Origin: Providencia rettgeri
Lineage (GTDB): Bacteria; Pseudomonadota; Gammaproteobacteria; Enterobacterales; Enterobacteriaceae
DNA length: 64,000 nucleotides
Direction of reading: 5' to 3'
Assembly (NCBI RefSeq): GCF_013255915.1
Contig: NZ_CP053896.1
Location: forward strand, 4,216,001-4,280,000
Shown here: positions 1 through 64,000 of the stretch, one piece after another
How positions within the stretch are numbered: position 1 is the first letter of the stretch
Layout of the letters: every line of letters begins with the position of its first letter
Notes under the pieces: generated by a model
Told to the model about the DNA's origin: nothing
The model's database searches: none
What the model saw: the letters and a program-made list of their open reading frames with translations, nothing else
Program-made: the position numbers and the translations under genes

Positions 1-2
1 AT

Positions 3-104
3 TATACCGTGGCATGCATGATTGCCTTAATTAACATCTTGCTTTCACTCGGGTTATTTTTCCTATACAGAATGGCGACCACTCGCCTTGGGGTAAGGAA
101 TTAA
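3..104 (+). CDS. phnU: ABC transporter permease, 3' end only (PhnU-like)
   Basis: Only the last 33 codons are inside the window. They encode one hydrophobic helix followed by a short basic tail (RMATTRLGVRN) and stop 2 nt before the next permease gene. The hydrophobic C-terminus and tight coupling to a PhnV-like permease indicate the partner inner-membrane subunit of a 2-aminoethylphosphonate importer. The name rests on the neighbour and on the Salmonella phnSTUV order, because too little of the protein is present for an independent call. Confidence 0.55.
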   Translation, partial: YTVACMIALINILLSLGLFFLYRMATTRLGVRN

Positions 105-106
105 TT

Positions 107-904
107 ATGTTGATTTGGTCTAAAAAAGGACGAGCCACTGCCACTATCATTGCCATCAGCTTATTTGGTTTATTGTTTTTACTGCCTTTAGTAATGATTT
201 TAATGTCGAGTTTCAGCCGCCAATGGAATGGCATTTTACCTTCAGGCTTTACTTTTGAACATTTTGTGAATGCGTTTAGTGGGCCAGCTTGGGATGCCAT
301 TTTATCCAGCCTAGTGGTTGGTTTTAGTGCCAGTCTATTTGCGCTGTCTTGTGGGCTTTGGGCTGCGTTAGCACTAAGAAGACACAGTGGGAAAATACAA
401 AAGTGGCTGAGTATTGCATTTTATCTCCCCAGCGCTATTCCTTCTGTGTCTATTGGGCTTGGGATCCTTGTAGCATTCAGCCAAGGCTATTTACAGATGA
501 ACGGCACTTTTTGGATTGTATTTAGTGCTCATTTTGTGTTGATTTCTGCTTTTACGTTTAGCAATGTTTCCACTGGGTTAACCCGTATTTCTCCCGATAT
601 TGAAAATGTAGCTTTTAGCTTAGGCGCTTCTCCTTGGTATCGTTTATGCCATGTCACCCTACCACTATTGATGCCATGGATGATTTCAGCATTAGCATTA
701 AGCCTATCACTGTCCTTAGGGGAACTTGGCGCCACGATGATGTTATATCCCCCGGGCTGGGCGACATTACCTGTTTCCATTTTCAGTTTAACCGATAGAG
801 GCAATATTGCTGATGGTTCGGCACTAACGATTGTATTAGTTTCGATTACATTATTACTAATGATGAAATTAGAGAAAGTAGCAAAAAGGCTTGGGCAAAA
901 ATAA
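107..904 (+). CDS. phnV: 2-aminoethylphosphonate ABC transporter permease PhnV
   Basis: This 265-residue inner-membrane protein has about six hydrophobic segments and a cytoplasmic EAA-type loop at about residues 166-190 (SLGASPWYRL), the contact site for the ATPase subunit. The N-terminus (MLIWSKKGRA) and the C-terminal KLEKVAKRLGQK resemble Salmonella PhnV closely, as recalled. It would form half of the channel importing 2-aminoethylphosphonate as a phosphorus source. The ATG lies 2 nt after the upstream permease stop, so the two are co-transcribed and translationally coupled. The binding protein and ATPase must lie upstream of the window. A related polyamine or thiamine-type permease is the alternative but fits less well. 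Confidence 0.8.
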   Translation: MLIWSKKGRATATIIAISLFGLLFLLPLVMILMSSFSRQWNGILPSGFTFEHFVNAFSGPAWDAILSSLVVGFSASLFALSCGLWAALALRRHSGKIQKWLSIAFYLPSAIPSVSIGLGILVAFSQGYLQMNGTFWIVFSAHFVLISAFTFSNVSTGLTRISPDIENVAFSLGASPWYRLCHVTLPLLMPWMISALALSLSLSLGELGATMMLYPPGWATLPVSIFSLTDRGNIADGSALTIVLVSITLLLMMKLEKVAKRLGQK

Positions 905-913
905 AAGTTATCA

Positions 914-956
914 CGCTAAATAGCCAAGTAACCTCTACCTACTGGGCTATTTAGCG
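914..956 (+). terminator. Inverted repeat between phnV and the lipoprotein gene
   Basis: A perfect 12-bp stem (CGCTAAATAGCC with its complement) encloses a 19-nt loop between two convergent genes. There is no long T run, so it may act as a weak bidirectional terminator or as an mRNA 3'-end stabiliser. Confidence 0.5.
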
Positions 957-965
957 GCCTGTATA

Positions 966-1322
966 CTATTCCCACATATACTTATCTTTTTTTGTCCAGC
1001 CTTTGGATACCATACATTCCAAGTAATAATTATTACGGGTATCTTCATTGACATCAATCACATAGCTTTCCATAACTGGTGTTTGTTCTTTATAAGTTTT
1101 GTCTTTGCCACAATCATCATCTTTTTTGCATTTTTTTTCGACATAAGACATAACAGAGCGCTGCGCAACTTCATTTTTGATTGGGTACAAATGAAGGGCT
1201 TCAGGTTTACAAACTGCATTCGCCTCAGCTTGAGTGAATTTTGAGCCACCGGAAACAGGTACCCAAACAGATGAACAGCCAGAAAGAAGGAATGCCAATA
1301 GAATAAAAAGTCGTGATTTCAT
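966..1322 (-). CDS. Small cysteine-rich lipoprotein, function unknown
   Basis: Read from the ATG at 1322 the product is 118 residues: a short basic start (MKSR), a hydrophobic core and the lipobox LLSGC, followed by SS, which predicts an outer-membrane-directed lipoprotein. The mature part has several further cysteines (VCKP, KKCKKDDDC, LECMV), so disulfides are likely in the periplasm. An in-frame ATG three codons upstream (1331) is the alternative start; neither has a convincing ribosome-binding site. I do not recognise the family. The gene stands alone between the phosphonate operon and pyrBI. Confidence 0.65.
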   Translation of the reverse strand: MKSRLFILLAFLLSGCSSVWVPVSGGSKFTQAEANAVCKPEALHLYPIKNEVAQRSVMSYVEKKCKKDDDCGKDKTYKEQTPVMESYVIDVNEDTRNNYYLECMVSKGWTKKDKYMWE

Positions 1323-1535
1323 AATGATCATATTTAATTAAAAAGAAAAAATATCTTACTCGTACATAAAATGTGTGTAAATAAATGTACTGTATATTCA
1401 ATCATGTGATTTAATTTTGGTTTAAAAAACACCAATGCTCAGCACATTCCCTATTGAGAGATACTATTTCTCCCATTTTTCAGTTAGTTCAAATATTCAC
1501 CAAAACGCAAAAATAAAAAAAATGTATTTTTCTTT

Positions 1536-1551
1536 ATGCAAACGCTTGCGT
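1536..1551 (+). promoter_or_regulatory. Candidate PurR operator over the pyrBI -35 element
   Basis: The 16-mer ATGCAAACGCTTGCGT fits the PurR operator consensus (ANGCAAACGNTTNCNT) at every fixed position. Its last six bases are the -35 hexamer of the pyrBI promoter, so a bound repressor would block RNA polymerase. The match is read directly; PurR control is inferred. Confidence 0.6.
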
Positions 1552-1573
1552 CATGGAATGAGATGCGTATAAT
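1546..1573 (+). promoter_or_regulatory. pyrBI promoter
   Basis: TTGCGT (1546-1551) and a perfect TATAAT (1568-1573) are separated by 16 bp. Transcription would start near 1580, about 20 nt before the leader peptide gene. Confidence 0.75.
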
Positions 1574-1598
1574 GCGCCACAATTTGCCGGGAGAAACC

Positions 1599-1709
1599 AT
1601 GAACGCTGCTGCTCTATTTTTTACAGAGAACACCTCCACTGCACTGCCTTCTGGCGGTCTGGACAGCCTGTTTTTCCCCTTCTTATTTACAGAAAAGCCC
1701 CTCAATTGA
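1599..1709 (+). CDS. pyrL: pyrBI operon leader peptide (PyrL-type)
   Basis: This 36-codon gene (MNAAALFFTEN... ending ...FTEKPLN) has a pyrimidine-rich run of codons for FFPFLF just before a strong terminator, and its stop codon lies inside the terminator stem. That is the arrangement of pyrimidine attenuation: when UTP is low, polymerase pauses at the U-rich tract, the ribosome catches up and prevents hairpin formation, and pyrBI is read. The peptide sequence is unlike E. coli PyrL, but position, overlap and U-rich codons match. GGGAGAAACC precedes the ATG as a Shine-Dalgarno region. Confidence 0.8.
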   Translation: MNAAALFFTENTSTALPSGGLDSLFFPFLFTEKPLN

Positions 1710-1722
1710 GGGGCTTTTTTTT
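1693..1722 (+). terminator. pyrBI attenuator
   Basis: A perfect palindromic stem (AAAAGCCCCTCAA and its complement) runs directly into eight Ts. It overlaps the last codons of pyrL and lies 44 nt before pyrB, as expected of the pyrBI attenuator. Confidence 0.9.
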
Positions 1723-1765
1723 GGCCTATAGACCTAACATGTCTTGCTGACACAGGAGAACAACA

Positions 1766-2701
1766 ATGCCGAACCCTTTATACCACCGCGATATCATCTC
1801 GATTAATGATTTAGATCGTTCAGACCTTGAACTCGTACTTAATGTCGCTGCTTCATTAAAAAAACAGCCGCAACCTGAGTTTCTAAAACATAAAGTCATC
1901 GCAAGTTGTTTTTTTGAGGCCTCTACACGCACACGCTTGTCATTTGAAACAGCTATTCATCGTTTAGGCGCTTCCGTTGTTGGTTTCTCTGATAGCACCA
2001 ACACATCTCTTGGTAAAAAAGGGGAAACATTAGCCGATACCATTTCTGTTATCAGCCAATATGTCGATGCTATTGTCATGCGCCATCCGCAAGAAGGTGC
2101 CGCTCGCCTCGCTAGCCAGTTTGCAGGCCACATTCCTGTCATTAATGCAGGCGATGGTTCAAACCAACATCCCACACAAACATTACTCGACTTGTTTACT
2201 ATCCAAGAAACGCAAGGCCGTTTAGAGAACCTGCAAATTGCCATGGTCGGTGACCTAAAATATGGCAGAACCGTGCATTCCTTAACCCAAGCACTGTCTA
2301 AATTTGAAGGCAATCACTTCTACTTTATTGCCCCTGAAGCGCTTTCAATGCCAAACCATATTCTGCACATTTTAGAAGAAAAAGGCGCAACCTACAGCCT
2401 GCATAATAATATTGATGAAGTGATGCCAGAACTCGACATTCTATATATGACCCGTGTACAAAAAGAGCGCCTCGACCCCTCTGAATACGCGAATGTGAAA
2501 GCACAATTTATTTTAAGTGCGGCTGATCTGCATTGTGCAAAACCGAATTTAAAAGTCTTACACCCACTACCACGGGTTGATGAAATCGCAGTTGATGTGG
2601 ATAACACACCTTATGCTTACTATTTCCAACAAGCAGGAAATGGGATTTATGCAAGGCAGGCATTGTTATCTCTAGTTTTAAATAAAGAATTGGCTATCTG
2701 A
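1766..2701 (+). CDS. pyrB: Aspartate carbamoyltransferase catalytic subunit
   Basis: PyrB condenses carbamoyl phosphate with L-aspartate, the committed step of pyrimidine synthesis. The 311-residue length is the family norm. The carbamoyl-phosphate loop STRTR is at residues 53-57; HPTQ, the DLKYGRT segment and the late HPLPRVDEI loop that positions aspartate are all present. An AGGAG ribosome site precedes the ATG. It is followed after 13 nt by pyrI, giving the usual catalytic-regulatory dodecamer, and is controlled by the upstream attenuator and probably PurR. Cytosolic. Confidence 0.97.
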
Positions 2702-2714
2702 GGAGGAAATTACC

Positions 2715-3179
2715 ATGACACACGACCATAAATTACAAGTTGAAGCAATCAGCCACGGTACCGTTATTGACCATATTCCTGCTCAAATTGGTTTCAAATT
2801 ACTAAAATTGTTTAAGCTAACAAAAACAGACGAACGCATCACGATTGGCTTAAATTTGCCATCAAGCAATCTAGGTAAAAAAGACATTATCAAAATCGAA
2901 AATACCTTTTTAACCCCAGAGCAAGCTAACCAATTAGCTATGTATGCCCCTGAAGCCACCGTTAACCGTATTGAAGATTACCAAGTGGTAGAAAAGCTTG
3001 AACTCACACTGCCTCAGTATATCGACAATGTGTTAATTTGCCCAAACAGCAACTGTATTAGCCATAATGAACCTGTATCAAGCAGTTTCCGTGTGAAAAA
3101 AATCGGCAAAGAAGTCGCACTGACGTGTAAATTCTGCGAAAAAGAGTTCGATAGAGACGCTGTGATCAATAACCAATAG
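2715..3179 (+). CDS. pyrI: Aspartate carbamoyltransferase regulatory subunit
   Basis: PyrI is the allosteric subunit that binds CTP/UTP (inhibition) and ATP (activation) and docks onto PyrB trimers through a zinc domain. The 154-residue protein keeps the four zinc ligands at C109, C114, C138 and C141, the same numbering as E. coli. An AGGAGG ribosome site precedes the ATG. It is the last gene of the pyrBI transcript; ridA follows after 162 nt with its own promoter. Confidence 0.97.
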
Positions 3180-3203
3180 GTTGTTTTTGCGTAGACTGCG
3201 GTG

Positions 3204-3231
3204 TTGTGTAGGTGCAATCCATGTTTATAAT
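3204..3231 (+). promoter_or_regulatory. Candidate ridA promoter
   Basis: TTGTGT (3204-3209) and a perfect TATAAT (3226-3231) are 16 bp apart, about 110 nt upstream of ridA. It would make ridA independent of pyrBI attenuation. Confidence 0.55.
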
Positions 3232-3341
3232 GGCGCCTAACACCCCATAAAGTTATACTCAAAGTCACACTAAGCCACAAACACCGCTGTGGCTTACCAT
3301 ATGACGAGTATTTTTTCTTTACGTGATGAAACGGAGTAGTT

Positions 3342-3728
3342 ATGTCATACGAAATCAATACAGAAAACGCACCAGCAGCGATCGGTCCTTACGTTCAAGG
3401 CGTAGATTTGGGTAGTATGGTTATCACATCAGGGCAAATCCCTGTTAACCCTAAAACGGGTGAAGTGCCTGAAGATATCGCAGCACAAACTCGCCAATCA
3501 CTGGCTAACGTAAAAGCAATTTTAGAAAAAGCTGGCTTAAGTGCGGCTAATATCGTGAAAACAACGGTATTTGTAAAAGATTTAAATGACTTTGCGACAG
3601 TGAATGCAACCTACGAAGAATTTTTCAAACAACATAATGCACCATTCCCAGCGCGCTCTTGCGTTGAGGTTGCTCGTCTGCCAAAAGACGTGAAAATTGA
3701 AATCGAAGCAATCGCAGTACGTAAATAA
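3342..3728 (+). CDS. ridA: 2-iminobutanoate/2-iminopropanoate deaminase RidA
   Basis: RidA hydrolyses reactive enamine/imine intermediates released by PLP enzymes such as threonine dehydratase. The 128-residue protein has the YjgF/YER057c signature near the C-terminus (PARSCVEVARLP) with the catalytic Arg at position 105 and the conserved Glu at 120. It forms cytosolic homotrimers. GGAG precedes the ATG. Its place directly after pyrBI matches E. coli. Confidence 0.96.
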   Translation: MSYEINTENAPAAIGPYVQGVDLGSMVITSGQIPVNPKTGEVPEDIAAQTRQSLANVKAILEKAGLSAANIVKTTVFVKDLNDFATVNATYEEFFKQHNAPFPARSCVEVARLPKDVKIEIEAIAVRK

Positions 3729-3745
3729 CGATTAATTCGAGCCAA

Positions 3746-3770
3746 ACACCCCATGCTTTGGGTGGGGTGT
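3746..3770 (+). terminator. Terminator after ridA
   Basis: An 8-bp stem (ACACCCCA with TGGGGTGT) lies 18 nt after the ridA stop. The following CTTTCATT is only a weak U tract. Confidence 0.6.
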
Positions 3771-3949
3771 CTTTCATTACCGTCTACCCCCGATACAGAA
3801 TAAACTCCCCGCCACAATGGTCATTTTCATGGTTTACAAATAAAGAAAATCATATCTCTTTTTTTATTTAGCTCACTGAAATGAATACTGGCAACTGAAA
3901 AGATTTATTTCCTCTGCGCTTTTGATCTTCATACAAATTATTTTTTTCT

Positions 3950-3963
3950 TTGTTTTAAATCAA
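3950..3963 (+). promoter_or_regulatory. Candidate FNR box for nrdDG
   Basis: TTGTTTTAAATCAA matches TTGAT-N4-ATCAA at nine of ten fixed positions. Its centre (3956.5) is 41.5 bp upstream of a start site at about 3998 implied by a -10-like CAAAAT at 3986-3991, the geometry of a class II FNR-activated promoter. nrdDG is FNR-activated in E. coli; the site here is inferred from sequence. Confidence 0.55.
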
Positions 3964-3989
3964 ATGTTGGCGATCTAAATAAAAGCAAA

Positions 3990-4038
3990 ATCCCACATAT
4001 TGTGCTTTAATTACACCAACCAACACAACATATAGTAT
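3990..4038 (+). promoter_or_regulatory. Candidate pair of NrdR boxes
   Basis: The sequence at 4023-4038 (ACACAACATATAGTAT) matches the NrdR consensus ACACWATATATWGTGT at 14 of 16 positions. A weaker partner (3990-4005) matches at 11 of 16. Their starts are 33 bp apart, about three helical turns, as usual for NrdR pairs. They cover the inferred start site, so NrdR-dATP would repress. Confidence 0.5.
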
Positions 4039-4110
4039 TTATTCACATTTTATCCACAGATTAGTCCCCGTAGTAAACATGGCGAATAGCTGAGGTCGTA
4101 TTGTGGATAA
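4039..4110 (+). promoter_or_regulatory. Cluster of three consensus DnaA boxes in the nrdD leader
   Basis: TTATTCACA (4039-4047) and TTATCCACA (4050-4058) are tandem and 11 bp apart; TGTGGATAA (4102-4110) is the inverted TTATCCACA just before the nrdD start. All three fit TTATNCACA exactly. They directly follow the second NrdR box. Confidence 0.6.
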
Positions 4111-4129
4111 CTTAACAAGGAGAATGCCC

Positions 4130-6268
4130 GTGGTAACGGTTGTTATAAAAAGAGATGGTTGTCAGGTCGGTTTTGACCTTCCACGAATTCAGGAAGCCGT
4201 TAAACGTGCAGCGGCTGCTGTGAATGTTAAGGATGACGATTATTGTCTTCAGGTTGCTTCTGTTGTTACAGAGCAACTTTGCAGCCGTGACCGAGTGGAT
4301 ATCGCTGACATTCAAGATGCTGTCGAAAACCAATTGATGGCAGGGCCTTATAAAGACTTAGCCCGTGCTTATATTGAATATCGCCACGACAGAGACAGCG
4401 AACGTGAAAAACGCAGCCAATTGACACATGACATTCGTGGGCTAATCGAACAAAGTAATGTCTCTTTACTCAATGAAAATGCCAATAAAGACAGTAAAGT
4501 GATCCCGACACAACGCGATTTACTCGCTGGTATTGTCGCTAAACACTATGCAAAACAACATATTTTGCCGAGAGATGTCGTTATCGCACACGAACGTGGT
4601 GAAATTCACTATCATGATCTCGACTATGCGCCGTTCTTCCCGATGTTTAACTGTATGTTAATTGACCTTGAAGGCATGTTAACTAACGGGTTTAAAATGG
4701 GAAATGCAGAAATAGAGCCACCAAAGTCTATTTCAACCGCAACAGCTGTTACAGCACAAATTATTGCACAGGTTGCGAGCCATATTTATGGGGGCACAAC
4801 CATTAACCGTATTGACGAAATTTTAGCGCCATATGTCGCTATCAGCTACGAAAAGCACCTAAAAGTCGCCAAAGAATGGGGAATAGCAGACGCAGAAGGT
4901 TATGCACACAGCCGCACCGATAAAGAGTGTTACGACGCCTTTCAATCTTTAGAGTATGAAGTTAATACGCTTCACACCGCAAATGGCCAAACCCCGTTTG
5001 TCACTTTTGGCTTTGGCCTTGGAACCTCTAAAGAAGCACGATTAATTCAACAGTCTATTCTGAAAAACCGCATTGCGGGCCTTGGTAAAAACCGTAAAAC
5101 GGCCGTTTTCCCTAAGCTCGTATTTGCAATTAAAGATGGCCTAAACCATAAGCTAGGTGACCCTAATTATGATATCAAACAACTCGCTTTAGAGTGTGCC
5201 AGTAAGCGTATGTATCCTGACATTCTTAATTACGACCGCGTCGTTGATGTTACTGGGTCATTTAAAACGCCAATGGGCTGCCGCAGTTTCCTTGGTACCT
5301 ATGAAGAAAATGGGCGACAAATTCATGATGGGCGCAACAATTTAGGGGTTATCAGCCTCAATTTGCCTCGTATTGCTATCGAAGCTCAAGGCAATGAAGA
5401 TGCATTTTGGGCATTACTGGATGATCGCTTAGCTATTGCCAAAAAAGCCTTAATGACTCGCATTGCCCGTTTAGAAACCGTAAAAGCTCGCGTTGCGCCA
5501 ATTTTATATATGGAAGGCGCTTGTGGAGTTCGCTTAAAAGCGGATGATAACGTCGCTGAGATCTTCAAAAATGGTCGTGCATCTATTTCTTTAGGTTACA
5601 TTGGGTTGCATGAAACCATCAATGCACTTTTTGGCACACAGACTCATGTCTATGATAATGAAAAATTGCGTGAAAAAGCCGTCGAAATTGTCAGCCACTT
5701 ACGCCAAGCCACTGATGTGTGGAAAGCCCAAACAGGCTATGGTTTCAGTTTATACAGCACACCAAGTGAAAACTTGTGTGACCGTTTTTGCCGTATCGAC
5801 ACCGCTGAATTTGGTGTGATACAAGGTGTTACCGACAAAGGCTACTACACAAACAGCTTCCACTTAGATGTTGAAAAACAGGTGAATCCTTACGATAAAA
5901 TTGATTTTGAAGCGCCTTACCCTGCGCTCGCGAATGGCGGTTTTATCTGTTATGGCGAATACCCAAACTTACAACATAATGTTAGAGCCTTAGAAGACGT
6001 GTGGGACTACAGCTATCAACATGTGCCTTATTATGGGACTAACACCCCCATTGATGAGTGTTATGAATGCGGTTTCTCCGGTGAATTTTCCTGCACCAGC
6101 AAAGGTTTTACCTGCCCGGCTTGTGGTAATCATGACACTAACCGAGTTTCAGTTATCCGCCGTGTCTGTGGCTATTTAGGCAGCCCAGATGCAAGGCCAT
6201 TTAATGCAGGAAAACAAGAGGAAGTCAAACGTCGTATTAAACATTTAGGTAACGGCCAAATAGGTTAA
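4130..6268 (+). CDS. nrdD: Anaerobic ribonucleoside-triphosphate reductase, large subunit
   Basis: NrdD reduces NTPs to dNTPs in anoxic cells using a glycyl radical and formate. I chose the GTG at 4130 because AAGGAG (4117-4122) is 7 nt upstream and the resulting 712 residues equal the E. coli length, with KRDGC in register; an earlier GTG (4103) and an ATG (4124) are badly placed for that ribosome site. The product has an N-terminal ATP-cone, a central barrel, a zinc site with two Cys pairs (CYECG and CPACG) and the C-terminal glycyl-radical loop RVCGYLGSPDARPFN. It is followed by its activase nrdG. Control by FNR, NrdR and possibly DnaA is suggested by the leader. Confidence 0.97.
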   Translation: MVTVVIKRDGCQVGFDLPRIQEAVKRAAAAVNVKDDDYCLQVASVVTEQLCSRDRVDIADIQDAVENQLMAGPYKDLARAYIEYRHDRDSEREKRSQLTHDIRGLIEQSNVSLLNENANKDSKVIPTQRDLLAGIVAKHYAKQHILPRDVVIAHERGEIHYHDLDYAPFFPMFNCMLIDLEGMLTNGFKMGNAEIEPPKSISTATAVTAQIIAQVASHIYGGTTINRIDEILAPYVAISYEKHLKVAKEWGIADAEGYAHSRTDKECYDAFQSLEYEVNTLHTANGQTPFVTFGFGLGTSKEARLIQQSILKNRIAGLGKNRKTAVFPKLVFAIKDGLNHKLGDPNYDIKQLALECASKRMYPDILNYDRVVDVTGSFKTPMGCRSFLGTYEENGRQIHDGRNNLGVISLNLPRIAIEAQGNEDAFWALLDDRLAIAKKALMTRIARLETVKARVAPILYMEGACGVRLKADDNVAEIFKNGRASISLGYIGLHETINALFGTQTHVYDNEKLREKAVEIVSHLRQATDVWKAQTGYGFSLYSTPSENLCDRFCRIDTAEFGVIQGVTDKGYYTNSFHLDVEKQVNPYDKIDFEAPYPALANGGFICYGEYPNLQHNVRALEDVWDYSYQHVPYYGTNTPIDECYECGFSGEFSCTSKGFTCPACGNHDTNRVSVIRRVCGYLGSPDARPFNAGKQEEVKRRIKHLGNGQIG

Positions 6269-6272
6269 TGCC

Positions 6273-6737
6273 ATGAATTATCACCAATATTATCCTGTTG
6301 ATGTGGTCAATGGTCCAGGAACTCGCTGTACGCTGTTTGTCGCAGGCTGCGTTCATCAATGCCGTGGTTGCTACAACCAAAGTACATGGCGAGTGGATTC
6401 AGGCATACCATTCACCCAAGAAATGGAAGACCAGATTATCCAAGATTTGCAGGATACGCGTATTCGTCGGCAAGGGCTTTCCCTCTCTGGCGGAGATCCG
6501 CTACACCCAGCCAATTTACCTGCGGTGCTCAAGTTGGTAAAACGCGTTAAAGCCGTTTGCCCAGATAAAGACATCTGGTTATGGACAGGATACACATTGG
6601 GTGATTTTACGCTTGAACAGCAAAAAGTGGTGAGTTTTGTCAATACCGTGATTGACGGTAAATTTGAGCAGGATTTACATGACCCGCGCTTAATTTGGCG
6701 CGGTAGCTCAAATCAGGTGATCCATAGGCTTCGTTAA
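6273..6737 (+). CDS. nrdG: Anaerobic ribonucleotide reductase-activating protein
   Basis: NrdG is the radical SAM activase that installs the glycyl radical on NrdD. The cluster motif CVHQCRGC places three cysteines at 26, 30 and 33, followed by the SAM-binding SGGDPL segment. The 154-residue length is standard. It starts 4 nt after nrdD, indicating co-translation. Its stop overlaps the convergent yhbP stop by 4 bp, and no terminator is visible between them. Confidence 0.96.
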   Translation: MNYHQYYPVDVVNGPGTRCTLFVAGCVHQCRGCYNQSTWRVDSGIPFTQEMEDQIIQDLQDTRIRRQGLSLSGGDPLHPANLPAVLKLVKRVKAVCPDKDIWLWTGYTLGDFTLEQQKVVSFVNTVIDGKFEQDLHDPRLIWRGSSNQVIHRLR

Positions 6738-7183
6738 ATTTGGCATTCCCAATATAGCTTGGTGCCAAAACCTAATTTATTATCCACCATTTTGATATTC
6801 TGCAAGTGAAGCTGCCAAACAGGCAGTTTCGCTACTATTGCCACAGGGAAACGGCGGCAGTAGAAACTGCGAGCGAACTGTGCTTCCTCACTTTCTAATA
6901 TTTTAATTTCACCTGTAAATTGAATGCCTTGTATTGTATTCACGGCTTTGGTTTGCGCCGATATTGTGCCAGCCACGTGCGGGTTAGCCACCATTAGCTG
7001 CCCATGTTTTGAGCTTGAATCAGTCATTAAAATCAGGCACATCTTTTTCGCATCAAATGCATAGTAACAACTGGCAGGCCAGATATCATTGTTGTGATGA
7101 GCAAAAAGGGAAAAAACGTGTTGGCGAGCAATATAGCGTTGGATGTGTTTTAAAGTTTGTTCAGGCGTCATAGCGGTTTCCAT
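6734..7183 (-). CDS. yhbP: UPF0306 / YhbP family protein (FMN-binding split-barrel fold)
   Basis: This 149-residue protein resembles E. coli YhbP across its length: KQHV-like start, the AxxxYYAFDA segment, VAGTISAQTK, a GIQFTGEI motif and the RRFPVA motif near residue 115. The family has a pyridoxamine-phosphate-oxidase-like split barrel, which usually binds flavin; the reaction is unknown. The product is probably cytosolic. It is convergent with nrdG with a 4-bp overlap. A second in-frame ATG four codons in is a possible start. Confidence 0.8.
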   Translation of the reverse strand: METAMTPEQTLKHIQRYIARQHVFSLFAHHNNDIWPASCYYAFDAKKMCLILMTDSSSKHGQLMVANPHVAGTISAQTKAVNTIQGIQFTGEIKILESEEAQFARSFYCRRFPVAIVAKLPVWQLHLQNIKMVDNKLGFGTKLYWECQI

Positions 7184-7190
7184 ATAAACC

Positions 7191-7244
7191 CGTTCAGAAC
7201 AAGCTTTCGGGTTACCCCTAAGCTTGCTTAAACTGTTCTGAACG
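7191..7244 (-). repeat. Long hairpin just upstream of yhbP
   Basis: CGTTCAGAAC (7191-7200) pairs with GTTCTGAACG (7235-7244), and inner AAGCTT copies (7201-7206 and 7220-7225) extend the stem. It ends 8 nt before the yhbP start, so it falls in the promoter or 5' leader. A second inverted repeat, AACTAATTA/TAATTAGTT, lies at 7275-7303. No other gene is seen in the 307 bases between yhbP and the next coding region apart from the ERIC copy. Confidence 0.6.
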
Positions 7245-7351
7245 TAGGCATAAAATTCGCTATTACTATAGCCTAACTAATTAAAAAATGGTTCTAATTA
7301 GTTTTATCACTCTAATTAACTTGGGTTTTTACACTATATCCCCCAAGCCTT

Positions 7352-7474
7352 TACTCTAAATAATTCGAGTTGTAGCTAGGCGGCAAGTGAACGAGACGCT
7401 AGGAGCATACATAAGTATGTGACTAGTGCGAATGAACGCGGCCAACAACGCTACGGCTCGAAGTATGACGAGTA
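7352..7474 (+). repeat. ERIC-type intergenic repeat, single copy
   Basis: This 123-bp element has TACTC...GAGTA ends and the ERIC core (AGGAGCATACATAAGTATGT, continuing GACT), close to the sequence targeted by standard ERIC primers. Its outer arms are complementary (ATTCGAG with CTCGAAG). It sits just beyond the stop codon of the BhsA-like gene. An inverted relative of equal length is at 25246-25368. Confidence 0.8.
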
Positions 7475-7490
7475 AATATGACGAATAGAG

Positions 7491-7742
7491 TTACTTATAA
7501 ATAGCCGCAGTACCACTCATGCTATTCTCACCGCCAGCAGAAATCACACGGAATGAGGTTGCGCCAGCTTCATCAGCTTTTTTGGCCAATTGTGCGGTCA
7601 GGTCATTTACACTCACAGCACCCGTTACTGAGACATAACCAGCTGCTGGCTGACTAGTATGTTGAACTTCTTCAGCAGCCATTGAGCCAAATGAAACGGC
7701 ACCTAAAGTTAAAGCAGCAGCTAATAATGTTGATTTTTTCAT
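7491..7742 (-). CDS. DUF1471 (YhcN/BhsA/McbA family) periplasmic protein
   Basis: The 83-residue product starts with a cleavable signal peptide (MKKSTLLAAALTLGAVSFG, cleavage near AMA-AE). The mature part is the small DUF1471 fold: GYVSVTGAVSVNDLTAQLAKKADEAG... then ATSFRVISAGGEN. Family members are stress-induced periplasmic proteins affecting biofilm and envelope stress in E. coli; the exact role here cannot be read. AAGGT precedes the ATG. A CRP-like site and a palindrome lie upstream. Confidence 0.85.
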   Translation of the reverse strand: MKKSTLLAAALTLGAVSFGSMAAEEVQHTSQPAAGYVSVTGAVSVNDLTAQLAKKADEAGATSFRVISAGGENSMSGTAAIYK

Positions 7743-7795
7743 TGTATATACCTTCTTGTAAAATTGATTTTTAGTTGGGATTTTTACTGTCCCTC

Positions 7796-7811
7796 TGTGA
7801 TATGGATCATA
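7796..7811 (-). promoter_or_regulatory. Candidate CRP site upstream of the BhsA-like gene
   Basis: TGTGA-N6-TCATA matches the CRP consensus TGTGA-N6-TCACA at nine of ten positions, centred about 60 bp upstream of the ATG at 7742. CRP binding is inferred. Confidence 0.4.
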
Positions 7812-7857
7812 TTATGCGCTTTATTTTGAAAAGAGAATTAGCTAATTTTGCTATAGT

Positions 7858-7876
7858 CATTCAAATATTTTGAATG
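7858..7876. promoter_or_regulatory. 19-bp perfect palindrome, possible operator
   Basis: CATTCAAA-TAT-TTTGAATG lies in the 270-bp gap between the divergent BhsA-like gene and yhbQ. A dimeric regulator could bind it; which one cannot be told from the sequence. Confidence 0.4.
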
Positions 7877-8012
7877 AAAACCTAGGTTGAGGTTACAAAT
7901 TTGTGACAGTTTCATATCATTTTTTATTTAAATTTTAATATGTTATAAATATCTTACTTAACGAATATATTCGTTGTTAACCTAATATTTTCTTCTTATA
8001 AATCAGCACAGA

Positions 8013-8351
8013 ATGATAAAAACAACCCTAGAAAAAAAACAATCAAAACAAAGTGATTGGTATCTTTACTTAGTAAGAGAGAAAAATAATGCCTTGTATT
8101 GTGGTATCACCACCGATGTACAACGTCGTTTTGAGCAACATAAGGCAGGAACAGGGGCAAAAGCATTGAAAGGAAAAATGCCACTAGAACTGGTATTTTC
8201 TTGTTTTATTGGTTCTCGCTCAGCCGCGTCAAAAATAGAATATCAAGTTAAGCAACTGAATAAAAAGATAAAAGAAAGGCTGGTCATTGACCAGCCTGAT
8301 GATTTAACTGACTACTTAGCTAACTATAAATTATTGAAGTGTGAAGAGTAA
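8013..8351 (+). CDS. yhbQ: GIY-YIG nuclease family protein YhbQ
   Basis: This 112-residue protein consists of a single GIY-YIG domain: WYLYLV, then [15 protein letters not shown] with the catalytic Tyr and Arg, followed by GAKALKGK and the late Glu-bearing [10 protein letters not shown]. coli YhbQ is a small DNA nuclease implicated in DNA-damage responses. The N-terminus is about a dozen lysine-rich residues longer than in E. coli. The 3' end overlaps the convergent yhbS by 28 bp, with no room for a terminator. Confidence 0.85.
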
Positions 8352-8827
8352 GTCACCAAACCTTGGTGTTCCCCGATTTCGCCATTTTCTAAGCCACAAA
8401 CCAAAAAATGAGCCTGTTGTTCAGGCCATTGGCAGCTTACGCCGTGGCTTGAAGCCGGTTCAAAACCAAAACGCGAATAGTAGCGTTCATCTCCCAGTAC
8501 AACGACAGCACCATAACCAAACTCATTAAGGCTATCTAACCCTTCATAGACCAGTTTTTCTGCGATCTCTTGGCCTTGATGCGCTTTACTTACCGCTAAT
8601 GGCGCAAGACCTACCCATTGTACGTCTTCGTCGTTAACATCAACGGGTGTGAAGCCAACATAGCCAATCACTTCACCATCATCATTTGTTGCCACAACCC
8701 CGAGAGTTAACAAACCATCCTCACGCAAATGTTGAACAAGGTTAGCTTCCGCTTCAGTTGGAAACGTTTCACGCAATAATTTATCAATACCCATTGCATC
8801 GACAGGGATTTCAACTCGAATTAGCAT
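8324..8827 (-). CDS. yhbS: GNAT-family N-acetyltransferase YhbS
   Basis: This 167-residue GNAT-fold protein is close to E. coli YhbS throughout (MLIRVEIP..., [38 protein letters not shown]). The acetyl-CoA loop reads [12 protein letters not shown] rather than the canonical QxxGxG/A, so cofactor binding may be atypical. The substrate is unknown. It is translationally coupled to ubiT (ATG overlapping the ubiT stop by 7 bp) and overlaps yhbQ tail to tail. Confidence 0.88.
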
Positions 8828-9345
8828 GAAGTTAACGCAGGCGATTTATGCTCTGCGTCCTCAGCTTCATGCACGGTTTTAATCACATCGGCTAATTGTA
8901 ATAGAGCAAAACGCAGCGGTGCTGGCATGTTTTCGAGTTCGAAAGCATCCATTAAATTCTTCACATAGAGTCCGAGCTCAGTGTCCCCTTCAATCACCAA
9001 TCTACGTTGGAAAAAGAGCGTATCGGGGTCTTCTTTGCGCGCGGCGATCAGTACTAGATCATTCGCATTACCACTCACACTAACATCAGCCTCGGCATGC
9101 TGTTTTACAGACAATTGACCATCTTGCAAACTGATAAACCAGACTAATGCTAAGTCACGAACTTCAACTTTTAGCCATTTGTCTTCGAGAAAATCAAGTT
9201 CCCCTTCTTTTACTGATTCACGAAATTGCCAACTTAGCAACTGCTCGAGAACCTGACGCTGTAATGCGAATGGGGTCACTTTTAAAGGCAGTTTCAAAAA
9301 TGAAGGGCCTTTTGTGATGAGTTGAGAACGAATTTTACCTAACAC
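8821..9345 (-). CDS. ubiT: Anaerobic ubiquinone biosynthesis accessory factor UbiT
   Basis: UbiT is an SCP2 lipid-binding protein needed with UbiU and UbiV for oxygen-independent ubiquinone synthesis and is thought to present the prenyl-phenol intermediate. The 174-residue product has the SCP2 core, including the family-diagnostic KEDPDTLFFQRRLVIEGDTE. The start is a GTG at 9345 with GGGAG upstream. It is divergent from ubiUV across 514 bp and co-transcribed with yhbS. Confidence 0.93.
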   Translation of the reverse strand: MLGKIRSQLITKGPSFLKLPLKVTPFALQRQVLEQLLSWQFRESVKEGELDFLEDKWLKVEVRDLALVWFISLQDGQLSVKQHAEADVSVSGNANDLVLIAARKEDPDTLFFQRRLVIEGDTELGLYVKNLMDAFELENMPAPLRFALLQLADVIKTVHEAEDAEHKSPALTSC

Positions 9346-9859
9346 AGTACTGACTCCCGTAGTAATTGTCTGCCCGTTTTCGTGTAACTACTTAACCGCA
9401 GTAGCAGCTCGAATTATTTAGGGTAACATATTGCATATTTAGATGATTAAATTTTCAACGCTAATAACCCCATTTATTGAAGTCATTAACCTAACATTTG
9501 ACTCACGATAAGTTATCTTGCCAAAAAATGACATTATTGGTTTGATCCTATATCAATTTTTGCCCATCCCGCCAATATTTATTTCTCACTTTCCATTGAT
9601 AAAAAACTATCTCTAATTACCGATACTATCCAATTAACGTTCAAAATTTAGTCAAAAATGATTTATTTTCCCTATTTAATAAACTTATTCTCTACTATTT
9701 GATACAGTTTCTTTATTACCCACCAGTCCCCTTATTTCCCTAACAACCTTAATTAACGAATACTGATATCCATTAACAATTTCTCTGCTCTAAATCAAAA
9801 TCTATAACAGTTCTGTTGACTAGAATGGCAGCTATTAAATTTTATACAGGGATAGGACA
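9346..9859. other. ubiT-ubiU divergent regulatory region
   Basis: These 514 bases are very AT-rich and hold no convincing gene. At 9542-9556 TTGAT and ATCAA flank a 5-bp gap, one base more than a true FNR box. A better-placed FNR candidate is at 9785-9798. The rest shows nothing I can name. Confidence 0.6.
9785..9826 (+). promoter_or_regulatory. Candidate class II FNR-dependent ubiUV promoter
   Basis: CTGCT-CTAA-ATCAA (9785-9798) matches the FNR box at eight of ten positions, with a perfect downstream half. TAGAAT at 9821-9826 is the -10; the implied start at about 9833 places the box centre at exactly -41.5. E. coli ubiUV is FNR-activated, consistent with this reading. Confidence 0.55.
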
Positions 9860-10855
9860 ATGGAATTACTCTGCCCCGCAGGGAATTTGCCCGCGTTAAA
9901 AGCGGCTGTCGATAACGGTGCTGATGCCGTTTATATTGGATTAAAAAATGATACCAATGCGCGCCATTTCGCAGGACTCAATTTTACTGAAAAAAAACTG
10001 CACGAAGCTGAGCGCTATATCCATAACCGTAAACGAAAATTACATATTGCGATTAATACATTTGCGCACCCTAACGGTTACGAACGTTGGCAAAACTCTG
10101 TCGATCTTGCTGCGGATCTCGGTGCCGATGCCTTGATCTTAGCCGATATCGCAATGTTAGAGTACGCGGCAAATAAATACCCGCATATTGAAAGGCATGT
10201 TTCTGTTCAAGCCTCTGCGACCAATACTGAAGCCATACGCTTCTATGAACGTAATTTTCAAGTCCATCGTGTCGTCCTGCCGCGCGTGCTATCTATTCAC
10301 CAAGTGAAACAATTAGCCAAAAATAGCCCTGTACCGCTTGAAGTGTTTGCTTTTGGTAGTTTATGCATCATGGCTGAAGGCCGCTGCTATCTGTCTTCTT
10401 ATCTCACGGGTGAGTCGCCAAATACCGTAGGTGCATGCTCTCCAGCCCGTTTTGTTCGTTGGCAACAAACTGAGGAAGGAATGGAATCACGCCTTAATAA
10501 TGTGTTGATAGACCGTTACCAAAAAGATGAAAATGCCGGTTACCCAACACTATGTAAAGGACGTTATCTTGTCGATGAACAGAAATATCATGTCCTTGAA
10601 GAGCCCACCAGCCTCAACACCATTGAATTATTACCTGAATTAATGGCAGCGAATATTGCCTCTGTCAAAATTGAAGGCCGCCAGCGCAGCCCTGCTTACG
10701 TGACTGAAGTGACCCGTATTTGGCGCCAAGCCATCGACCGTTACAAATCCAACCCGAATAACTTTGTCACCGATCCTAAATGGCTAAAAGCATTAGGTGG
10801 GCTTTCTGAAGGAAGCCAAACTACATTGGGTGCCTATCATCGTAAATGGCAGTAA
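9860..10855 (+). CDS. ubiU: Oxygen-independent ubiquinone hydroxylase subunit UbiU
   Basis: UbiU belongs to the U32 peptidase-like family but works as a [4Fe-4S] protein with UbiV to hydroxylate ubiquinone precursors without oxygen. The 331-residue protein keeps the four cluster cysteines at C169, C176 (CIMAEGRC), C193 (GACSPARF) and C232 (TLCKGRYLVD), the same numbers as E. coli. ubiV follows after 17 nt. Cytosolic. Confidence 0.96.
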   Translation: MELLCPAGNLPALKAAVDNGADAVYIGLKNDTNARHFAGLNFTEKKLHEAERYIHNRKRKLHIAINTFAHPNGYERWQNSVDLAADLGADALILADIAMLEYAANKYPHIERHVSVQASATNTEAIRFYERNFQVHRVVLPRVLSIHQVKQLAKNSPVPLEVFAFGSLCIMAEGRCYLSSYLTGESPNTVGACSPARFVRWQQTEEGMESRLNNVLIDRYQKDENAGYPTLCKGRYLVDEQKYHVLEEPTSLNTIELLPELMAANIASVKIEGRQRSPAYVTEVTRIWRQAIDRYKSNPNNFVTDPKWLKALGGLSEGSQTTLGAYHRKWQ

Positions 10856-10872
10856 TTTAAAAGGTAAATATC

Positions 10873-11748
10873 ATGCAGTACTCGTTAGGATCTATTCTTT
10901 ATTACTGGCCAAAGCAAACGCTGGAAGATTTTTATCAACACGCCGTTCAAAGTGACGCCGATATTATCTATCTCGGTGAGACTGTGTGCAGTAAACGTCG
11001 AGAAATGAAGCCCAATGATTGGATAGAACTCGCACAACAACTCGCGAAAAGTGGTAAACAGATTGTGCTGAGCACCCTTGCTCTCCTTCAAGCACCTTCA
11101 GAACTTAAAGAGATCAGCAAGTTAGTTGATAATGGCGAGTTTCTCGTTGAAGCGCATGATTTTGGTGTGGTCAACATGTTAGCCGAGAGAGGACTTCCTT
11201 TTGTCGCGGGCCACGGTTTGAATTGCTATAACGCACAAACCTTAAATATTCTCTTACGCCAAGGCATGGTGCGCTGGTGTATGCCTGTAGAGCTTTCTCG
11301 TGATTGGCTAGTCAATTTACTTCACCAATGTGATGATATCGGTATTCGTGGCAAATTTGATGTTGAAGTGATGAGCTACGGTCACTTACCACTTGCCTAT
11401 TCCGCACGCTGTTTTACTGCGCGCTCTGAAAATAAGCAAAAAGACGAGTGTGAAACTTGCTGTATAAACTACCCACAAGGGCGCAAGGTGCTTTCCCAAG
11501 AACATCAACAGGTGTTTACATTGAATGGCATTCAAACGCTCAGTGGTGCTTGCTATAACCTTGGCAATGACCTGCATTCAATGCATGACCTTGTAGATAT
11601 TGTACGCATTTCCCCTGAAAGTATAGAATCCCTTGAGATAATAAAACAGTTTAAAGCCAATGAAAGTGGGGATATTCCGCTAAATATCGTAAATCAAAAC
11701 TGCAATGGCTATTGGCGGCAAATTGCAGGGTTGTTGCTAGTGCCTTGA
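10873..11748 (+). CDS. ubiV: Oxygen-independent ubiquinone hydroxylase subunit UbiV
   Basis: UbiV is the partner of UbiU. The 291-residue U32-family protein keeps the four iron-sulfur ligands C39 (GETVCSKRR), C180 (ARCFTARSENK), C193 and C197 (ECETCC). It is co-transcribed with ubiU and completes the UbiTUV set in this cluster. E. coli has yhbW, mtr and deaD next; here an accessory block follows. Confidence 0.96.
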   Translation: MQYSLGSILYYWPKQTLEDFYQHAVQSDADIIYLGETVCSKRREMKPNDWIELAQQLAKSGKQIVLSTLALLQAPSELKEISKLVDNGEFLVEAHDFGVVNMLAERGLPFVAGHGLNCYNAQTLNILLRQGMVRWCMPVELSRDWLVNLLHQCDDIGIRGKFDVEVMSYGHLPLAYSARCFTARSENKQKDECETCCINYPQGRKVLSQEHQQVFTLNGIQTLSGACYNLGNDLHSMHDLVDIVRISPESIESLEIIKQFKANESGDIPLNIVNQNCNGYWRQIAGLLLVP

Positions 11749-11757
11749 TATACAATA

Positions 11758-11787
11758 GGTAATGAGCTCGAACTATAGCTCATTACC
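11758..11787. terminator. Inverted repeat between ubiV and the toxin gene
   Basis: A perfect 11-bp stem (GGTAATGAGCT with its complement) and an 8-nt loop separate two convergent genes. It ends at the toxin stop codon. No T run follows, so it is a probable but weak bidirectional terminator. Confidence 0.55.
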
Positions 11788-12105
11788 TTAACCAAATAAT
11801 TCACTGTGCGAACCAATATCAACGAAAGTGATTAAATTACCTTTATCTGACAAGCGATAAACCAGTAAGAAATCACCACCAATATGAAGCTCCCTAGCTC
11901 CTTGCCATTCATGACCTTCTAATTCATGGTCAAGATATTCTTTTGGTATTATTTTTTGAGAAAACAGTATTTCCATAACGAGAACAGCCGCATTCATATC
12001 CCTACGGCCCGCTCGGTTATATCGTTCCCATGACTCCTTAAACGTTGGTGTATAAGCAACCTGCCTTGGTTGCTTAGCTCGCTTATTACTTGGCTTCTGA
12101 GTCAA
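11788..12105 (-). CDS. YafQ-family mRNA interferase toxin
   Basis: This 105-residue RelE/YafQ-type endoribonuclease would cleave mRNA on the ribosome. The YafQ catalytic set is intact: H60 (YLDHEL), H74 and D78 (ELHIGGD), R84, H100 and F104 (GSHSELFG). The best start is a TTG at 12105 that overlaps the antitoxin gene by 20 bp, with GGTGGAG upstream; it gives a basic tail of about 16 residues (KPSNKRAKQPRQ) before the part that aligns to E. coli YafQ. Translation coupled to the antitoxin is expected. Confidence 0.85.
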   Translation of the reverse strand: MTQKPSNKRAKQPRQVAYTPTFKESWERYNRAGRRDMNAAVLVMEILFSQKIIPKEYLDHELEGHEWQGARELHIGGDFLLVYRLSDKGNLITFVDIGSHSELFG

Positions 12106-12373
12106 CTTTGCTTAACTCCACCATCATTTCGTTAATTGAATCGTAGTACTGCTCAATAGCTTTAGCTTCTTTCAACGCTAGTGTAGTTTTCAGCGAAGGT
12201 TGCTTACGTTTTATTTCAAAGGGAACTCTTTGCTCTTGAACTACTTGTTCTAAAAACAAACGAATAGCTGCGCTAATAGTCAAACCACAATCTTGTAATA
12301 CACTCGTGGCTTCCGCTTTTAATTGTTCATCAATTCGACTACGAACATCTGTTGTTTTCAATAGTGTTGACAT
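12086..12373 (-). CDS. RelB/DinJ-family antitoxin
   Basis: This 95-residue protein has an N-terminal ribbon-helix-helix region (TTDVRSRIDEQLKAEATSVLQ, then CGLTISAAIRLFLEQVV) typical of RelB/DinJ antitoxins, and a charged C-terminus that would wrap the toxin. It precedes and overlaps the toxin gene. It would neutralise the toxin and repress its own promoter with the toxin as corepressor. Confidence 0.88.
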   Translation of the reverse strand: MSTLLKTTDVRSRIDEQLKAEATSVLQDCGLTISAAIRLFLEQVVQEQRVPFEIKRKQPSLKTTLALKEAKAIEQYYDSINEMMVELSKVDSEAK

Positions 12374-12397
12374 ATCATCCCCCTACACATATCAAAC

Positions 12398-12422
12398 GTA
12401 GCTACATTGTGACTACATTGTG
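12398..12422 (-). promoter_or_regulatory. Candidate antitoxin operator
   Basis: The palindrome GTAGCTAC (12398-12405) abuts two direct CTACATTGTG copies (12402-12411 and 12413-12422) with 11-bp period. They lie 25-50 bp upstream of the antitoxin ATG, suiting cooperative ribbon-helix-helix binding. Confidence 0.5.
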
Positions 12423-12503
12423 GTTGAGTTTAGCATTTGTCGATTAATTAGTCATTATTTCTTTAGGCCGCCTTTTCTAATAGACCATAAACACGATTAA
12501 ATA

Positions 12504-13658
12504 TTAATGCCGATGCCTGCGCCAGCGGTTAAACATATGGCTAATATGACGCAGTTCGCCATCTCGGAGCATACCAATAAATACCCCAATGACCGTATAA
12601 ATAACCCCTAAAATCAGCATCATCACGATATCCATCAGGACATCGCTAAACGGTAGTCCCATTTGGTTAAGACCTGCCATGGCGTTTGTGGCCCATGTTG
12701 ATGGTAGAGCCGATGCTATCATACGTACCCAATCAGGCATCGCTTGCAGTGGCCAAATCGTACCTGACATGTAAAACACAGGAGTCGTAATAAACGCCAA
12801 AGTTAAATAAATCATTTCGACACTGCGCAAACATTCCGTCACTAACTTGCCAAGCCCCAGAACAGCCAAGAGGAATGGGAACGTGAACATCCAAATCACA
12901 TACAATGGCGCTTCTTGCCGGTAACCCAATACCCACGGCCAAAGGGCAAAAAATACGGTAGATAAAAATAACCAAATCGGAATTAAAGCAGATAGCGCCC
13001 CTAAATAAACGGCTAATGGCGGTTTTCCTTTCGGCGTAGAACGGACCGCGATACTGACTCGCACACAGGCAATCAACAGGGAGTGCTGTAATAACATCAC
13101 TAACAAGCCAGGAAAAACGATTGCTGCGAAGCTGATCCCTGGGTTATACAGTGGCTCAGTTTCACTGCGAATAGGGGTAATAATCACTTTCGCTTGCTCT
13201 TGGCTATAGCCTGCTTTAGTGAGTAACTGGGTGTTATAGGCATTGAGCAGTGTTTGGTAGGCTTTTGATAACTCTTGCTGAATTTGCCCACTTGCTAGCC
13301 GGTTGGTGCCATCACCATACACTGGCACAGTGATATTTTTACCACTCAATAAGTGTTGTTGAAAATCTGTTGGAATGATAATTATCGCAAATAACTTTCT
13401 CGCAATCATATCCTGACGAGCTTGAGCAAGGTTATCATAACTCTGCAATTGCACCTTCGGCGTCGCATCAAGATCACGGATTAACTCACGACTTGCTGTG
13501 CTGTGGTCCATATCAATAACGGCAACAGGTAAGTCCCAAAGAACAGGCTTGGCATAAACTAAGCTCATAACGCACAGAGAAACCAATAATAACAGCCACA
13601 TCGGTTTTTCCAACATCCCCAGCAGTACTTTACGAAAGGTTGCAAAATAGATAGCCAT
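12504..13658 (-). CDS. ABC-2 type transporter permease (downstream paralogue)
   Basis: This 384-residue inner-membrane protein has the ABC2_membrane_3 plan: one N-terminal helix (about residues 17-36), a periplasmic domain of about 150 residues starting WDLPVAVIDMDHSTASRELI, then five C-terminal helices. It resembles E. coli YhhJ/YbhR. Its ATG overlaps the previous permease stop (TAATG). Together with the adjacent permease and HlyD protein it should export a hydrophobic or cationic compound, but no ATPase gene accompanies them. Substrate unknown. Confidence 0.82.
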   Translation of the reverse strand: MAIYFATFRKVLLGMLEKPMWLLLLVSLCVMSLVYAKPVLWDLPVAVIDMDHSTASRELIRDLDATPKVQLQSYDNLAQARQDMIARKLFAIIIIPTDFQQHLLSGKNITVPVYGDGTNRLASGQIQQELSKAYQTLLNAYNTQLLTKAGYSQEQAKVIITPIRSETEPLYNPGISFAAIVFPGLLVMLLQHSLLIACVRVSIAVRSTPKGKPPLAVYLGALSALIPIWLFLSTVFFALWPWVLGYRQEAPLYVIWMFTFPFLLAVLGLGKLVTECLRSVEMIYLTLAFITTPVFYMSGTIWPLQAMPDWVRMIASALPSTWATNAMAGLNQMGLPFSDVLMDIVMMLILGVIYTVIGVFIGMLRDGELRHISHMFNRWRRHRH

Positions 13659-14803
13659 TAGACAACCCCTCCTTGGTTTTCTAACCGTTTTACTAGTCGC
13701 TTACGGATTAAAAAGCCAATCACAAATGGGTAAATCAATAAAAATAGACACACTTGAACGATGCGAGTAAAAGAAATCTCCCGCAAGAAAATATCAAACA
13801 TAGCATTCAATGTATGTGTAAGTGGTTCAATATTAGAAATAATCTGTGCAGGCAATATCATTGATAGCTCAGGCACAGCCATACCCGAAAAGGCTAAGGC
13901 GATACTCACCAGCATCCCTATCAAGCTATACGCCATGATGGCACTTGAGGTAAAACTAAACAGCAATAAACCGATACTTTGCGCTGCTATCACATAGAAA
14001 AACCCTAATACAATCATATATAACGGGTTCCCTACCACTTTAGCATCAAAAATAGTGACTAGCGCCGCAATCTCTACGGCGAGCAATATACTGAAAAATA
14101 AGGTGTAAGGAGCTAACTTCCCAAGTAACGCCATGACAAACGGTTTAACACTTTGTAAGGTAGAACCTCGTGACATGGTGTAGATTGTTGCGGTAACAAC
14201 AAATAGCTGTAGCATATGAATAGTTGCAGCAAACTGTTGATAATAAATATAACTACCGCTCGGGTTGAACAAACTGTCATAAGAAAGTGTGACTTGAGCT
14301 AATGGCGGCAATGCCTTTCCCATGGACTTAGCCATTTCTTGGCGATACTTCGCATTCAGCTCTGCCACTAGCCCACTAAAATCTTGAATCGCATAACTAC
14401 CTGATGCATAAAAGAGCGCATTATAATACATCCGCAGCTCAGGCTGACGCCCCCGTAAGACATCTTCTTCAAAGTTATGAGGAATATACAATAACGCGTA
14501 ATCTTTTGAACTACCGAGTCTTTTTAATGACGTACTCAAATTATCATCAATCGTTTTTACATCAGCGTGCGGGCCTGCGTTAAGGTCACGAATAATTTGC
14601 CGAGACACGGGGCTATGGTTGTCATCCACCACAGAAACGGGTAAATCCATTAATGTCCCCTCTGAAAAGTTAGCGCTAACTAACGTAAACAGCATTAATG
14701 GAAACAGCCAACTTAACCAATGAAAAACAGGGCTACGAATAGCCATTTGGGTTTCACGGCTAAAGGCGTGCTCAAAACCGTGCCAAGCGAACTTAAATTT
14801 CAT
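13658..14803 (-). CDS. ABC-2 type transporter permease (upstream paralogue)
   Basis: This 381-residue protein is a diverged copy of its neighbour with the same plan: an N-terminal helix near residues 27-45, a periplasmic domain starting MDLPVSVVDDNHSPVSRQII, and five C-terminal helices. It has no nucleotide-binding domain, unlike E. coli RbbA, which occupies this place in the yhiI-rbbA-yhhJ operon. It begins 11 nt after the HlyD gene stop. The two permeases probably heterodimerise. Confidence 0.82.
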   Translation of the reverse strand: MKFKFAWHGFEHAFSRETQMAIRSPVFHWLSWLFPLMLFTLVSANFSEGTLMDLPVSVVDDNHSPVSRQIIRDLNAGPHADVKTIDDNLSTSLKRLGSSKDYALLYIPHNFEEDVLRGRQPELRMYYNALFYASGSYAIQDFSGLVAELNAKYRQEMAKSMGKALPPLAQVTLSYDSLFNPSGSYIYYQQFAATIHMLQLFVVTATIYTMSRGSTLQSVKPFVMALLGKLAPYTLFFSILLAVEIAALVTIFDAKVVGNPLYMIVLGFFYVIAAQSIGLLLFSFTSSAIMAYSLIGMLVSIALAFSGMAVPELSMILPAQIISNIEPLTHTLNAMFDIFLREISFTRIVQVCLFLLIYPFVIGFLIRKRLVKRLENQGGVV

Positions 14804-14814
14804 GGCAACACCTT

Positions 14815-15786
14815 TTACTTATCCCAATGCCATAACACACTCATGCCAGGCCTTAACCCTTCGATCGGCTCTACAGGATATAAGCGAATTTCAAATGTTT
14901 TTAAATCGAAGTCACCCGTTGCTCGTGTTGCTCGCTTAGTAGCATAGTCGCCTTTTGGTGCGATATAACGAATTTCAGCTTCAACCACCTTATTACCCAA
15001 AGCAGGGATATCTAGCTGTACTTTATCGCCTTTTTTCACATCAACTAAAATATCTTCACGCAAGTTATAGACAAAATAAGCTTGCGGCAGGCGTATTAAT
15101 GAGACCAAAGGGCTTCCTGCATTAAATAGTTCGCCAATTTCAGCGGGGATAGGTCCTACTTCCCCATCAACCGGGGCTTTAACTTGCAAATCATCCACCT
15201 GAACTTGCAATTCAGCCAATTTTTGTTCTGCTTGGTCAAGCGCCGCCTCATATTGCTGACGTAATTCAATACGGTCACCATGTAAACCTTCTTCTAACCG
15301 TGCTTTTGCCCCTTGAACTTGCGAAAATGCCACTTCTTTGGCCTTACGTGCGTTATCTAACTCATTCGCTGAAACATACCCTTTGTTTTTTAAATTACTT
15401 AAACGAGCATATTCACGAGAGGCATTTTGATATTGAGAGTTGGCTTGTGCCAAGGTGGCTTGAAGATCACGAATAGTTTCTTCGCGAGTACCATTAATAG
15501 AGAGTTCTAGCTGCGCCTTTGCTTGGTCTCTTGCCGCTTTTGATGCTGCATACTGCGCCTGTAGCTCAGGGCTTTCTAATGTTAAGAGAAGTTGCCCTTG
15601 TTTTACATCATCACCACGCTCAATATGGCGCTCAATCACCCGCCCTTTTGCTTTCGAGGTTACGATAACTTCAGGTGCATCGACTTCCCCCTGTAACAAT
15701 AAGTATTGGTTATGGGAATGAAAAAGTGCCGCTGCTGCTATTAAGATAAGCATCAGCAAAATCAGTGCTATTGTTCTTTTTTTCAT
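14815..15786 (-). CDS. HlyD-family periplasmic adaptor protein
   Basis: This 323-residue membrane-fusion protein has one N-terminal anchor helix (about residues 5-23), a split biotinyl-lipoyl region (GEVDAPEVIVTSKAKGRV... and VKAPVDGEVGPIPAEIGELF), a coiled-coil hairpin between about residues 75 and 190, and a beta-barrel C-terminus. It would link the inner-membrane permeases to an outer-membrane channel such as TolC. It is the first gene of the exporter operon; AAGG lies upstream of the ATG. Confidence 0.88.
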   Translation of the reverse strand: MKKRTIALILLMLILIAAAALFHSHNQYLLLQGEVDAPEVIVTSKAKGRVIERHIERGDDVKQGQLLLTLESPELQAQYAASKAARDQAKAQLELSINGTREETIRDLQATLAQANSQYQNASREYARLSNLKNKGYVSANELDNARKAKEVAFSQVQGAKARLEEGLHGDRIELRQQYEAALDQAEQKLAELQVQVDDLQVKAPVDGEVGPIPAEIGELFNAGSPLVSLIRLPQAYFVYNLREDILVDVKKGDKVQLDIPALGNKVVEAEIRYIAPKGDYATKRATRATGDFDLKTFEIRLYPVEPIEGLRPGMSVLWHWDK

Positions 15787-16071
15787 TATTTATGTGAACC
15801 TTAAATAATAACGGGGGAAACTACCATCCCTAGAGTATGACAAGAAAGTTAAATACAGCGTTAATAAATTCGTGCGCAAGATCACGAAAAGGTAGGTCAT
15901 TGACTAATATTGAAGCGGTTTCAGCCTTATGTCAAATATTGATGAGTGTACTTTTCTCAAATGTCGATTACTTAACCAGTGACTTACGATATAATTTCAA
16001 GCCGAATAAAGACCACGAATAGATAGCAAGAATAAATAATTCCGCCACAAAATAAAAATCCCACAACGTAT
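15787..16071. other. Divergent region between the exporter operon and the ERIC array
   Basis: There is no gene of credible composition here. On the plus strand a perfect TATAAT at 15990-15995 with a poor -35 (TTACTT region) could drive btsS, in which case the ERIC array lies in its 5' leader. I see no operator that I can name. Confidence 0.4.
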
Positions 16072-16443
16072 CATGCTCTAAATAGTTCACATTGTGGGTA
16101 GGCGACAAGAAAAGGTATCTTGGGGAGCATACACAAGTATGTGACCCAAGGAGCTGAACGTAGTCAACACCCCCAGAATGTGAAACATGACGAGCCATGC
16201 TCTAAATAGTTCGCATTATGGGTAGGCGACAAGAGAAGATAGCTTGGGGAGCATACACAAGTATGTGACCCAAGGAGCTGAACGTAGTCAACACCCCCAG
16301 AATGTGAAACATGACGAGCCATGCTCTAAATAGTTCGCATTATGGGTAGGCAACAAGAAAAGGTATCTTGGGGAGCATACACAAGTATGTGACCCAAGGA
16401 GCTGAACGTAGTCAACACCCCCAGAATGTGAAATATGACGAGC
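16072..16443 (+). repeat. Three tandem ERIC-type repeats
   Basis: Three head-to-tail copies of exactly 124 bp (16072-16195, 16196-16319, 16320-16443) differ at only a few positions each. Each runs from CATGCTCTAAATAGTTC through an ERIC core (GGGGAGCATACACAAGTATG) to a CATGACGAGC-like end. The third copy ends directly at the btsS ATG. Tandem amplification at exact unit length points to slippage or recombination rather than independent insertions. Confidence 0.85.
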
Positions 16444-18129
16444 ATGTACGAATTTGACTTAATATTACTCCTCCTCCAGCAAATGTGCGTCTACTTAGTG
16501 ATCGCATGGGTCCTCAGTCGTACCCCGCTGGTTACCCCATTACTTAAAGTCACTATTCGCTTACCTCACAAGGTGATGTGCTACCTGATTTTCTCAGTAT
16601 TTTGCATTATCGGTACTTATTTTGGTTTGCATATCAATGATTCTATAGCCAATACTCGCGCCATTGGTGCCGTGCTTGGGGGTCTATTAGGCGGTCCCGC
16701 TGTCGGCTTTGCCGTTGGTTTTACTGGTGGGTTACATCGTTATTCATTGGGTGGCATGAGCGCATTTGCCTGTATGGTTTCAACGATTGTTGAAGGGTTG
16801 ATTGGCGGGTTAGTTCATCGTTACTTTATGAAACGCGGCGAAATTAATAAAATTTTTAATCCTATGATTGCCAGCTGTGTCACTTTTATTGCTGAAATCA
16901 TACAAATGCTAATTATTTTATTGTTGGCAAAACCTTTCGATGAAGCCCTCGAACTTGTTAAAAATATCGCTGCACCTATGGTCATCGCAAATACGATTGG
17001 CGCAGCCATGTTTATTCGTATTTTACTCGACCGCCGCGCTATTGTTGAAAAATACACAACTGCATTCTCTGCTCAGGCGCTAAAAATCGCCTTAACCACT
17101 GAAGGAATTCTGCGTAAAGGCTTTAATGCTGATAACAGTATGAAAGTTGCCAAGATTATTTATCAAGAACTAGAAATTGGCGCCGTCGCCATCACTGATC
17201 GTGAAAAAATACTCGCATTTATTGGTATTGGCGCTGATCACCATCGCCCGGGAACACCGATTTCGTCGAGTCAGTCAAGGCAAGCTATAGAGAATAATGA
17301 AGTTGTATATGCCGATGGCAATGAAACGCCTTACAAGTGTTCATTAAGCCCCACCTGTAAACTCGGTTCTGCATTAGTGATCCCATTACGCGGGGAAAAT
17401 GAAAAAGTCATTGGTACAATTAAACTGTATGAAGCGAAAAATAGCCTATTTAGCTCCATAAATCGTACCCTTGGTGAAGGCATAGCCAGCTTATTTTCCG
17501 CGCAAATTCTCGCGGGCCAATATGAGCGCAATAAGCAATCACTGTTACAATCTGAAGTTAAACTACTTCATGCGCAAGTGAACCCCCACTTTTTGTTTAA
17601 TGTACTCAATACGCTGCAAGCCGTGATCCGCAAAGATAGCCAGCAAGCAGGCCAGCTTGTGCAATATATTTCGACATTTTTCCGCAATAATTTAAAACGA
17701 CCTGAACAAAATGCCACGCTTGGTGAAGAAATTGAACATATCAACGCCTATTTGCAGATAGAAAAAGCCCGCTTTCAAGAAAGCTTACAAATTCATATTG
17801 AGATCCCAGATGAAGTCAAACAGGTTGAACTTCCGGCATTTACCCTGCAGCCACTGGTTGAAAATGCAATTAAACACGGCACCTCACAGTTATTAGAAAC
17901 AGGATATATTACAATACGTAGTTATATCGACAGTGAACATGTCTACATCGAAATAGAAGATAACGCGGGGCTATACAAGCCCACTAAAAAGTCCGATGGC
18001 TTAGGAATGGGGCTAGTCGATAAACGCTTACGTTTAAAATATGGTGAACAATATGGTATCAGCGTAGAACATGAGCCAGAAAAATTCACTCGAATGAAAA
18101 TTCGCCTGCCTTATTTGGCTACAACATAA
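16444..18129 (+). CDS. btsS: Pyruvate sensor histidine kinase BtsS
   Basis: BtsS senses extracellular pyruvate and phosphorylates BtsR. From the ATG at 16444 the protein has 561 residues, the E. coli length, and starts MYEFDLILLL in register with E. coli MYDFNL; the ATG nine bases earlier lies inside the repeat. It has an N-terminal multi-helix LytS-type domain (residues 1 to about 200), a GAF domain, the LytS-type kinase motif HAQVNPHFLFN near residue 380 and a C-terminal ATPase (LVENAIKHG, GLGMGLVDKR). The bases before the start come from the ERIC repeat and offer only a weak ribosome site (ACGAG). Confidence 0.93.
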   Translation: MYEFDLILLLLQQMCVYLVIAWVLSRTPLVTPLLKVTIRLPHKVMCYLIFSVFCIIGTYFGLHINDSIANTRAIGAVLGGLLGGPAVGFAVGFTGGLHRYSLGGMSAFACMVSTIVEGLIGGLVHRYFMKRGEINKIFNPMIASCVTFIAEIIQMLIILLLAKPFDEALELVKNIAAPMVIANTIGAAMFIRILLDRRAIVEKYTTAFSAQALKIALTTEGILRKGFNADNSMKVAKIIYQELEIGAVAITDREKILAFIGIGADHHRPGTPISSSQSRQAIENNEVVYADGNETPYKCSLSPTCKLGSALVIPLRGENEKVIGTIKLYEAKNSLFSSINRTLGEGIASLFSAQILAGQYERNKQSLLQSEVKLLHAQVNPHFLFNVLNTLQAVIRKDSQQAGQLVQYISTFFRNNLKRPEQNATLGEEIEHINAYLQIEKARFQESLQIHIEIPDEVKQVELPAFTLQPLVENAIKHGTSQLLETGYITIRSYIDSEHVYIEIEDNAGLYKPTKKSDGLGMGLVDKRLRLKYGEQYGISVEHEPEKFTRMKIRLPYLATT

Positions 18130-18148
18130 TAATGATTAAATTACCTCT

Positions 18149-18865
18149 ATGAATGTATTGATTGTTGATGACGAACCTCTTGCACGGGAAAATGTGCGTT
18201 GCCTACTTGAAGAACACGATGATATTGAAATTATCGGTGAATGCGCAAATGCGATTGAAGCGATTGGGGTCATTCACAAAAAAAAGCCTGATGTGGTTTT
18301 TCTTGATATTCAAATGCCGCGCCTAACTGGCCTTGAAATGGTACGTATGTTAGATCCAGAAGACCGCCCCTATATCGTCTTTCTTACCGCTTTTAATGAA
18401 TTTGCCATCCAAGCTTTTGAAGAGCATGCATTTGATTACTTGTTAAAGCCCCTTGAAACAGAGCGATTAAAAAAAACCTTAAACCGCCTACGTCAAGGTA
18501 AGCAAAAACAGAACCTTGAACTGCTCAGCAACAATGAGCCGCTCAAATTTATCCCTTGTACTGGCCATAGCCGCATCTATTTGATGAAGCTTGATGAAGT
18601 GCTATATGCCACCTCACGTATGAGTGGCGTGTATGTAATGAGCACACAAGGGCAAGAAGGCTTTACTGAGCTCACATTACGCACATTAGAAACTCGTACA
18701 CCTTTAGTACGCTGCCATCGCCAATATTTGGTCAACATGACTCAGTTAAATGAAATTCTGTTTGGCGACGGTGGACAAGCCGAGTTGGTACTCAGCTCCG
18801 GTGAACATATACCTGTCAGCCGCCGTTATCTCAAGCCACTAAAAGAGGCATTGGGTTTAGTTTGA
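18149..18865 (+). CDS. btsR: LytTR response regulator BtsR
   Basis: This 238-residue protein has a receiver domain (acidic pair D7/D8, phospho-acceptor D53 in FLDIQMPR) followed by a LytTR DNA-binding domain ([22 protein letters not shown]). In E. coli BtsR activates the pyruvate transporter gene btsT. It starts 19 nt after btsS, forming one operon. btsT is not in the window. Cytosolic. Confidence 0.95.
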
Positions 18866-18869
18866 GTGG

Positions 18870-19199
18870 TTAAATAATTAAAATCTCTGGCCCTCGCTGC
18901 TCTATAAGATGTAGCATTCTTAGAGCTGGGCCACTGGGTTTTTTTTCTTCTCTTTCCCACTTAGATACGCTTTCCTTAGACATGCCCAGCGCTAAAGCTA
19001 ACATGGCTTGTGACATTCCATATTGAGCACGGAGTTGTTTGATTTGCGCACCGCTCATCATAGGTACTACCTTGATTTTATTATTTATTTTACGATTGCC
19101 AACCTTCTGTTCTAAATCAGTAACTAAACTTTTTGGTGCAGCATCAACCTGATGTAACTCTTTCGCTAGCTCAAGCATGTTTTCTAGTTTATTGCTCAT
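18870..19199 (-). CDS. XRE-family antitoxin (HigA/NadS-like)
   Basis: This 109-residue protein has a C-terminal helix-turn-helix: QIKQLRAQYGMSQAMLALAL, then GMSKESVSKWEREEKKPSG. The N-terminal 50 residues are charged and probably bind the toxin. It follows the toxin gene with an 11-bp overlap, the reversed order seen in HigBA-type modules. It would autorepress through the palindrome upstream of the toxin. It is convergent with btsR, 4 bp apart, with no visible terminator. Confidence 0.85.
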   Translation of the reverse strand: MSNKLENMLELAKELHQVDAAPKSLVTDLEQKVGNRKINNKIKVVPMMSGAQIKQLRAQYGMSQAMLALALGMSKESVSKWEREEKKPSGPALRMLHLIEQRGPEILII

Positions 19200-19578
19200 C
19201 AGTAAGCTCCTCCAAAATATTATGTAAAACTAAATCAGCAATTTTATCATCCGTATAATTAAGAAAAAGTCGAGATAAATTCTTATACGCATCTAGTTCA
19301 TCATCTTCAATTTCTTTTACTCCTTTAGCAGCTATATTGCATTTCTCCCAACCATCGGCAAAAAAGAGATGATGGCTAACTTTGAAGAATATAATAACCC
19401 TGACCCCACCACTTTTCCCTTTTCCATTAATGGCAATCCTTTTTTTAATTACACCACTTCCTAAGTCTGCTTCATAAACCCCCGCTAAGACTTCATTTGC
19501 AGCCTTAAGCAAGTGTTTATCCATTATCTTAATTTTTTTGGTGCTTCGCTTAAATGAGGAAATTTTATAGAACGCCAC
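19189..19578 (-). CDS. RelE/ParE-superfamily toxin (HigB-like)
   Basis: The best start is a GTG at 19578 with GGAGAG 5 nt upstream; this gives 129 residues (MAFYKISSFKRSTKKIKIMD...), the length usual for the RelE family paired with XRE antitoxins. An ATG reading from 19680 would add 34 residues spanning the promoter and operator. Core motifs are EADLGSGVIKKRIA, GKGKSGGVRVIIFFK and IEDDELDAYKNLS. It is expected to be an mRNA-cleaving toxin; the target is not readable. It is co-transcribed with the downstream antitoxin. Confidence 0.82.
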   Translation of the reverse strand: MAFYKISSFKRSTKKIKIMDKHLLKAANEVLAGVYEADLGSGVIKKRIAINGKGKSGGVRVIIFFKVSHHLFFADGWEKCNIAAKGVKEIEDDELDAYKNLSRLFLNYTDDKIADLVLHNILEELTDEQ

Positions 19579-19592
19579 AACTACTCTCCATG

Positions 19593-19635
19593 TAGTACCT
19601 ATTACTATAGTAGCAAGTGCCATTTTTGAAGACAA
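19593..19635 (-). promoter_or_regulatory. Toxin-antitoxin promoter with overlapping operator
   Basis: On the minus strand TTGTCT (19630-19635) and TACTAT (19607-19612) are 17 bp apart. The -10 is embedded in the perfect palindrome TACTATAGTA (19603-19612), and TAGTA/TACTA (19593-19607) forms a second dyad. XRE binding there would block transcription. Confidence 0.6.
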
Positions 19636-19663
19636 TATATATTGTTCATTTTTAAAACAACAA

Positions 19664-19694
19664 AAAACCCGCATTTCCAAGAAATGCGGGTTTT
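19664..19694 (-). terminator. deaD terminator
   Basis: A 14-bp perfect stem (AAAACCCGCATTTC with GAAATGCGGGTTTT, 3-nt loop) is followed on the minus strand by a T run. It separates deaD from the toxin promoter. Confidence 0.85.
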
Positions 19695-19731
19695 CATTTT
19701 ATTAGGGAATAACTTCCCTAAAACCTAGCAA

Positions 19732-21663
19732 TTACGCGTTATGGCTGCTGCTACGACGACGAGGTGCTGCATTAGTACCATCTTGACGTGGAGCAGAGTT
19801 ACCACGGTCACGGTTACCACCGCCACGACGCTCACCACCGCTACGACGTTCGCCACCGCGCTCACCGCCACGGTCATTACGACGACCTGCACCAAAGCCA
19901 CCTTCGCTGCCGCCATCACGACGACCACCACCACGACGCTCACCACCGCCGCGACGTTCGAACGGTTGTGCATCACCGATCAGCTGCATTTGAGTTGGTT
20001 TATTCAAAATGCGTGCGCGACTTAAATGAGTTAACACGTCAGTTGGCATGCCTTTTGGTAATTCAATTGTCGAGTGCGTTCCGTACAATTTGATATTACC
20101 GATATAACGGCTGCTGATATCCGCTTCGTTAGCAATCGCACCAACAATGTGACGAACTTCCACACCATCATCACGGCCAACTTCAATACGGTACATTTCC
20201 ATATCACCGACATCACGACGCTCACGACGTCCGCCACGCTCACCACGTTCTGCACGGTCAAAACCATTGCCGTTGCTGTTGCGGCGATCACCACGGCGAT
20301 CATCGCGATCATTAAATTCACGACGTGGACGACGTGGCGCATCTGGTGGCAGGATCAGAGCACGTTCACCTTGTGCCATTTTCAGTAATGCTGCGGCTAA
20401 AGTTTCCATATCTACATCTTCTGATGGAGACATTTTTGCTAACAGTGAACGATATTGGTCTAAATCGCTGCTTTCTAATTGCTGTTGAATTTTCTCAGCA
20501 AATTTCGCCTGACGACGTTGGCTCAGCAGATCTGCATCTGGTAATTCAACTTCAGGAATAGTCAGTTTCATCGTACGTTCAACGTTACGTAGCAGACGGC
20601 GTTCACGGTTCTCAACAAACAGTAACGCACGGCCCGCACGACCCGCACGGCCTGTACGGCCAATACGGTGAACGTAAGACTCGGCATCCATTGGGATGTC
20701 ATAGTTAACAACTAAACTAATACGCTCAACGTCCAAACCACGCGCTGCAACGTCAGTTGCAATCAAGATATCTAAACGACCATCTTTTAAGCGCTCTAAA
20801 GTTTGCTCACGTAGTGCTTGGTTCATGTCACCATTTAGTGCAGCACTGTTGTAGCCATTGCGTTCTAACGCTTCAGCCACTTCTAATGTTGCATTTTTGG
20901 TACGCACGAAAATAATTGCTGCATCAAAGTCTTCTGCTTCTAAGAAACGCACTAACGCTTCATTTTTACGCATACCGTACACTGTCCAATAGCTCTGAGC
21001 AATGTCTGGACGGGTTGTAATGCTAGCCTGAATACGAATTTCTTTCGGGTCTTTCATAAAACGACGTGTAATACGACGAATTGGCTCAGGCATTGTTGCA
21101 GAGAACAGCGCAGTTTGGTGCTCAGCTGGAATTTGGCTCATGATGTTTTCAACATCTTCAATGAAGCCCATACGCAGCATTTCATCAGCTTCGTCTAAGA
21201 CTAAGCCTTTTAATTTAGAAAGATCTAACGTGCCACGTTTTAAGTGATCAAGAAGGCGGCCTGGTGTACCCACAACAATTTGTGGTCCTTGGCGCAGTGC
21301 ACGTAATTGTACGTCATAACGTTGACCACCATACAGGGCAACAACGTTAACGCGGTTCATATGTTTAGAAAAATCACTCATTGCTTCCGCTACCTGAACA
21401 GCCAACTCACGAGTTGGAGCAAGTACTAAAATTTGCGGAGCTTTTAAATCTGGGTCGATGTTATGCAGTAATGGCAAACTAAATGCAGCAGTTTTACCGC
21501 TACCTGTTTGTGCCATACCTAATACATCGTTTCCATCCATTAACAATGGAATACATTGCTGTTGGATTGGTGATGGTTTTTCATATCCCAGGTCATTTAG
21601 TGCTGTCAAAATAGATGCTGATAAACCTAACTCAGCAAAAGAAATATCGGTCTCAGTAGTCAT
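19732..21663 (-). CDS. deaD: DEAD-box ATP-dependent RNA helicase DeaD (CsdA)
   Basis: DeaD unwinds RNA during cold-shock translation, 50S assembly and mRNA decay. I place the start at the ATG at 21663 ([14 protein letters not shown]) because GAGG lies at the right distance; an in-frame ATG at 21678 lacks one. The 643-residue product has helicase motifs [27 protein letters not shown] and [11 protein letters not shown], the DbpA-like RNA-binding domain ([19 protein letters not shown]), then a Gly/Arg-rich tail of about 90 residues ([11 protein letters not shown]-type). It is preceded by the overlapping yrbN-like gene and nlpI. Confidence 0.96.
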
Positions 21664-21733
21664 GTAAAGGTGCCTCATACATAATGGCAGCCAGTTTACA
21701 TAACCATGCGAAAATCATTTCGGTCATTTTCAT
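21653..21733 (-). CDS. yrbN: YrbN-like micropeptide overlapping the deaD start
   Basis: A 26-codon reading frame ([16 protein letters not shown], then [10 protein letters not shown]) ends 11 bp inside deaD. E. coli has a 26-residue yrbN in the same place and, as I recall it, with a similar start, so this is probably its counterpart. The overlap suggests translational coupling to deaD. The ribosome site is weak. Confidence 0.6.
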
Positions 21734-21833
21734 TTAAAATGTGAACTGGCTCAAATTGTGTTTATTAAACGAACAAATAGGCCGTCACCCCGAGGGATGA
21801 TGACTTAAAAATTTATCATGAAATGTTCGTCAG

Positions 21834-22751
21834 CTATTGCTGGCCCGATTCTAAAAGGTCGTCTTGTTCTTGGCCTAACAGCGCCAATTCCAACAATGCA
21901 TAGCGGTGTTCAACAAAGCTGTGAGCGTTGTTAGCTACCGTCAGTTTGAATAACGCAACTGCGCTATCCTTATCCCCCAGACTTAGGTAATGCTTACCTA
22001 AATAGAAGTTAGTTTCACTGAGATGCTCAGCGAGCGAAGTGTTATCCGTAGATGTTTCTTTCAAACGCTCCATCAATGTATTTTCATTGATATTGCCAAG
22101 ATAGAATTCTACGATATTCCAGCCCCATTGCCCTTTCTCCGCTTGGTTGTAGCGGGCAGCAAGATTATCTTGCGCCATACGCGGGTCTATGTCTTTCTCT
22201 ACGAGGTAAAGCCACAGAGTACGAAAAGGATCATTTGGATCTATCTGATAATACGCCAGCAGATCATCCTGCGCTAGTTTGTACCGTTCACCGTAATATA
22301 ATGCGATGCCACGATTCATTCGCGCGAAATTGTAAGTTGGATCAAGCTCTAAAACAGAATCAAACGCTTCATAGGCAGCATCATAATTGCCTGCCTGCGT
22401 AAAATATATCCCTAAAAAATTAAAAACTTCAGGAATATCAGGACGAATGGCTAACGCAGTTGAAAAATCATTACGTGCCAGCGCCCTTAAACCGAGACTA
22501 TCATACAACACACCGCGCTCATATAAAAGCTGTGCGTATTCATCATCGGTTAAAGACCGACTCGCAAGGATTTGTTCCATACGAGCCAGTATCACTTCTT
22601 GTTGCAATGAAGGTTGAAGTGGAACGGCAAATACCTCGTTCTTTCGCCAATCTTTGCTACTACATCCAATAATAACAAAAAAGATAAGCGCCAAGAGCAC
22701 ACGCGGTAACGTGCGATAATCTCTCACCCGAAGACAGATACTGTTCAACAT
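21834..22751 (-). CDS. nlpI: Lipoprotein NlpI
   Basis: NlpI is an outer-membrane TPR lipoprotein that scaffolds peptidoglycan endopeptidases and directs Prc to degrade MepS. The 305-residue product has a lipobox ending IIGC with the lipidated Cys at residue 30, then TPR repeats ([19 protein letters not shown]-type, [19 protein letters not shown]). It closely matches E. coli NlpI (294 residues) with a longer N-terminal lead; a TTG one codon later is possible. It sits between pnp and deaD as in E. coli. Confidence 0.94.
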
Positions 22752-22844
22752 ACTCCGCCCTTACATTACCACGCTTTACAAATGATGGTTTCAGCAAAAT
22801 TAGGCTGATAGCGCCCTAACTTAATAGAGCGCTGTTAAGTCAGC

Positions 22845-24968
22845 TTACTCTGCTGAGTCCTGCGGTTGTGCACTTGCTTCTTCAGTTGCTACCGCTTCTT
22901 TCATGCTAAGACGGATACGGCCCTGACGGTCGATTTCCAATACCTTAACAGGAACTTCTTGACCCATTTGTAGGTAATCAGTCACTTTCTCAACACGTTT
23001 GTCCGCGATTTGAGAAATATGAACCAGACCTTCTTTACCGCCGCCAATCGCAACAAATGCACCAAAGTCGACAATACGGGTTACTTTACCTGGGTAAATG
23101 CGGCCAACTTCAACTTCTGCTGTGATATCTTCAATACGACGAATTGCTTCTTTCGCTTTAATACCATCAGTTGCTGCAATTTTCACAGTACCGTCATCTT
23201 CGATCTCGATAGTCGTGCCTGTTTCTTCCGTTAACGCACGGATCACAGAACCACCTTTACCGATGACATCTTTGATTTTGTCTGGATTGATACGGATAGT
23301 GTAAATACGTGGAGCAAATTCAGAGATTTCTTCACGTGGACCATTGATTGCTTGTTCCATCGTACCAAGAATGTGCAAACGCGCACCTTTTGCTTGGTTT
23401 AAGGCAACTTGCATGATTTCACGCGTGATCCCTTCAATTTTGATGTCCATTTGCAGTGCACTGATACCTTCACGGCTACCAGCCACTTTAAAGTCCATAT
23501 CACCTAAGTGGTCTTCGTCACCTAAGATATCAGACAGAACAACGAAATCTTCGCCTTCTTTTACCAGCCCCATTGCAATACCTGCAACAGCGGCTTTAAT
23601 TGGCACACCAGCATCCATCAGTGCTAATGACGCACCGCAAACTGATGCCATTGATGATGAACCATTGGATTCAGTGATTTCAGACACAACACGTACAGTG
23701 TATGGGAAATCTGCGTGGTCAGGCATCACAGCTAACACACCGCGTTTCGCTAAACGGCCGTGACCGATTTCACGACGTTTTGGTGAACCCACCATGCCAG
23801 TTTCACCGACAGAGTATGGAGGGAAGTTGTAATGGAATAAGAAACGGTCAGTATATTCGCCCATTAATTGGTCGATAACCTGTGCATCACGCTCTGTACC
23901 TAAAGTTGCAGTTACCAGTGCTTGAGTTTCACCACGAGTAAACAACGCAGAACCGTGAGTACGTGGCAGAACCCCCGTACGAACGTCCAGTGCACGAACC
24001 ATATCTTTTTCGCGGCCATCGATACGTGGCTCACCACGGATAACACGGCTACGAACAACTTGTTTTTCTAAGCTTGCTAAAATATCTGTAACTTCAGAAA
24101 CATCAACGTTTTCGTCTTCAGCAACTAATACTGCAGTGACTTCTTCTTTGATTAAGTCAACCTGCGCGTAGCGCTCTTGTTTCTCAGTGATGCGATAAGC
24201 ATCGCCCATACGGCTTTCAGCTAATTGTGCAACACGGTCATGAAGAGCTTGGTTAACTGGCTCTGGCTGCCAATCCCATTTCTCTTTCCCAGCTTCTTTC
24301 ACTAATTCATTGATATTCTGAATAACAACTTGTTGTTGATCGTGGCCAAATACCACTGCACCTAACATTTGCTCTTCGCTCAACAAATCAGCTTCAGATT
24401 CAACCATTAATACCGCGTTATCAGTACCTGCAACCACTAAATCCAAACGGCTGTTTTTCAGTTCGTCTGCTGTAGGGTTCAGAACATATTGGTCATTGAT
24501 AAAACCAACACGTGCAGCACCGATTGGGCCATTGAATGGAACACCTGACAGCGCTAATACCGCTGATGCACCAATCATCGCAACGATATCTGGGTTAACT
24601 TGTGGGTTAACAGATACAACGGTCGCAATGATTTGAATTTCGTTATAAAAACCTTCTGGGAACAGAGGGCGTAGAGGACGGTCAATCAGACGTGCGATTA
24701 ACGTTTCGCCTTCACCAGGACGACCTTCACGACGGAAGAAACTTCCAGGGATGCGGCCCGCTGCATATGTACGTTCTTGATAGTTAACAGTTAAAGGGAA
24801 GAAATCTTGACCTTCTTTCACTTTTTTCTGTGCAACTGCAGTCACGAATACTGCAGTGTCATCCATGTTAACCATAACAGCAGCAGATGCTTGGCGTGCG
24901 ATCATACCGGTTTCAATCGAAACAGTATGTTGACCGTATTGGAATTTACGAACAATAGGATTTAACAC
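22845..24968 (-). CDS. pnp: Polyribonucleotide nucleotidyltransferase (PNPase)
   Basis: PNPase is the phosphorolytic 3'-5' exoribonuclease and degradosome subunit. The 707-residue protein has two RNase PH domains separated by an all-alpha linker ([20 protein letters not shown] in the first; [20 protein letters not shown] in the second), a KH domain ([20 protein letters not shown]) and a C-terminal S1 domain ([19 protein letters not shown]). It is downstream of rpsO, with a conserved cleavable hairpin in its leader, so it is probably autoregulated as in E. coli. Confidence 0.97.
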
Positions 24969-25022
24969 TATATTACCCTTTTTGTAAGGCTACCTGAGAT
25001 TCTCAGGGAGCATTGGTTTACT

Positions 25023-25112
25023 CTTCCTACTACAGCCTCGCGACTAATGAGAATACTGATGTTCTAGTGATCAATTCTCTCATTAGCCGCGCGAATCGGA
25101 TGTAGCGAAGAG
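25023..25112 (-). promoter_or_regulatory. pnp leader stem-loop (RNase III / PNPase autoregulation)
   Basis: A long imperfect hairpin (arms GCGACTAATGAGAAT and ATTCTCTCATTAGCCGC with flanking TACAGCCTCGCG/CGCGAATCGGATGTA) lies 55 nt upstream of pnp. E. coli has such a double-stranded element, cut by RNase III and then trimmed by PNPase to destabilise its own mRNA. Function is inferred from position and structure. Confidence 0.75.
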
Positions 25113-25205
25113 GCATTAATAAAAACAACTCACTACGATTTATAGCTTAGCATTTAAGTTAAGTATAATTCGAGTATTACTTCAACTTTCAAAATAACTT
25201 TTAGA

Positions 25206-25232
25206 AGAAAAGGGGCCTCTGGCCCCTTTTCT
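25206..25232 (-). terminator. Terminator between rpsO and pnp
   Basis: The stem AGAAAAGGGGCC/GGCCCCTTTTCT closes a 3-nt loop. On the minus strand the arm ends in TTTTCT, so termination is partial, compatible with read-through into pnp. Confidence 0.75.
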
Positions 25233-25245
25233 CTGAAACTGACTC

Positions 25246-25368
25246 TACTCGTCATACTTCAAGTTGCAACGTTGTTGACTACATTCACTCGTACTAGCCA
25301 CATACTCATGTATGTACCTAGTAACTCACTCATTTGTCGCCTAGCTGCAACTCAAATTATCTAGAGTA
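25246..25368 (-). repeat. ERIC-type repeat between rpsO and its terminator
   Basis: A 123-bp ERIC copy in inverse orientation (ends TACTCGTCATACTTC and CTAGAGTA, core CACATACTCATGTATGTACC). It starts 3 nt after the rpsO stop and lies before the terminator, so it is transcribed in the rpsO-pnp mRNA and can form a long hairpin at the rpsO 3' end. Confidence 0.8.
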
Positions 25369-25371
25369 AGA

Positions 25372-25641
25372 TTAGCGGCGCAGACCTAAACGCTCGATAA
25401 GAGCAGTGTAACGCGCGATATCTTTACCTTTCAAGTAAGCTTGTAAGCGACGACGCTGAGCAACCATACGCAGCAGACCACGACGGCTGTGGTGATCTTT
25501 TTTGTGCTCTGCAAAGTGACTTTGCAGGTGGTTGATTTGTGCTGTCAGCAGAGCGATTTGAACTTCGCTTGAACCAGTGTCATTTTCACCGCGGCCGAAC
25601 TCAGCAACGATTTTAGCTTTCGCTTCATTACTTAGAGACAT
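25372..25641 (-). CDS. rpsO: 30S ribosomal protein S15
   Basis: S15 binds 16S rRNA helices 20-22 and nucleates the platform. Starting at the ATG at 25641 (GGAG upstream) gives 89 residues, the E. coli length, beginning [10 protein letters not shown]; an ATG four codons earlier (MEFI) would read through the ribosome site. Conserved [16 protein letters not shown] and [13 protein letters not shown] are present. It heads the rpsO-pnp unit after truB. Confidence 0.97.
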
Positions 25642-25753
25642 AATAAACTCCAAAATGATTAATGTAAGTGATGAGAGCCAATCTCTAATTTAGCATCTCA
25701 AGATTAAGCGCCGCTATTCTACGCTGCTTAAGGCAGCAAAGCAATAAGCGCCA

Positions 25754-26707
25754 CTACACGGACTGTTCATTTTCCACAACCAAACGCTTCGGTGCTATAC
25801 GGCCATCTTCACTCACCAGAGCAATACCGATAAACCGCTGCTCTGCGCCACAAGTGACTCGGACCATACAACCTTCTTCAAGGCCTTGGACTGCGGCTCT
25901 CACAGGTTGACCCTGCTTAAAATAAGCCGCCGTTTCTTCTGTAATATTTACAGCTGGAAAATGAACGACTGCGGTATCCATTGGTAACAATAGAGAGTCG
26001 AGCAATGACTCAAAAGAACCTTCACCCGCATCTACTTTTGCCCGTAAAGAAGCTAATTGTTCTAATGTTACCATTCGCTCATAAGGGTAATTAGCCACTT
26101 GCACTCGACGCAGGTAAATAACATGCGCACCACAGCCTAACATCTCACCTAAATCATCGATAATTGTACGAATATAGGTTCCTTTAGAACAGTGTATCTC
26201 CAGTTCTAATTCATTATTTTCTAAACGAATAAACTGCAATTCATACACTGTAATTGGGCGAGCTTCACGCTCAACTGTAATCCCTTTACGCGCATATTCA
26301 TACAACGGACGACCTTGGTGTTTCAACGCAGAATACATTGAAGGAATTTGTAATGTATCACCGCGGAAAAATTCTAAAGCATCATCTAGTTGCTGCTGTG
26401 TAAACTCTACGTTACGCTCACTAATAATTTCGCCATGTGAATCTGACGTATCAGTACGTTGCCCAAGACGTGCAATCACGCGATAACGTTTATCTGAATC
26501 GAGTAAAAACTGGGAAAATTTCGTCGCTTCGCCGAGACAAACAGGCAACATACCTGTTGCGAGAGGGTCAAGTGCCCCCGTGTGCCCGGCTTTATTGGCA
26601 TTAAAAAAGCGCCGCACTTTTTGCAGCGCATCATTTGAAGAAATGTCCGTGGGTTTATCCAGCAGCACTACGCCGTCAATATTACGGCCGCTACGACGAC
26701 GCCCCAT
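25754..26707 (-). CDS. truB: tRNA pseudouridine(55) synthase TruB
   Basis: TruB makes pseudouridine 55 in the T-loop of tRNAs. The 317-residue protein carries the catalytic Asp in GALDPLATG (D47), the KxR-type N-terminal motif ([19 protein letters not shown]) and a C-terminal PUA domain. Its ATG overlaps the rbfA stop (TAATG), so the two are translationally coupled within the metY-nusA-infB operon. Confidence 0.96.
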
Positions 26708-27117
26708 TATTTTTCCTCTTTATCACTAACATCCGCACGACGTTTTTCATCATCGCGGATCACATTTGACACTAAATTAGACATCCGCATACCGTCAACA
26801 AGAGAGTTGTCATATTCAAATGTTAACTCAGGAATAATACGCAAACGCATTGCTTTTCCAATTAATGAACGTATAAAGCCTGATGCTTCATTTAATGCTT
26901 TAATGCCATCTGCAACCATTTCTTCTTCGCTTTTATCGTTAGCGATATTGAAGAAGGTCACAAAGACTTTACCGTATGCGAGATCGCGAGATAACTCGAC
27001 ACCTGAAACGGTAGCCATACCAATACGTGGGTCTTTGATCTCACGTTGTAAGATGATCGCAATTTCTTTTTGCATCTCTTGCGCAACGCGTTGTGCACGA
27101 CTGAATTCTTTTGCCAT
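26707..27117 (-). CDS. rbfA: 30S ribosome-binding factor RbfA
   Basis: RbfA binds the 30S subunit during late 16S maturation and cold shock. The start is the ATG at 27117 ([13 protein letters not shown]), with AGGAG upstream; a reading from 27159 would add 14 residues of intergenic sequence. The 136-residue product has the KH-like fold with the Ala-kink segment ([18 protein letters not shown]) and [15 protein letters not shown]. It is 86 bp downstream of infB. Confidence 0.95.
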
Positions 27118-27203
27118 CGTTATATCTCCTGACAATAAAGGGGGCAAGCGCCCCCTCATTCATACTGTTTTCTCACCACGACATTTCGTGGGTACTCACA
27201 AAA

Positions 27204-29942
27204 TTAACCGTCAATAGAACGTTTAACTTCAATAATTTCGAAAACTTCAATCATATCGCCTACACGAACATCGTTGTAGTTCTTAACGCCGATACCACAT
27301 TCCATACCGTTACGAACTTCATTGACGTCATCTTTAAAGCGACGTAGTGACTCTAGCTCACCTTCATAAATAACCACGTTATCACGTAATACGCGGATTG
27401 GGTTATTACGTTTGATGGTGCCTTCAGTGACCATACAACCAGCAACCGCGCCGAATTTCGGTGATTTAAATACATCACGAACTTCTGCAAGTCCAATAAT
27501 TTGCTGTTTGTACTCAGGCGCTAACATACCGCTCATAGCTTGTTTGATTTCATCAATTAAGCTATAGATAACAGAGTAGTAGCGTAAGTCAACACTTTCA
27601 CTTTCAATCACGCGACGAGCAGAAGCATCTGCACGTACATTGAAGCCTAAGATGATAGCATTCGATGCCGCAGCTAATGTTGCGTCAGTTTCAGTGATAC
27701 CACCTACACCAGAACCGATGATTTTAATTTTAACTTCATCAGTCGACAGCTTCATTAGAGAGTCGGTAATTGCTTCACAAGTACCTTGTACGTCGGTTTT
27801 CAGAACGATGTTCAGCTCAGACACTTTACCTTCTTCCATGTTAGCAAACATGTTTTCCAGTTTAGATTTCTGCTGGCGAGCTAATTTAACATCACGGAAT
27901 TTACCTTGACGATACAGGGCAACTTCACGTGCTTTTTTCTCGTCACGTACAACGGTAGCTTCATCACCCGCTGAAGGCACGTTAGATAAGCCTAAGATCT
28001 CAACAGGCATTGAAGGGCCTGCAGATTGAACTTCTTTACCTAATTCGTTACGCATTGCACGAATACGGCCATATTCGAAACCACACAGGACGATATCGCC
28101 TTTGTTCAATGTACCTTCTTGAACTAAGATTGTTGCAACTGGGCCACGACCTTTGTCTAAGTAAGACTCAACAACGACACCGCTTGCCATGCCTGCATAT
28201 ACCGCTTTCAGTTCTAAAACTTCAGCTTGCAGCAAGATAGCATCGAGTAACTCGTCAATACCGGTACCTTTCTTAGCAGAAACACTGATGAACTGAGTAT
28301 CACCACCCCAGTCTTCAGAAATAACACCGTACTGAGACAGCTCATTTCTAACGCGGTCTGGGTCAGCTTCTGGTTTATCAATTTTGTTTACTGCAACAAC
28401 AATTGGTACACCCGCTGCTTTCGCATGCTGAATAGCTTCAATTGTTTGTGGCATAACACCATCGTCTGCAGCAACAACCAGAACAACGATATCCGTTGCC
28501 TGAGCACCACGAGCACGCATTGAAGTAAACGCGGCGTGACCTGGGGTATCTAAGAAGGTAATCATACCCTTATCAGTTTGTACGTGGTAAGCACCAATGT
28601 GCTGAGTAATACCACCCGCTTCACCTGATGCCACTTTCGTTGAGCGAATGTAGTCAAGTAGAGAGGTTTTACCATGGTCAACGTGACCCATAATGGTCAC
28701 AACTGGCGCACGTGGCTCTTGAAGTGCAGAACCTGTATCACGGTCATTCATTACCGCTTCTTCTAATTCGTTTTCACGACGCAGAATAACTTTGTGACCC
28801 ATTTCTTCTGCAACTAACTGTGCAGTTTCTTGGTCAATCACTTGGTTGATAGTCGCCATTGCGCCCATCTTCATCATCGTTTTGATGACTTGAGAACCTT
28901 TTACTGCCATTTTATTAGCAAGTTCACCAACAGTGATTGTTTCACCAATCACAACATCACGGTTAACCGCAACTGCTGGTTTAGTAAAGCTTTGTTGTAA
29001 AGAACTACCTTTACGTTGCTTACCTTTGCTGCGACCCGAACGGCCTGCGGCACGTTCTTCTTCGCGATCTGCTTTTTCAGAAAGTTTATTACCTTTCTTC
29101 TGGCGAGGTGCTTTTGCAGTACGATTACGTGAACGACGGCCTTCTTCTTTCTCATCACTTTCATCTTCAGCTGCACGAGCGTGCGTTGAAGTTGTCGTGT
29201 GATAATCGCTGTCTTCTTCAGTTTTCGTTTCAGCAGTCCACTTTTCACCGTTTTCTTCTGCCATTTTGCGTGCTTCTTCAGCTACGCGACGTGCTTCTGC
29301 TTCAACTTTGCGCTGAGTTTCTTCTTCAGCTTTACGTTTTAGCTCCGCAGCTTCAGCTTCACGGCGTTGTTTGTCGGCATTACTTTCTACAGCTTTGCCT
29401 GGTTTTTGTTGATTTTCGCTTGGTTTCACTTTTTCTCTTTCCGCTGCTTCGCGCGTAGCTTTATCTGCTGCTTCACGTTTTGCTTTCTCTTCGGCTTCAC
29501 GTTTTGCCTTTTCTTCCGCTTCACGTTTAGCTGTTTCTTCTGCTAATCGTTTTGCTTCTGCTTGACGTTGTGCCAGTTCTTCAGCTTCGCGCTGTGCCTG
29601 CTCTTCCGCTTCACGCTGCGCCTGCTCTTCCGCTTTTGCTTCTTCAGCATCACGGTTCACATAAGTGCGTTTTTTGCGGACTTCGACATTTACCGATTTG
29701 CTTTTGCCACCGGTGACGGGGACACTCAGCGTACTACGAGTTTTGCGCTGTAGTGTCAATTTGCTTGGCTGACCCGCTACCCCGCCTTGTTCACGGTTTA
29801 AATGGCTCAGTAAAGCTTCTTTTTCTGACTGGCTAACAGAGTCATTCTCACCTTTTTTGATCCCTGCTTCAGCAAATTGCTGTACCAGGCGATCAACTGT
29901 GGTTTGAATTTCCGTTGCCAATGTTTTTACAGTTTCTGTCAT
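27204..29942 (-). CDS. infB: Translation initiation factor IF-2
   Basis: IF-2 is the GTPase that delivers fMet-tRNA to the 30S subunit and promotes subunit joining. The 912-residue protein (E. coli 890) has an N-terminal IF2N domain, a repetitive charged coiled coil at about residues 100-240 ([10 protein letters not shown]-type heptads), a second IF2N, the G domain ([21 protein letters not shown]) and C-terminal C1/C2 domains ([19 protein letters not shown]). The extra length lies in the repetitive linker. It sits between nusA and rbfA. Confidence 0.97.
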
Positions 29943-29965
29943 GCCGTTCCTTCCTGCTACAGTGT

Positions 29966-31950
<1,985 letters not shown>

Positions 31951-31966
31951 GCCCACCCCCAGACAT

Positions 31967-31988
31967 AAAAAAAGGGCTATAAAAGCCC
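31967..31988 (-). terminator. Second terminator between metY and rimP
   Basis: The stem GGGCT/AGCCC is followed on the minus strand by seven Ts, 17 nt upstream of the rimP start. It probably tunes read-through from metY into rimP-nusA. Confidence 0.7.
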
Positions 31989-32011
31989 AGTTAATTCGAT
32001 TGTCAAATAAC

Positions 32012-32036
32012 AAAAAACCCCGAAATTCGGGGCTTT
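32012..32036 (-). terminator. First terminator after metY
   Basis: The stem CCCCGAA/TTCGGGG with a T-rich run on the minus strand ends the metY tRNA transcript about 170 nt downstream of the tRNA. Confidence 0.8.
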
Positions 32037-32202
32037 ATGCAACTGGACCCTGTAGTGCACGGGTTCACCATATTCTTATTATACCTGTAAAATCTAGAGA
32101 AATCGATGAGAAATTTTGAGAGCTGTTAGATAACTGCACTTGATTACTACACCGGATAACTACTATAGACCACGATACTGACAAGGTATGTTGAATAAGA
32201 AA

Positions 32203-32279
<77 letters not shown>

Positions 32280-32337
32280 TTCGAAAGCGTGTCATATTCT
32301 ACACAGATAACCTGTAAATCACAAGTATCTTAAATAA

Positions 32338-32427
32338 TGGTGCCGAGGACGGGACTTGAACCCGTACGCCCGTTTTGTAGGCACTACCACCTCAAGGTAG
32401 CGTGTATACCAATTTCACCACCTCGGC
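32338..32427 (-). tRNA. leuU: tRNA-Leu, anticodon GAG
   Basis: This 90-nt class II tRNA has acceptor GCCGAGG/CCTCGGC, anticodon arm CTACC-TTGAGGT-GGTAG and a variable arm of about 18 nt, a few bases longer than recalled for E. coli leuU. CCA is encoded. It lies between secG and metY. Confidence 0.96.
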
Positions 32428-32542
32428 ACTGAGGCGAGGTTATCAATATTTAATCAATAACCTCAAATTTTAACTTCTTGCTCATCGCTGAGCTTACTAC
32501 TTAATGATGGCATTAGTTGCCTTCATTCGGAATCTTTCACAC

Positions 32543-32887
32543 TTAACGAGGGATATCGCTCGTTGGTGTAGCTGGTGCTGCCGGAACGTCTGTTGGTTGC
32601 TCGACTTTTGTAGGTTCACTAATGTTTTCCCACTTACTACCACTACCAGTTCCGTACTTGTTGGCAGTCATGTTGCCAAGTATTAAACTGATGATGAAAA
32701 ACACAGCAGCCAAGATTCCAGTCATACGGGTCATGAAGTTACCTGAGCCCGATGAACCAAACAGTGTTGCAGAAGCGCCCGCACCGAATGAAGCTCCCAT
32801 GTCAGCACCTTTACCTTGCTGTAACATAATCAGACCAATAAGCCCGATAGCCGCTAGCAAGAAAATAATTAAAAGAGCTACATACAT
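32543..32887 (-). CDS. secG: Preprotein translocase subunit SecG
   Basis: SecG is the small SecYEG subunit that stimulates SecA-driven export. The 114-residue protein has two membrane helices (residues about 2-20 and 52-72) joined by the conserved loop MLQQGKGADMGASFGAGAS, then GSGNFMTRMTG, and a Pro/Thr-rich tail. It is downstream of glmM and upstream of leuU, as in E. coli. Confidence 0.96.
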   Translation of the reverse strand: MYVALLIIFLLAAIGLIGLIMLQQGKGADMGASFGAGASATLFGSSGSGNFMTRMTGILAAVFFIISLILGNMTANKYGTGSGSKWENISEPTKVEQPTDVPAAPATPTSDIPR

Positions 32888-32944
32888 TTGAGTTACCTAT
32901 TCAGTTGCGGTGCATAGCCTAATGCTATGACCTTTATCACTGCA

Positions 32945-32996
32945 CACCTGCTCATTTCGGCCGTAAAGAAACACGCTTACGGGATTGAGCAGGTGC
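32945..32996 (-). repeat. Long hairpin between glmM and secG
   Basis: CACCTGCTCA (32945-32954) pairs with TGAGCAGGTG in 32986-32996, and an inner CCGTAAA/CTTACGG pair continues the stem. It lies about 60 nt upstream of secG in the 220-bp gap. No T tract follows on the minus strand, so it is more likely a leader structure or processing site than a terminator. Confidence 0.55.
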
Positions 32997-33107
32997 GAAT
33001 ACTAACCAAAGCTGAGCCGACAAGCAAGTCTATTTTAATTCCATTTGATTATTTGCAGAAAAAAACAACAAATTATCAAAATATCGCTCAGCTTCACCAA
33101 TAACAAC

Positions 33108-34445
33108 TTAGCCAGCTGCTTTTACTGCATCAGCAATATGGTTTGCCATTGCTGTCACATCAGCTTCGTTTTCACCTTCAACCATAACTCGGATTAATGG
33201 CTCTGTTCCTGATTTTCTCAGTAATACGCGGCCTTTTCCTGCCAATTGTTTTTCAACTTCTTCGTTCGCGGCAACAACTGCATCACTTTGTAATGGGTCG
33301 TGTTGGCCTTTGAAACGTACGTTAACTAGCACTTGTGGTAATAATTTCATACCGCTGCATAAATCATGTAGGCTCATATGGTTACGTACCATAGCGCTTA
33401 ATACCTGCAAGCCTGCAACAATCCCATCACCAGTGGTCGTTTTATCTAATAAAATCACGTGGCCTGAGTTTTCAGCCCCCATGCGCCAACCTTTTTCCTG
33501 TAATTTTTCGAGAACATAGCGGTCGCCCACTTTTGCACGCTCAAAAGGAATTCCGAGCTGTTTTAGGGCGATTTCTAACCCCATATTACTCATTAATGTT
33601 CCCACTACCCCGCCTTTTAACTGGCCTTGGCGTAACGCTTCGCGAGCAATAATGAAGAGGATTTGGTCGCCATCGACTTTTTCACCGAGGTGATCAACCA
33701 TAATAATGCGGTCACCATCACCATCAAATGCTAAACCAACATGCGCTTTTTCTTCCAAAACTTTTTGTTGTAACTGGCGAACGTCTGTAGCGCCACACTC
33801 TTCGTTGATGTTGATTCCGTTAGGATCGCAACCGATAGTGATGACTTCTGCCCCTAACTCACGGAACACATTTGGTGCGATGTGGTAAGTAGCCCCATTA
33901 GCACAATCAATGACAATTTTTAAACTTGCAAGGCTTTGTTCGTTCGGGAACGTACCTTTACAGAATTCAATATAACGGCCCGCAGCATCTACAATACGGT
34001 TTGCACGACCTAATTCAGCTGACTCAACGCAGGTGATCGGCTTTTCCATTTCAGCTTCAATGGCTTCTTCGACTTCATCAGGCAGCTTAGTCCCATCAAT
34101 TGAGAAGAACTTAATCCCATTATCATAATATGGGTTATGAGACGCTGAAATGACAATTCCCGCTTCTGCGCGGAAAGTACGTGTTAAATAAGCAACCGCT
34201 GGGGTTGGCATTGGACCTGTGAAAGATGCGGATAAACCTGCCGCTGCTAAGCCCGCTTCTAATGAAGATTCCAACATATAGCCAGAAATACGCGTATCTT
34301 TACCAATAATAATTTTACGTGAACCATGACGAGCGAGGACTTTCCCTGCCGCCCAGCCTAATTTTAAAACAAAATCAGGGGTAATTGGGCTATCACCCAC
34401 TTTGCCACGAATACCATCAGTACCAAAATATTTACGGTCGCTCAT
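33108..34445 (-). CDS. glmM: Phosphoglucosamine mutase
   Basis: GlmM interconverts glucosamine-6-P and glucosamine-1-P for UDP-GlcNAc, hence peptidoglycan and LPS. The 445-residue protein has the phosphoserine loop [12 protein letters not shown] (S102), the magnesium-binding DGDGDR, the sugar-binding GAENSGHVI and the C-terminal phosphate site [12 protein letters not shown]. It starts 4 nt after folP. Confidence 0.97.
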
Positions 34446-34449
34446 ACGC

Positions 34450-35286
34450 TTATTTTTCCTTTTCTGACAGAGTCATCTGTACCACTTGCATCGCTTGCAC
34501 GGTTTCTTTGACATCATGAACTCGAATGATGTGAGCCCCTTGCATCGCAGCAATCACTGCACAAGTTAGGCTGCCTGCGAGGCGTTCTTGTGGTGGAACA
34601 TTCAATAATTGTCCAATCATAGATTTACGTGACATCCCTGCCAATAGCGGTAGTCCGAAATTATGAAATTGTTCTAAGTTTGCCAATAACTGGTAATTAT
34701 GCGACAAGTTCTTACCAAAACCAAAGCCTGGATCAAGGATAATTTGTTGCCTCTCTATCCCTGCGCCCACACACCGGGTGATTTCAGCATCAAGATAGTC
34801 TTTTACCTCACGCACCACATTTTCATAATTTGGCGCTTCTTGCATCGTTCTTGGCTGGCCTTGCATATGCATAATACAAACGGGTAAACCTGTTTTCGCG
34901 GCGACGACTAATGCGTCTGGCTCATGTAGAGAACGAATATCATTGATGATATGCATACCTGCGTTTGCTGCTTCCGCCATGACTTGGGCTTTAGAGGTAT
35001 CGACTGAAATCCATACATCAAAACGCTGGACTATTGCTTCAACAACAGGAATAACCCTATCAAGTTCCTCATTCACAGAAACTTCGGCAGCCCCTGGACG
35101 GGTAGATTCGCCACCAATATCAATGATAGTCGCACCGTGTTGCACCATTTTTGCCACATGTTCAAGCGCATCATGATAACGATTATGAGTGCCACCATCT
35201 GAAAATGAATCAGGAGTGACATTCAAAATCCCCATCACCTTAGGTGTGGATAAGTCAAGGACACTGCCTCTCGCTTTGATTTGCAT
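34450..35286 (-). CDS. folP: Dihydropteroate synthase
   Basis: FolP condenses p-aminobenzoate with dihydropterin pyrophosphate and is the sulfonamide target. The 278-residue TIM barrel has [26 protein letters not shown] and the late SRKSMIG loop. No unusual residues stand out in these loops. It is between ftsH, from which a terminator separates it, and glmM. Confidence 0.96.
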
Positions 35287-35303
35287 TGTTATTTTTCCTT
35301 AAC

Positions 35304-35330
35304 GAAAAAAACCCCAGCGAACTGGGGTCT
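35304..35330 (-). terminator. Terminator after ftsH
   Basis: The stem ACCCCAG/CTGGGGT with loop CGAA is followed on the minus strand by seven Ts. It lies between ftsH and folP, so folP-glmM expression depends on read-through or a local promoter. Confidence 0.85.
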
Positions 35331-35352
35331 TAATATTTTATTTCACGACCGC

Positions 35353-37341
35353 TTATTGTGGTTTGCTGTCGTTATTATCTGATGGGTTTGATTCATCAGC
35401 ATTATTACTATTACTTGTGTTATTTGGTTCTTCAGACTGTGGTTTTTCCGCTGTAGGTTCCGCTTTTGGCGCACCTGTACCGAACGAACCAGTGACATTA
35501 CTCACTTTTTTGTCTTCATCCCAACCTGCTGGCTCACGCACTGGACGGCGGTTCATCAGGTCATCAATCTGTGGCATATCAATGGTTTCATATTTCAATA
35601 ATGCATCTTTAGTCGCATGCAGAATATCAATATTGTCTTCCAATGTTTTGTATGCCAATTGATAACAGTGGTCCAGAATTTTTTTAATTTCTTCATCGAC
35701 AATACGTGCTGTCTCATCAGAAATTCCTGAACCATTACCTGAAGAGCGACCTAAGAACGCTGGGCCTTCTTCTTTCGAATACTGCATTGGGCCTAAGCGG
35801 TCAGAGAAGCCCCACTGAGTCACCATGTTACGTGCCGTATTCGTCGCAAACTGAATATCGGAAGAAGCACCCGTTGTGACTTTATCGCGACCATAAATCA
35901 GTTCTTCTGCAATACGACCTGCATATGCCGTTGCAATCATACCTTCGAGCTTCAAGCGGCTACGACTGACTTCATCACCTTCTGGTAAGAAGAAAGCAAC
36001 ACCTAACGCTTGCCCACGCGGAACGATCGTTACTTTGTGGACAGGGTCATGTTCTGGCATTAAATGACCGATAATCATATGACCACCTTCATGGTAAGCC
36101 GTTGATTCTTTTTGCTCTTCGGTCATCATCAGAGAACGACGCTCTGCACCCATCCAAATCTTGTCACGCGCTTTTTCAAACTCAACCATAGAAACAACAC
36201 GCTTATTCGCGCGAGCAGCAAACAATGCGGCTTCGTTCACTAAGTTTGCGAGTTCAGCACCTGAAAACCCAGGTGTTGCACGTGCAAGAATGAAAGTATC
36301 TACACTTGGGTCAATAGGAACACGACGCATATGTACTTTCAGAATTTGTTCACGGCCACGAACGTCTGGTAAGCCAACGACTACCTGACGGTCAAAACGA
36401 CCTGGACGTAATAAAGCAGGGTCAAGTACGTCAGCACGGTTAGTTGCTGCGATAACAATGATCCCCTCATTACCTTCGAAACCGTCCATCTCAACTAGCA
36501 TTTGGTTCAGTGTTTGTTCACGCTCATCGTGACCACCACCAAGACCTGCACCACGTTGACGACCTACCGCATCGATCTCATCAATAAAGATGATACAAGG
36601 CGCTGCTTTTTTCGCTTGTTCGAACATGTCACGAACACGAGAAGCCCCCACCCCCACAAACATTTCCACAAAGTCAGAACCGGAAATGGTGAAGAATGGA
36701 ACTTTTGCCTCACCAGCGATAGCTTTTGCCAGTAATGTTTTACCTGTTCCTGGAGGCCCTACCATCAGGACGCCTTTTGGAATTTTACCGCCAAGTTTTT
36801 GGAAACGAGCAGGTTCACGCAGAAACTCTACGATTTCGCCTACTTCTTCTTTGGCTTCATCACACCCAGCAACGTCTGCAAATGTTGTTTTGATCTGATC
36901 TTCTGTCAGCATGCGGGCTTTACTTTTGCCAAATGACATTGCCCCCTTGCCGCCACCGCCTTGCATCTGGCGCATGAAGAAAATCCAGACACCAATCAAC
37001 AGAAGCATTGGGAACCAGGAAATAAAAATAGATGTCAGTAAGCTAGGTTCTTCTGGTGGTTCACCAACAACCGTCACATGCTTATTTAGCAAAGTGTCTA
37101 ACAGCTTCTCATCCTGCATAGGAAGATAAGTTGTATAGCGGCTATTATCAGCCTTTCTGACGTTCAATTCACGACCTGTGATACGAACTTCACGTACCTG
37201 ATCCTGGGCTAACTCATTGATAAACGTAGAATAATCAACTCTGCGACTATTCGAATCGCTTGGGCCAAAACTCTGGAACAAGGACATCAGAACAACTGCG
37301 ATGACTAACCAGAGAATCAGGTTTTTCGCCATGTCACTCAA
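35353..37341 (-). CDS. ftsH: ATP-dependent zinc metalloprotease FtsH
   Basis: FtsH is the hexameric inner-membrane AAA+ protease that controls LpxC, sigma-32 and SecY quality. The 662-residue protein has two N-terminal membrane helices around a periplasmic domain, Walker A GPPGTGKT and Walker B IIFIDEID near residues 195-255, the SRH region, the zinc motif HEGGH near 418 (HEAGH in E. coli, still HExxH) and an Asn/Ser/Asp-rich tail. The start could be this ATG or the one three codons later (MAKNLILW), the usual E. coli start. Confidence 0.97.
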
Positions 37342-37389
37342 GGGATTAACCTCATATTACAACTGTGTTAACAAATAACGCTCAGGGTA

Positions 37390-38019
37390 CTACAGTTTTA
37401 GCCCTGTCGCTACAATGTATACTTCACGTGACCGTGCGCGCGAAGATTCGGGTTTACGAACTTTTACTTTCGTAAACAGGGAGCGGATATCCCTAAGGTA
37501 ATCGTCAAAGCCTTCTCCCTGAAACACTTTAACAATGAAACTCCCCCCAGGCGCCAATACAGCACGGCACATATCCAAAGCTAATTCAACTAGATACATA
37601 GAGCGAGGAATATCAACCGCTGGTGTCCCACTCATATTTGGAGCCATGTCAGACATGACCACCTGTACTTTTTTGTCGCCAACGCGTTCTAACAAAGCGG
37701 CGAGAACGGCTTCATCGCGAAAATCCCCTTGCAGGAAATCAACGCCAACGATTGGGTCCATCGGCAATAAGTCACAAGCAATAACCCGCCCATTATGACC
37801 TATTTGGCTAACAACGTATTGCGACCAACCACCAGGGGCTGCTCCTAAATCAACAACGGTCATACCTGGTTTAAAAATTTTATCACCTTGCTGGATTTCT
37901 TCCAGCTTAAACCATGCACGTGAGCGTAGCCCTTTTTTTTGTGCTTGCTGAACATATTTATCACTAAAATGCTCTTGCAACCAGCGACTTGAGCTTGCCG
38001 AACGTTTTTTATTGGCCAT
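37390..38019 (-). CDS. rlmE: 23S rRNA 2'-O-methyltransferase RlmE
   Basis: RlmE (FtsJ/RrmJ) methylates U2552 in the 50S A-loop during assembly. The start is the ATG at 38019 ([13 protein letters not shown]), giving 209 residues as in E. coli; the ATG 12 bases earlier is less likely. It has the SAM motif [14 protein letters not shown], the catalytic Asp in MSDMAPN, and the later Lys (FIVKVFQG) and Glu (REVYIVATG). It is co-transcribed with ftsH, 48 nt upstream. Confidence 0.97.
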
Positions 38020-38154
38020 TGTGCTTTCCAACTATACTAAAAGAACTTCACCTAACTTGCTGCTTCTTTACCATCAAAAAGATATAATTGATGGTGATAG
38101 ATATCAGATGGCGGTAGAATAAGCCATTTTCAATACTAACCAAGCAAAAAATCA

Positions 38155-38448
38155 ATGAATCTTAATAAAAAACAAATTCAGCACCTAAAAAGTCTCGCTC
38201 ACCATTTAAACCCTGTTGTTATGATCGGCAACAATGGTTTAACCGAAGGTGTTTTGGCTGAGATTGAACTCTCATTAGCACATCATGAGCTTATCAAAGT
38301 CAAGATCGCAGGCGAAGACCGTGATACTAAAAATTTGATCGCTGATGCGATTGTTCGCGAAACTGGTGCAGTAAATGTACAAATTATTGGTAAAATTCTT
38401 GTTATCTACCGTCCTTCGGCAGACCGCAAAATCATTTTACCTAAATAA
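38155..38448 (+). CDS. yhbY: CRM-domain ribosome assembly RNA-binding protein YhbY
   Basis: This 97-residue single CRM domain protein has the GxxG loop in VMIGNNGLTEGVLAEIE and LIKVKIAGEDRDTK. E. coli YhbY associates with pre-50S particles. It is divergent from rlmE over 123 bp and convergent with greA across a bidirectional terminator, as in E. coli. Confidence 0.95.
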   Translation: MNLNKKQIQHLKSLAHHLNPVVMIGNNGLTEGVLAEIELSLAHHELIKVKIAGEDRDTKNLIADAIVRETGAVNVQIIGKILVIYRPSADRKIILPK

Positions 38449-38498
38449 TCCCCCATCATTTATATAAAAATGCCATTGAAAGCATGTTTTATATGATG

Positions 38499-38522
38499 AA
38501 AAAGGCCGCCTGCGGCCTTTTT
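38499..38522. terminator. Bidirectional terminator between yhbY and greA
   Basis: AAAAAGGCCGC and GCGGCCTTTTT form an 11-bp stem with a 2-base centre and T runs on both strands, between convergent genes. Confidence 0.9.
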
Positions 38523-38566
38523 CTTTAAATCAGGGAAATAATATAACCAATTCAGGGAAATAGGAA

Positions 38567-39043
38567 TCAGATATACTCAACTTTAAGAATTTCGAACTCG
38601 ACATCACCACCTGGGGTTTTAATCGAGACCGCATCATCAACTTCTTTACCCACTAAACCGCGTGCTATCGGTGAGTTCACAGAAATCAGATTGATCTTAA
38701 TATCTGCTTCATCATCACCAACAATACGATACGTTAGCTCTTCGTCAGTATCAACATTCAATACTGTCACAGTCGCGCCAAAGATAACACGACCGTTATT
38801 GACCATTTTAGTTACATCGATCACTTGAGCGTGAGAAAGTTTCCCTTCGATTTCTTGAATACGGCCCTCACAGAAACCTTGTTGCTCACGTGCTGCATGA
38901 TATTCTGCATTTTCTTTTAAGTCACCGTGCTCACGCGCTTCTGCAATAGATGCAATAATTTCTGGGCGACGGACAGATTTAAGGAATTCTAGCTCTTCTC
39001 TTAGCTTATCCGCACCAAGTACCGTCATCGGGATCTGTTTCAT
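38567..39043 (-). CDS. greA: Transcription elongation factor GreA
   Basis: GreA rescues backtracked RNA polymerase by stimulating transcript cleavage. The start is the ATG at 39043 ([14 protein letters not shown]), with GAGG upstream, giving 158 residues as in E. coli; a reading from 39079 adds 12 leader codons. The coiled-coil tip keeps D41 and E44 ([10 protein letters not shown]) for magnesium coordination; the C-terminal domain reads [20 protein letters not shown]. Confidence 0.97.
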
Positions 39044-39288
39044 TAATAAATACCTCGGTTCAATCCTATCTAAAAACAAGTATCTTCCTGATTTTGTAAC
39101 AACAGTACACCGAACACCTGCGTAAAACCGGGGGTGTTCTAGTAAAAAAACGCAATCAGACTTATGTACTCATTTATCTTATCATAATGTACGCTATTTT
39201 AACTGAGACTTAATAACGGGTCACCGTTTACTTTCTTGGGCATTACACTTTAGTATGTATTATATGTCCACCCTAATGCGTGAAATAT

Positions 39289-40737
39289 ATGTCATTATTA
39301 ACTTTAACCAGAAAATGGATAATCTCTTTAGGAATTACCTTAGCTAGTACGCAAGTTTTTGCGATTCCTATTGATGAATACAAACAATATTTACCTGATG
39401 GCACTAACCTTGCTCTGGTCGCGCAAAAAGTGGGAAGTAGCACCCCATTAATTGATTATAATGCACAGCAAATGGCATTACCTGCAAGTACACAAAAGGT
39501 TGTGACCGCTCTTGCTGCCCTATTGCAACTGGGGCTAGATTACCGTTTTGTCACCAATTTTGAAACTGATGCAAAACTTAGCAACAACACGCTGACGGGT
39601 GATTTAGTGATCCGCTTCAGTGGTGACCCGACATTAACCCGCCAACAAATTCGCAATATGGCGAATGCATTAAAGCAGCTTGGGATCCATAAAGTTGACG
39701 GCGATCTCGTCGTTGATATTTCTGCTTTTACTAGCCATGACAAAGCACCGGGATGGGTTTGGAATGATATGACCCAATGCTTTAGTGCGCCACCCGCTGC
39801 GGCTATCATTGACCGTAACTGTTTTTCAGTTTCTCTTTACCCTGCTGAAAAAGCAGGAGATTTTGCATTCATTAAGGCGGCTAGTTTTTACCCTGTCAAT
39901 ATGTTCAGCGAAGTCAAAACATTACCTAAAGGTTCCCCTGAAGCGCGCTATTGCGAACTTGATGTCGTTCCTGGTGAACTGAACCGCTACACCCTAACAG
40001 GTTGTTTAACTCAACGCAGCGAGCCCTTGCCACTTGCCTTTGCGGTACAAAACGGAGCGAGTTACTCCGGTGCAATTGTCAAAAATGAGTTAACCACCGC
40101 GGGTATTGAGCTAACTGGCCATGTGAAAAAACGCACATTTCCTGCGGCTCAATCACAAGTATTAGTCAAAACCGAATCTAAGCCACTACATGACTTGTTG
40201 AAAGTGATGCTCAAAAAATCGGATAATATGATAGCGGATACCGTTTTTCGTACCATTGGCCGTGAATATTATGGCGTTCCGGGGACTTGGCGTTCAGGAT
40301 CCGATGCGGTAAGACAAGTGCTGAAGCAAAAAGCGGGGATCGACCTTGGCAATACCGTGATGGTAGATGGATCGGGATTATCTCGCCATAATTTAATCAC
40401 CCCAGCAACCATGATGGAGATCTTGCAATTTATCGCAAAAAATGATCAACAACTCGATTTTATTTCTATGCTTCCACTTGCAGGCCATGATGGCACTTTG
40501 CGTTACCGTGGTGGTTTTGATGAGGCGGGTGTTAATGGAAAAGTTTCCGCCAAAACGGGAGCATTACAAGGGGTTTATAATCTCGCTGGTTTTATCACAA
40601 CCGCCAGTGGTCAACGTGTGGCTTTTGTGCAATTTATCTCTGCTTATGCAGTACCACAGAGCCAGCAACGTACTCGTCGAGTTCCATTAGTACGATTTGA
40701 AAGCCGTTTGTATAAAGATCTGTATCAGAAAAACTGA
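39289..40737 (+). CDS. dacB: Serine-type D-Ala-D-Ala carboxypeptidase/endopeptidase DacB (PBP4)
   Basis: PBP4 is a periplasmic class C penicillin-binding protein that trims and cleaves peptidoglycan crosslinks. From the ATG at 39289 it has 482 residues (E. coli 477); a GTG three codons earlier is equally possible, since neither has a clear ribosome site. It shows a signal peptide ending TQVFA-IP, the active-site SxxK (ASTQK), SDN (KKSDNMIAD) and KTG (SAKTGALQG) motifs, and the inserted domain with its Cys pairs (TQCFSAPP, DRNC). It is divergent from greA. Confidence 0.95.
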   Translation: MSLLTLTRKWIISLGITLASTQVFAIPIDEYKQYLPDGTNLALVAQKVGSSTPLIDYNAQQMALPASTQKVVTALAALLQLGLDYRFVTNFETDAKLSNNTLTGDLVIRFSGDPTLTRQQIRNMANALKQLGIHKVDGDLVVDISAFTSHDKAPGWVWNDMTQCFSAPPAAAIIDRNCFSVSLYPAEKAGDFAFIKAASFYPVNMFSEVKTLPKGSPEARYCELDVVPGELNRYTLTGCLTQRSEPLPLAFAVQNGASYSGAIVKNELTTAGIELTGHVKKRTFPAAQSQVLVKTESKPLHDLLKVMLKKSDNMIADTVFRTIGREYYGVPGTWRSGSDAVRQVLKQKAGIDLGNTVMVDGSGLSRHNLITPATMMEILQFIAKNDQQLDFISMLPLAGHDGTLRYRGGFDEAGVNGKVSAKTGALQGVYNLAGFITTASGQRVAFVQFISAYAVPQSQQRTRRVPLVRFESRLYKDLYQKN

Positions 40738-40757
40738 TCATACGTGATTTAGACAGT

Positions 40758-40779
40758 AAAAAGGCGCTTTCGCGCCTTT
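40758..40779 (+). terminator. dacB terminator
   Basis: The stem AAAGGCGC/GCGCCTTT with loop TTTC lies 22 nt after the dacB stop. An almost identical hairpin recurs at 40918-40942. Confidence 0.75.
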
Positions 40780-40790
40780 CAGACTGCTGA

Positions 40791-40942
40791 CAAACATATT
40801 ATGTTTGGCGGCAAGTCGAATAGGTTTTGAAAATAAACTAGGAAAATCAATTTATTGATTTTCGGCTGATAACACAAAGTGGGAAAAACCACGCTTTTAT
40901 CCCACTTTGTCAACAACCTCAAAGGCGCTTTCGCGCCTTTTT
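40791..40942 (+). ncRNA. Possible structured RNA ending in an intrinsic terminator
   Basis: Between the dacB terminator and the obgE end lie three strong inverted repeats: CAAACAT/ATGTTTG (40791-40807), GAAAATCAAT/ATTGATTTTC (40842-40863) and ACAAAGTGGGA/TCCCACTTTGT (40874-40910), followed by a GC hairpin with five Ts (40921-40942). Hairpins plus a terminal U tract suit a small RNA on the plus strand, but I find no clear promoter, so it may instead be a repeat remnant or an extended 3' structure. Confidence 0.35.
40918..40942. terminator. Terminator between dacB and obgE
   Basis: AAAGGCGC/GCGCCTTT with loop TTTC and five Ts on the plus strand; the minus side also has a short T run, so it can serve obgE as well. 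Confidence 0.8.
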
Positions 40943-40958
40943 ACATTTCTAAGATAAA

Positions 40959-42182
<1,224 letters not shown>

Positions 42183-42241
42183 TCAGAGATGGTGCATCTT
42201 TAATACGTGTGTAGTTCATTAAAGATCAAATATCTGAATAT

Positions 42242-42274
42242 AAAAAGCCCCGCAAAAGGTTTTTGCAGGGCTTT
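42242..42274 (-). terminator. Terminator/attenuator between rpmA and obgE
   Basis: The stem AAAGCCC(T)GCAAAA with its complement is followed on the minus strand by TTTTTA. It lies 26 nt after rpmA and should allow partial read-through into obgE. Confidence 0.75.
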
Positions 42275-42299
42275 AATTCTGAATTAAAGGTCAGAAAAC

Positions 42300-42569
<270 letters not shown>

Positions 42570-42576
42570 CTAAATC

Positions 42577-42885
42577 TTAAGCGATGACAGTGATCTTAAC
42601 ATCAGTGAACCACTGACGATGACCCTGTTGTTTACGGCTATGTTTACGACGACGGAATTTGACGATTTTAACTTTTTCGCCACGACCGTGTGCAACCACT
42701 TCCGCTTTCACTTTAACGCCTTCAACGACAGGAGCGCCGATTTGGATCTCATCGCCATTAGCAACCATCAGAACTTGATCAAATTCAACAGTTTCACCTG
42801 TTGCGATGTCCAGCTTTTCTAGGCGGACAGTTTGACCTTCGCTAACTCGGTGTTGTTTACCACCACTTTGGAAAACCGCGTACAT
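42577..42885 (-). CDS. rplU: 50S ribosomal protein L21
   Basis: L21 is an early-binding 23S protein. The start is the ATG at 42885 ([18 protein letters not shown]), giving 102 residues (E. coli 103); a reading from 42996 would translate 37 codons of promoter and leader. The C-terminal [19 protein letters not shown] is conserved. It heads the rplU-rpmA-obgE unit. Confidence 0.97.
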
Positions 42886-43219
42886 ATTAACTCCGCTTTC
42901 CGCGTACCCGCTAAATATTTCAATTCCAGAGCACGCTATAAAATATTCACAATAGGGCGCGAATTCTACGCAAAAAAGCAGCAGAACACAAGCCAATAAT
43001 GCGGTTAGATGACAAAAAATACGACTTTTTTCTCAATAACCGTTTTTGAACGTTGATTTTGTCCCTATTCACTCAATTGTTACTTATTTAAACATTTTTT
43101 GCATCACACCTGATAATCTTATAATTAATAATGTTATGCTAGAAAGATAACTGTTCTATCGGTCTCCCAACTTTTTATTTCGGGAATGAACCAAAAACTA
43201 ATAATATGAATAAATTAAG
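42886..43219. other. rplU-ispB divergent promoter region
   Basis: The rplU promoter occupies 42963-42991. The ispB side holds TATAAT near 43120 with a short-spaced TTGCAT upstream. I see no other structure in these 334 bases. Confidence 0.55.
42963..42991 (-). promoter_or_regulatory. rplU promoter
   Basis: On the minus strand TTGTGT (42986-42991) and TAGAAT (42963-42968) are 17 bp apart, about 80 nt upstream of the rplU ATG. Confidence 0.65.
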
Positions 43220-44191
43220 ATGAATTTAGAATCTATTATTGAACTGACAACTGAGGATATGTCAGCGGTAAACGAAGCCATCCTCAGTCAATTGAATTCA
43301 GATGTTGCGCTAATTAACCAGCTTGGTTATTACATCGTCAGTGGTGGCGGTAAAAGGATCCGGCCTATGATCGCAGTGCTTGCTGGTCGATCCTTAGGTT
43401 ACTCGGGTCATAAACATACCCAAGTTGCTGCATTGATCGAGTTCATTCATACAGCAACTTTGCTGCATGATGACGTCGTTGATGAGTCCGATATGCGTCG
43501 CGGAAAGCAAACTGCAAATGCTGTTTTTGGTAATGCTGCGAGTGTCTTAGTTGGTGATTTTATTTACACTCGATCATTCCAGATGATGACGGATCTCGAT
43601 TCAATGCGGGTGCTAAAACTGATGTCTGAAGCGACGAATGTGATCGCTGAAGGGGAGGTTTTGCAATTGATGAACTGCAACGATCCTAACATTACTGAAG
43701 AAAACTATATGCAAGTGATCTACAGTAAAACCGCACGTCTTTTTGAAGCAGCAGCCCATGCATCTGCGATTTTAGCCAATGCGACACCAGAGCAAGAAAA
43801 AGCACTACAAGATTATGGTCGTTATATTGGGACAGCTTTTCAGTTAATTGACGATCTACTCGATTATGATGCAGACAATGCTCAGCTGGGGAAAAATACG
43901 GGGGATGATTTAGATGAAGGTAAGCCTACACTTCCCCTACTTCACGCGATGCAAAATGGTAATGAAGAAGAGTCAGCATTGATCCGCCAAGCGATTGAAC
44001 AAGGCAATGGGCGTCATCTGTTAGATACTGTTCTTGCAACTATGAAACGCTGTGGTTCCCTTGAATATACTTATGCAAGAGCCCAAGAAGAAGCACAAAA
44101 AGCGATTGATGCCTTAAACATAATTGAAGATTCAATTTATAAAGATGCATTGATCGGCTTAGCTTATATCGCAATCCAACGCCATTCTTAG
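43220..44191 (+). CDS. ispB: Octaprenyl diphosphate synthase
   Basis: IspB extends farnesyl diphosphate with isopentenyl diphosphate to the C40 side chain of ubiquinone and menaquinone. The 323-residue protein has the first Asp-rich motif LLHDDVVDESDMRRG (D84, D85, D88), the second near residue 211 (FQLIDDLLDYD), and SGGGKRIRP. It is divergent from rplU, as in E. coli, and supplies the tail for the quinone pathway that UbiTUV completes anaerobically. Confidence 0.96.
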   Translation: MNLESIIELTTEDMSAVNEAILSQLNSDVALINQLGYYIVSGGGKRIRPMIAVLAGRSLGYSGHKHTQVAALIEFIHTATLLHDDVVDESDMRRGKQTANAVFGNAASVLVGDFIYTRSFQMMTDLDSMRVLKLMSEATNVIAEGEVLQLMNCNDPNITEENYMQVIYSKTARLFEAAAHASAILANATPEQEKALQDYGRYIGTAFQLIDDLLDYDADNAQLGKNTGDDLDEGKPTLPLLHAMQNGNEEESALIRQAIEQGNGRHLLDTVLATMKRCGSLEYTYARAQEEAQKAIDALNIIEDSIYKDALIGLAYIAIQRHS

Positions 44192-44219
44192 TCACTAGAA
44201 AAGGCAAAACAGGTCAAGA

Positions 44220-44246
44220 AAAGGGGAAACGCTATTTTTCCCCTTT
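44220..44246 (+). terminator. ispB terminator, overlapping the next gene's 3' end
   Basis: AAAGGGGAAA and TTTCCCCTTT form a 10-bp stem 29 nt after ispB. The right arm overlaps the last codons of the convergent Mu-type regulator. Confidence 0.7.
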
Positions 44247-44594
44247 GTCTTCTTCATCGATTTGCGCAAGCAGTGACGACAAACCATAACGCAGGATATA
44301 TTTCACTATTTTATTGCGCTCAGACTCTGTCAATTGATAATACGCTTCTGACCAGATCTGTAATGCATCTGTTCTTTGACTTTGGTAAGTTACCGAAGGC
44401 TCATGCAGGCTAAGTTGCCCTTGGATTTCCCCCGGTAAGCTTTCATAATAATACTCAACAGCCTTACCTTGCACCCCTCTTTTACGGCGGTTTTTCCAGC
44501 CTTCTCGTCTTGCCATTAGGTTAATTCCCTGGGGTGATGTCGGGAGTCCTTCTAACCCAGCTAATTCTTTGGCAGTGAACCACAATTTTTTCAT
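44232..44594 (-). CDS. Mu-type HTH DNA-binding protein, copy 2
   Basis: This 120-residue protein has an N-terminal domain (residues 4-55: WFTAKELAGLEGLPTSPQGI, MARREGWKNRRKRG, GKAVEYYYESLP) of the phage Mu repressor/transposase DNA-binding family. The C-terminal part (IWSEAYYQLTESERNKIVKY...) is predicted helical. It is a paralogue of the gene at 44727. There is no catalytic domain, so it is a regulator, not a transposase. Target unknown. Confidence 0.75.
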   Translation of the reverse strand: MKKLWFTAKELAGLEGLPTSPQGINLMARREGWKNRRKRGVQGKAVEYYYESLPGEIQGQLSLHEPSVTYQSQRTDALQIWSEAYYQLTESERNKIVKYILRYGLSSLLAQIDEEDKGEK

Positions 44595-44726
44595 TTTTCA
44601 CTTCACACTTATATTATGAAACCTGCTGTTGCAGCTTTACTAAAATGTCATCTGTTAAAAAATTTTTTAAATTCAATATAATATTATTTTTATATATTAA
44701 TTATTTACACCTTAAGTAATTGTAAA

Positions 44727-45074
44727 TTATTTATTATTAATTAAATCAATTAGTGCTAATGTGCCTTCACGCATAATAAATGTCAGGATAGTGTCTCGTT
44801 CATCATTAGAAAGCTGGTTATAAGCTTCCTGCCAAATAAAGGCATTATCATTTCGTTTTACTTGATAAGGAGATGAAGTTTCGTTAGCAAACTGCCCCTC
44901 AAAAATATCGATAGGTAAAGAACTAATATGGTACTCCAACGCTTTGCCTTGAATACCTCGCCTTTTACGGCTTACCCAGTTTTCACGCCTTGCCATTGCA
45001 TTAATACCTTGAGTTGTCATGGGAAGCCCTTGTAACCCAAGCAGCTCTTTTGCCGTTAGCCATTCCTTGTACAT
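44727..45074 (-). CDS. Mu-type HTH DNA-binding protein, copy 1
   Basis: The start is the ATG at 45074, with AGGAGG 6 nt upstream, giving 115 residues; an ATG at 45092 would overrun that ribosome site. The N-terminus (WLTAKELLGLQGLPMTTQGI, MARRENWVSRKRRG, GKALEYHISSLP) is a Mu repressor-type winged helix, and the C-terminus (IWQEAYNQLSNDERDTILTF...) matches copy 2. The order of two such genes facing away from the Ner-like sfsB recalls the Mu c/ner switch. Confidence 0.78.
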   Translation of the reverse strand: MYKEWLTAKELLGLQGLPMTTQGINAMARRENWVSRKRRGIQGKALEYHISSLPIDIFEGQFANETSSPYQVKRNDNAFIWQEAYNQLSNDERDTILTFIMREGTLALIDLINNK

Positions 45075-45590
45075 GCTGACCCTCCTAGTCATGATGACAA
45101 TTTAATTCTCAGTTGTTGAAAACTATCTATATTTTCTCAAAATCTCATTAACTCATTCGTTTTATTTATGCCTATAAATAATAATATACAAATTATATTT
45201 GTTATTAGCATTCTAATTTCTTTTAATAACAGACAATTAAATAATTTACTCACTAATAATTTAACTAATTTTATTAACTAATCTAGATATATTACGAGTA
45301 CGAGTAAAAAGTAGCATTAAATATGCCATTTCTATCCCTAACTAGAAAGAGTTAGTTTTAACATCAAAGTTTTATCCTAATTCACAGTTATTCATTCTGA
45401 CTTTCTATTTAATTTCATAAAAACCACGATAGTTTCATAAAATGAATTTTTAAGAAAAAATCAGAAATTATTTTGGGAAATTTCTGTTATTTTATTTCCA
45501 ATAACTAAACGGATGTACTGAATGTATCATAATTTTCGGTTACTCGTACCACTAACTCTACATGATTCTAAGTGAAAAAAGGACTAAAAA
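45075..45590. other. Regulatory region between the Mu-type regulators and sfsB
   Basis: These 516 very AT-rich bases hold no gene. The 9-mer TACGAGTAA (45299-45307, with a tandem ACGAGT copy) recurs inverted as TTACTCGTA at 45540-45548, close to sfsB. These are candidate operator half-sites for one of the adjacent regulators. Confidence 0.45.
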
Positions 45591-45863
45591 ATGATTTTAC
45601 GGAAGTCGGACTGGCACCCTGCAGATATCATTGCAGCTTTACGTAAGCGTGGGACAACTCTTGCCGCAATTTCGCGCGAGGCAGGACTAAGCTCTTCAAC
45701 GTTAGCAAATGCACTATCACGCCCTTGGCCTAAAGGGGAATGGATTATTGCCAATTTCTTAGCGATCCACCCCGCTGAAATTTGGCCAAGTCGTTATTAT
45801 GACCCGATTACAGGGGATTTATTAGAAAGAAAAGTCAGAGTAAAAACACCAGCAGAAGATTAA
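45591..45863 (+). CDS. sfsB: Ner-like transcriptional regulator SfsB (Nlp)
   Basis: This 90-residue protein is a Mu Ner-type helix-turn-helix regulator: DWHPADIIAALRKRGTTLAA, ISREAGLSSSTLANALSRPW, PKGEWIIANFLAIHPAEIWP. E. coli SfsB affects maltose genes with SfsA and also sits beside ispB. AGGA lies upstream of the ATG. Here the two Mu repressor-like genes lie between it and ispB. Confidence 0.9.
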   Translation: MILRKSDWHPADIIAALRKRGTTLAAISREAGLSSSTLANALSRPWPKGEWIIANFLAIHPAEIWPSRYYDPITGDLLERKVRVKTPAED

Positions 45864-45887
45864 AAATTGAATTGATATAATTATAAC

Positions 45888-45918
45888 GCCGTGAATAATA
45901 AATCAATTTATTCACGGC
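45888..45918. terminator. Bidirectional terminator between sfsB and the C-S lyase gene
   Basis: GCCGTGAATAA and TTATTCACGGC form a perfect 11-bp stem with a 9-nt loop between convergent genes; flanking T runs are short. Confidence 0.65.
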
Positions 45919-45957
45919 ATTATCCTTAGATGGCTCTCCGATAAAGAACGGTCTTGT

Positions 45958-47130
45958 TTATTTCATCCGAGAAAAACCGTCAGCGAGATCTTGTTTTAAG
46001 TCATCTAAATTTTCTAAGCCAATCTGCAGTCGTAATGTCGGTCCACCAGGGTTCCAATTAGTCACAGTTCGATATTCAGCACAATTAAATGGAATAATTA
46101 AGCTTTCAAAACCGCCCCATGAATACCCCATACCAAAAATTGATAAACCATCCAGCATTTTTGCAATATCTGTTTGGGTATATTTAGGGTCAAGTACAAT
46201 GGAAAACAGCCCCGATGAACCAGTAAAATCCCGCTTCCAAATTTCATGGCCTGGGCAATCAGCAAATGCAGGATGTAAAATACGAATCACTTCGGTTTGT
46301 TCTTGCAGCCAATGTGCAATATTTAAAGCTCTTTCTTGAGCTTCTTTTAAGCGAATAGGTAAGGTTCGCAAACCCCGCAATGCAAGAAAACAGTCCTCTG
46401 CTCCCGGCAACATGGCCATGTAATCATAAGTTTCACGTAGTTTCGGCCACCACGCTTGATTCGCCGAGACAATTCCCATTAGCAAATCAGAATGGCCGCC
46501 TAAATATTTGGTGCCTGCTTCCAGCGAGATATCACAACCCAGTTCATGAGCTTTAAAAAATAAAGGTGTCGCCCATGTATTATCAATAATCGTCGCAATG
46601 TCATGGCGTTTTGCAACCTCAACAATTGCAGGCACATCTTGAATTTCAAAACTTTGAGAACCTGGAGATTCTAAAAAAATTGTGCTGGTATTTGGCGTTA
46701 CCAGTTTTTCAATGTCAGCACCAATCATCGGGTCATAATAGGTTGTGATGATCCCCATTTTATCCAACAGACCATGACAAAACTTACGTGTTGGCCGATA
46801 AACACTATCAGGCATTAATAAATGATCACCTGTTTTCAATGTTGTCAGCAATGCCAACACAATCGCGCCTAAACCAGATGGTGAAAGCACCGTCCCTTCG
46901 GCTCCAGCAAGAGCGGACCAAGCTTGCTCCAATTGCTTAATTGTTGGCGTGCCCGCTGTACCATAATTAAATTCCGCCCTATCATTGATTAAGGCATCAA
47001 CAGTTGGAAATACGACCGTCGAACCGCGATAAACGGGAGCATTTACAAAACCAGCTTGCTTAGCAGGGTCTCTCCCTAGCTGGGTGACTTGTGTATCAAC
47101 ATGAAATTCAGATACCGCTTTTTTCTTCAT
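45958..47130 (-). CDS. metC: PLP-dependent cystathionine beta-lyase family enzyme
   Basis: This 390-residue Cys/Met-metabolism (gamma-family) enzyme has the PLP lysine K208 (SLEAGTKYLGGHSDLLMG), cofactor Asp D183 (IIDNTW) and the phosphate loop with YGTAGTPT. It resembles cystathionine beta-lyase more than gamma-synthase. Its place behind an amino-acid permease, under a LysR regulator, suggests degradative use of imported cystine, cystathionine or a related thioether rather than methionine synthesis. The gene symbol is by family only; a second housekeeping metC may exist elsewhere. Confidence 0.8.
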   Translation of the reverse strand: MKKKAVSEFHVDTQVTQLGRDPAKQAGFVNAPVYRGSTVVFPTVDALINDRAEFNYGTAGTPTIKQLEQAWSALAGAEGTVLSPSGLGAIVLALLTTLKTGDHLLMPDSVYRPTRKFCHGLLDKMGIITTYYDPMIGADIEKLVTPNTSTIFLESPGSQSFEIQDVPAIVEVAKRHDIATIIDNTWATPLFFKAHELGCDISLEAGTKYLGGHSDLLMGIVSANQAWWPKLRETYDYMAMLPGAEDCFLALRGLRTLPIRLKEAQERALNIAHWLQEQTEVIRILHPAFADCPGHEIWKRDFTGSSGLFSIVLDPKYTQTDIAKMLDGLSIFGMGYSWGGFESLIIPFNCAEYRTVTNWNPGGPTLRLQIGLENLDDLKQDLADGFSRMK

Positions 47131-47155
47131 GAGATCCTCTCAACAACATCATTAT

Positions 47156-48442
47156 TTATTCGAAAAATTTAAAGAATGGAGATAGGCATAACAGCACACC
47201 AAAGAAAATGATGAACCACACTGTTGGGCCTTTAAATTTGTGTAATGCCGGAACTTTGTAAACCAGATAGCAAGGAATTAAGCAAGAAACGATACCAAAT
47301 AATGGACCGCCAAGTTGCATGAAAAACAGAATAGAAAACCGTGTTGAAACCCAAAACCACAGTGCAATGATAACGCCTAAGCATACCCCATAATGTAGCA
47401 CTGTTTGGTTAATGCGTTCTTCAGGAATAAATCGACTCAATAGATTGACAACAATGCCTTTTATTGCTTCTTGGAAGCCTAAATAAATTCCTAAGAATGC
47501 CGTCAAGATTGCAAAAATATTGAGTAATGCGGTCATCACTTTCACTATTGCCCCTGGTATCACTTGAGCAGCAATCGCTAATGCTGAAATATTCTGTTCA
47601 AAGGCTGATACGGCTTGCTCATGGCTAATTGAGAAAGTAAAAGAAAAAGCAAAAAACAAGACTGCAACGGCGAGAATAATATACGCAACACGGTTGGCGC
47701 GTATTGCTCGGTATGTCGCGATACGCTTATTACTTTCTATTTTACGATACGCAATGTTCATGGGGCTCAATATTTGCACAAACAATATAGAAAATAAGGT
47801 AAATGGTAGTGTTAAAAAAACATCTCTCATAAATGGGAGAAAATCAGGAAATGCTGTGATATTGGCAAAATTCCAATATGGAACCATCACTATACCAAGC
47901 AGTACGATAATACCGAATTTTACAATAACCATTGGACCAGAGACTTTAAACAGTAACCGCTCCCCTTGTGCAGCAATTGCGACTAATACTGAAATAATAA
48001 TCAACCCATACCAAACAGAATCAGATAATAGCCCTTCCGTCAATCCAAACGTTTTAATGTAAGAAGCACTATCGAAGGTGACCGCCAGCGAGTAAGAGAA
48101 CATTCCATGCAATAACATCAAAAAATAGGCAATCCCTAATGCTATCCCCCAGTTTTTACCTAAATATTGTGTAATAACACTGGCGTAGTCATTACATTCT
48201 TCAGATTCAGATAATGTTCTGAGATATAAATTTTGTAGCCAATAAATTGCTGGATAAGAAAGTATTGTTGCAGCAATAAAGACCCAAATACCTTTGATAC
48301 CAATTTGCACAGGCATAAAAACAATCCCTGAACCAATTGCCATACCAATGCATAAAATAACCCAACCAACATCATATTTTGTAAAGGGGATCTTTTTTGT
48401 ATTAATCGGATTATCTGCACTTGCCTGAATACTATTAGACAT
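47156..48442 (-). CDS. HAAAP-family amino-acid/proton symporter (SdaC/YhaO-like)
   Basis: This 428-residue inner-membrane protein has about eleven hydrophobic segments. The conserved first helix ([20 protein letters not shown]) and [11 protein letters not shown] loop are those of the serine/threonine permease branch of the HAAAP family. E. coli relatives carry serine (SdaC) or D/L-serine (YhaO). Its C-S lyase partner 25 nt downstream suggests a sulfur amino acid or serine analogue here; this is inference. Confidence 0.82.
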
Positions 48443-48491
48443 AGTCTATTCCTCAACGTTATAGATTTAATTATTAAAAAAGTTAGGAACA

Positions 48492-48513
48492 ACAATATTG
48501 TGTAGAAGCTACA
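48492..48513. promoter_or_regulatory. Candidate LysR-type operator
   Basis: TGTAGAAGCTACA (48501-48513) is a perfect dyad with the T-N11-A form of LysR-family sites, abutting the palindrome ACAATATTGT (48492-48501). It lies between the divergent permease and LysR genes, about 50 bp upstream of the permease start. Confidence 0.6.
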
Positions 48514-48597
48514 TTTCTTTTTAAAACTGGTGTGGCATGAGTAAACTGCGATAAATTCACAATTATAGTATGCTGGAATAAACGGGTTTAATAGGGC

Positions 48598-49578
48598 ATG
48601 ACAATGCTAATAAATAAAAACACTTTTGCGTTTAAAGCAAAAATTGACAGCTACGCGATTTTTCGGCATTTAGAGTTATTCATCAAAATCGTCGAGTGTA
48701 ATAGCTTCAGCCTGGCTGCAAAGAAGCTGAATGTAACGCCATCATCAGTTAGTCGAGGCCTTCAACAACTCGAAGATCAGTTGGGGGTTGTACTCCTAAA
48801 GCGCACAACGCGAAATTTTATTTTAACGGACGCAGGGCGCTATTTATTGCAACGATCGCAAAACTTATTAGCCGATCTCGATGACTCACTGGTCAATACC
48901 GCCAGCTTCTATCAACATGCTCAAGGGCAATTAAAAATTACCTGTTCTATTGCATTTGGAGTTTGTCATTTAATGCAAATATACAGTGAATACCGAGAAA
49001 CCAATCCTAAAGTGAGTTTGTCTGTTGACCTTAATGACGAACTTATTAATTTAAATGAAGTTGATTTCGATATTGCATTACGAATTACCAGCCACCCACC
49101 TGAAAACTTTGCATTACGGAAAATTTGTAATATTAATTGGGTATACTGTGGAAGCCGTACTTATTTCGAACGATATGGTATTCCTCAATCCCCTGCCGAT
49201 ATTGCATCACACAATTGTTTAATTAATCCAAATATTCCTGACACCTGGCGCATGACGGATAAAGACGGTAGCGCATATCCTCTAGAAATTAATAATATGA
49301 TTGAGGTAAATAGTAGTTTAGGGTTATTAGAGGCAGCACGCTGCCATCAAGGTATCGTTTGTTTACCTACTTATATGCTAGGCAATTATATTGAAAACGG
49401 AGAGTTGCTCCCTGTCTTATTGGATTATGACCCTAAATCCACCCCATTTGCCCTATATGCTTTATACCACCCAGCCCATACACACTCACCTAAAATCAGG
49501 ACATTTATTGATTTTTTAGTAGAGAAAATACCATCAGATCCGCATTGGGACCATTGGATGCGACAGCATGCTTCATGA
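48598..49578 (+). CDS. LysR-family transcriptional regulator
   Basis: This 326-residue protein has an N-terminal winged helix (LELFIKIVECNSFSLAAKKL, NVTPSSVSRGLQQLEDQLGV) and a type 2 periplasmic-binding-like effector domain of the CrgA branch. The reading starts ATGACAATGCTA; the second ATG two codons later is possible. Divergent from the permease/C-S lyase operon across 155 bp, it is the likely activator; the inducer is probably the transported amino acid. Confidence 0.87.
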   Translation: MTMLINKNTFAFKAKIDSYAIFRHLELFIKIVECNSFSLAAKKLNVTPSSVSRGLQQLEDQLGVVLLKRTTRNFILTDAGRYLLQRSQNLLADLDDSLVNTASFYQHAQGQLKITCSIAFGVCHLMQIYSEYRETNPKVSLSVDLNDELINLNEVDFDIALRITSHPPENFALRKICNINWVYCGSRTYFERYGIPQSPADIASHNCLINPNIPDTWRMTDKDGSAYPLEINNMIEVNSSLGLLEAARCHQGIVCLPTYMLGNYIENGELLPVLLDYDPKSTPFALYALYHPAHTHSPKIRTFIDFLVEKIPSDPHWDHWMRQHAS

Positions 49579-49591
49579 TGACTTACCCAAT

Positions 49592-49623
49592 AAAAAAGGT
49601 TGAGTTCTAAACGAAACTCAACC
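49592..49623 (-). terminator. mdh terminator
   Basis: GGTTGAGTT/AACTCAACC with an 8-nt loop and six Ts on the minus strand lies between the convergent LysR gene and mdh. Confidence 0.8.
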
Positions 49624-49657
49624 CTTCACATTCACTATTAGGAAAAATTAATTGGCA

Positions 49658-50596
49658 TTAGCCATTAATGAATTTTTCACCTAATTCGATATCTGCTTTT
49701 AATACATCTAGCATGTCTTTCAGCGCTTTCTCTTCAAATGCGCTTAATTTACCGATTGGTAAGTGCTTTTCGATACCGTTTTTACCTAAAACAACTGGTT
49801 GTGCGAAGAAGCGAGCGTGTTCACCATCACCTTCAGTGTAAACACATTCAACTACATTGCTTTCGCCTTGGAGACCACGAATTAAAGATAAACCTAAACG
49901 TGCGGCTGCTTGGCCCATAGATAAAGTTGCAGACCCGCCACCCGCTTTCGCTTCAACGACTTCTGTACCTGCGTTTTGAATACGTTTGGTTAACGCGGCA
50001 ACTTCCTCATCAGTGAAGCTAACACCTTCAATTTGAGATAACAATGGCAGAATAGTCACACCTGAGTGGCCGCCAATAACAGGCACTTCAAGGTCATTAA
50101 CATTTTTGCCTTTCAGCTCAGCAACAAACGTATTAGAACGAATGATATCTAACGTCGTCACACCGAATAAACGGTTTTTATCGTATACTCCTGCTTTTTT
50201 CAGGACTTCCGCAGCGATAGCAACGGTAGTATTCACTGGGTTAGTGATAATACCAATCAATGCCTTAGGGCAGGTTTCAGCAATTTGTTGGATCAGATTA
50301 CGGACAATACCCGCATTGATGTTAAATAAGTCAGAACGATCCATACCTGGTTTACGTGCAACACCCGCAGAAATAAGAACAATGTCAGCACCTTTCAATG
50401 CAGGTTTTGCATCTTCGCCGGCAAAGCCTGTCACTTTAACATCAGTTGGGATATGGCTTAGGTCAGCAGCAACACCTGGAGTAACTGGTGCGATGTCGTA
50501 GAGGGAGAGTTCTGAACCTGCTGGGAGCTGGTTTTTGAGAAGAAGGGCGAGAGCCTGACCGATACCACCTGCTGCACCTAGGACTGCAACTTTCAT
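49658..50596 (-). CDS. mdh: Malate dehydrogenase
   Basis: Mdh interconverts malate and oxaloacetate with NAD in the TCA cycle. The 312-residue protein has the Rossmann motif GAAGGIGQA, the substrate Arg loop [23 protein letters not shown] and the catalytic His in [10 protein letters not shown]. It is divergent from argR, as in E. coli. Confidence 0.98.
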
Positions 50597-51089
50597 TCTG
50601 AAACTCCTTAATTTGTACTTTAAAAAGATATCACTTTATTTGTTATACACTTAACACATTACGTATAAAAAACAATTTGTTAACAGATAGAGAGAGAGTT
50701 TAACGCAAGAGAACTTGTTTATTAATTGCCAGTATTCTAAACAAATTCCTTATCTGTTAATGAGATAACGGGCACTTTTTTAACAAATAGTTTTTCAGGG
50801 TATTGCATTTCGCACAATAAGTTGTTTTTAGTGTATATTATTCAATCAAAAATATTTTTATTAACAATAAATTTACAGCAGACATCTGAAAAATTCATTG
50901 TTCTATTATGCTAATTTTTCATTCCCACAATTTACGATAAATAAATACTTCTGACTATCAGCTCGAAACAAGCTTATCTAACTTTAAGTTATTCACTGGT
51001 TATAAAATCATCATAACGCAATTTTGTTGCATAAAAATGCACTTTTACGGATAATACAACTTGGTTCAATGCAAAAGAATGGGTTAATT
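50597..51089. other. mdh-argR divergent regulatory region
   Basis: These 493 AT-rich bases hold no gene. TTAACAGATA (50680-50689) recurs inverted as TATCTGTTAA (50751-50760), with further GTTAA motifs nearby that could bind ArcA, a repressor of mdh in E. coli. An ArgR-like box is at 51026-51043. Confidence 0.45.
51026..51043 (+). promoter_or_regulatory. Candidate ARG box upstream of argR
   Basis: GTTGCATAAAAATGCACT resembles the ArgR half-operator consensus (WNTGAATWWWWATTCANW) with three mismatches and perfect internal symmetry. It lies 47 nt before argR, fitting autorepression. No convincing second box was found. Confidence 0.4.
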
Positions 51090-51560
51090 ATGCGCACTCC
51101 GTCTAAACAAGAAGACTTGGTTAAGGCTTTTAAAGCCCTACTTAAAGAAGAAAAATTTAGCTCGCAAGCTGAGATCGTCACAGCTTTGCAAGAAGAAGGC
51201 TTCGAAAATATTAACCAATCAAAAATTTCCAGAATGCTTACCAAATTTGGTGCAGTTCGCACCCGTAATGCAAAAATGGAAATGGTATATTGCCTGCCTA
51301 CAGAGCCTGGTGTCCCTACCGCTACCAGTCCACTCAAAAACTTGGTTTTGGATATAGACTATAACCCTTCTGTTGTCGTGATCAGAACTAGCCCTGGAGC
51401 TGCACAGCTTATTGCACGTTTGTTAGATTCATTAGGCAAAGCAGAAGGGATTTTAGGTAGTATTGCTGGTGATGATACTATCTTCTCAACACCGGCAAAT
51501 AATTTCACCACAAAAGAACTGTATGAAGCGATTCTAGCGTTATTTGAACAAGAGCTTTAA
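51090..51560 (+). CDS. argR: Arginine repressor ArgR
   Basis: ArgR is the arginine-dependent hexameric repressor of arginine genes and a Xer recombination cofactor. The start is the ATG at 51090 ([14 protein letters not shown]), giving 156 residues as in E. coli; in-frame upstream starts would translate the operator. It has a winged helix ([37 protein letters not shown]) and the arginine-binding domain ([27 protein letters not shown]). Confidence 0.97.
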
Positions 51561-51636
51561 TCTATTGATATACATTAGCTTAAGAGGGAAATTGATTTCC
51601 CTCTTATTGTTTTTGTCTGTTTCTATTCTATTTTGA

Positions 51637-52082
<446 letters not shown>

Positions 52083-52105
52083 ATCAAATAGCTAGCTAAG
52101 AGAAT

Positions 52106-53488
52106 TTAATCATCTCGCTCTGTTTCTGCTTTCGCTTTCAAACCTGCGAGCAATTTGCCATGAATGCCACTAAAGCCACCGTTGCTCATCACCAAAATAT
52201 GATCGCCCGGTTGTGCGGTTTCAATAATCATATTGGTAAATGCCTCAATATCTGCACTCCAACGCGCGGGTTGGACGCATTTTTCAGCGATGTCTGTCAC
52301 CATCCAAGGGATATTGGCGGGTTGGAAAAGAAACACTTCATCTGCACGGCCAAGCGCAGGCGCAATATCATTTTTATTGATACCCATTTTCATCGTATTC
52401 GAGCGAGGTTCGAGCACCGCAAGAATACGTGAAGTTCCCCCAACTTTGCTGCGAAGTGCTTCTAACGTCGCCAAAATAGCAGTTGGATGATGTGCGAAGT
52501 CATCGTAAACACTGACACCATTTTCAACGCCTCGTAGCTCAAGACGACGACGTGCATTGATAAAACTATCTAAGGCGAGACAAGCTTCTTTTACTGGAAC
52601 GCCCACATGGTGAGCCGCTGCAATCGCCATCAATGCATTTTGGATATTGTGGTTACCCACTTGTGACCAAGTGACTTCTCCAACTTTTTCTTGTTGGTAA
52701 TACACCGCAAAATGGCTGCCATCGTGGCTGAGCTTCTCAGCTTGCCATCCGCCATGCTCCCCGCCCACCAGCTCTTGTTCACTCCAGCAGCCCATTCCAA
52801 TCACTTGTTTTAAATGATTGTCGTTGTCCGGTGTGAAAATTTTGCCACTGGCGGGCACAATACGTACAAGATGATGGAACTGTTTTTGAATCGCTTCGAG
52901 GTTTTCAAAGATATCCGCATGGTCGAATTCAAGGTTGTTCAATACCAAGGTTTTCGGGCTGTAATGAACAAATTTAGAACGTTTATCGAAGAATGCACAG
53001 TCATATTCATCAGCTTCGATGACAAAAAACGGGCTTTCACCAATCTTAGCGGAGACATCAAAGTTACCTGGGACACCGCCGATTAGAAAACCTGGCTTGT
53101 AACCGCAGTCTTCTAAGATCCACGCAAGCATCCCCGCGGTGGTCGTTTTTCCATGGGTCCCCGCCACAGCCAGTACCCAACGTTCCGGTAACACATAGTC
53201 ATGGAGCCACTGTGGGCCAGAAGTATACGGCAAACCTCTTTCTAATACGGCTTCAACACAAGGGTTTCCACGCGTCATTGCATTACCAATCACCACCATA
53301 TCCGGTATTGGGTCAAGCTGAGCCGGATCATACCCCTGAATAAGCTCAATCCCTTGATTTTCAAGCAATGTGCTCATCGGTGGATACACATTGGCATCCG
53401 AACCCGTCACTTTATGTCCTAAAGAACGAGCCAATATTGCTAAGCTTCCCATAAAGGTACCGCATATACCTAAAATATGTATGTGCAT
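52106..53488 (-). CDS. mpl: UDP-MurNAc:L-Ala-gamma-D-Glu-meso-DAP ligase
   Basis: Mpl recycles the murein tripeptide by ligating it to UDP-MurNAc. The 460-residue Mur ligase has the N-terminal nucleotide-binding GICGTFMGSLA, the ATP loop GTHGKTTTAGML, the YDDFAHHPTA motif and the C-terminal VMSNGGFSGIHGKLL. It is divergent from fbp, as in E. coli. Confidence 0.97.
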   Translation of the reverse strand: MHIHILGICGTFMGSLAILARSLGHKVTGSDANVYPPMSTLLENQGIELIQGYDPAQLDPIPDMVVIGNAMTRGNPCVEAVLERGLPYTSGPQWLHDYVLPERWVLAVAGTHGKTTTAGMLAWILEDCGYKPGFLIGGVPGNFDVSAKIGESPFFVIEADEYDCAFFDKRSKFVHYSPKTLVLNNLEFDHADIFENLEAIQKQFHHLVRIVPASGKIFTPDNDNHLKQVIGMGCWSEQELVGGEHGGWQAEKLSHDGSHFAVYYQQEKVGEVTWSQVGNHNIQNALMAIAAAHHVGVPVKEACLALDSFINARRRLELRGVENGVSVYDDFAHHPTAILATLEALRSKVGGTSRILAVLEPRSNTMKMGINKNDIAPALGRADEVFLFQPANIPWMVTDIAEKCVQPARWSADIEAFTNMIIETAQPGDHILVMSNGGFSGIHGKLLAGLKAKAETERDD

Positions 53489-53651
53489 TCTTTTTCATCC
53501 AATTAGCATGAGGTTGGTCACTATTCTACCCATCAAAAACAGGTTTATAAATGCATTAACCTATTAATCTTTTTTTTATTTAGTTAAACTCTTCCCGCGC
53601 GAGGGTAAATGCCCCGCAAAACCTCTGTCAATTTTATTCAGGACCTTCGTC

Positions 53652-54659
53652 ATGAAAACATTAGGCGAATTCATCGTCGAAAAGCAACAAGATTTTCCTC
53701 ATGCAACAGGTGAGCTGACTTCTTTATTATCAGCTATCAAACTGGGCGCTAAAATTATCCATCGTGATATTAATAAAGCTGGACTTGTCGATATTCTTGG
53801 CACTAACGGTGTTTCGAATATTCAAGGTGAAGTTCAGATGAAGCTTGACCTGTATGCAAACGAAAAACTGAAAGCGGCTTTAAAAGCACGCGGAGAAGTC
53901 GCCGGTATCGCCTCTGAAGAAGAAGATGAAATTGTCATTTTCGAAGGAGACCGCGCAGAAAACGCAAAATATGTTGTTTTAATGGACCCACTTGATGGTT
54001 CTTCAAACATCGATGTAAACGTTTCCGTTGGAACAATTTTCTCAATCTACCATCGTATCACGCCAATTGGCCAACCGGTTACAGAAGCGGATTTTCTGCA
54101 ACCTGGTAACCGCCAAGTGGCTGCGGGCTACGTGGTTTACGGTTCATCAACGATGTTGGTTTACACCACTGGTGTTGGTGTACATGCGTTTACTTACGAC
54201 CCATCATTGGGCGTGTTCTGCTTGTCTCATGAAAAAGTGATGTTCCCATCAGAAGGAAAAATGTACTCCATCAATGAAGGTAACTATATTAAGTTCCCGA
54301 TGGGTGTTAAAAAGTACATTAAATATTGCCAAGAAGAAGATAAAGCAACAAATCGCCCGTATACCACGCGTTATATCGGTTCTTTGGTTGCAGACTTCCA
54401 TCGTAACTTGCTCAAAGGGGGAATTTATATTTACCCAAGTACGGCAAGCCATCCAAATGGAAAACTGCGTCTTCTGTACGAATGTAACCCAATTGCATTT
54501 TTAGCAGAACAAGCCGGTGGTAAAGCCAGTGATGGAGCAAACCGCATTTTAGATATCATACCTAGCGAATTACACCAACGTGCGCCGTTCTTTGTCGGAA
54601 CTGAGTCGATGGTAGAAAAAGCAGAATCATTTATGCGTGAATTCCCTGACACGGAATAA
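53652..54659 (+). CDS. fbp: Fructose-1,6-bisphosphatase class I
   Basis: Fbp is the gluconeogenic phosphatase producing fructose-6-P. The 335-residue protein has the metal site ASEEEDE and [13 protein letters not shown], and the [19 protein letters not shown] substrate segment. It has its own promoter region divergent from mpl and a strong terminator. Confidence 0.97.
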
Positions 54660-54676
54660 TCTAATTCATTAATTAT

Positions 54677-54700
54677 AAGGCGGGGCTTCCCGCCTTTTTT
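54677..54700 (+). terminator. fbp terminator
   Basis: AAGGCGGG/CCCGCCTT with tetraloop GCTT is followed by a six-T run, 18 nt after the stop. Confidence 0.92.
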
Positions 54701-54864
54701 GTCCCTTTTTTTCACCAACTAGTGAGTTTTGTCCCCTTTTACGGCTATAATGTCCCTCACGCTATCTACTCTATTATTTAATTTGCCTAAAGGCGGCAAT
54801 AAATGCGATGCCAGTGACAAATTAAAATGAGTAAATTCATTATTCACACAAAGGATACATTTAA

Positions 54865-55395
54865 ATGGGCCTGAACAATGTACCGGCAGGTAAAGATCTG
54901 CCAGAAGATATCTATGTTATCATCGAAATCCCAGCGAACGCAGATCCTATCAAATATGAAGTTGATAAAGAGTCTGGTGCGCTGTTTGTAGACCGTTTCA
55001 TGTCAACAGCGATGTTCTATCCATGCAACTATGGTTACATCAACAACACCCTGTCTTTAGATGGTGACCCAGTTGATGTATTAGTTCCAACTCCATACCC
55101 ATTACAACCAGGCTCAGTCATCCGTTGCCGTCCTGTTGGCGTACTGAAAATGACTGACGAGTCTGGTGAAGATGCAAAATTAGTGGCTGTTCCGCACACT
55201 AAATTAAGCAAAGAATACGATCACATTAAAGATGTGAACGACCTGCCAGAATTACTGCGTGCTCAAATTACTCACTTCTTTGAACATTACAAAGATTTAG
55301 AAAAAGGTAAGTGGGTTAAAGTTGATGGTTGGGAAGACGCGGCATCTGCAAAAGCAGAGATCATCGAATCTTTCGAACGCGCTGCAAAAAAATAA
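54865..55395 (+). CDS. ppa: Inorganic pyrophosphatase
   Basis: Ppa hydrolyses pyrophosphate from biosynthetic reactions. The 176-residue hexameric family I enzyme keeps [20 protein letters not shown], the metal motif DGDPVDVLV and [16 protein letters not shown] precedes the ATG, and a TATAAT lies near 54747. Confidence 0.98.
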
Positions 55396-55416
55396 TATCC
55401 CTCTAGGGAGATTATG

Positions 55417-55446
55417 AAAGCTCTGGTTAATACCAGGGCTTTTTTT
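55417..55446 (+). terminator. ppa terminator
   Basis: AAAGCTCTGGT/ACCAGGGCTTT with loop TAAT, followed by a T run. Confidence 0.88.
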
Positions 55447-55474
55447 ATGGGTTATAACCCGTTGATTGGTTCAT

Positions 55475-55501
55475 AAAAAACGCCAGCTATCATGGCTGGC
55501 G
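55475..55501 (-). terminator. Terminator after the tamA-tamB-ytfP operon
   Basis: CGCCAGC/GCTGGCG with a 7-nt loop is followed on the minus strand by six Ts, 39 nt beyond ytfP. Confidence 0.88.
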
Positions 55502-55539
55502 TCCTGTATAACTATAGCATTCAATATAATATTGGATAG

Positions 55540-55887
55540 CTACTTTTCTTCATCACGTTTCAACCAGTCGCCACTTTTTATTTGGCGTAGACCATCAACG
55601 GAATGTTTATATAGATAAATCCAAGCATTGCCATACGGCGTTGGGATGAGCTCCCTCACATAGTCTTGAGAATTTTTCTTTAGCTCATCTAACTCTGTCA
55701 AAATGGACGGGTTGATTCGATAAACTTCGCACTCTATCGCCCCATCCCCTTTGACAACCGCTGGATAATATCCAAGATCATACAGTTCATAGCCTTCTAG
55801 CTTATGCTCACCAAGTAGCTGGGCATAAGTCATCCAGTGATGATTTCCTTGCTTTTGTCTTAAGCTGCCATAAACAATTACACGCAT
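55540..55887 (-). CDS. ytfP: Gamma-glutamylcyclotransferase-like protein YtfP
   Basis: This 115-residue GGCT-fold protein has the YGSLRQKQGNHHWM loop and YELYDLGYYPAVV. The family includes gamma-glutamylcyclotransferases and gamma-glutamylamine cyclotransferases; the catalytic Glu position is plausibly the one in LTELDELKK. The reaction in enterobacteria is unproven. It is the last gene of the tam operon, 3 nt after tamB. Confidence 0.9.
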   Translation of the reverse strand: MRVIVYGSLRQKQGNHHWMTYAQLLGEHKLEGYELYDLGYYPAVVKGDGAIECEVYRINPSILTELDELKKNSQDYVRELIPTPYGNAWIYLYKHSVDGLRQIKSGDWLKRDEEK

Positions 55888-55890
55888 AAT

Positions 55891-58800
55891 CTAAAACTCA
55901 AATTGGTAAAGGAGATCCAATGCCTGATTAACACCAGACACAGCTTCTAAATACAGTTTTGGCATCAATCGATAACGTAAAGTTAACGTCGCCAATGAGT
56001 CAAAGATACCAACTCCATACTTCACTTGTAAATCATTAGTGATCTTACCACTTACAACGACTTGAGAACCATCCCCCACACCTTGGGTATCGACGGCTAA
56101 ATCAGAGACCCCAAATGTCTCACCAATTTTGCCCACGAGTTGCCCACTTTGTGCTACACCTAAGCCTATTAACATAGATGTCATTTGTGAACCATTTGCG
56201 TCCCCACTGTCTAAGCCCTCTCCTCTTAATAAGTAAGACAGCGCTTCTTGTTGTGTTTTCGCCGGTTCAGAGAATATTTCTACTTTCGGTTTATCTGCAA
56301 GCCCAGTGACCTTCACCCCTGCAATCACGCCATCTGCCGTGTTGTCTGGGTTACGTATAGCTTCTAAGTTTAAGAATGGTTGGTCCGCAGGGCCTGAGAA
56401 CTGAATTTGCCCCTTACGTACAATCAAATCTTGCCCATAAGCACGGAAACGACCAGCTGGAATATCCACCTGACCATTGATGTGCAAGCCATGGATATTT
56501 TGAACCACTTTCAATAAACCCGTCAGGCGCGCTTTTAAGCCAAACGCATCCAATCGAACATCGTTACCAATTTTAATATCCAAATTGGTCTGAATAGGAA
56601 TGGATGGCGCTTTTTGTTCAATTGGCTGTAAGTTGCTATCTAACATCACCACATCTGAAGATGCGCTTACCGCCGACTCAGGGAGCTCTTGAACAGTAAT
56701 TCGAGCCCATGGAATATTGACCGTACCATTTAACGTGAGTACCGAAGGTGATGCATCAAATACAATATCCGGTTGAACATCAATTTGGATCATCGGCGGT
56801 AAAGAAACACGGAGGTTATTACCTCGCGCCATGATTTTTGCACGCCATGCATCAATATTGCGCCAATCTGCGTCACCATCAATGTTCAGATAGCCCTCTG
56901 GCGTGTTTATCTGACCATTCATGACTGAGCTCGTGCCGTTGAAATTAACACCTAAATGACCACTTTTGATATCAAACGGGATCATTGCAGATCTCACTTC
57001 TAAACTCGAAAGCGCTAAATTACCATTTAATAACGGGTTATTCGCTGACCCGCCTAAGAGTAGATTTCCACTTAAACGGCCATTCGCCACTTCCTTCTGG
57101 CCCAGTAACGGCTTGATTAAATCTAATGTCACCGAATTAATTTCAACATTACCCGACAACAAGCGACGTTTCTCAATATCAGACACTTGGATGTTACCGC
57201 GCATCTGTCCGTTATTAGCCAACCCAAATAACCAACTAAGGTCAGCCTTACCATTTTTCAACCCAGCACTTAACGTTAAGGTATCAAAAGCAATAGGCAA
57301 ACGGGTTCCATCCACGAACTGAACCGCTTTGACATCATTTCCTCGCAAGTCCAGCTTCACTTGTGGCATGCTGCCATCCGCTTTCCAAATGGCATTGGCT
57401 TTACCCGTAAATACGCCACTGACTCGAGTATCTTGTGGCATAAATGGTTTAAGCATTGCGAGATCAAAACGTTCTAGCACGATATCCGCGCTACCACTTT
57501 TACCCGCTTTAATCGGTTTTGGTACACACAAACGGGCATTCGGGTTAACCCAACAATGTCTGCCAATAGTCACTTCTTGTGTTTGGTTGGCATAATCGAG
57601 TGACATTGCTTGGTTTAAGCGCCATTCACCCACCACCGTATCAAATAAGGTATTGGTTAAATTCCCTTTCCACACTTCAGTCTGCCGGTCAAAACTCCCC
57701 GCTAATGCTAATTGCCCAGAAACCGGCTCACCCTTCATATTTAATTTTAAAGTGTGCTGTTTTTCACTGCCTTTCGCATCTAAAGTCAGGTTATTGACGA
57801 CAAGATCGCCTTGTTTTAGCTGACGTAGAACAACGGATAAATCCCCTTTAATTTGTTCGCCTGTTGCCACATTTCCTTTGATAACAATATTTTCGATAGC
57901 AAGGTCATCCTGCCACTTCACACCGCGTGCCGTAAGGTCAACAAGGGCTTCTGGTGTTTGTAAATTACCACGTAATTTCACATCACCCGCAATCACACCA
58001 CCTAAGCCCGGTAGCAAACCATTGAGTGCAGGGGCATTAATTTTGGCATCAAGATTCCATTTATCGGCAAGAGAACCTTTTACATCAACATTGTTTTTAC
58101 CTAATGCCAAATTAAAGTTCGGAATATCCCATTGGCCTGCTGCGTTACCTTTGGCTTTACCCCGTGCTTTTAAAAGATTATTTTTAACATTACCGTCTAA
58201 GATAATTTCAGGAATATCCAACTGCCAGCTGCCACCGTATAAACTTCCGCGTGTGGCAATTTTGCCATCCACTTTAGCAGGCCATTCAGGGTACTGTTTT
58301 GCCGTATTAATACCCGAAAGAGTCAATACTGCATTCCAACTAATCGCCTTGCTCCAGTCCGCAACGCCAGTAATATCCGCATTACCTTGCAAAGCGGCTA
58401 AACGTAAGCGAGTTAAATTAATTTGCTCTTCATTACCTTTCGCATCTAATAACAAGGTAGAAGGAGGGAGATCCTGCCCAGTGATCGCTGAGCGTACAGA
58501 CATATCATAAGCCGATGGCCGGCCATTTAGGCGCAGACGTGTCCCATCGAGTTGATATTGCGCATCCCCCACTAACGGCCACGTTAACTTATCACTTTCT
58601 AATGTAAGCAAAATAGGCAGGTCTGCTTGTGACAAATCCGTTTCTGCATCTAGTTTTGCATTAATTGGCCCATGTAAATTCAATGCCAATTTTAGCTCAT
58701 CAATCAAACCGCCTTTTAAGGAGAGATCTACCTTTTGCCCATCTAAATCGTCTAAACGGCTTTCCCCCACGACTGACAATGAGACTGGCCATTTATCTTG

Positions 58801-59667
58801 CAAGGTCGCCGTGCCAGATAACGCAATATTCCCCTGCGGTGCATCGACTTTTAACTGTTTAACGAGAACTTGTTGCCCTTCATTTGAAAGACTCAGGTGC
58901 AATTGGTTAATTTTGAGATCAGTCGCACCCGTTAATTGAAAATTCGAAGCATTAATACCGTCGACATTCAAATCAACAGGTAAAATAACTTCTGGTAATT
59001 CAGCAAGTAACGGTTTAGAAAATAGCGCTTTTAATTCATCTGCTAATGATTTTTGTTCATTAATCGGCGTTGGCTCTGGCTGTTTTTCTTCAGCGACGGC
59101 ATCTGATTTGGTTTCAGGTAAATTAATCGCCAAATCAATGATATCAGTTGGAATAATAGTGATCGCTTTCCCTTCCCACGTGACCCCTGTGGTAAATTTA
59201 GCTAAATCAATATCCATACCATCCACATTGACGTGCGTTGAAACCAAAGCCAATTGATTCAAACGAATAGTCAAAGGCGCCTTGAGTTCAGTCAAAGGTT
59301 CAGATGGTGGCGTTTCTTCAGCAGGGGGAAATTGGGTGGTATCGACAGTAACAGTAACATTTTCCGTGCCTAAGTTGTCGACACATAGCTCACGGCTTGT
59401 TAAACAACCTAGACGTACCGCTAAATTTAATTTCCCCGCATTAACATCAACTCCCGGCATTTGATATTTAACGCCACTTAGCGTTAAGTTACTAATATCA
59501 CCGTCAATTTTATCAATGGTTAATTCAGGAACAAAACGTGTCGCTGTATTTAATGCAAAGTGAAGACCTGATTGCGTTCCAATCACCCAACTGAGTGCGG
59601 CAACAACCAGAACGAGAATTAATAAAATGGAAAGACTGGTCCATTTTAGCCACTTCAACCACCTCAT
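55891..59667 (-). CDS. tamB: Translocation and assembly module inner-membrane protein TamB
   Basis: TamB is an AsmA-like bridge spanning the periplasm that works with TamA and is implicated in phospholipid transport and outer-membrane protein insertion. The 1258-residue protein has one N-terminal helix (about residues 10-29), a long repetitive beta-strand taco region and the conserved C-terminal DUF490 ([20 protein letters not shown], then YLLRGEG) ending in the TamA-contact segment ([20 protein letters not shown]). Its start overlaps the tamA stop by 4 bp (ATGA). Confidence 0.95.
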
Positions 59668-61448
59668 AACTCAGTCCCCAAGCCGATATAAAACTGTATT
59701 TTGTTGTTATCTGGATCACCGATAGGTTTTGCTAAGTCTAATTTTATTGGACCAACCGGTGAGACCCAGCGGATACCGACTCCCGCACCCGTTTTAAAAT
59801 CATTATCTTTAAAGTTATCAACGGCTTCACCACTATCAATAAAGGTCGCTCCCCACCAATTTCCTGTAAAGTTATATTGGTATTCCACAGAGCCTACCGC
59901 CAATTTTGATGCCCCTGTCAGCTTACCTTTACTATCTTCTGGCGAGATCTTTTGATAACCATATCCACGCACGCTGCCGTCACCACCCGCAAAGAAACGC
60001 AAGTCCGGTGGAACTTTGTCGAAGTCATTGGTTTCAATCCAACCGATATTTCCACGAACGACAAAGCGATGACCTTCCCATGGCGTTCTGATCCATACAT
60101 TTTTGGCTTGTAGTACAGCGAAGTCGATATCTGAACCCCAAATTTTATTCGAATAATCAATAGAATAGCGTTGACTATCTCCCCATGTTGGCATCACACC
60201 GCCGCGTTGGCGAATGCGGCTTACATAGGCCCCGGGATACAGCAACATCGTCGTATTCGTCACGTTAGCTTGGGTAAAGTTACTCAGCATCCAACGCATG
60301 TTTACGCCATATTGCCAACCGGATGAATAATCCCAGTTACGAGACACATTCAAGGTTGTTGTATTCGCTTGTGTATCATTCAAATCTGTCCGTTTAAAGC
60401 CCCCTTGAACCGCATAATATTGCTCAAGCGGGTTCGCTTTTAATGGAATTTTATAACTCGCATCAATTAATTGTTCTGGTTGGGATAAACTAATATTTGA
60501 CGTTAAACTCTGCCCACGAGAGTTAATCCAAGGCTTATTCCATGTGGCTTTAACGCGAGGGCCGACATCGGTGGCATAGCCTCCCCCAAGCTCAATAAAG
60601 TTTTTCGCTCTAGGGGTCATTACCGCTTCCATCGGTAACTCATAAGAATTTGCTTTGCGCGCACTCACAATACGCGGTGTCACAATTGCAGAAGAGAACC
60701 AACCTGTTTCAGCTAACCGACGGTTAAACTCAGCAAGTTGCTCTGATGTGTAGTATTCCCCTTTTTTAAAAGGGGCTAGGTTATTCAGGTAATCTTCTCG
60801 GATTTGCGAACCTGAATAAGAAATTGCACCAAACCGATAACGTTCACCACTGTTAAAATCAAAATCCCAATAAGCCGCATGGTGATCAAGAGAAATACCC
60901 AGTTGGCTTTTCTCCATCATCGCATCAAAATAACCTTTGCGAACAGCTAAACTACTAAAGCGCCCTTTAAATTCTTCGTATTCGCCATCATTTTGAACTG
61001 TATCAAGCTTTGGCGTATATTGTTTGAGCATCTTTTCATAGTCGGGATCCGTTTTTGCTCCACCTTGCAATTCAACAGTCACTCCCTTCAATAAAATAGG
61101 TTCTCCAGGAGTGACCTTGGCGGTTAAAACGGAACGAGCAGGCGGGGTTTTTTCTTCATAGCTAAATTCAACCGTGGGTTGGTAGTAACCTAAAGGCTTT
61201 AAACCTTCTTTAATTGCTTTCTCAACACGGGCTCGAAAACGACCATTTGGCACAACTTCATCTTGCGATATATTAGACAGTTGTACTCGAACGTTTTGAT
61301 TAAGTTGTCCTTCAAGGCCTTCAATATTAAGACGAAGATTAGCTGCGTGTACCACTGGCACTGCCGCAGTTAGGCAGAGAAAACAAATTAGAGGGTATTT
61401 CGACACGCCTACTCCTAAGGTGATTGTTCGATTGACTAAATACTTCAT
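59664..61448 (-). CDS. tamA: Outer-membrane assembly factor TamA
   Basis: TamA is an Omp85-family outer-membrane barrel with three POTRA domains. The 594-residue protein (E. coli 577) begins with a somewhat long signal peptide (hydrophobic [15 protein letters not shown], cleavage before ANLRLN), then POTRAs to about residue 280 and the 16-strand barrel with [15 protein letters not shown] (lid lock motif RGY/F) and a C-terminal [10 protein letters not shown] strand. It is first in the tamA-tamB-ytfP operon and divergent from msrA. Confidence 0.95.
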
Positions 61449-61539
61449 ATCAATTTATTTTGAGTAAAATTCGCCATATACACAAGTTTTTATCCCTATT
61501 TTTAGATTATTTGTGTGGTCAATACATATAGGAATCATT

Positions 61540-62181
61540 ATGCCTTTTAATAAATTTCACTCTGCAAGTATTGCACAACCTCTGCCCGGCAGAGCAACTG
61601 CTATGACTTACTCACCATATCATGCGCTTAACCATCATTCGATTGAGATTATTCCTAAGAATATGGAAATTGCTTATTTTGCCATGGGCTGTTTTTGGGG
61701 AGTTGAACGATTATTTTGGCAGCAAGCTGGGGTTTATTCAACTTCTGCTGGGTATTGTGGTGGAGTGACCCCTAACCCGACCTACGAGGAAGTTTGCTCT
61801 GGACGAACTGGCCACGCAGAAGCGGTTCGTGTCGTTTTTGATCCGCAAGTTATCAGTTACTCTCAACTATTGACATTATTTTGGGAAAACCATGACCCTG
61901 CACAAGGCATGCGCCAAGGAAATGACATGGGAAGCCAATATCGTTCCGCAATTTATACTGTGTCAGATGAGCAAGACCAGCAAGCGATGGAAACACTGCA
62001 AGCTTACCAAAATGCAATGAAAGCGCAGCATGACTCTCGTGCAATCACGACCGAAATAGCGCCCTTAGACACTTTCTATTTTGCCGAAGATTACCACCAG
62101 CAGTACTTATACAAAAACCCGAATGGATATTGCGGATTAGGAGGGATTGGTATCTGTTTACCACCTTCGTTAAACAAATAA
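61540..62181 (+). CDS. msrA: Peptide methionine-S-sulfoxide reductase MsrA
   Basis: MsrA repairs oxidised methionine (S epimer). From the ATG at 61540 (AGGAATC upstream) the product is 213 residues and the catalytic Cys is C51 in [10 protein letters not shown], the E. coli number; a GTG at 61513 is less likely. EENHDPAQG-like ([20 protein letters not shown]) and the C-terminal YCGLGG resolving-Cys region are present. It is divergent from tamA. Confidence 0.96.
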
Positions 62182-62217
62182 ATCAATAACTTAATACAGT
62201 GAGTTCATCTTCCCAAC

Positions 62218-62259
62218 CATTCAAGTTGCTTTTCAATATGACTTAAAGCAGCTTGAATG
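62218..62259. repeat. Inverted repeat after msrA
   Basis: CATTCAAGTTGCTTT and AAAGCAGCTTGAATG form a 15-bp stem with one wobble pair and a 12-nt loop, 37 nt after the msrA stop. It lacks a T run. The remaining bases to ytfL (253 in all) hold a dyad GCGCATATTGCGC near 62322-62334. Confidence 0.55.
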
Positions 62260-62434
62260 ATGATGAATATCTAGGCAGATAAATCACCTCAGTGCTATAC
62301 TAATGCAACATATCAACAATTTGCGCATATTGCGCAACATATATTTGCATACTCAATATATTTAAATACACGAGACTATGCCTTCAGAGATTTTTGAATT
62401 TTATGGATTCTTCCTTTGATTGGCTGGATAACTT

Positions 62435-63802
62435 ATGCTCAACAGTTTATTAATTGTTCTATTATTATGTGCAATTAGCGCATTCTTTTCTTTGTCAGAA
62501 ATTTCTCTGGCAGCTTCCCGCCGCATTAAACTTAAACTTATGGCCGACGAAGGCAACATTAATGCGGCTCGCGTGCTTAAATTACAAGAAATGCCGGGAA
62601 TGTTTTTTACCGTCGTTCAAATTGGTTTAAATGCCGTTGCTATCCTTGCCGGTATTGTGGGGGAATCTGCTTTTTCTCCAGCTTTGTACGATATCTTTAT
62701 TCAATTTTTATCCCCAAGCTGGGCTCAACAAGTTTCATCAATCCTGTCATTCACCATTGTGACAAGCTTGTTTATTTTAGTGGCTGATTTAACGCCTAAA
62801 CGCATCGGTATGGTAAAACCTGAAGCCATTGCGATTCGTATTGTGAATCCGATGCGCTTCTGCTTAGTGGTACTGAGCCCATTCGTCTGGTTTTTTAATG
62901 GCCTTGCTAACCTGTTTTTTAAATTATTCAAATTACCTACATCACGCAATGAAGATATCACTTCTGATGATATTTTTGCGGTCGTTGAAGCGGGTGCTGT
63001 AGCAGGTGTGTTACGTAAACAAGAACACGAATTAATTGAGAACGTGTTTGAGCTGGAATCACGTACTGTACCATCAGCGATGACTCCGCGTGAAAGTATC
63101 ATTTATTTTGACAAAGACGAGTCAGAAGAAAGCATCAAACATAAAATTTCAACCCAGCCACATTCTAAGTTTCTAGTATGTGCAGGGGGTATTGACCATG
63201 TTATTGGTTATGTTGATTCGAAAGAATTACTTAACCGTGTACTCAATGGCCAGAGCTTAAGTTTAAAAGATGGTGTTCACATTAGAAATACGCTCATGAT
63301 CCCTGACACCCTCTCATTATCAGATACCTTAGAAGCATTTAAAACAAACGCCGTCGATTTTGCTGTGATTCTCAACGAATATGCATTAGTCATGGGTATC
63401 ATTACCATCAATGATGTAATGATCACTCTAATGGGGGACTTAATTGGTCCAGGGCAAGAAGAGCAAATCGTAGTACGTGATGAGAATTCTTGGTTAGTTG
63501 AAGGCGGAACGCCAATTGAAGATGTGATGCGCATTTTAGATATTGATGATTTCCCTGACTTTAGCAACTATGAAACCATCGCAGGGTTTATGATGTACCG
63601 GTTAAGAAGAATGCCGAAACGGACAGATTATGTGAAATATGCGGGCTATAAATTTGAAGTCGTCGATATTGATAATTACAAAATTGACCAATTACTCGTA
63701 ACTCGCCTGACAACAGCGCCATCACCTGTCGTTGTACAACCCGGAAAAAATACTATTGAAACGGCTGGCGCAAAACAACAAACAAAAGATACAGGACATT
63801 AA
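62435..63802 (+). CDS. ytfL: Hemolysin-related CNNM/CBS-domain membrane protein YtfL
   Basis: This 455-residue inner-membrane protein has an N-terminal CNNM domain of about four helices (FSLSEISLAASRRIKLKLMA, then LNAVAILAGIVGESAFSP), a CBS pair (TVPSAMTPRESIIYFD..., NAVDFAVILNEYALVMGIIT) and a C-terminal CorC_HlyC domain (SWLVEGGTPIEDVMRIL). E. coli YtfL has been linked to putrescine export and alkaline pH; relatives transport magnesium or cobalt. Its place after msrA matches E. coli. Confidence 0.93.
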   Translation: MLNSLLIVLLLCAISAFFSLSEISLAASRRIKLKLMADEGNINAARVLKLQEMPGMFFTVVQIGLNAVAILAGIVGESAFSPALYDIFIQFLSPSWAQQVSSILSFTIVTSLFILVADLTPKRIGMVKPEAIAIRIVNPMRFCLVVLSPFVWFFNGLANLFFKLFKLPTSRNEDITSDDIFAVVEAGAVAGVLRKQEHELIENVFELESRTVPSAMTPRESIIYFDKDESEESIKHKISTQPHSKFLVCAGGIDHVIGYVDSKELLNRVLNGQSLSLKDGVHIRNTLMIPDTLSLSDTLEAFKTNAVDFAVILNEYALVMGIITINDVMITLMGDLIGPGQEEQIVVRDENSWLVEGGTPIEDVMRILDIDDFPDFSNYETIAGFMMYRLRRMPKRTDYVKYAGYKFEVVDIDNYKIDQLLVTRLTTAPSPVVVQPGKNTIETAGAKQQTKDTGH

Positions 63803-63831
63803 TGCTTGATAGCGAAGCCGTTTCTTTCAAT

Positions 63832-63849
63832 GCGCCACCTATGTGGCGC
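63832..63849. terminator. Hairpin between ytfL and ytfK
   Basis: GCGCCAC/GTGGCGC with loop CTAT between convergent genes; the following GTTGTT is a weak U tract. Confidence 0.6.
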
Positions 63850-63876
63850 GTTGTTAACCAAAAACTGCTGATTAAC

Positions 63877-64000
63877 CTACCCCAGTTCTGCCTGCAATAA
63901 TGAAACCTGTTTATTGACCTCACTCATCACATTGTAATGGCGCTTATCACTGATTTTAGGTGGTAGAATTTTCCCATAGTTAAACTCAAATGCCCCAAAA
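63877..64000 (-). CDS. ytfK: DUF1107 protein YtfK, 3' part (cut by the window end)
   Basis: The last 41 codons read [20 protein letters not shown], then [20 protein letters not shown], and stop at 63877. This matches the C-terminal half of E. coli YtfK (VGAFEF...GKIL, MSEVNRQV). YtfK stimulates SpoT-dependent (p)ppGpp accumulation in E. coli. It is convergent with ytfL, as in E. coli. The start codon is beyond the window. Confidence 0.85.

Follow-up and report, generated by a model that had tools for sequence, protein, structure and literature searches.

The closest described relatives of the repeat studied here are the ERIC / IRU / RU-1 elements of Enterobacterales, with which, according to the sections of PMC6267812 that we drew on, MITEPlu5 of Photorhabdus is also grouped. 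In Yersinia, ERIC hairpins lie within mRNA and have an orientation-dependent effect (De Gregorio et al. 2005, as relayed in the consulted parts of PMC2229807 and PMC10969869), and ERICs at gene 3' ends expose an RNase E site (same parts of PMC2229807 and PMC10969869). Insertion orientation is known to follow the replication fork for Tn7, through TnsE, and for IS200/IS605, as stated in the excerpts of PMC5371812 used here. Among the open-access titles and abstract openings listed, we found no report of tandem ERIC arrays, of Providencia ERIC leaders or of ERIC replication polarity, which does not imply their absence from print; the ERIC and tandem-repeat literature was covered through parts of PMC3733652, PMC10969869, PMC2267715, PMC2759123, PMC6267812 and PMC3091717.

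We analyzed a window, meaning the whole stretch of 64,000 nucleotides, from the genome of Providencia rettgeri designated G000; G060 is the only other genome of the same species in our comparisons. Tandem Repeats Finder (TRF) reported a repeat of period 124 at 16072-16443, with 3.0 copies, 95% matches and 0% indels, and its units are mutually 96-97% identical. The btsS ATG (16444-16446) follows immediately, confirming the original prediction of three exact 124-nt units running head to tail up to the start codon. Together with this ATG, the terminal unit has the full ERIC length of 127 nt, and the start codon provides its final three bases. The repeat thereby supplies the btsS translation start region, as had also been proposed. 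An in-frame ATG within the last unit means that the real btsS start could lie 9 nt further upstream. The features of the locus are collected in the table.

Features of the btsS locus and ERIC 3' ends at stop codons (window coordinates, or locus handles where these are given)
Feature	Position	Strand	Basis or remark
CRP-like palindrome TCGTGCGCAAGATCACGA	15870..15887	+	conserved upstream of btsS in aligned sequences whose flank extends there
-10 box TATAAT, likely btsS promoter	15990..15995	+	aligned block; spacing from the ATG in species lacking the ERIC
Probable degenerate 3' remnant of an older ERIC unit (CCCACAACGTAT)	16060..16071	+	inferred by comparison
ERIC unit 1	16072..16195	+	124 nt
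ERIC unit 2	16196..16319	+	124 nt
Terminal ERIC unit	16320..16446	+	127 nt including start codon; single long hairpin predicted
Closing-stem 5' arm CATGCTC	16320..16326	+	predicted fold
In-frame alternative ATG within terminal ERIC (ATGACGAGCATG)	16435..16437	+	sequence
Closing-stem 3' arm GAGCATG, holding the btsS start codon	16440..16446	+	predicted fold; P(unpaired) of AUG 0.00
btsS, LytS-type histidine kinase (5TMR_LYT, His_kinase)	16444..18129	+	Pfam
btsR, response regulator	18149..18865	+	NCBIfam equivalog above cut-off
ERIC 3' ends at stop codons	L078, L079, L082, L083, L085-L089, L091, L113, L114
ERIC 3' ends at stop codons, further	L047, L049, L052, L058, L060

No NCBIfam model matched btsS at E 1e-20, so its name is based on its domains and on the neighboring btsR. 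Beyond btsR, at 18870-19680, lie two small minus-strand open reading frames (ORFs) that look like a toxin-antitoxin pair by eye, one partner having a helix-turn-helix. Upstream of the array, the position of the putative remnant CCCACAACGTAT continues into GACGAGCC in the alignment of G011 and G006.

Judged by profile match and ungapped alignment, the btsS units are ERICs. A profile built from Providencia copies matches the E. coli ERIC consensus given in Table 1a of PMC2759123; in a two-sequence search the match spans 120 positions (E 3e-28). Against this consensus, the btsS units align without gaps at 61% identity, the terminal unit over 127 positions, and the two other ERIC copies in the window reach 74-79%. 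The assignment is based on profile, colinearity and hairpin, and not on pairwise identity, because 100 shuffled-unit controls reached up to 63.6% in gapped alignments, which inflate identity so that this control fails to separate the units from chance, and because a BLAST search with the last unit found matches in only 14 of 5426 E. coli genomes (58% coverage, 75% identity). No Rfam family matched the array at gathering score.

Across 23 ERIC copies of G000, 22 of the 35 predicted hairpin pairs show changes on both sides. The terminal inverted repeats CATGCTC/GAGCATG pair at all seven positions in the window's terminal unit and carry one mismatch in G060 (CATACTC). Empty sites end in TTATG, TAATG or CTATG, and at the filled junction, GAGCATG, no clean TA repeat is seen. 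The Providencia copies share with the ERIC / IRU / RU-1 elements the 127-nt length (counting the ATG), a colinear ungapped alignment, a long hairpin kept by covariation, an intergenic position and a multi-copy state. They differ from these elements in their head-to-tail arrays and strong replication polarity, and the btsS units differ from the E. coli consensus in sequence and in ending with CATG rather than TATA. With a covariance model of the Providencia copies, 149 of 150 scored candidates in G000 are ERIC matches, a lower bound, and 67 of 119 genomes of the family give a match. An 81% match on a Providencia alcalifaciens plasmid was rejected as a btsS locus; it is an ERIC-like piece beside other genes.

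To place the array in its evolutionary context, 24 Providencia genomes were compared (23 plus G060). An ERIC is present at the btsS start in 18 of them and absent from the other six, and in the btsS tree the 18 carriers form one clade with support 1.000, so that a single insertion suffices. The six ERIC-free genomes have a short leader with GGAA ahead of the ATG; in one of them, G001, an ERIC lies further upstream, past its -10. The number of profile pieces at btsS is ten in G005, four in G006, three in G000, G060, G010, G017 and G004, two in G015, G011, G008, G016, G022 and G003, and one in G007, G020 and G014, with a shortened piece among those of G015, G010, G016, G017, G022 and G003. G012 retains only an ERIC remnant (53 nt aligned), and G018 has an N gap at the array. 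In G012, G006, G007, G020 and G004, the ERIC stops a few nucleotides short of the ATG. The expected variation in copy number was thus found between species (0-10 units) but not within P. rettgeri, where both genomes have three.

Repeats may be misassembled, and G018 has an N gap at this place, and the three copies could in principle be a collapsed or expanded single copy. We consider this exceedingly improbable, as the units differ at several positions and 15 more readable genomes carry one to ten units and one a remnant. A collapsed single copy, which would have spoken against the original prediction, is not seen in G060 of the same species, which also shows three units.

The btsS promoter is likely to lie upstream of the array, in line with the original prediction. 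A -10-like hexamer (TATAAT, TACAAT, TAAAAT or TAGAAT) occupies the aligned place in 22 aligned Providencia sequences, from both ERIC-bearing and ERIC-free species, and one is also readable in G018 and G009. The TATAAT at 15990-15995 was not among the calls of a generic promoter scan, and we therefore only infer the transcription start (~16003). Further upstream, the conserved palindrome resembles what we take to be a CRP site. A promoter inside or between the ERIC units, which would leave most of the array untranscribed, is favored by the poor upstream -35 and by the scan missing the upstream promoter. Such a promoter is very improbable, given that the sole promoter-like match in 15787-16443 is on the opposite strand, with none on the plus strand, and that the -10 block is aligned across species with and without the ERIC.

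With the promoter upstream, the btsS message would begin with ERIC hairpins. As in Yersinia, to the extent described in the consulted sections of the two Yersinia sources, the hairpin would lie inside the transcript; the Yersinia RNase E case concerns a gene 3' end, whereas the Providencia btsS ERIC would make up the 5' leader and contains the start codon. In the predicted fold of the terminal unit, CAUGCUC pairs with GAGCAUG, which contains the AUG. Predicted stability exceeds expectation both for the last unit plus the 37 nt beyond it (z -4.1) and for the whole leader with the gene start, 16002-16500 (z -7.2), in folds that take no account of co-transcriptional folding.

For five Providencia that lack the ERIC, the models give a leader of 25-51 nt and a probability of 0.67-0.85 that the AUG is unpaired. 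In the 17 readable ERIC genomes, the predicted leader is 87-1285 nt and this probability is 0.00-0.31 in 16; the exception is G006, whose AUG is predicted to be open (0.80). Outside Providencia, the ERIC-free G034 (0.41, with an arbitrary 140-nt leader, as no -10 was found) and Moellerella (0.38) have a half-closed AUG, which indicates that an open AUG is not general beyond the Providencia clade. We also considered translational coupling, in which a reading frame carried by the ERIC would melt the hairpin. With a minimum of 8 codons, out-of-frame ORFs reach the btsS start in 12 of 17 genomes, and the remaining five yielded none; this candidate was rejected, as the ORFs are inconsistent across genomes in start, length and stop.

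The end of the terminal unit differs in its conservation from the units before it. TATGACGAGC stands directly 5' of the ATG in all 13 terminal units that touch the ATG and in 16 of the 18 terminal units overall, while just 3 of 12 genomes have it in an internal unit (Fisher 1e-4 and 0.0012, values that treat related genomes as independent and hence are not true probabilities). Its retention suggests that the start region is constrained. Ancestry or an array-edge effect may explain this conservation instead, given that the terminal 3' end is near the general ERIC consensus and that these genomes are related.

Tandem organization is not peculiar to btsS. If ERICs are counted as tandem when same-strand starts lie within 260 bp of each other, 87 of the 149 matches in G000 fall into arrays at 29 of 91 loci, contrary to the earlier view of ERICs as normally single copies. 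A looser grouping (starts within 1 kb) gives 30 of 87 loci and 92 of 149 matches. In two genomes of other genera, by comparison, same-strand neighbors within 260 bp were seen at 0 of 42 and 0 of 37 loci, among the matches listed.

Six of the G000 arrays have inter-unit spacers that are 93-100% identical. These shared spacers indicate growth by local duplication and exclude repeated independent insertion as the source of the six arrays. Here the palindromic repeat was amplified locally together with flanking DNA. At btsS there are no spacers between the units, so growth by duplication is based on unit similarity, which makes independent insertions unlikely. The amplified unit is a whole MITE, and one such array makes up a sensor gene's leader. 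Some btsS units are mosaics or of another core type (G005, G011). The ten units of the G005 leader have two ERIC core types (units 1-3 and 4-10), with a common 3' end in units 1-9, as if unit cores had been swapped between ERICs.

To follow arrays within the species, 19 orthologous loci with at least two pieces in either G000 or G060 were compared (two further G000 arrays, L090 and L091, not counted). Copy number differs at 15 of them, with flanks 97.6-99.9% identical; examples for G000 versus G060 are 7:3, 7:1, 6:3 and 3:5, partial pieces included. The remaining four, btsS among them, have equal numbers. Another gene start located at an ERIC end is that of a prpF-like gene (Pfam; L084, 1845-1990), which begins at the 3' end of an array with three units in G000 and one in G060. 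This array ends 6 nt beyond an in-frame ATG; 15 nt after that ATG comes another possible start.

Taken together, we consider it probable, though well short of certain, that one insertion followed by local duplication gave btsS a long ERIC-hairpin leader with a buried start codon and likely lowered its basal translation. In the ancestor of a single Providencia clade, an ERIC, a MITE, would have landed once in the space separating the btsSR promoter from the btsS start. The native ribosome site is absent from this clade; the insertion would have displaced it, turning the ERIC 3' terminus into the new translation start region and placing the start codon in the predicted closing stem of the hairpin. 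The array would then have expanded and contracted to 1-10 units through local tandem duplication, like other ERICs of the genus. The resulting btsS message would carry an ERIC-hairpin leader, of ~440 nt here, most likely reducing basal translation of the sensor. A length-variable, clade-wide ERIC leader on btsS is real; its structure and evolution are well supported, and its effect on expression we infer.

The instability of arrays bears on two other accounts. One holds that the ERIC at btsS is a neutral repeat, tolerated while its copy number drifts by slippage, with no regulatory role for btsS. The commonness of tandem ERICs in G000, the 15 of 19 loci that vary within the species and the shuffling of variants among the units of G000 and G060 are all in its favor, and we regard it as a serious possibility, if a doubtful one. 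Against it, all 18 genomes of the clade keep the ERIC, the 3' end of the terminal unit is conserved while internal units diverge, and the predicted burial of the start codon would be unlikely to remain without effect. The other account, put forward in the original prediction, makes copy number an adaptive tuner of BtsS level, a VNTR switch. It would fit the range of 0-10 units across species and the variation of similar arrays within species, but G000 and G060 both have three units at btsS, and the fold suggests that each unit should pair with itself, leaving the terminal hairpin much alike with one or ten units. We regard such a switch as improbable.

To examine how ERICs are placed in the chromosome, their orientation was related to replication, with origin and terminus marked by dnaA and dif. 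In G000, 85 of 91 ERIC loci point against the fork (56 of 62 single-unit loci; 81 of 87 under the looser grouping; 37 of 38 with a DNA query). The same orientation was found for 35 of 37 ERICs in G060 and, among the top matches listed, for 48 of 49 in nine other Providencia genomes. Among the matches listed, it also holds for 29 of 29 in G003; the figures are 40 of 40 for G005 (53 of 150 matches, with the midpoint serving as terminus) and 66 of 67 for G007 (97 of 150 matches). Within the window, a single ERIC lies at 7351-7471 (+) and another at 25249-25369 (-); the latter is one of the six G000 loci oriented with the fork and adjoins an SraG match (25023-25231).

Outside Providencia there may be a weaker lean in the same direction. 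Five genomes of other genera were chosen as single contigs with matches, and one of them, G116, was dropped because its dnaA and dif are only 140 kb apart. In the four remaining genera, 19 of 40, 27 of 36 (p 0.004), 13 of 18 and 9 of 15 loci point against the fork among the matches listed (42 of 80, 37 of 70, 18 of 24 and 15 of 19, respectively; rounded genome lengths were used for three).

Evidence on whether this polarity is a mere effect of gene direction points both ways. At 20 of 32 loci, the ERIC 3' end lies -9 to +11 nt from the stop codon of a gene that is oriented towards the element, which ties ERIC orientation to genes; these loci are the arrays and best matches rather than a random set, and the genes are crude ORFs of at least 80 aa. 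A gene-direction effect would reverse the ERICs beside lagging-strand genes, and few show this. Insertion linked to the fork, by analogy with Tn7 or IS200/IS605, is a lead only. According to the excerpts of PMC5371812, orientation is fork-related in those elements as it is in Providencia ERICs, but they are autonomous with known transposases. A broader idea, suggested by the sequence patterns, is that a Providencia ERIC lineage is placed in step with the fork and amplifies into unstable arrays, so that unit number at btsS would act as a heritable, fast-changing setting of the pyruvate sensor; we think this unlikely, though conceivable.

At btsS, a MITE has taken over the translation start of a conserved two-component system throughout an entire clade, and the matched empty sites in sister species make the effect of a single insertion on expression directly testable. 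The tandem arrays provide many natural copy-number series, some of them within one species. Finally, the orientation of Providencia ERICs bears on how ERICs move, and it fits replication-coupled insertion or loss.
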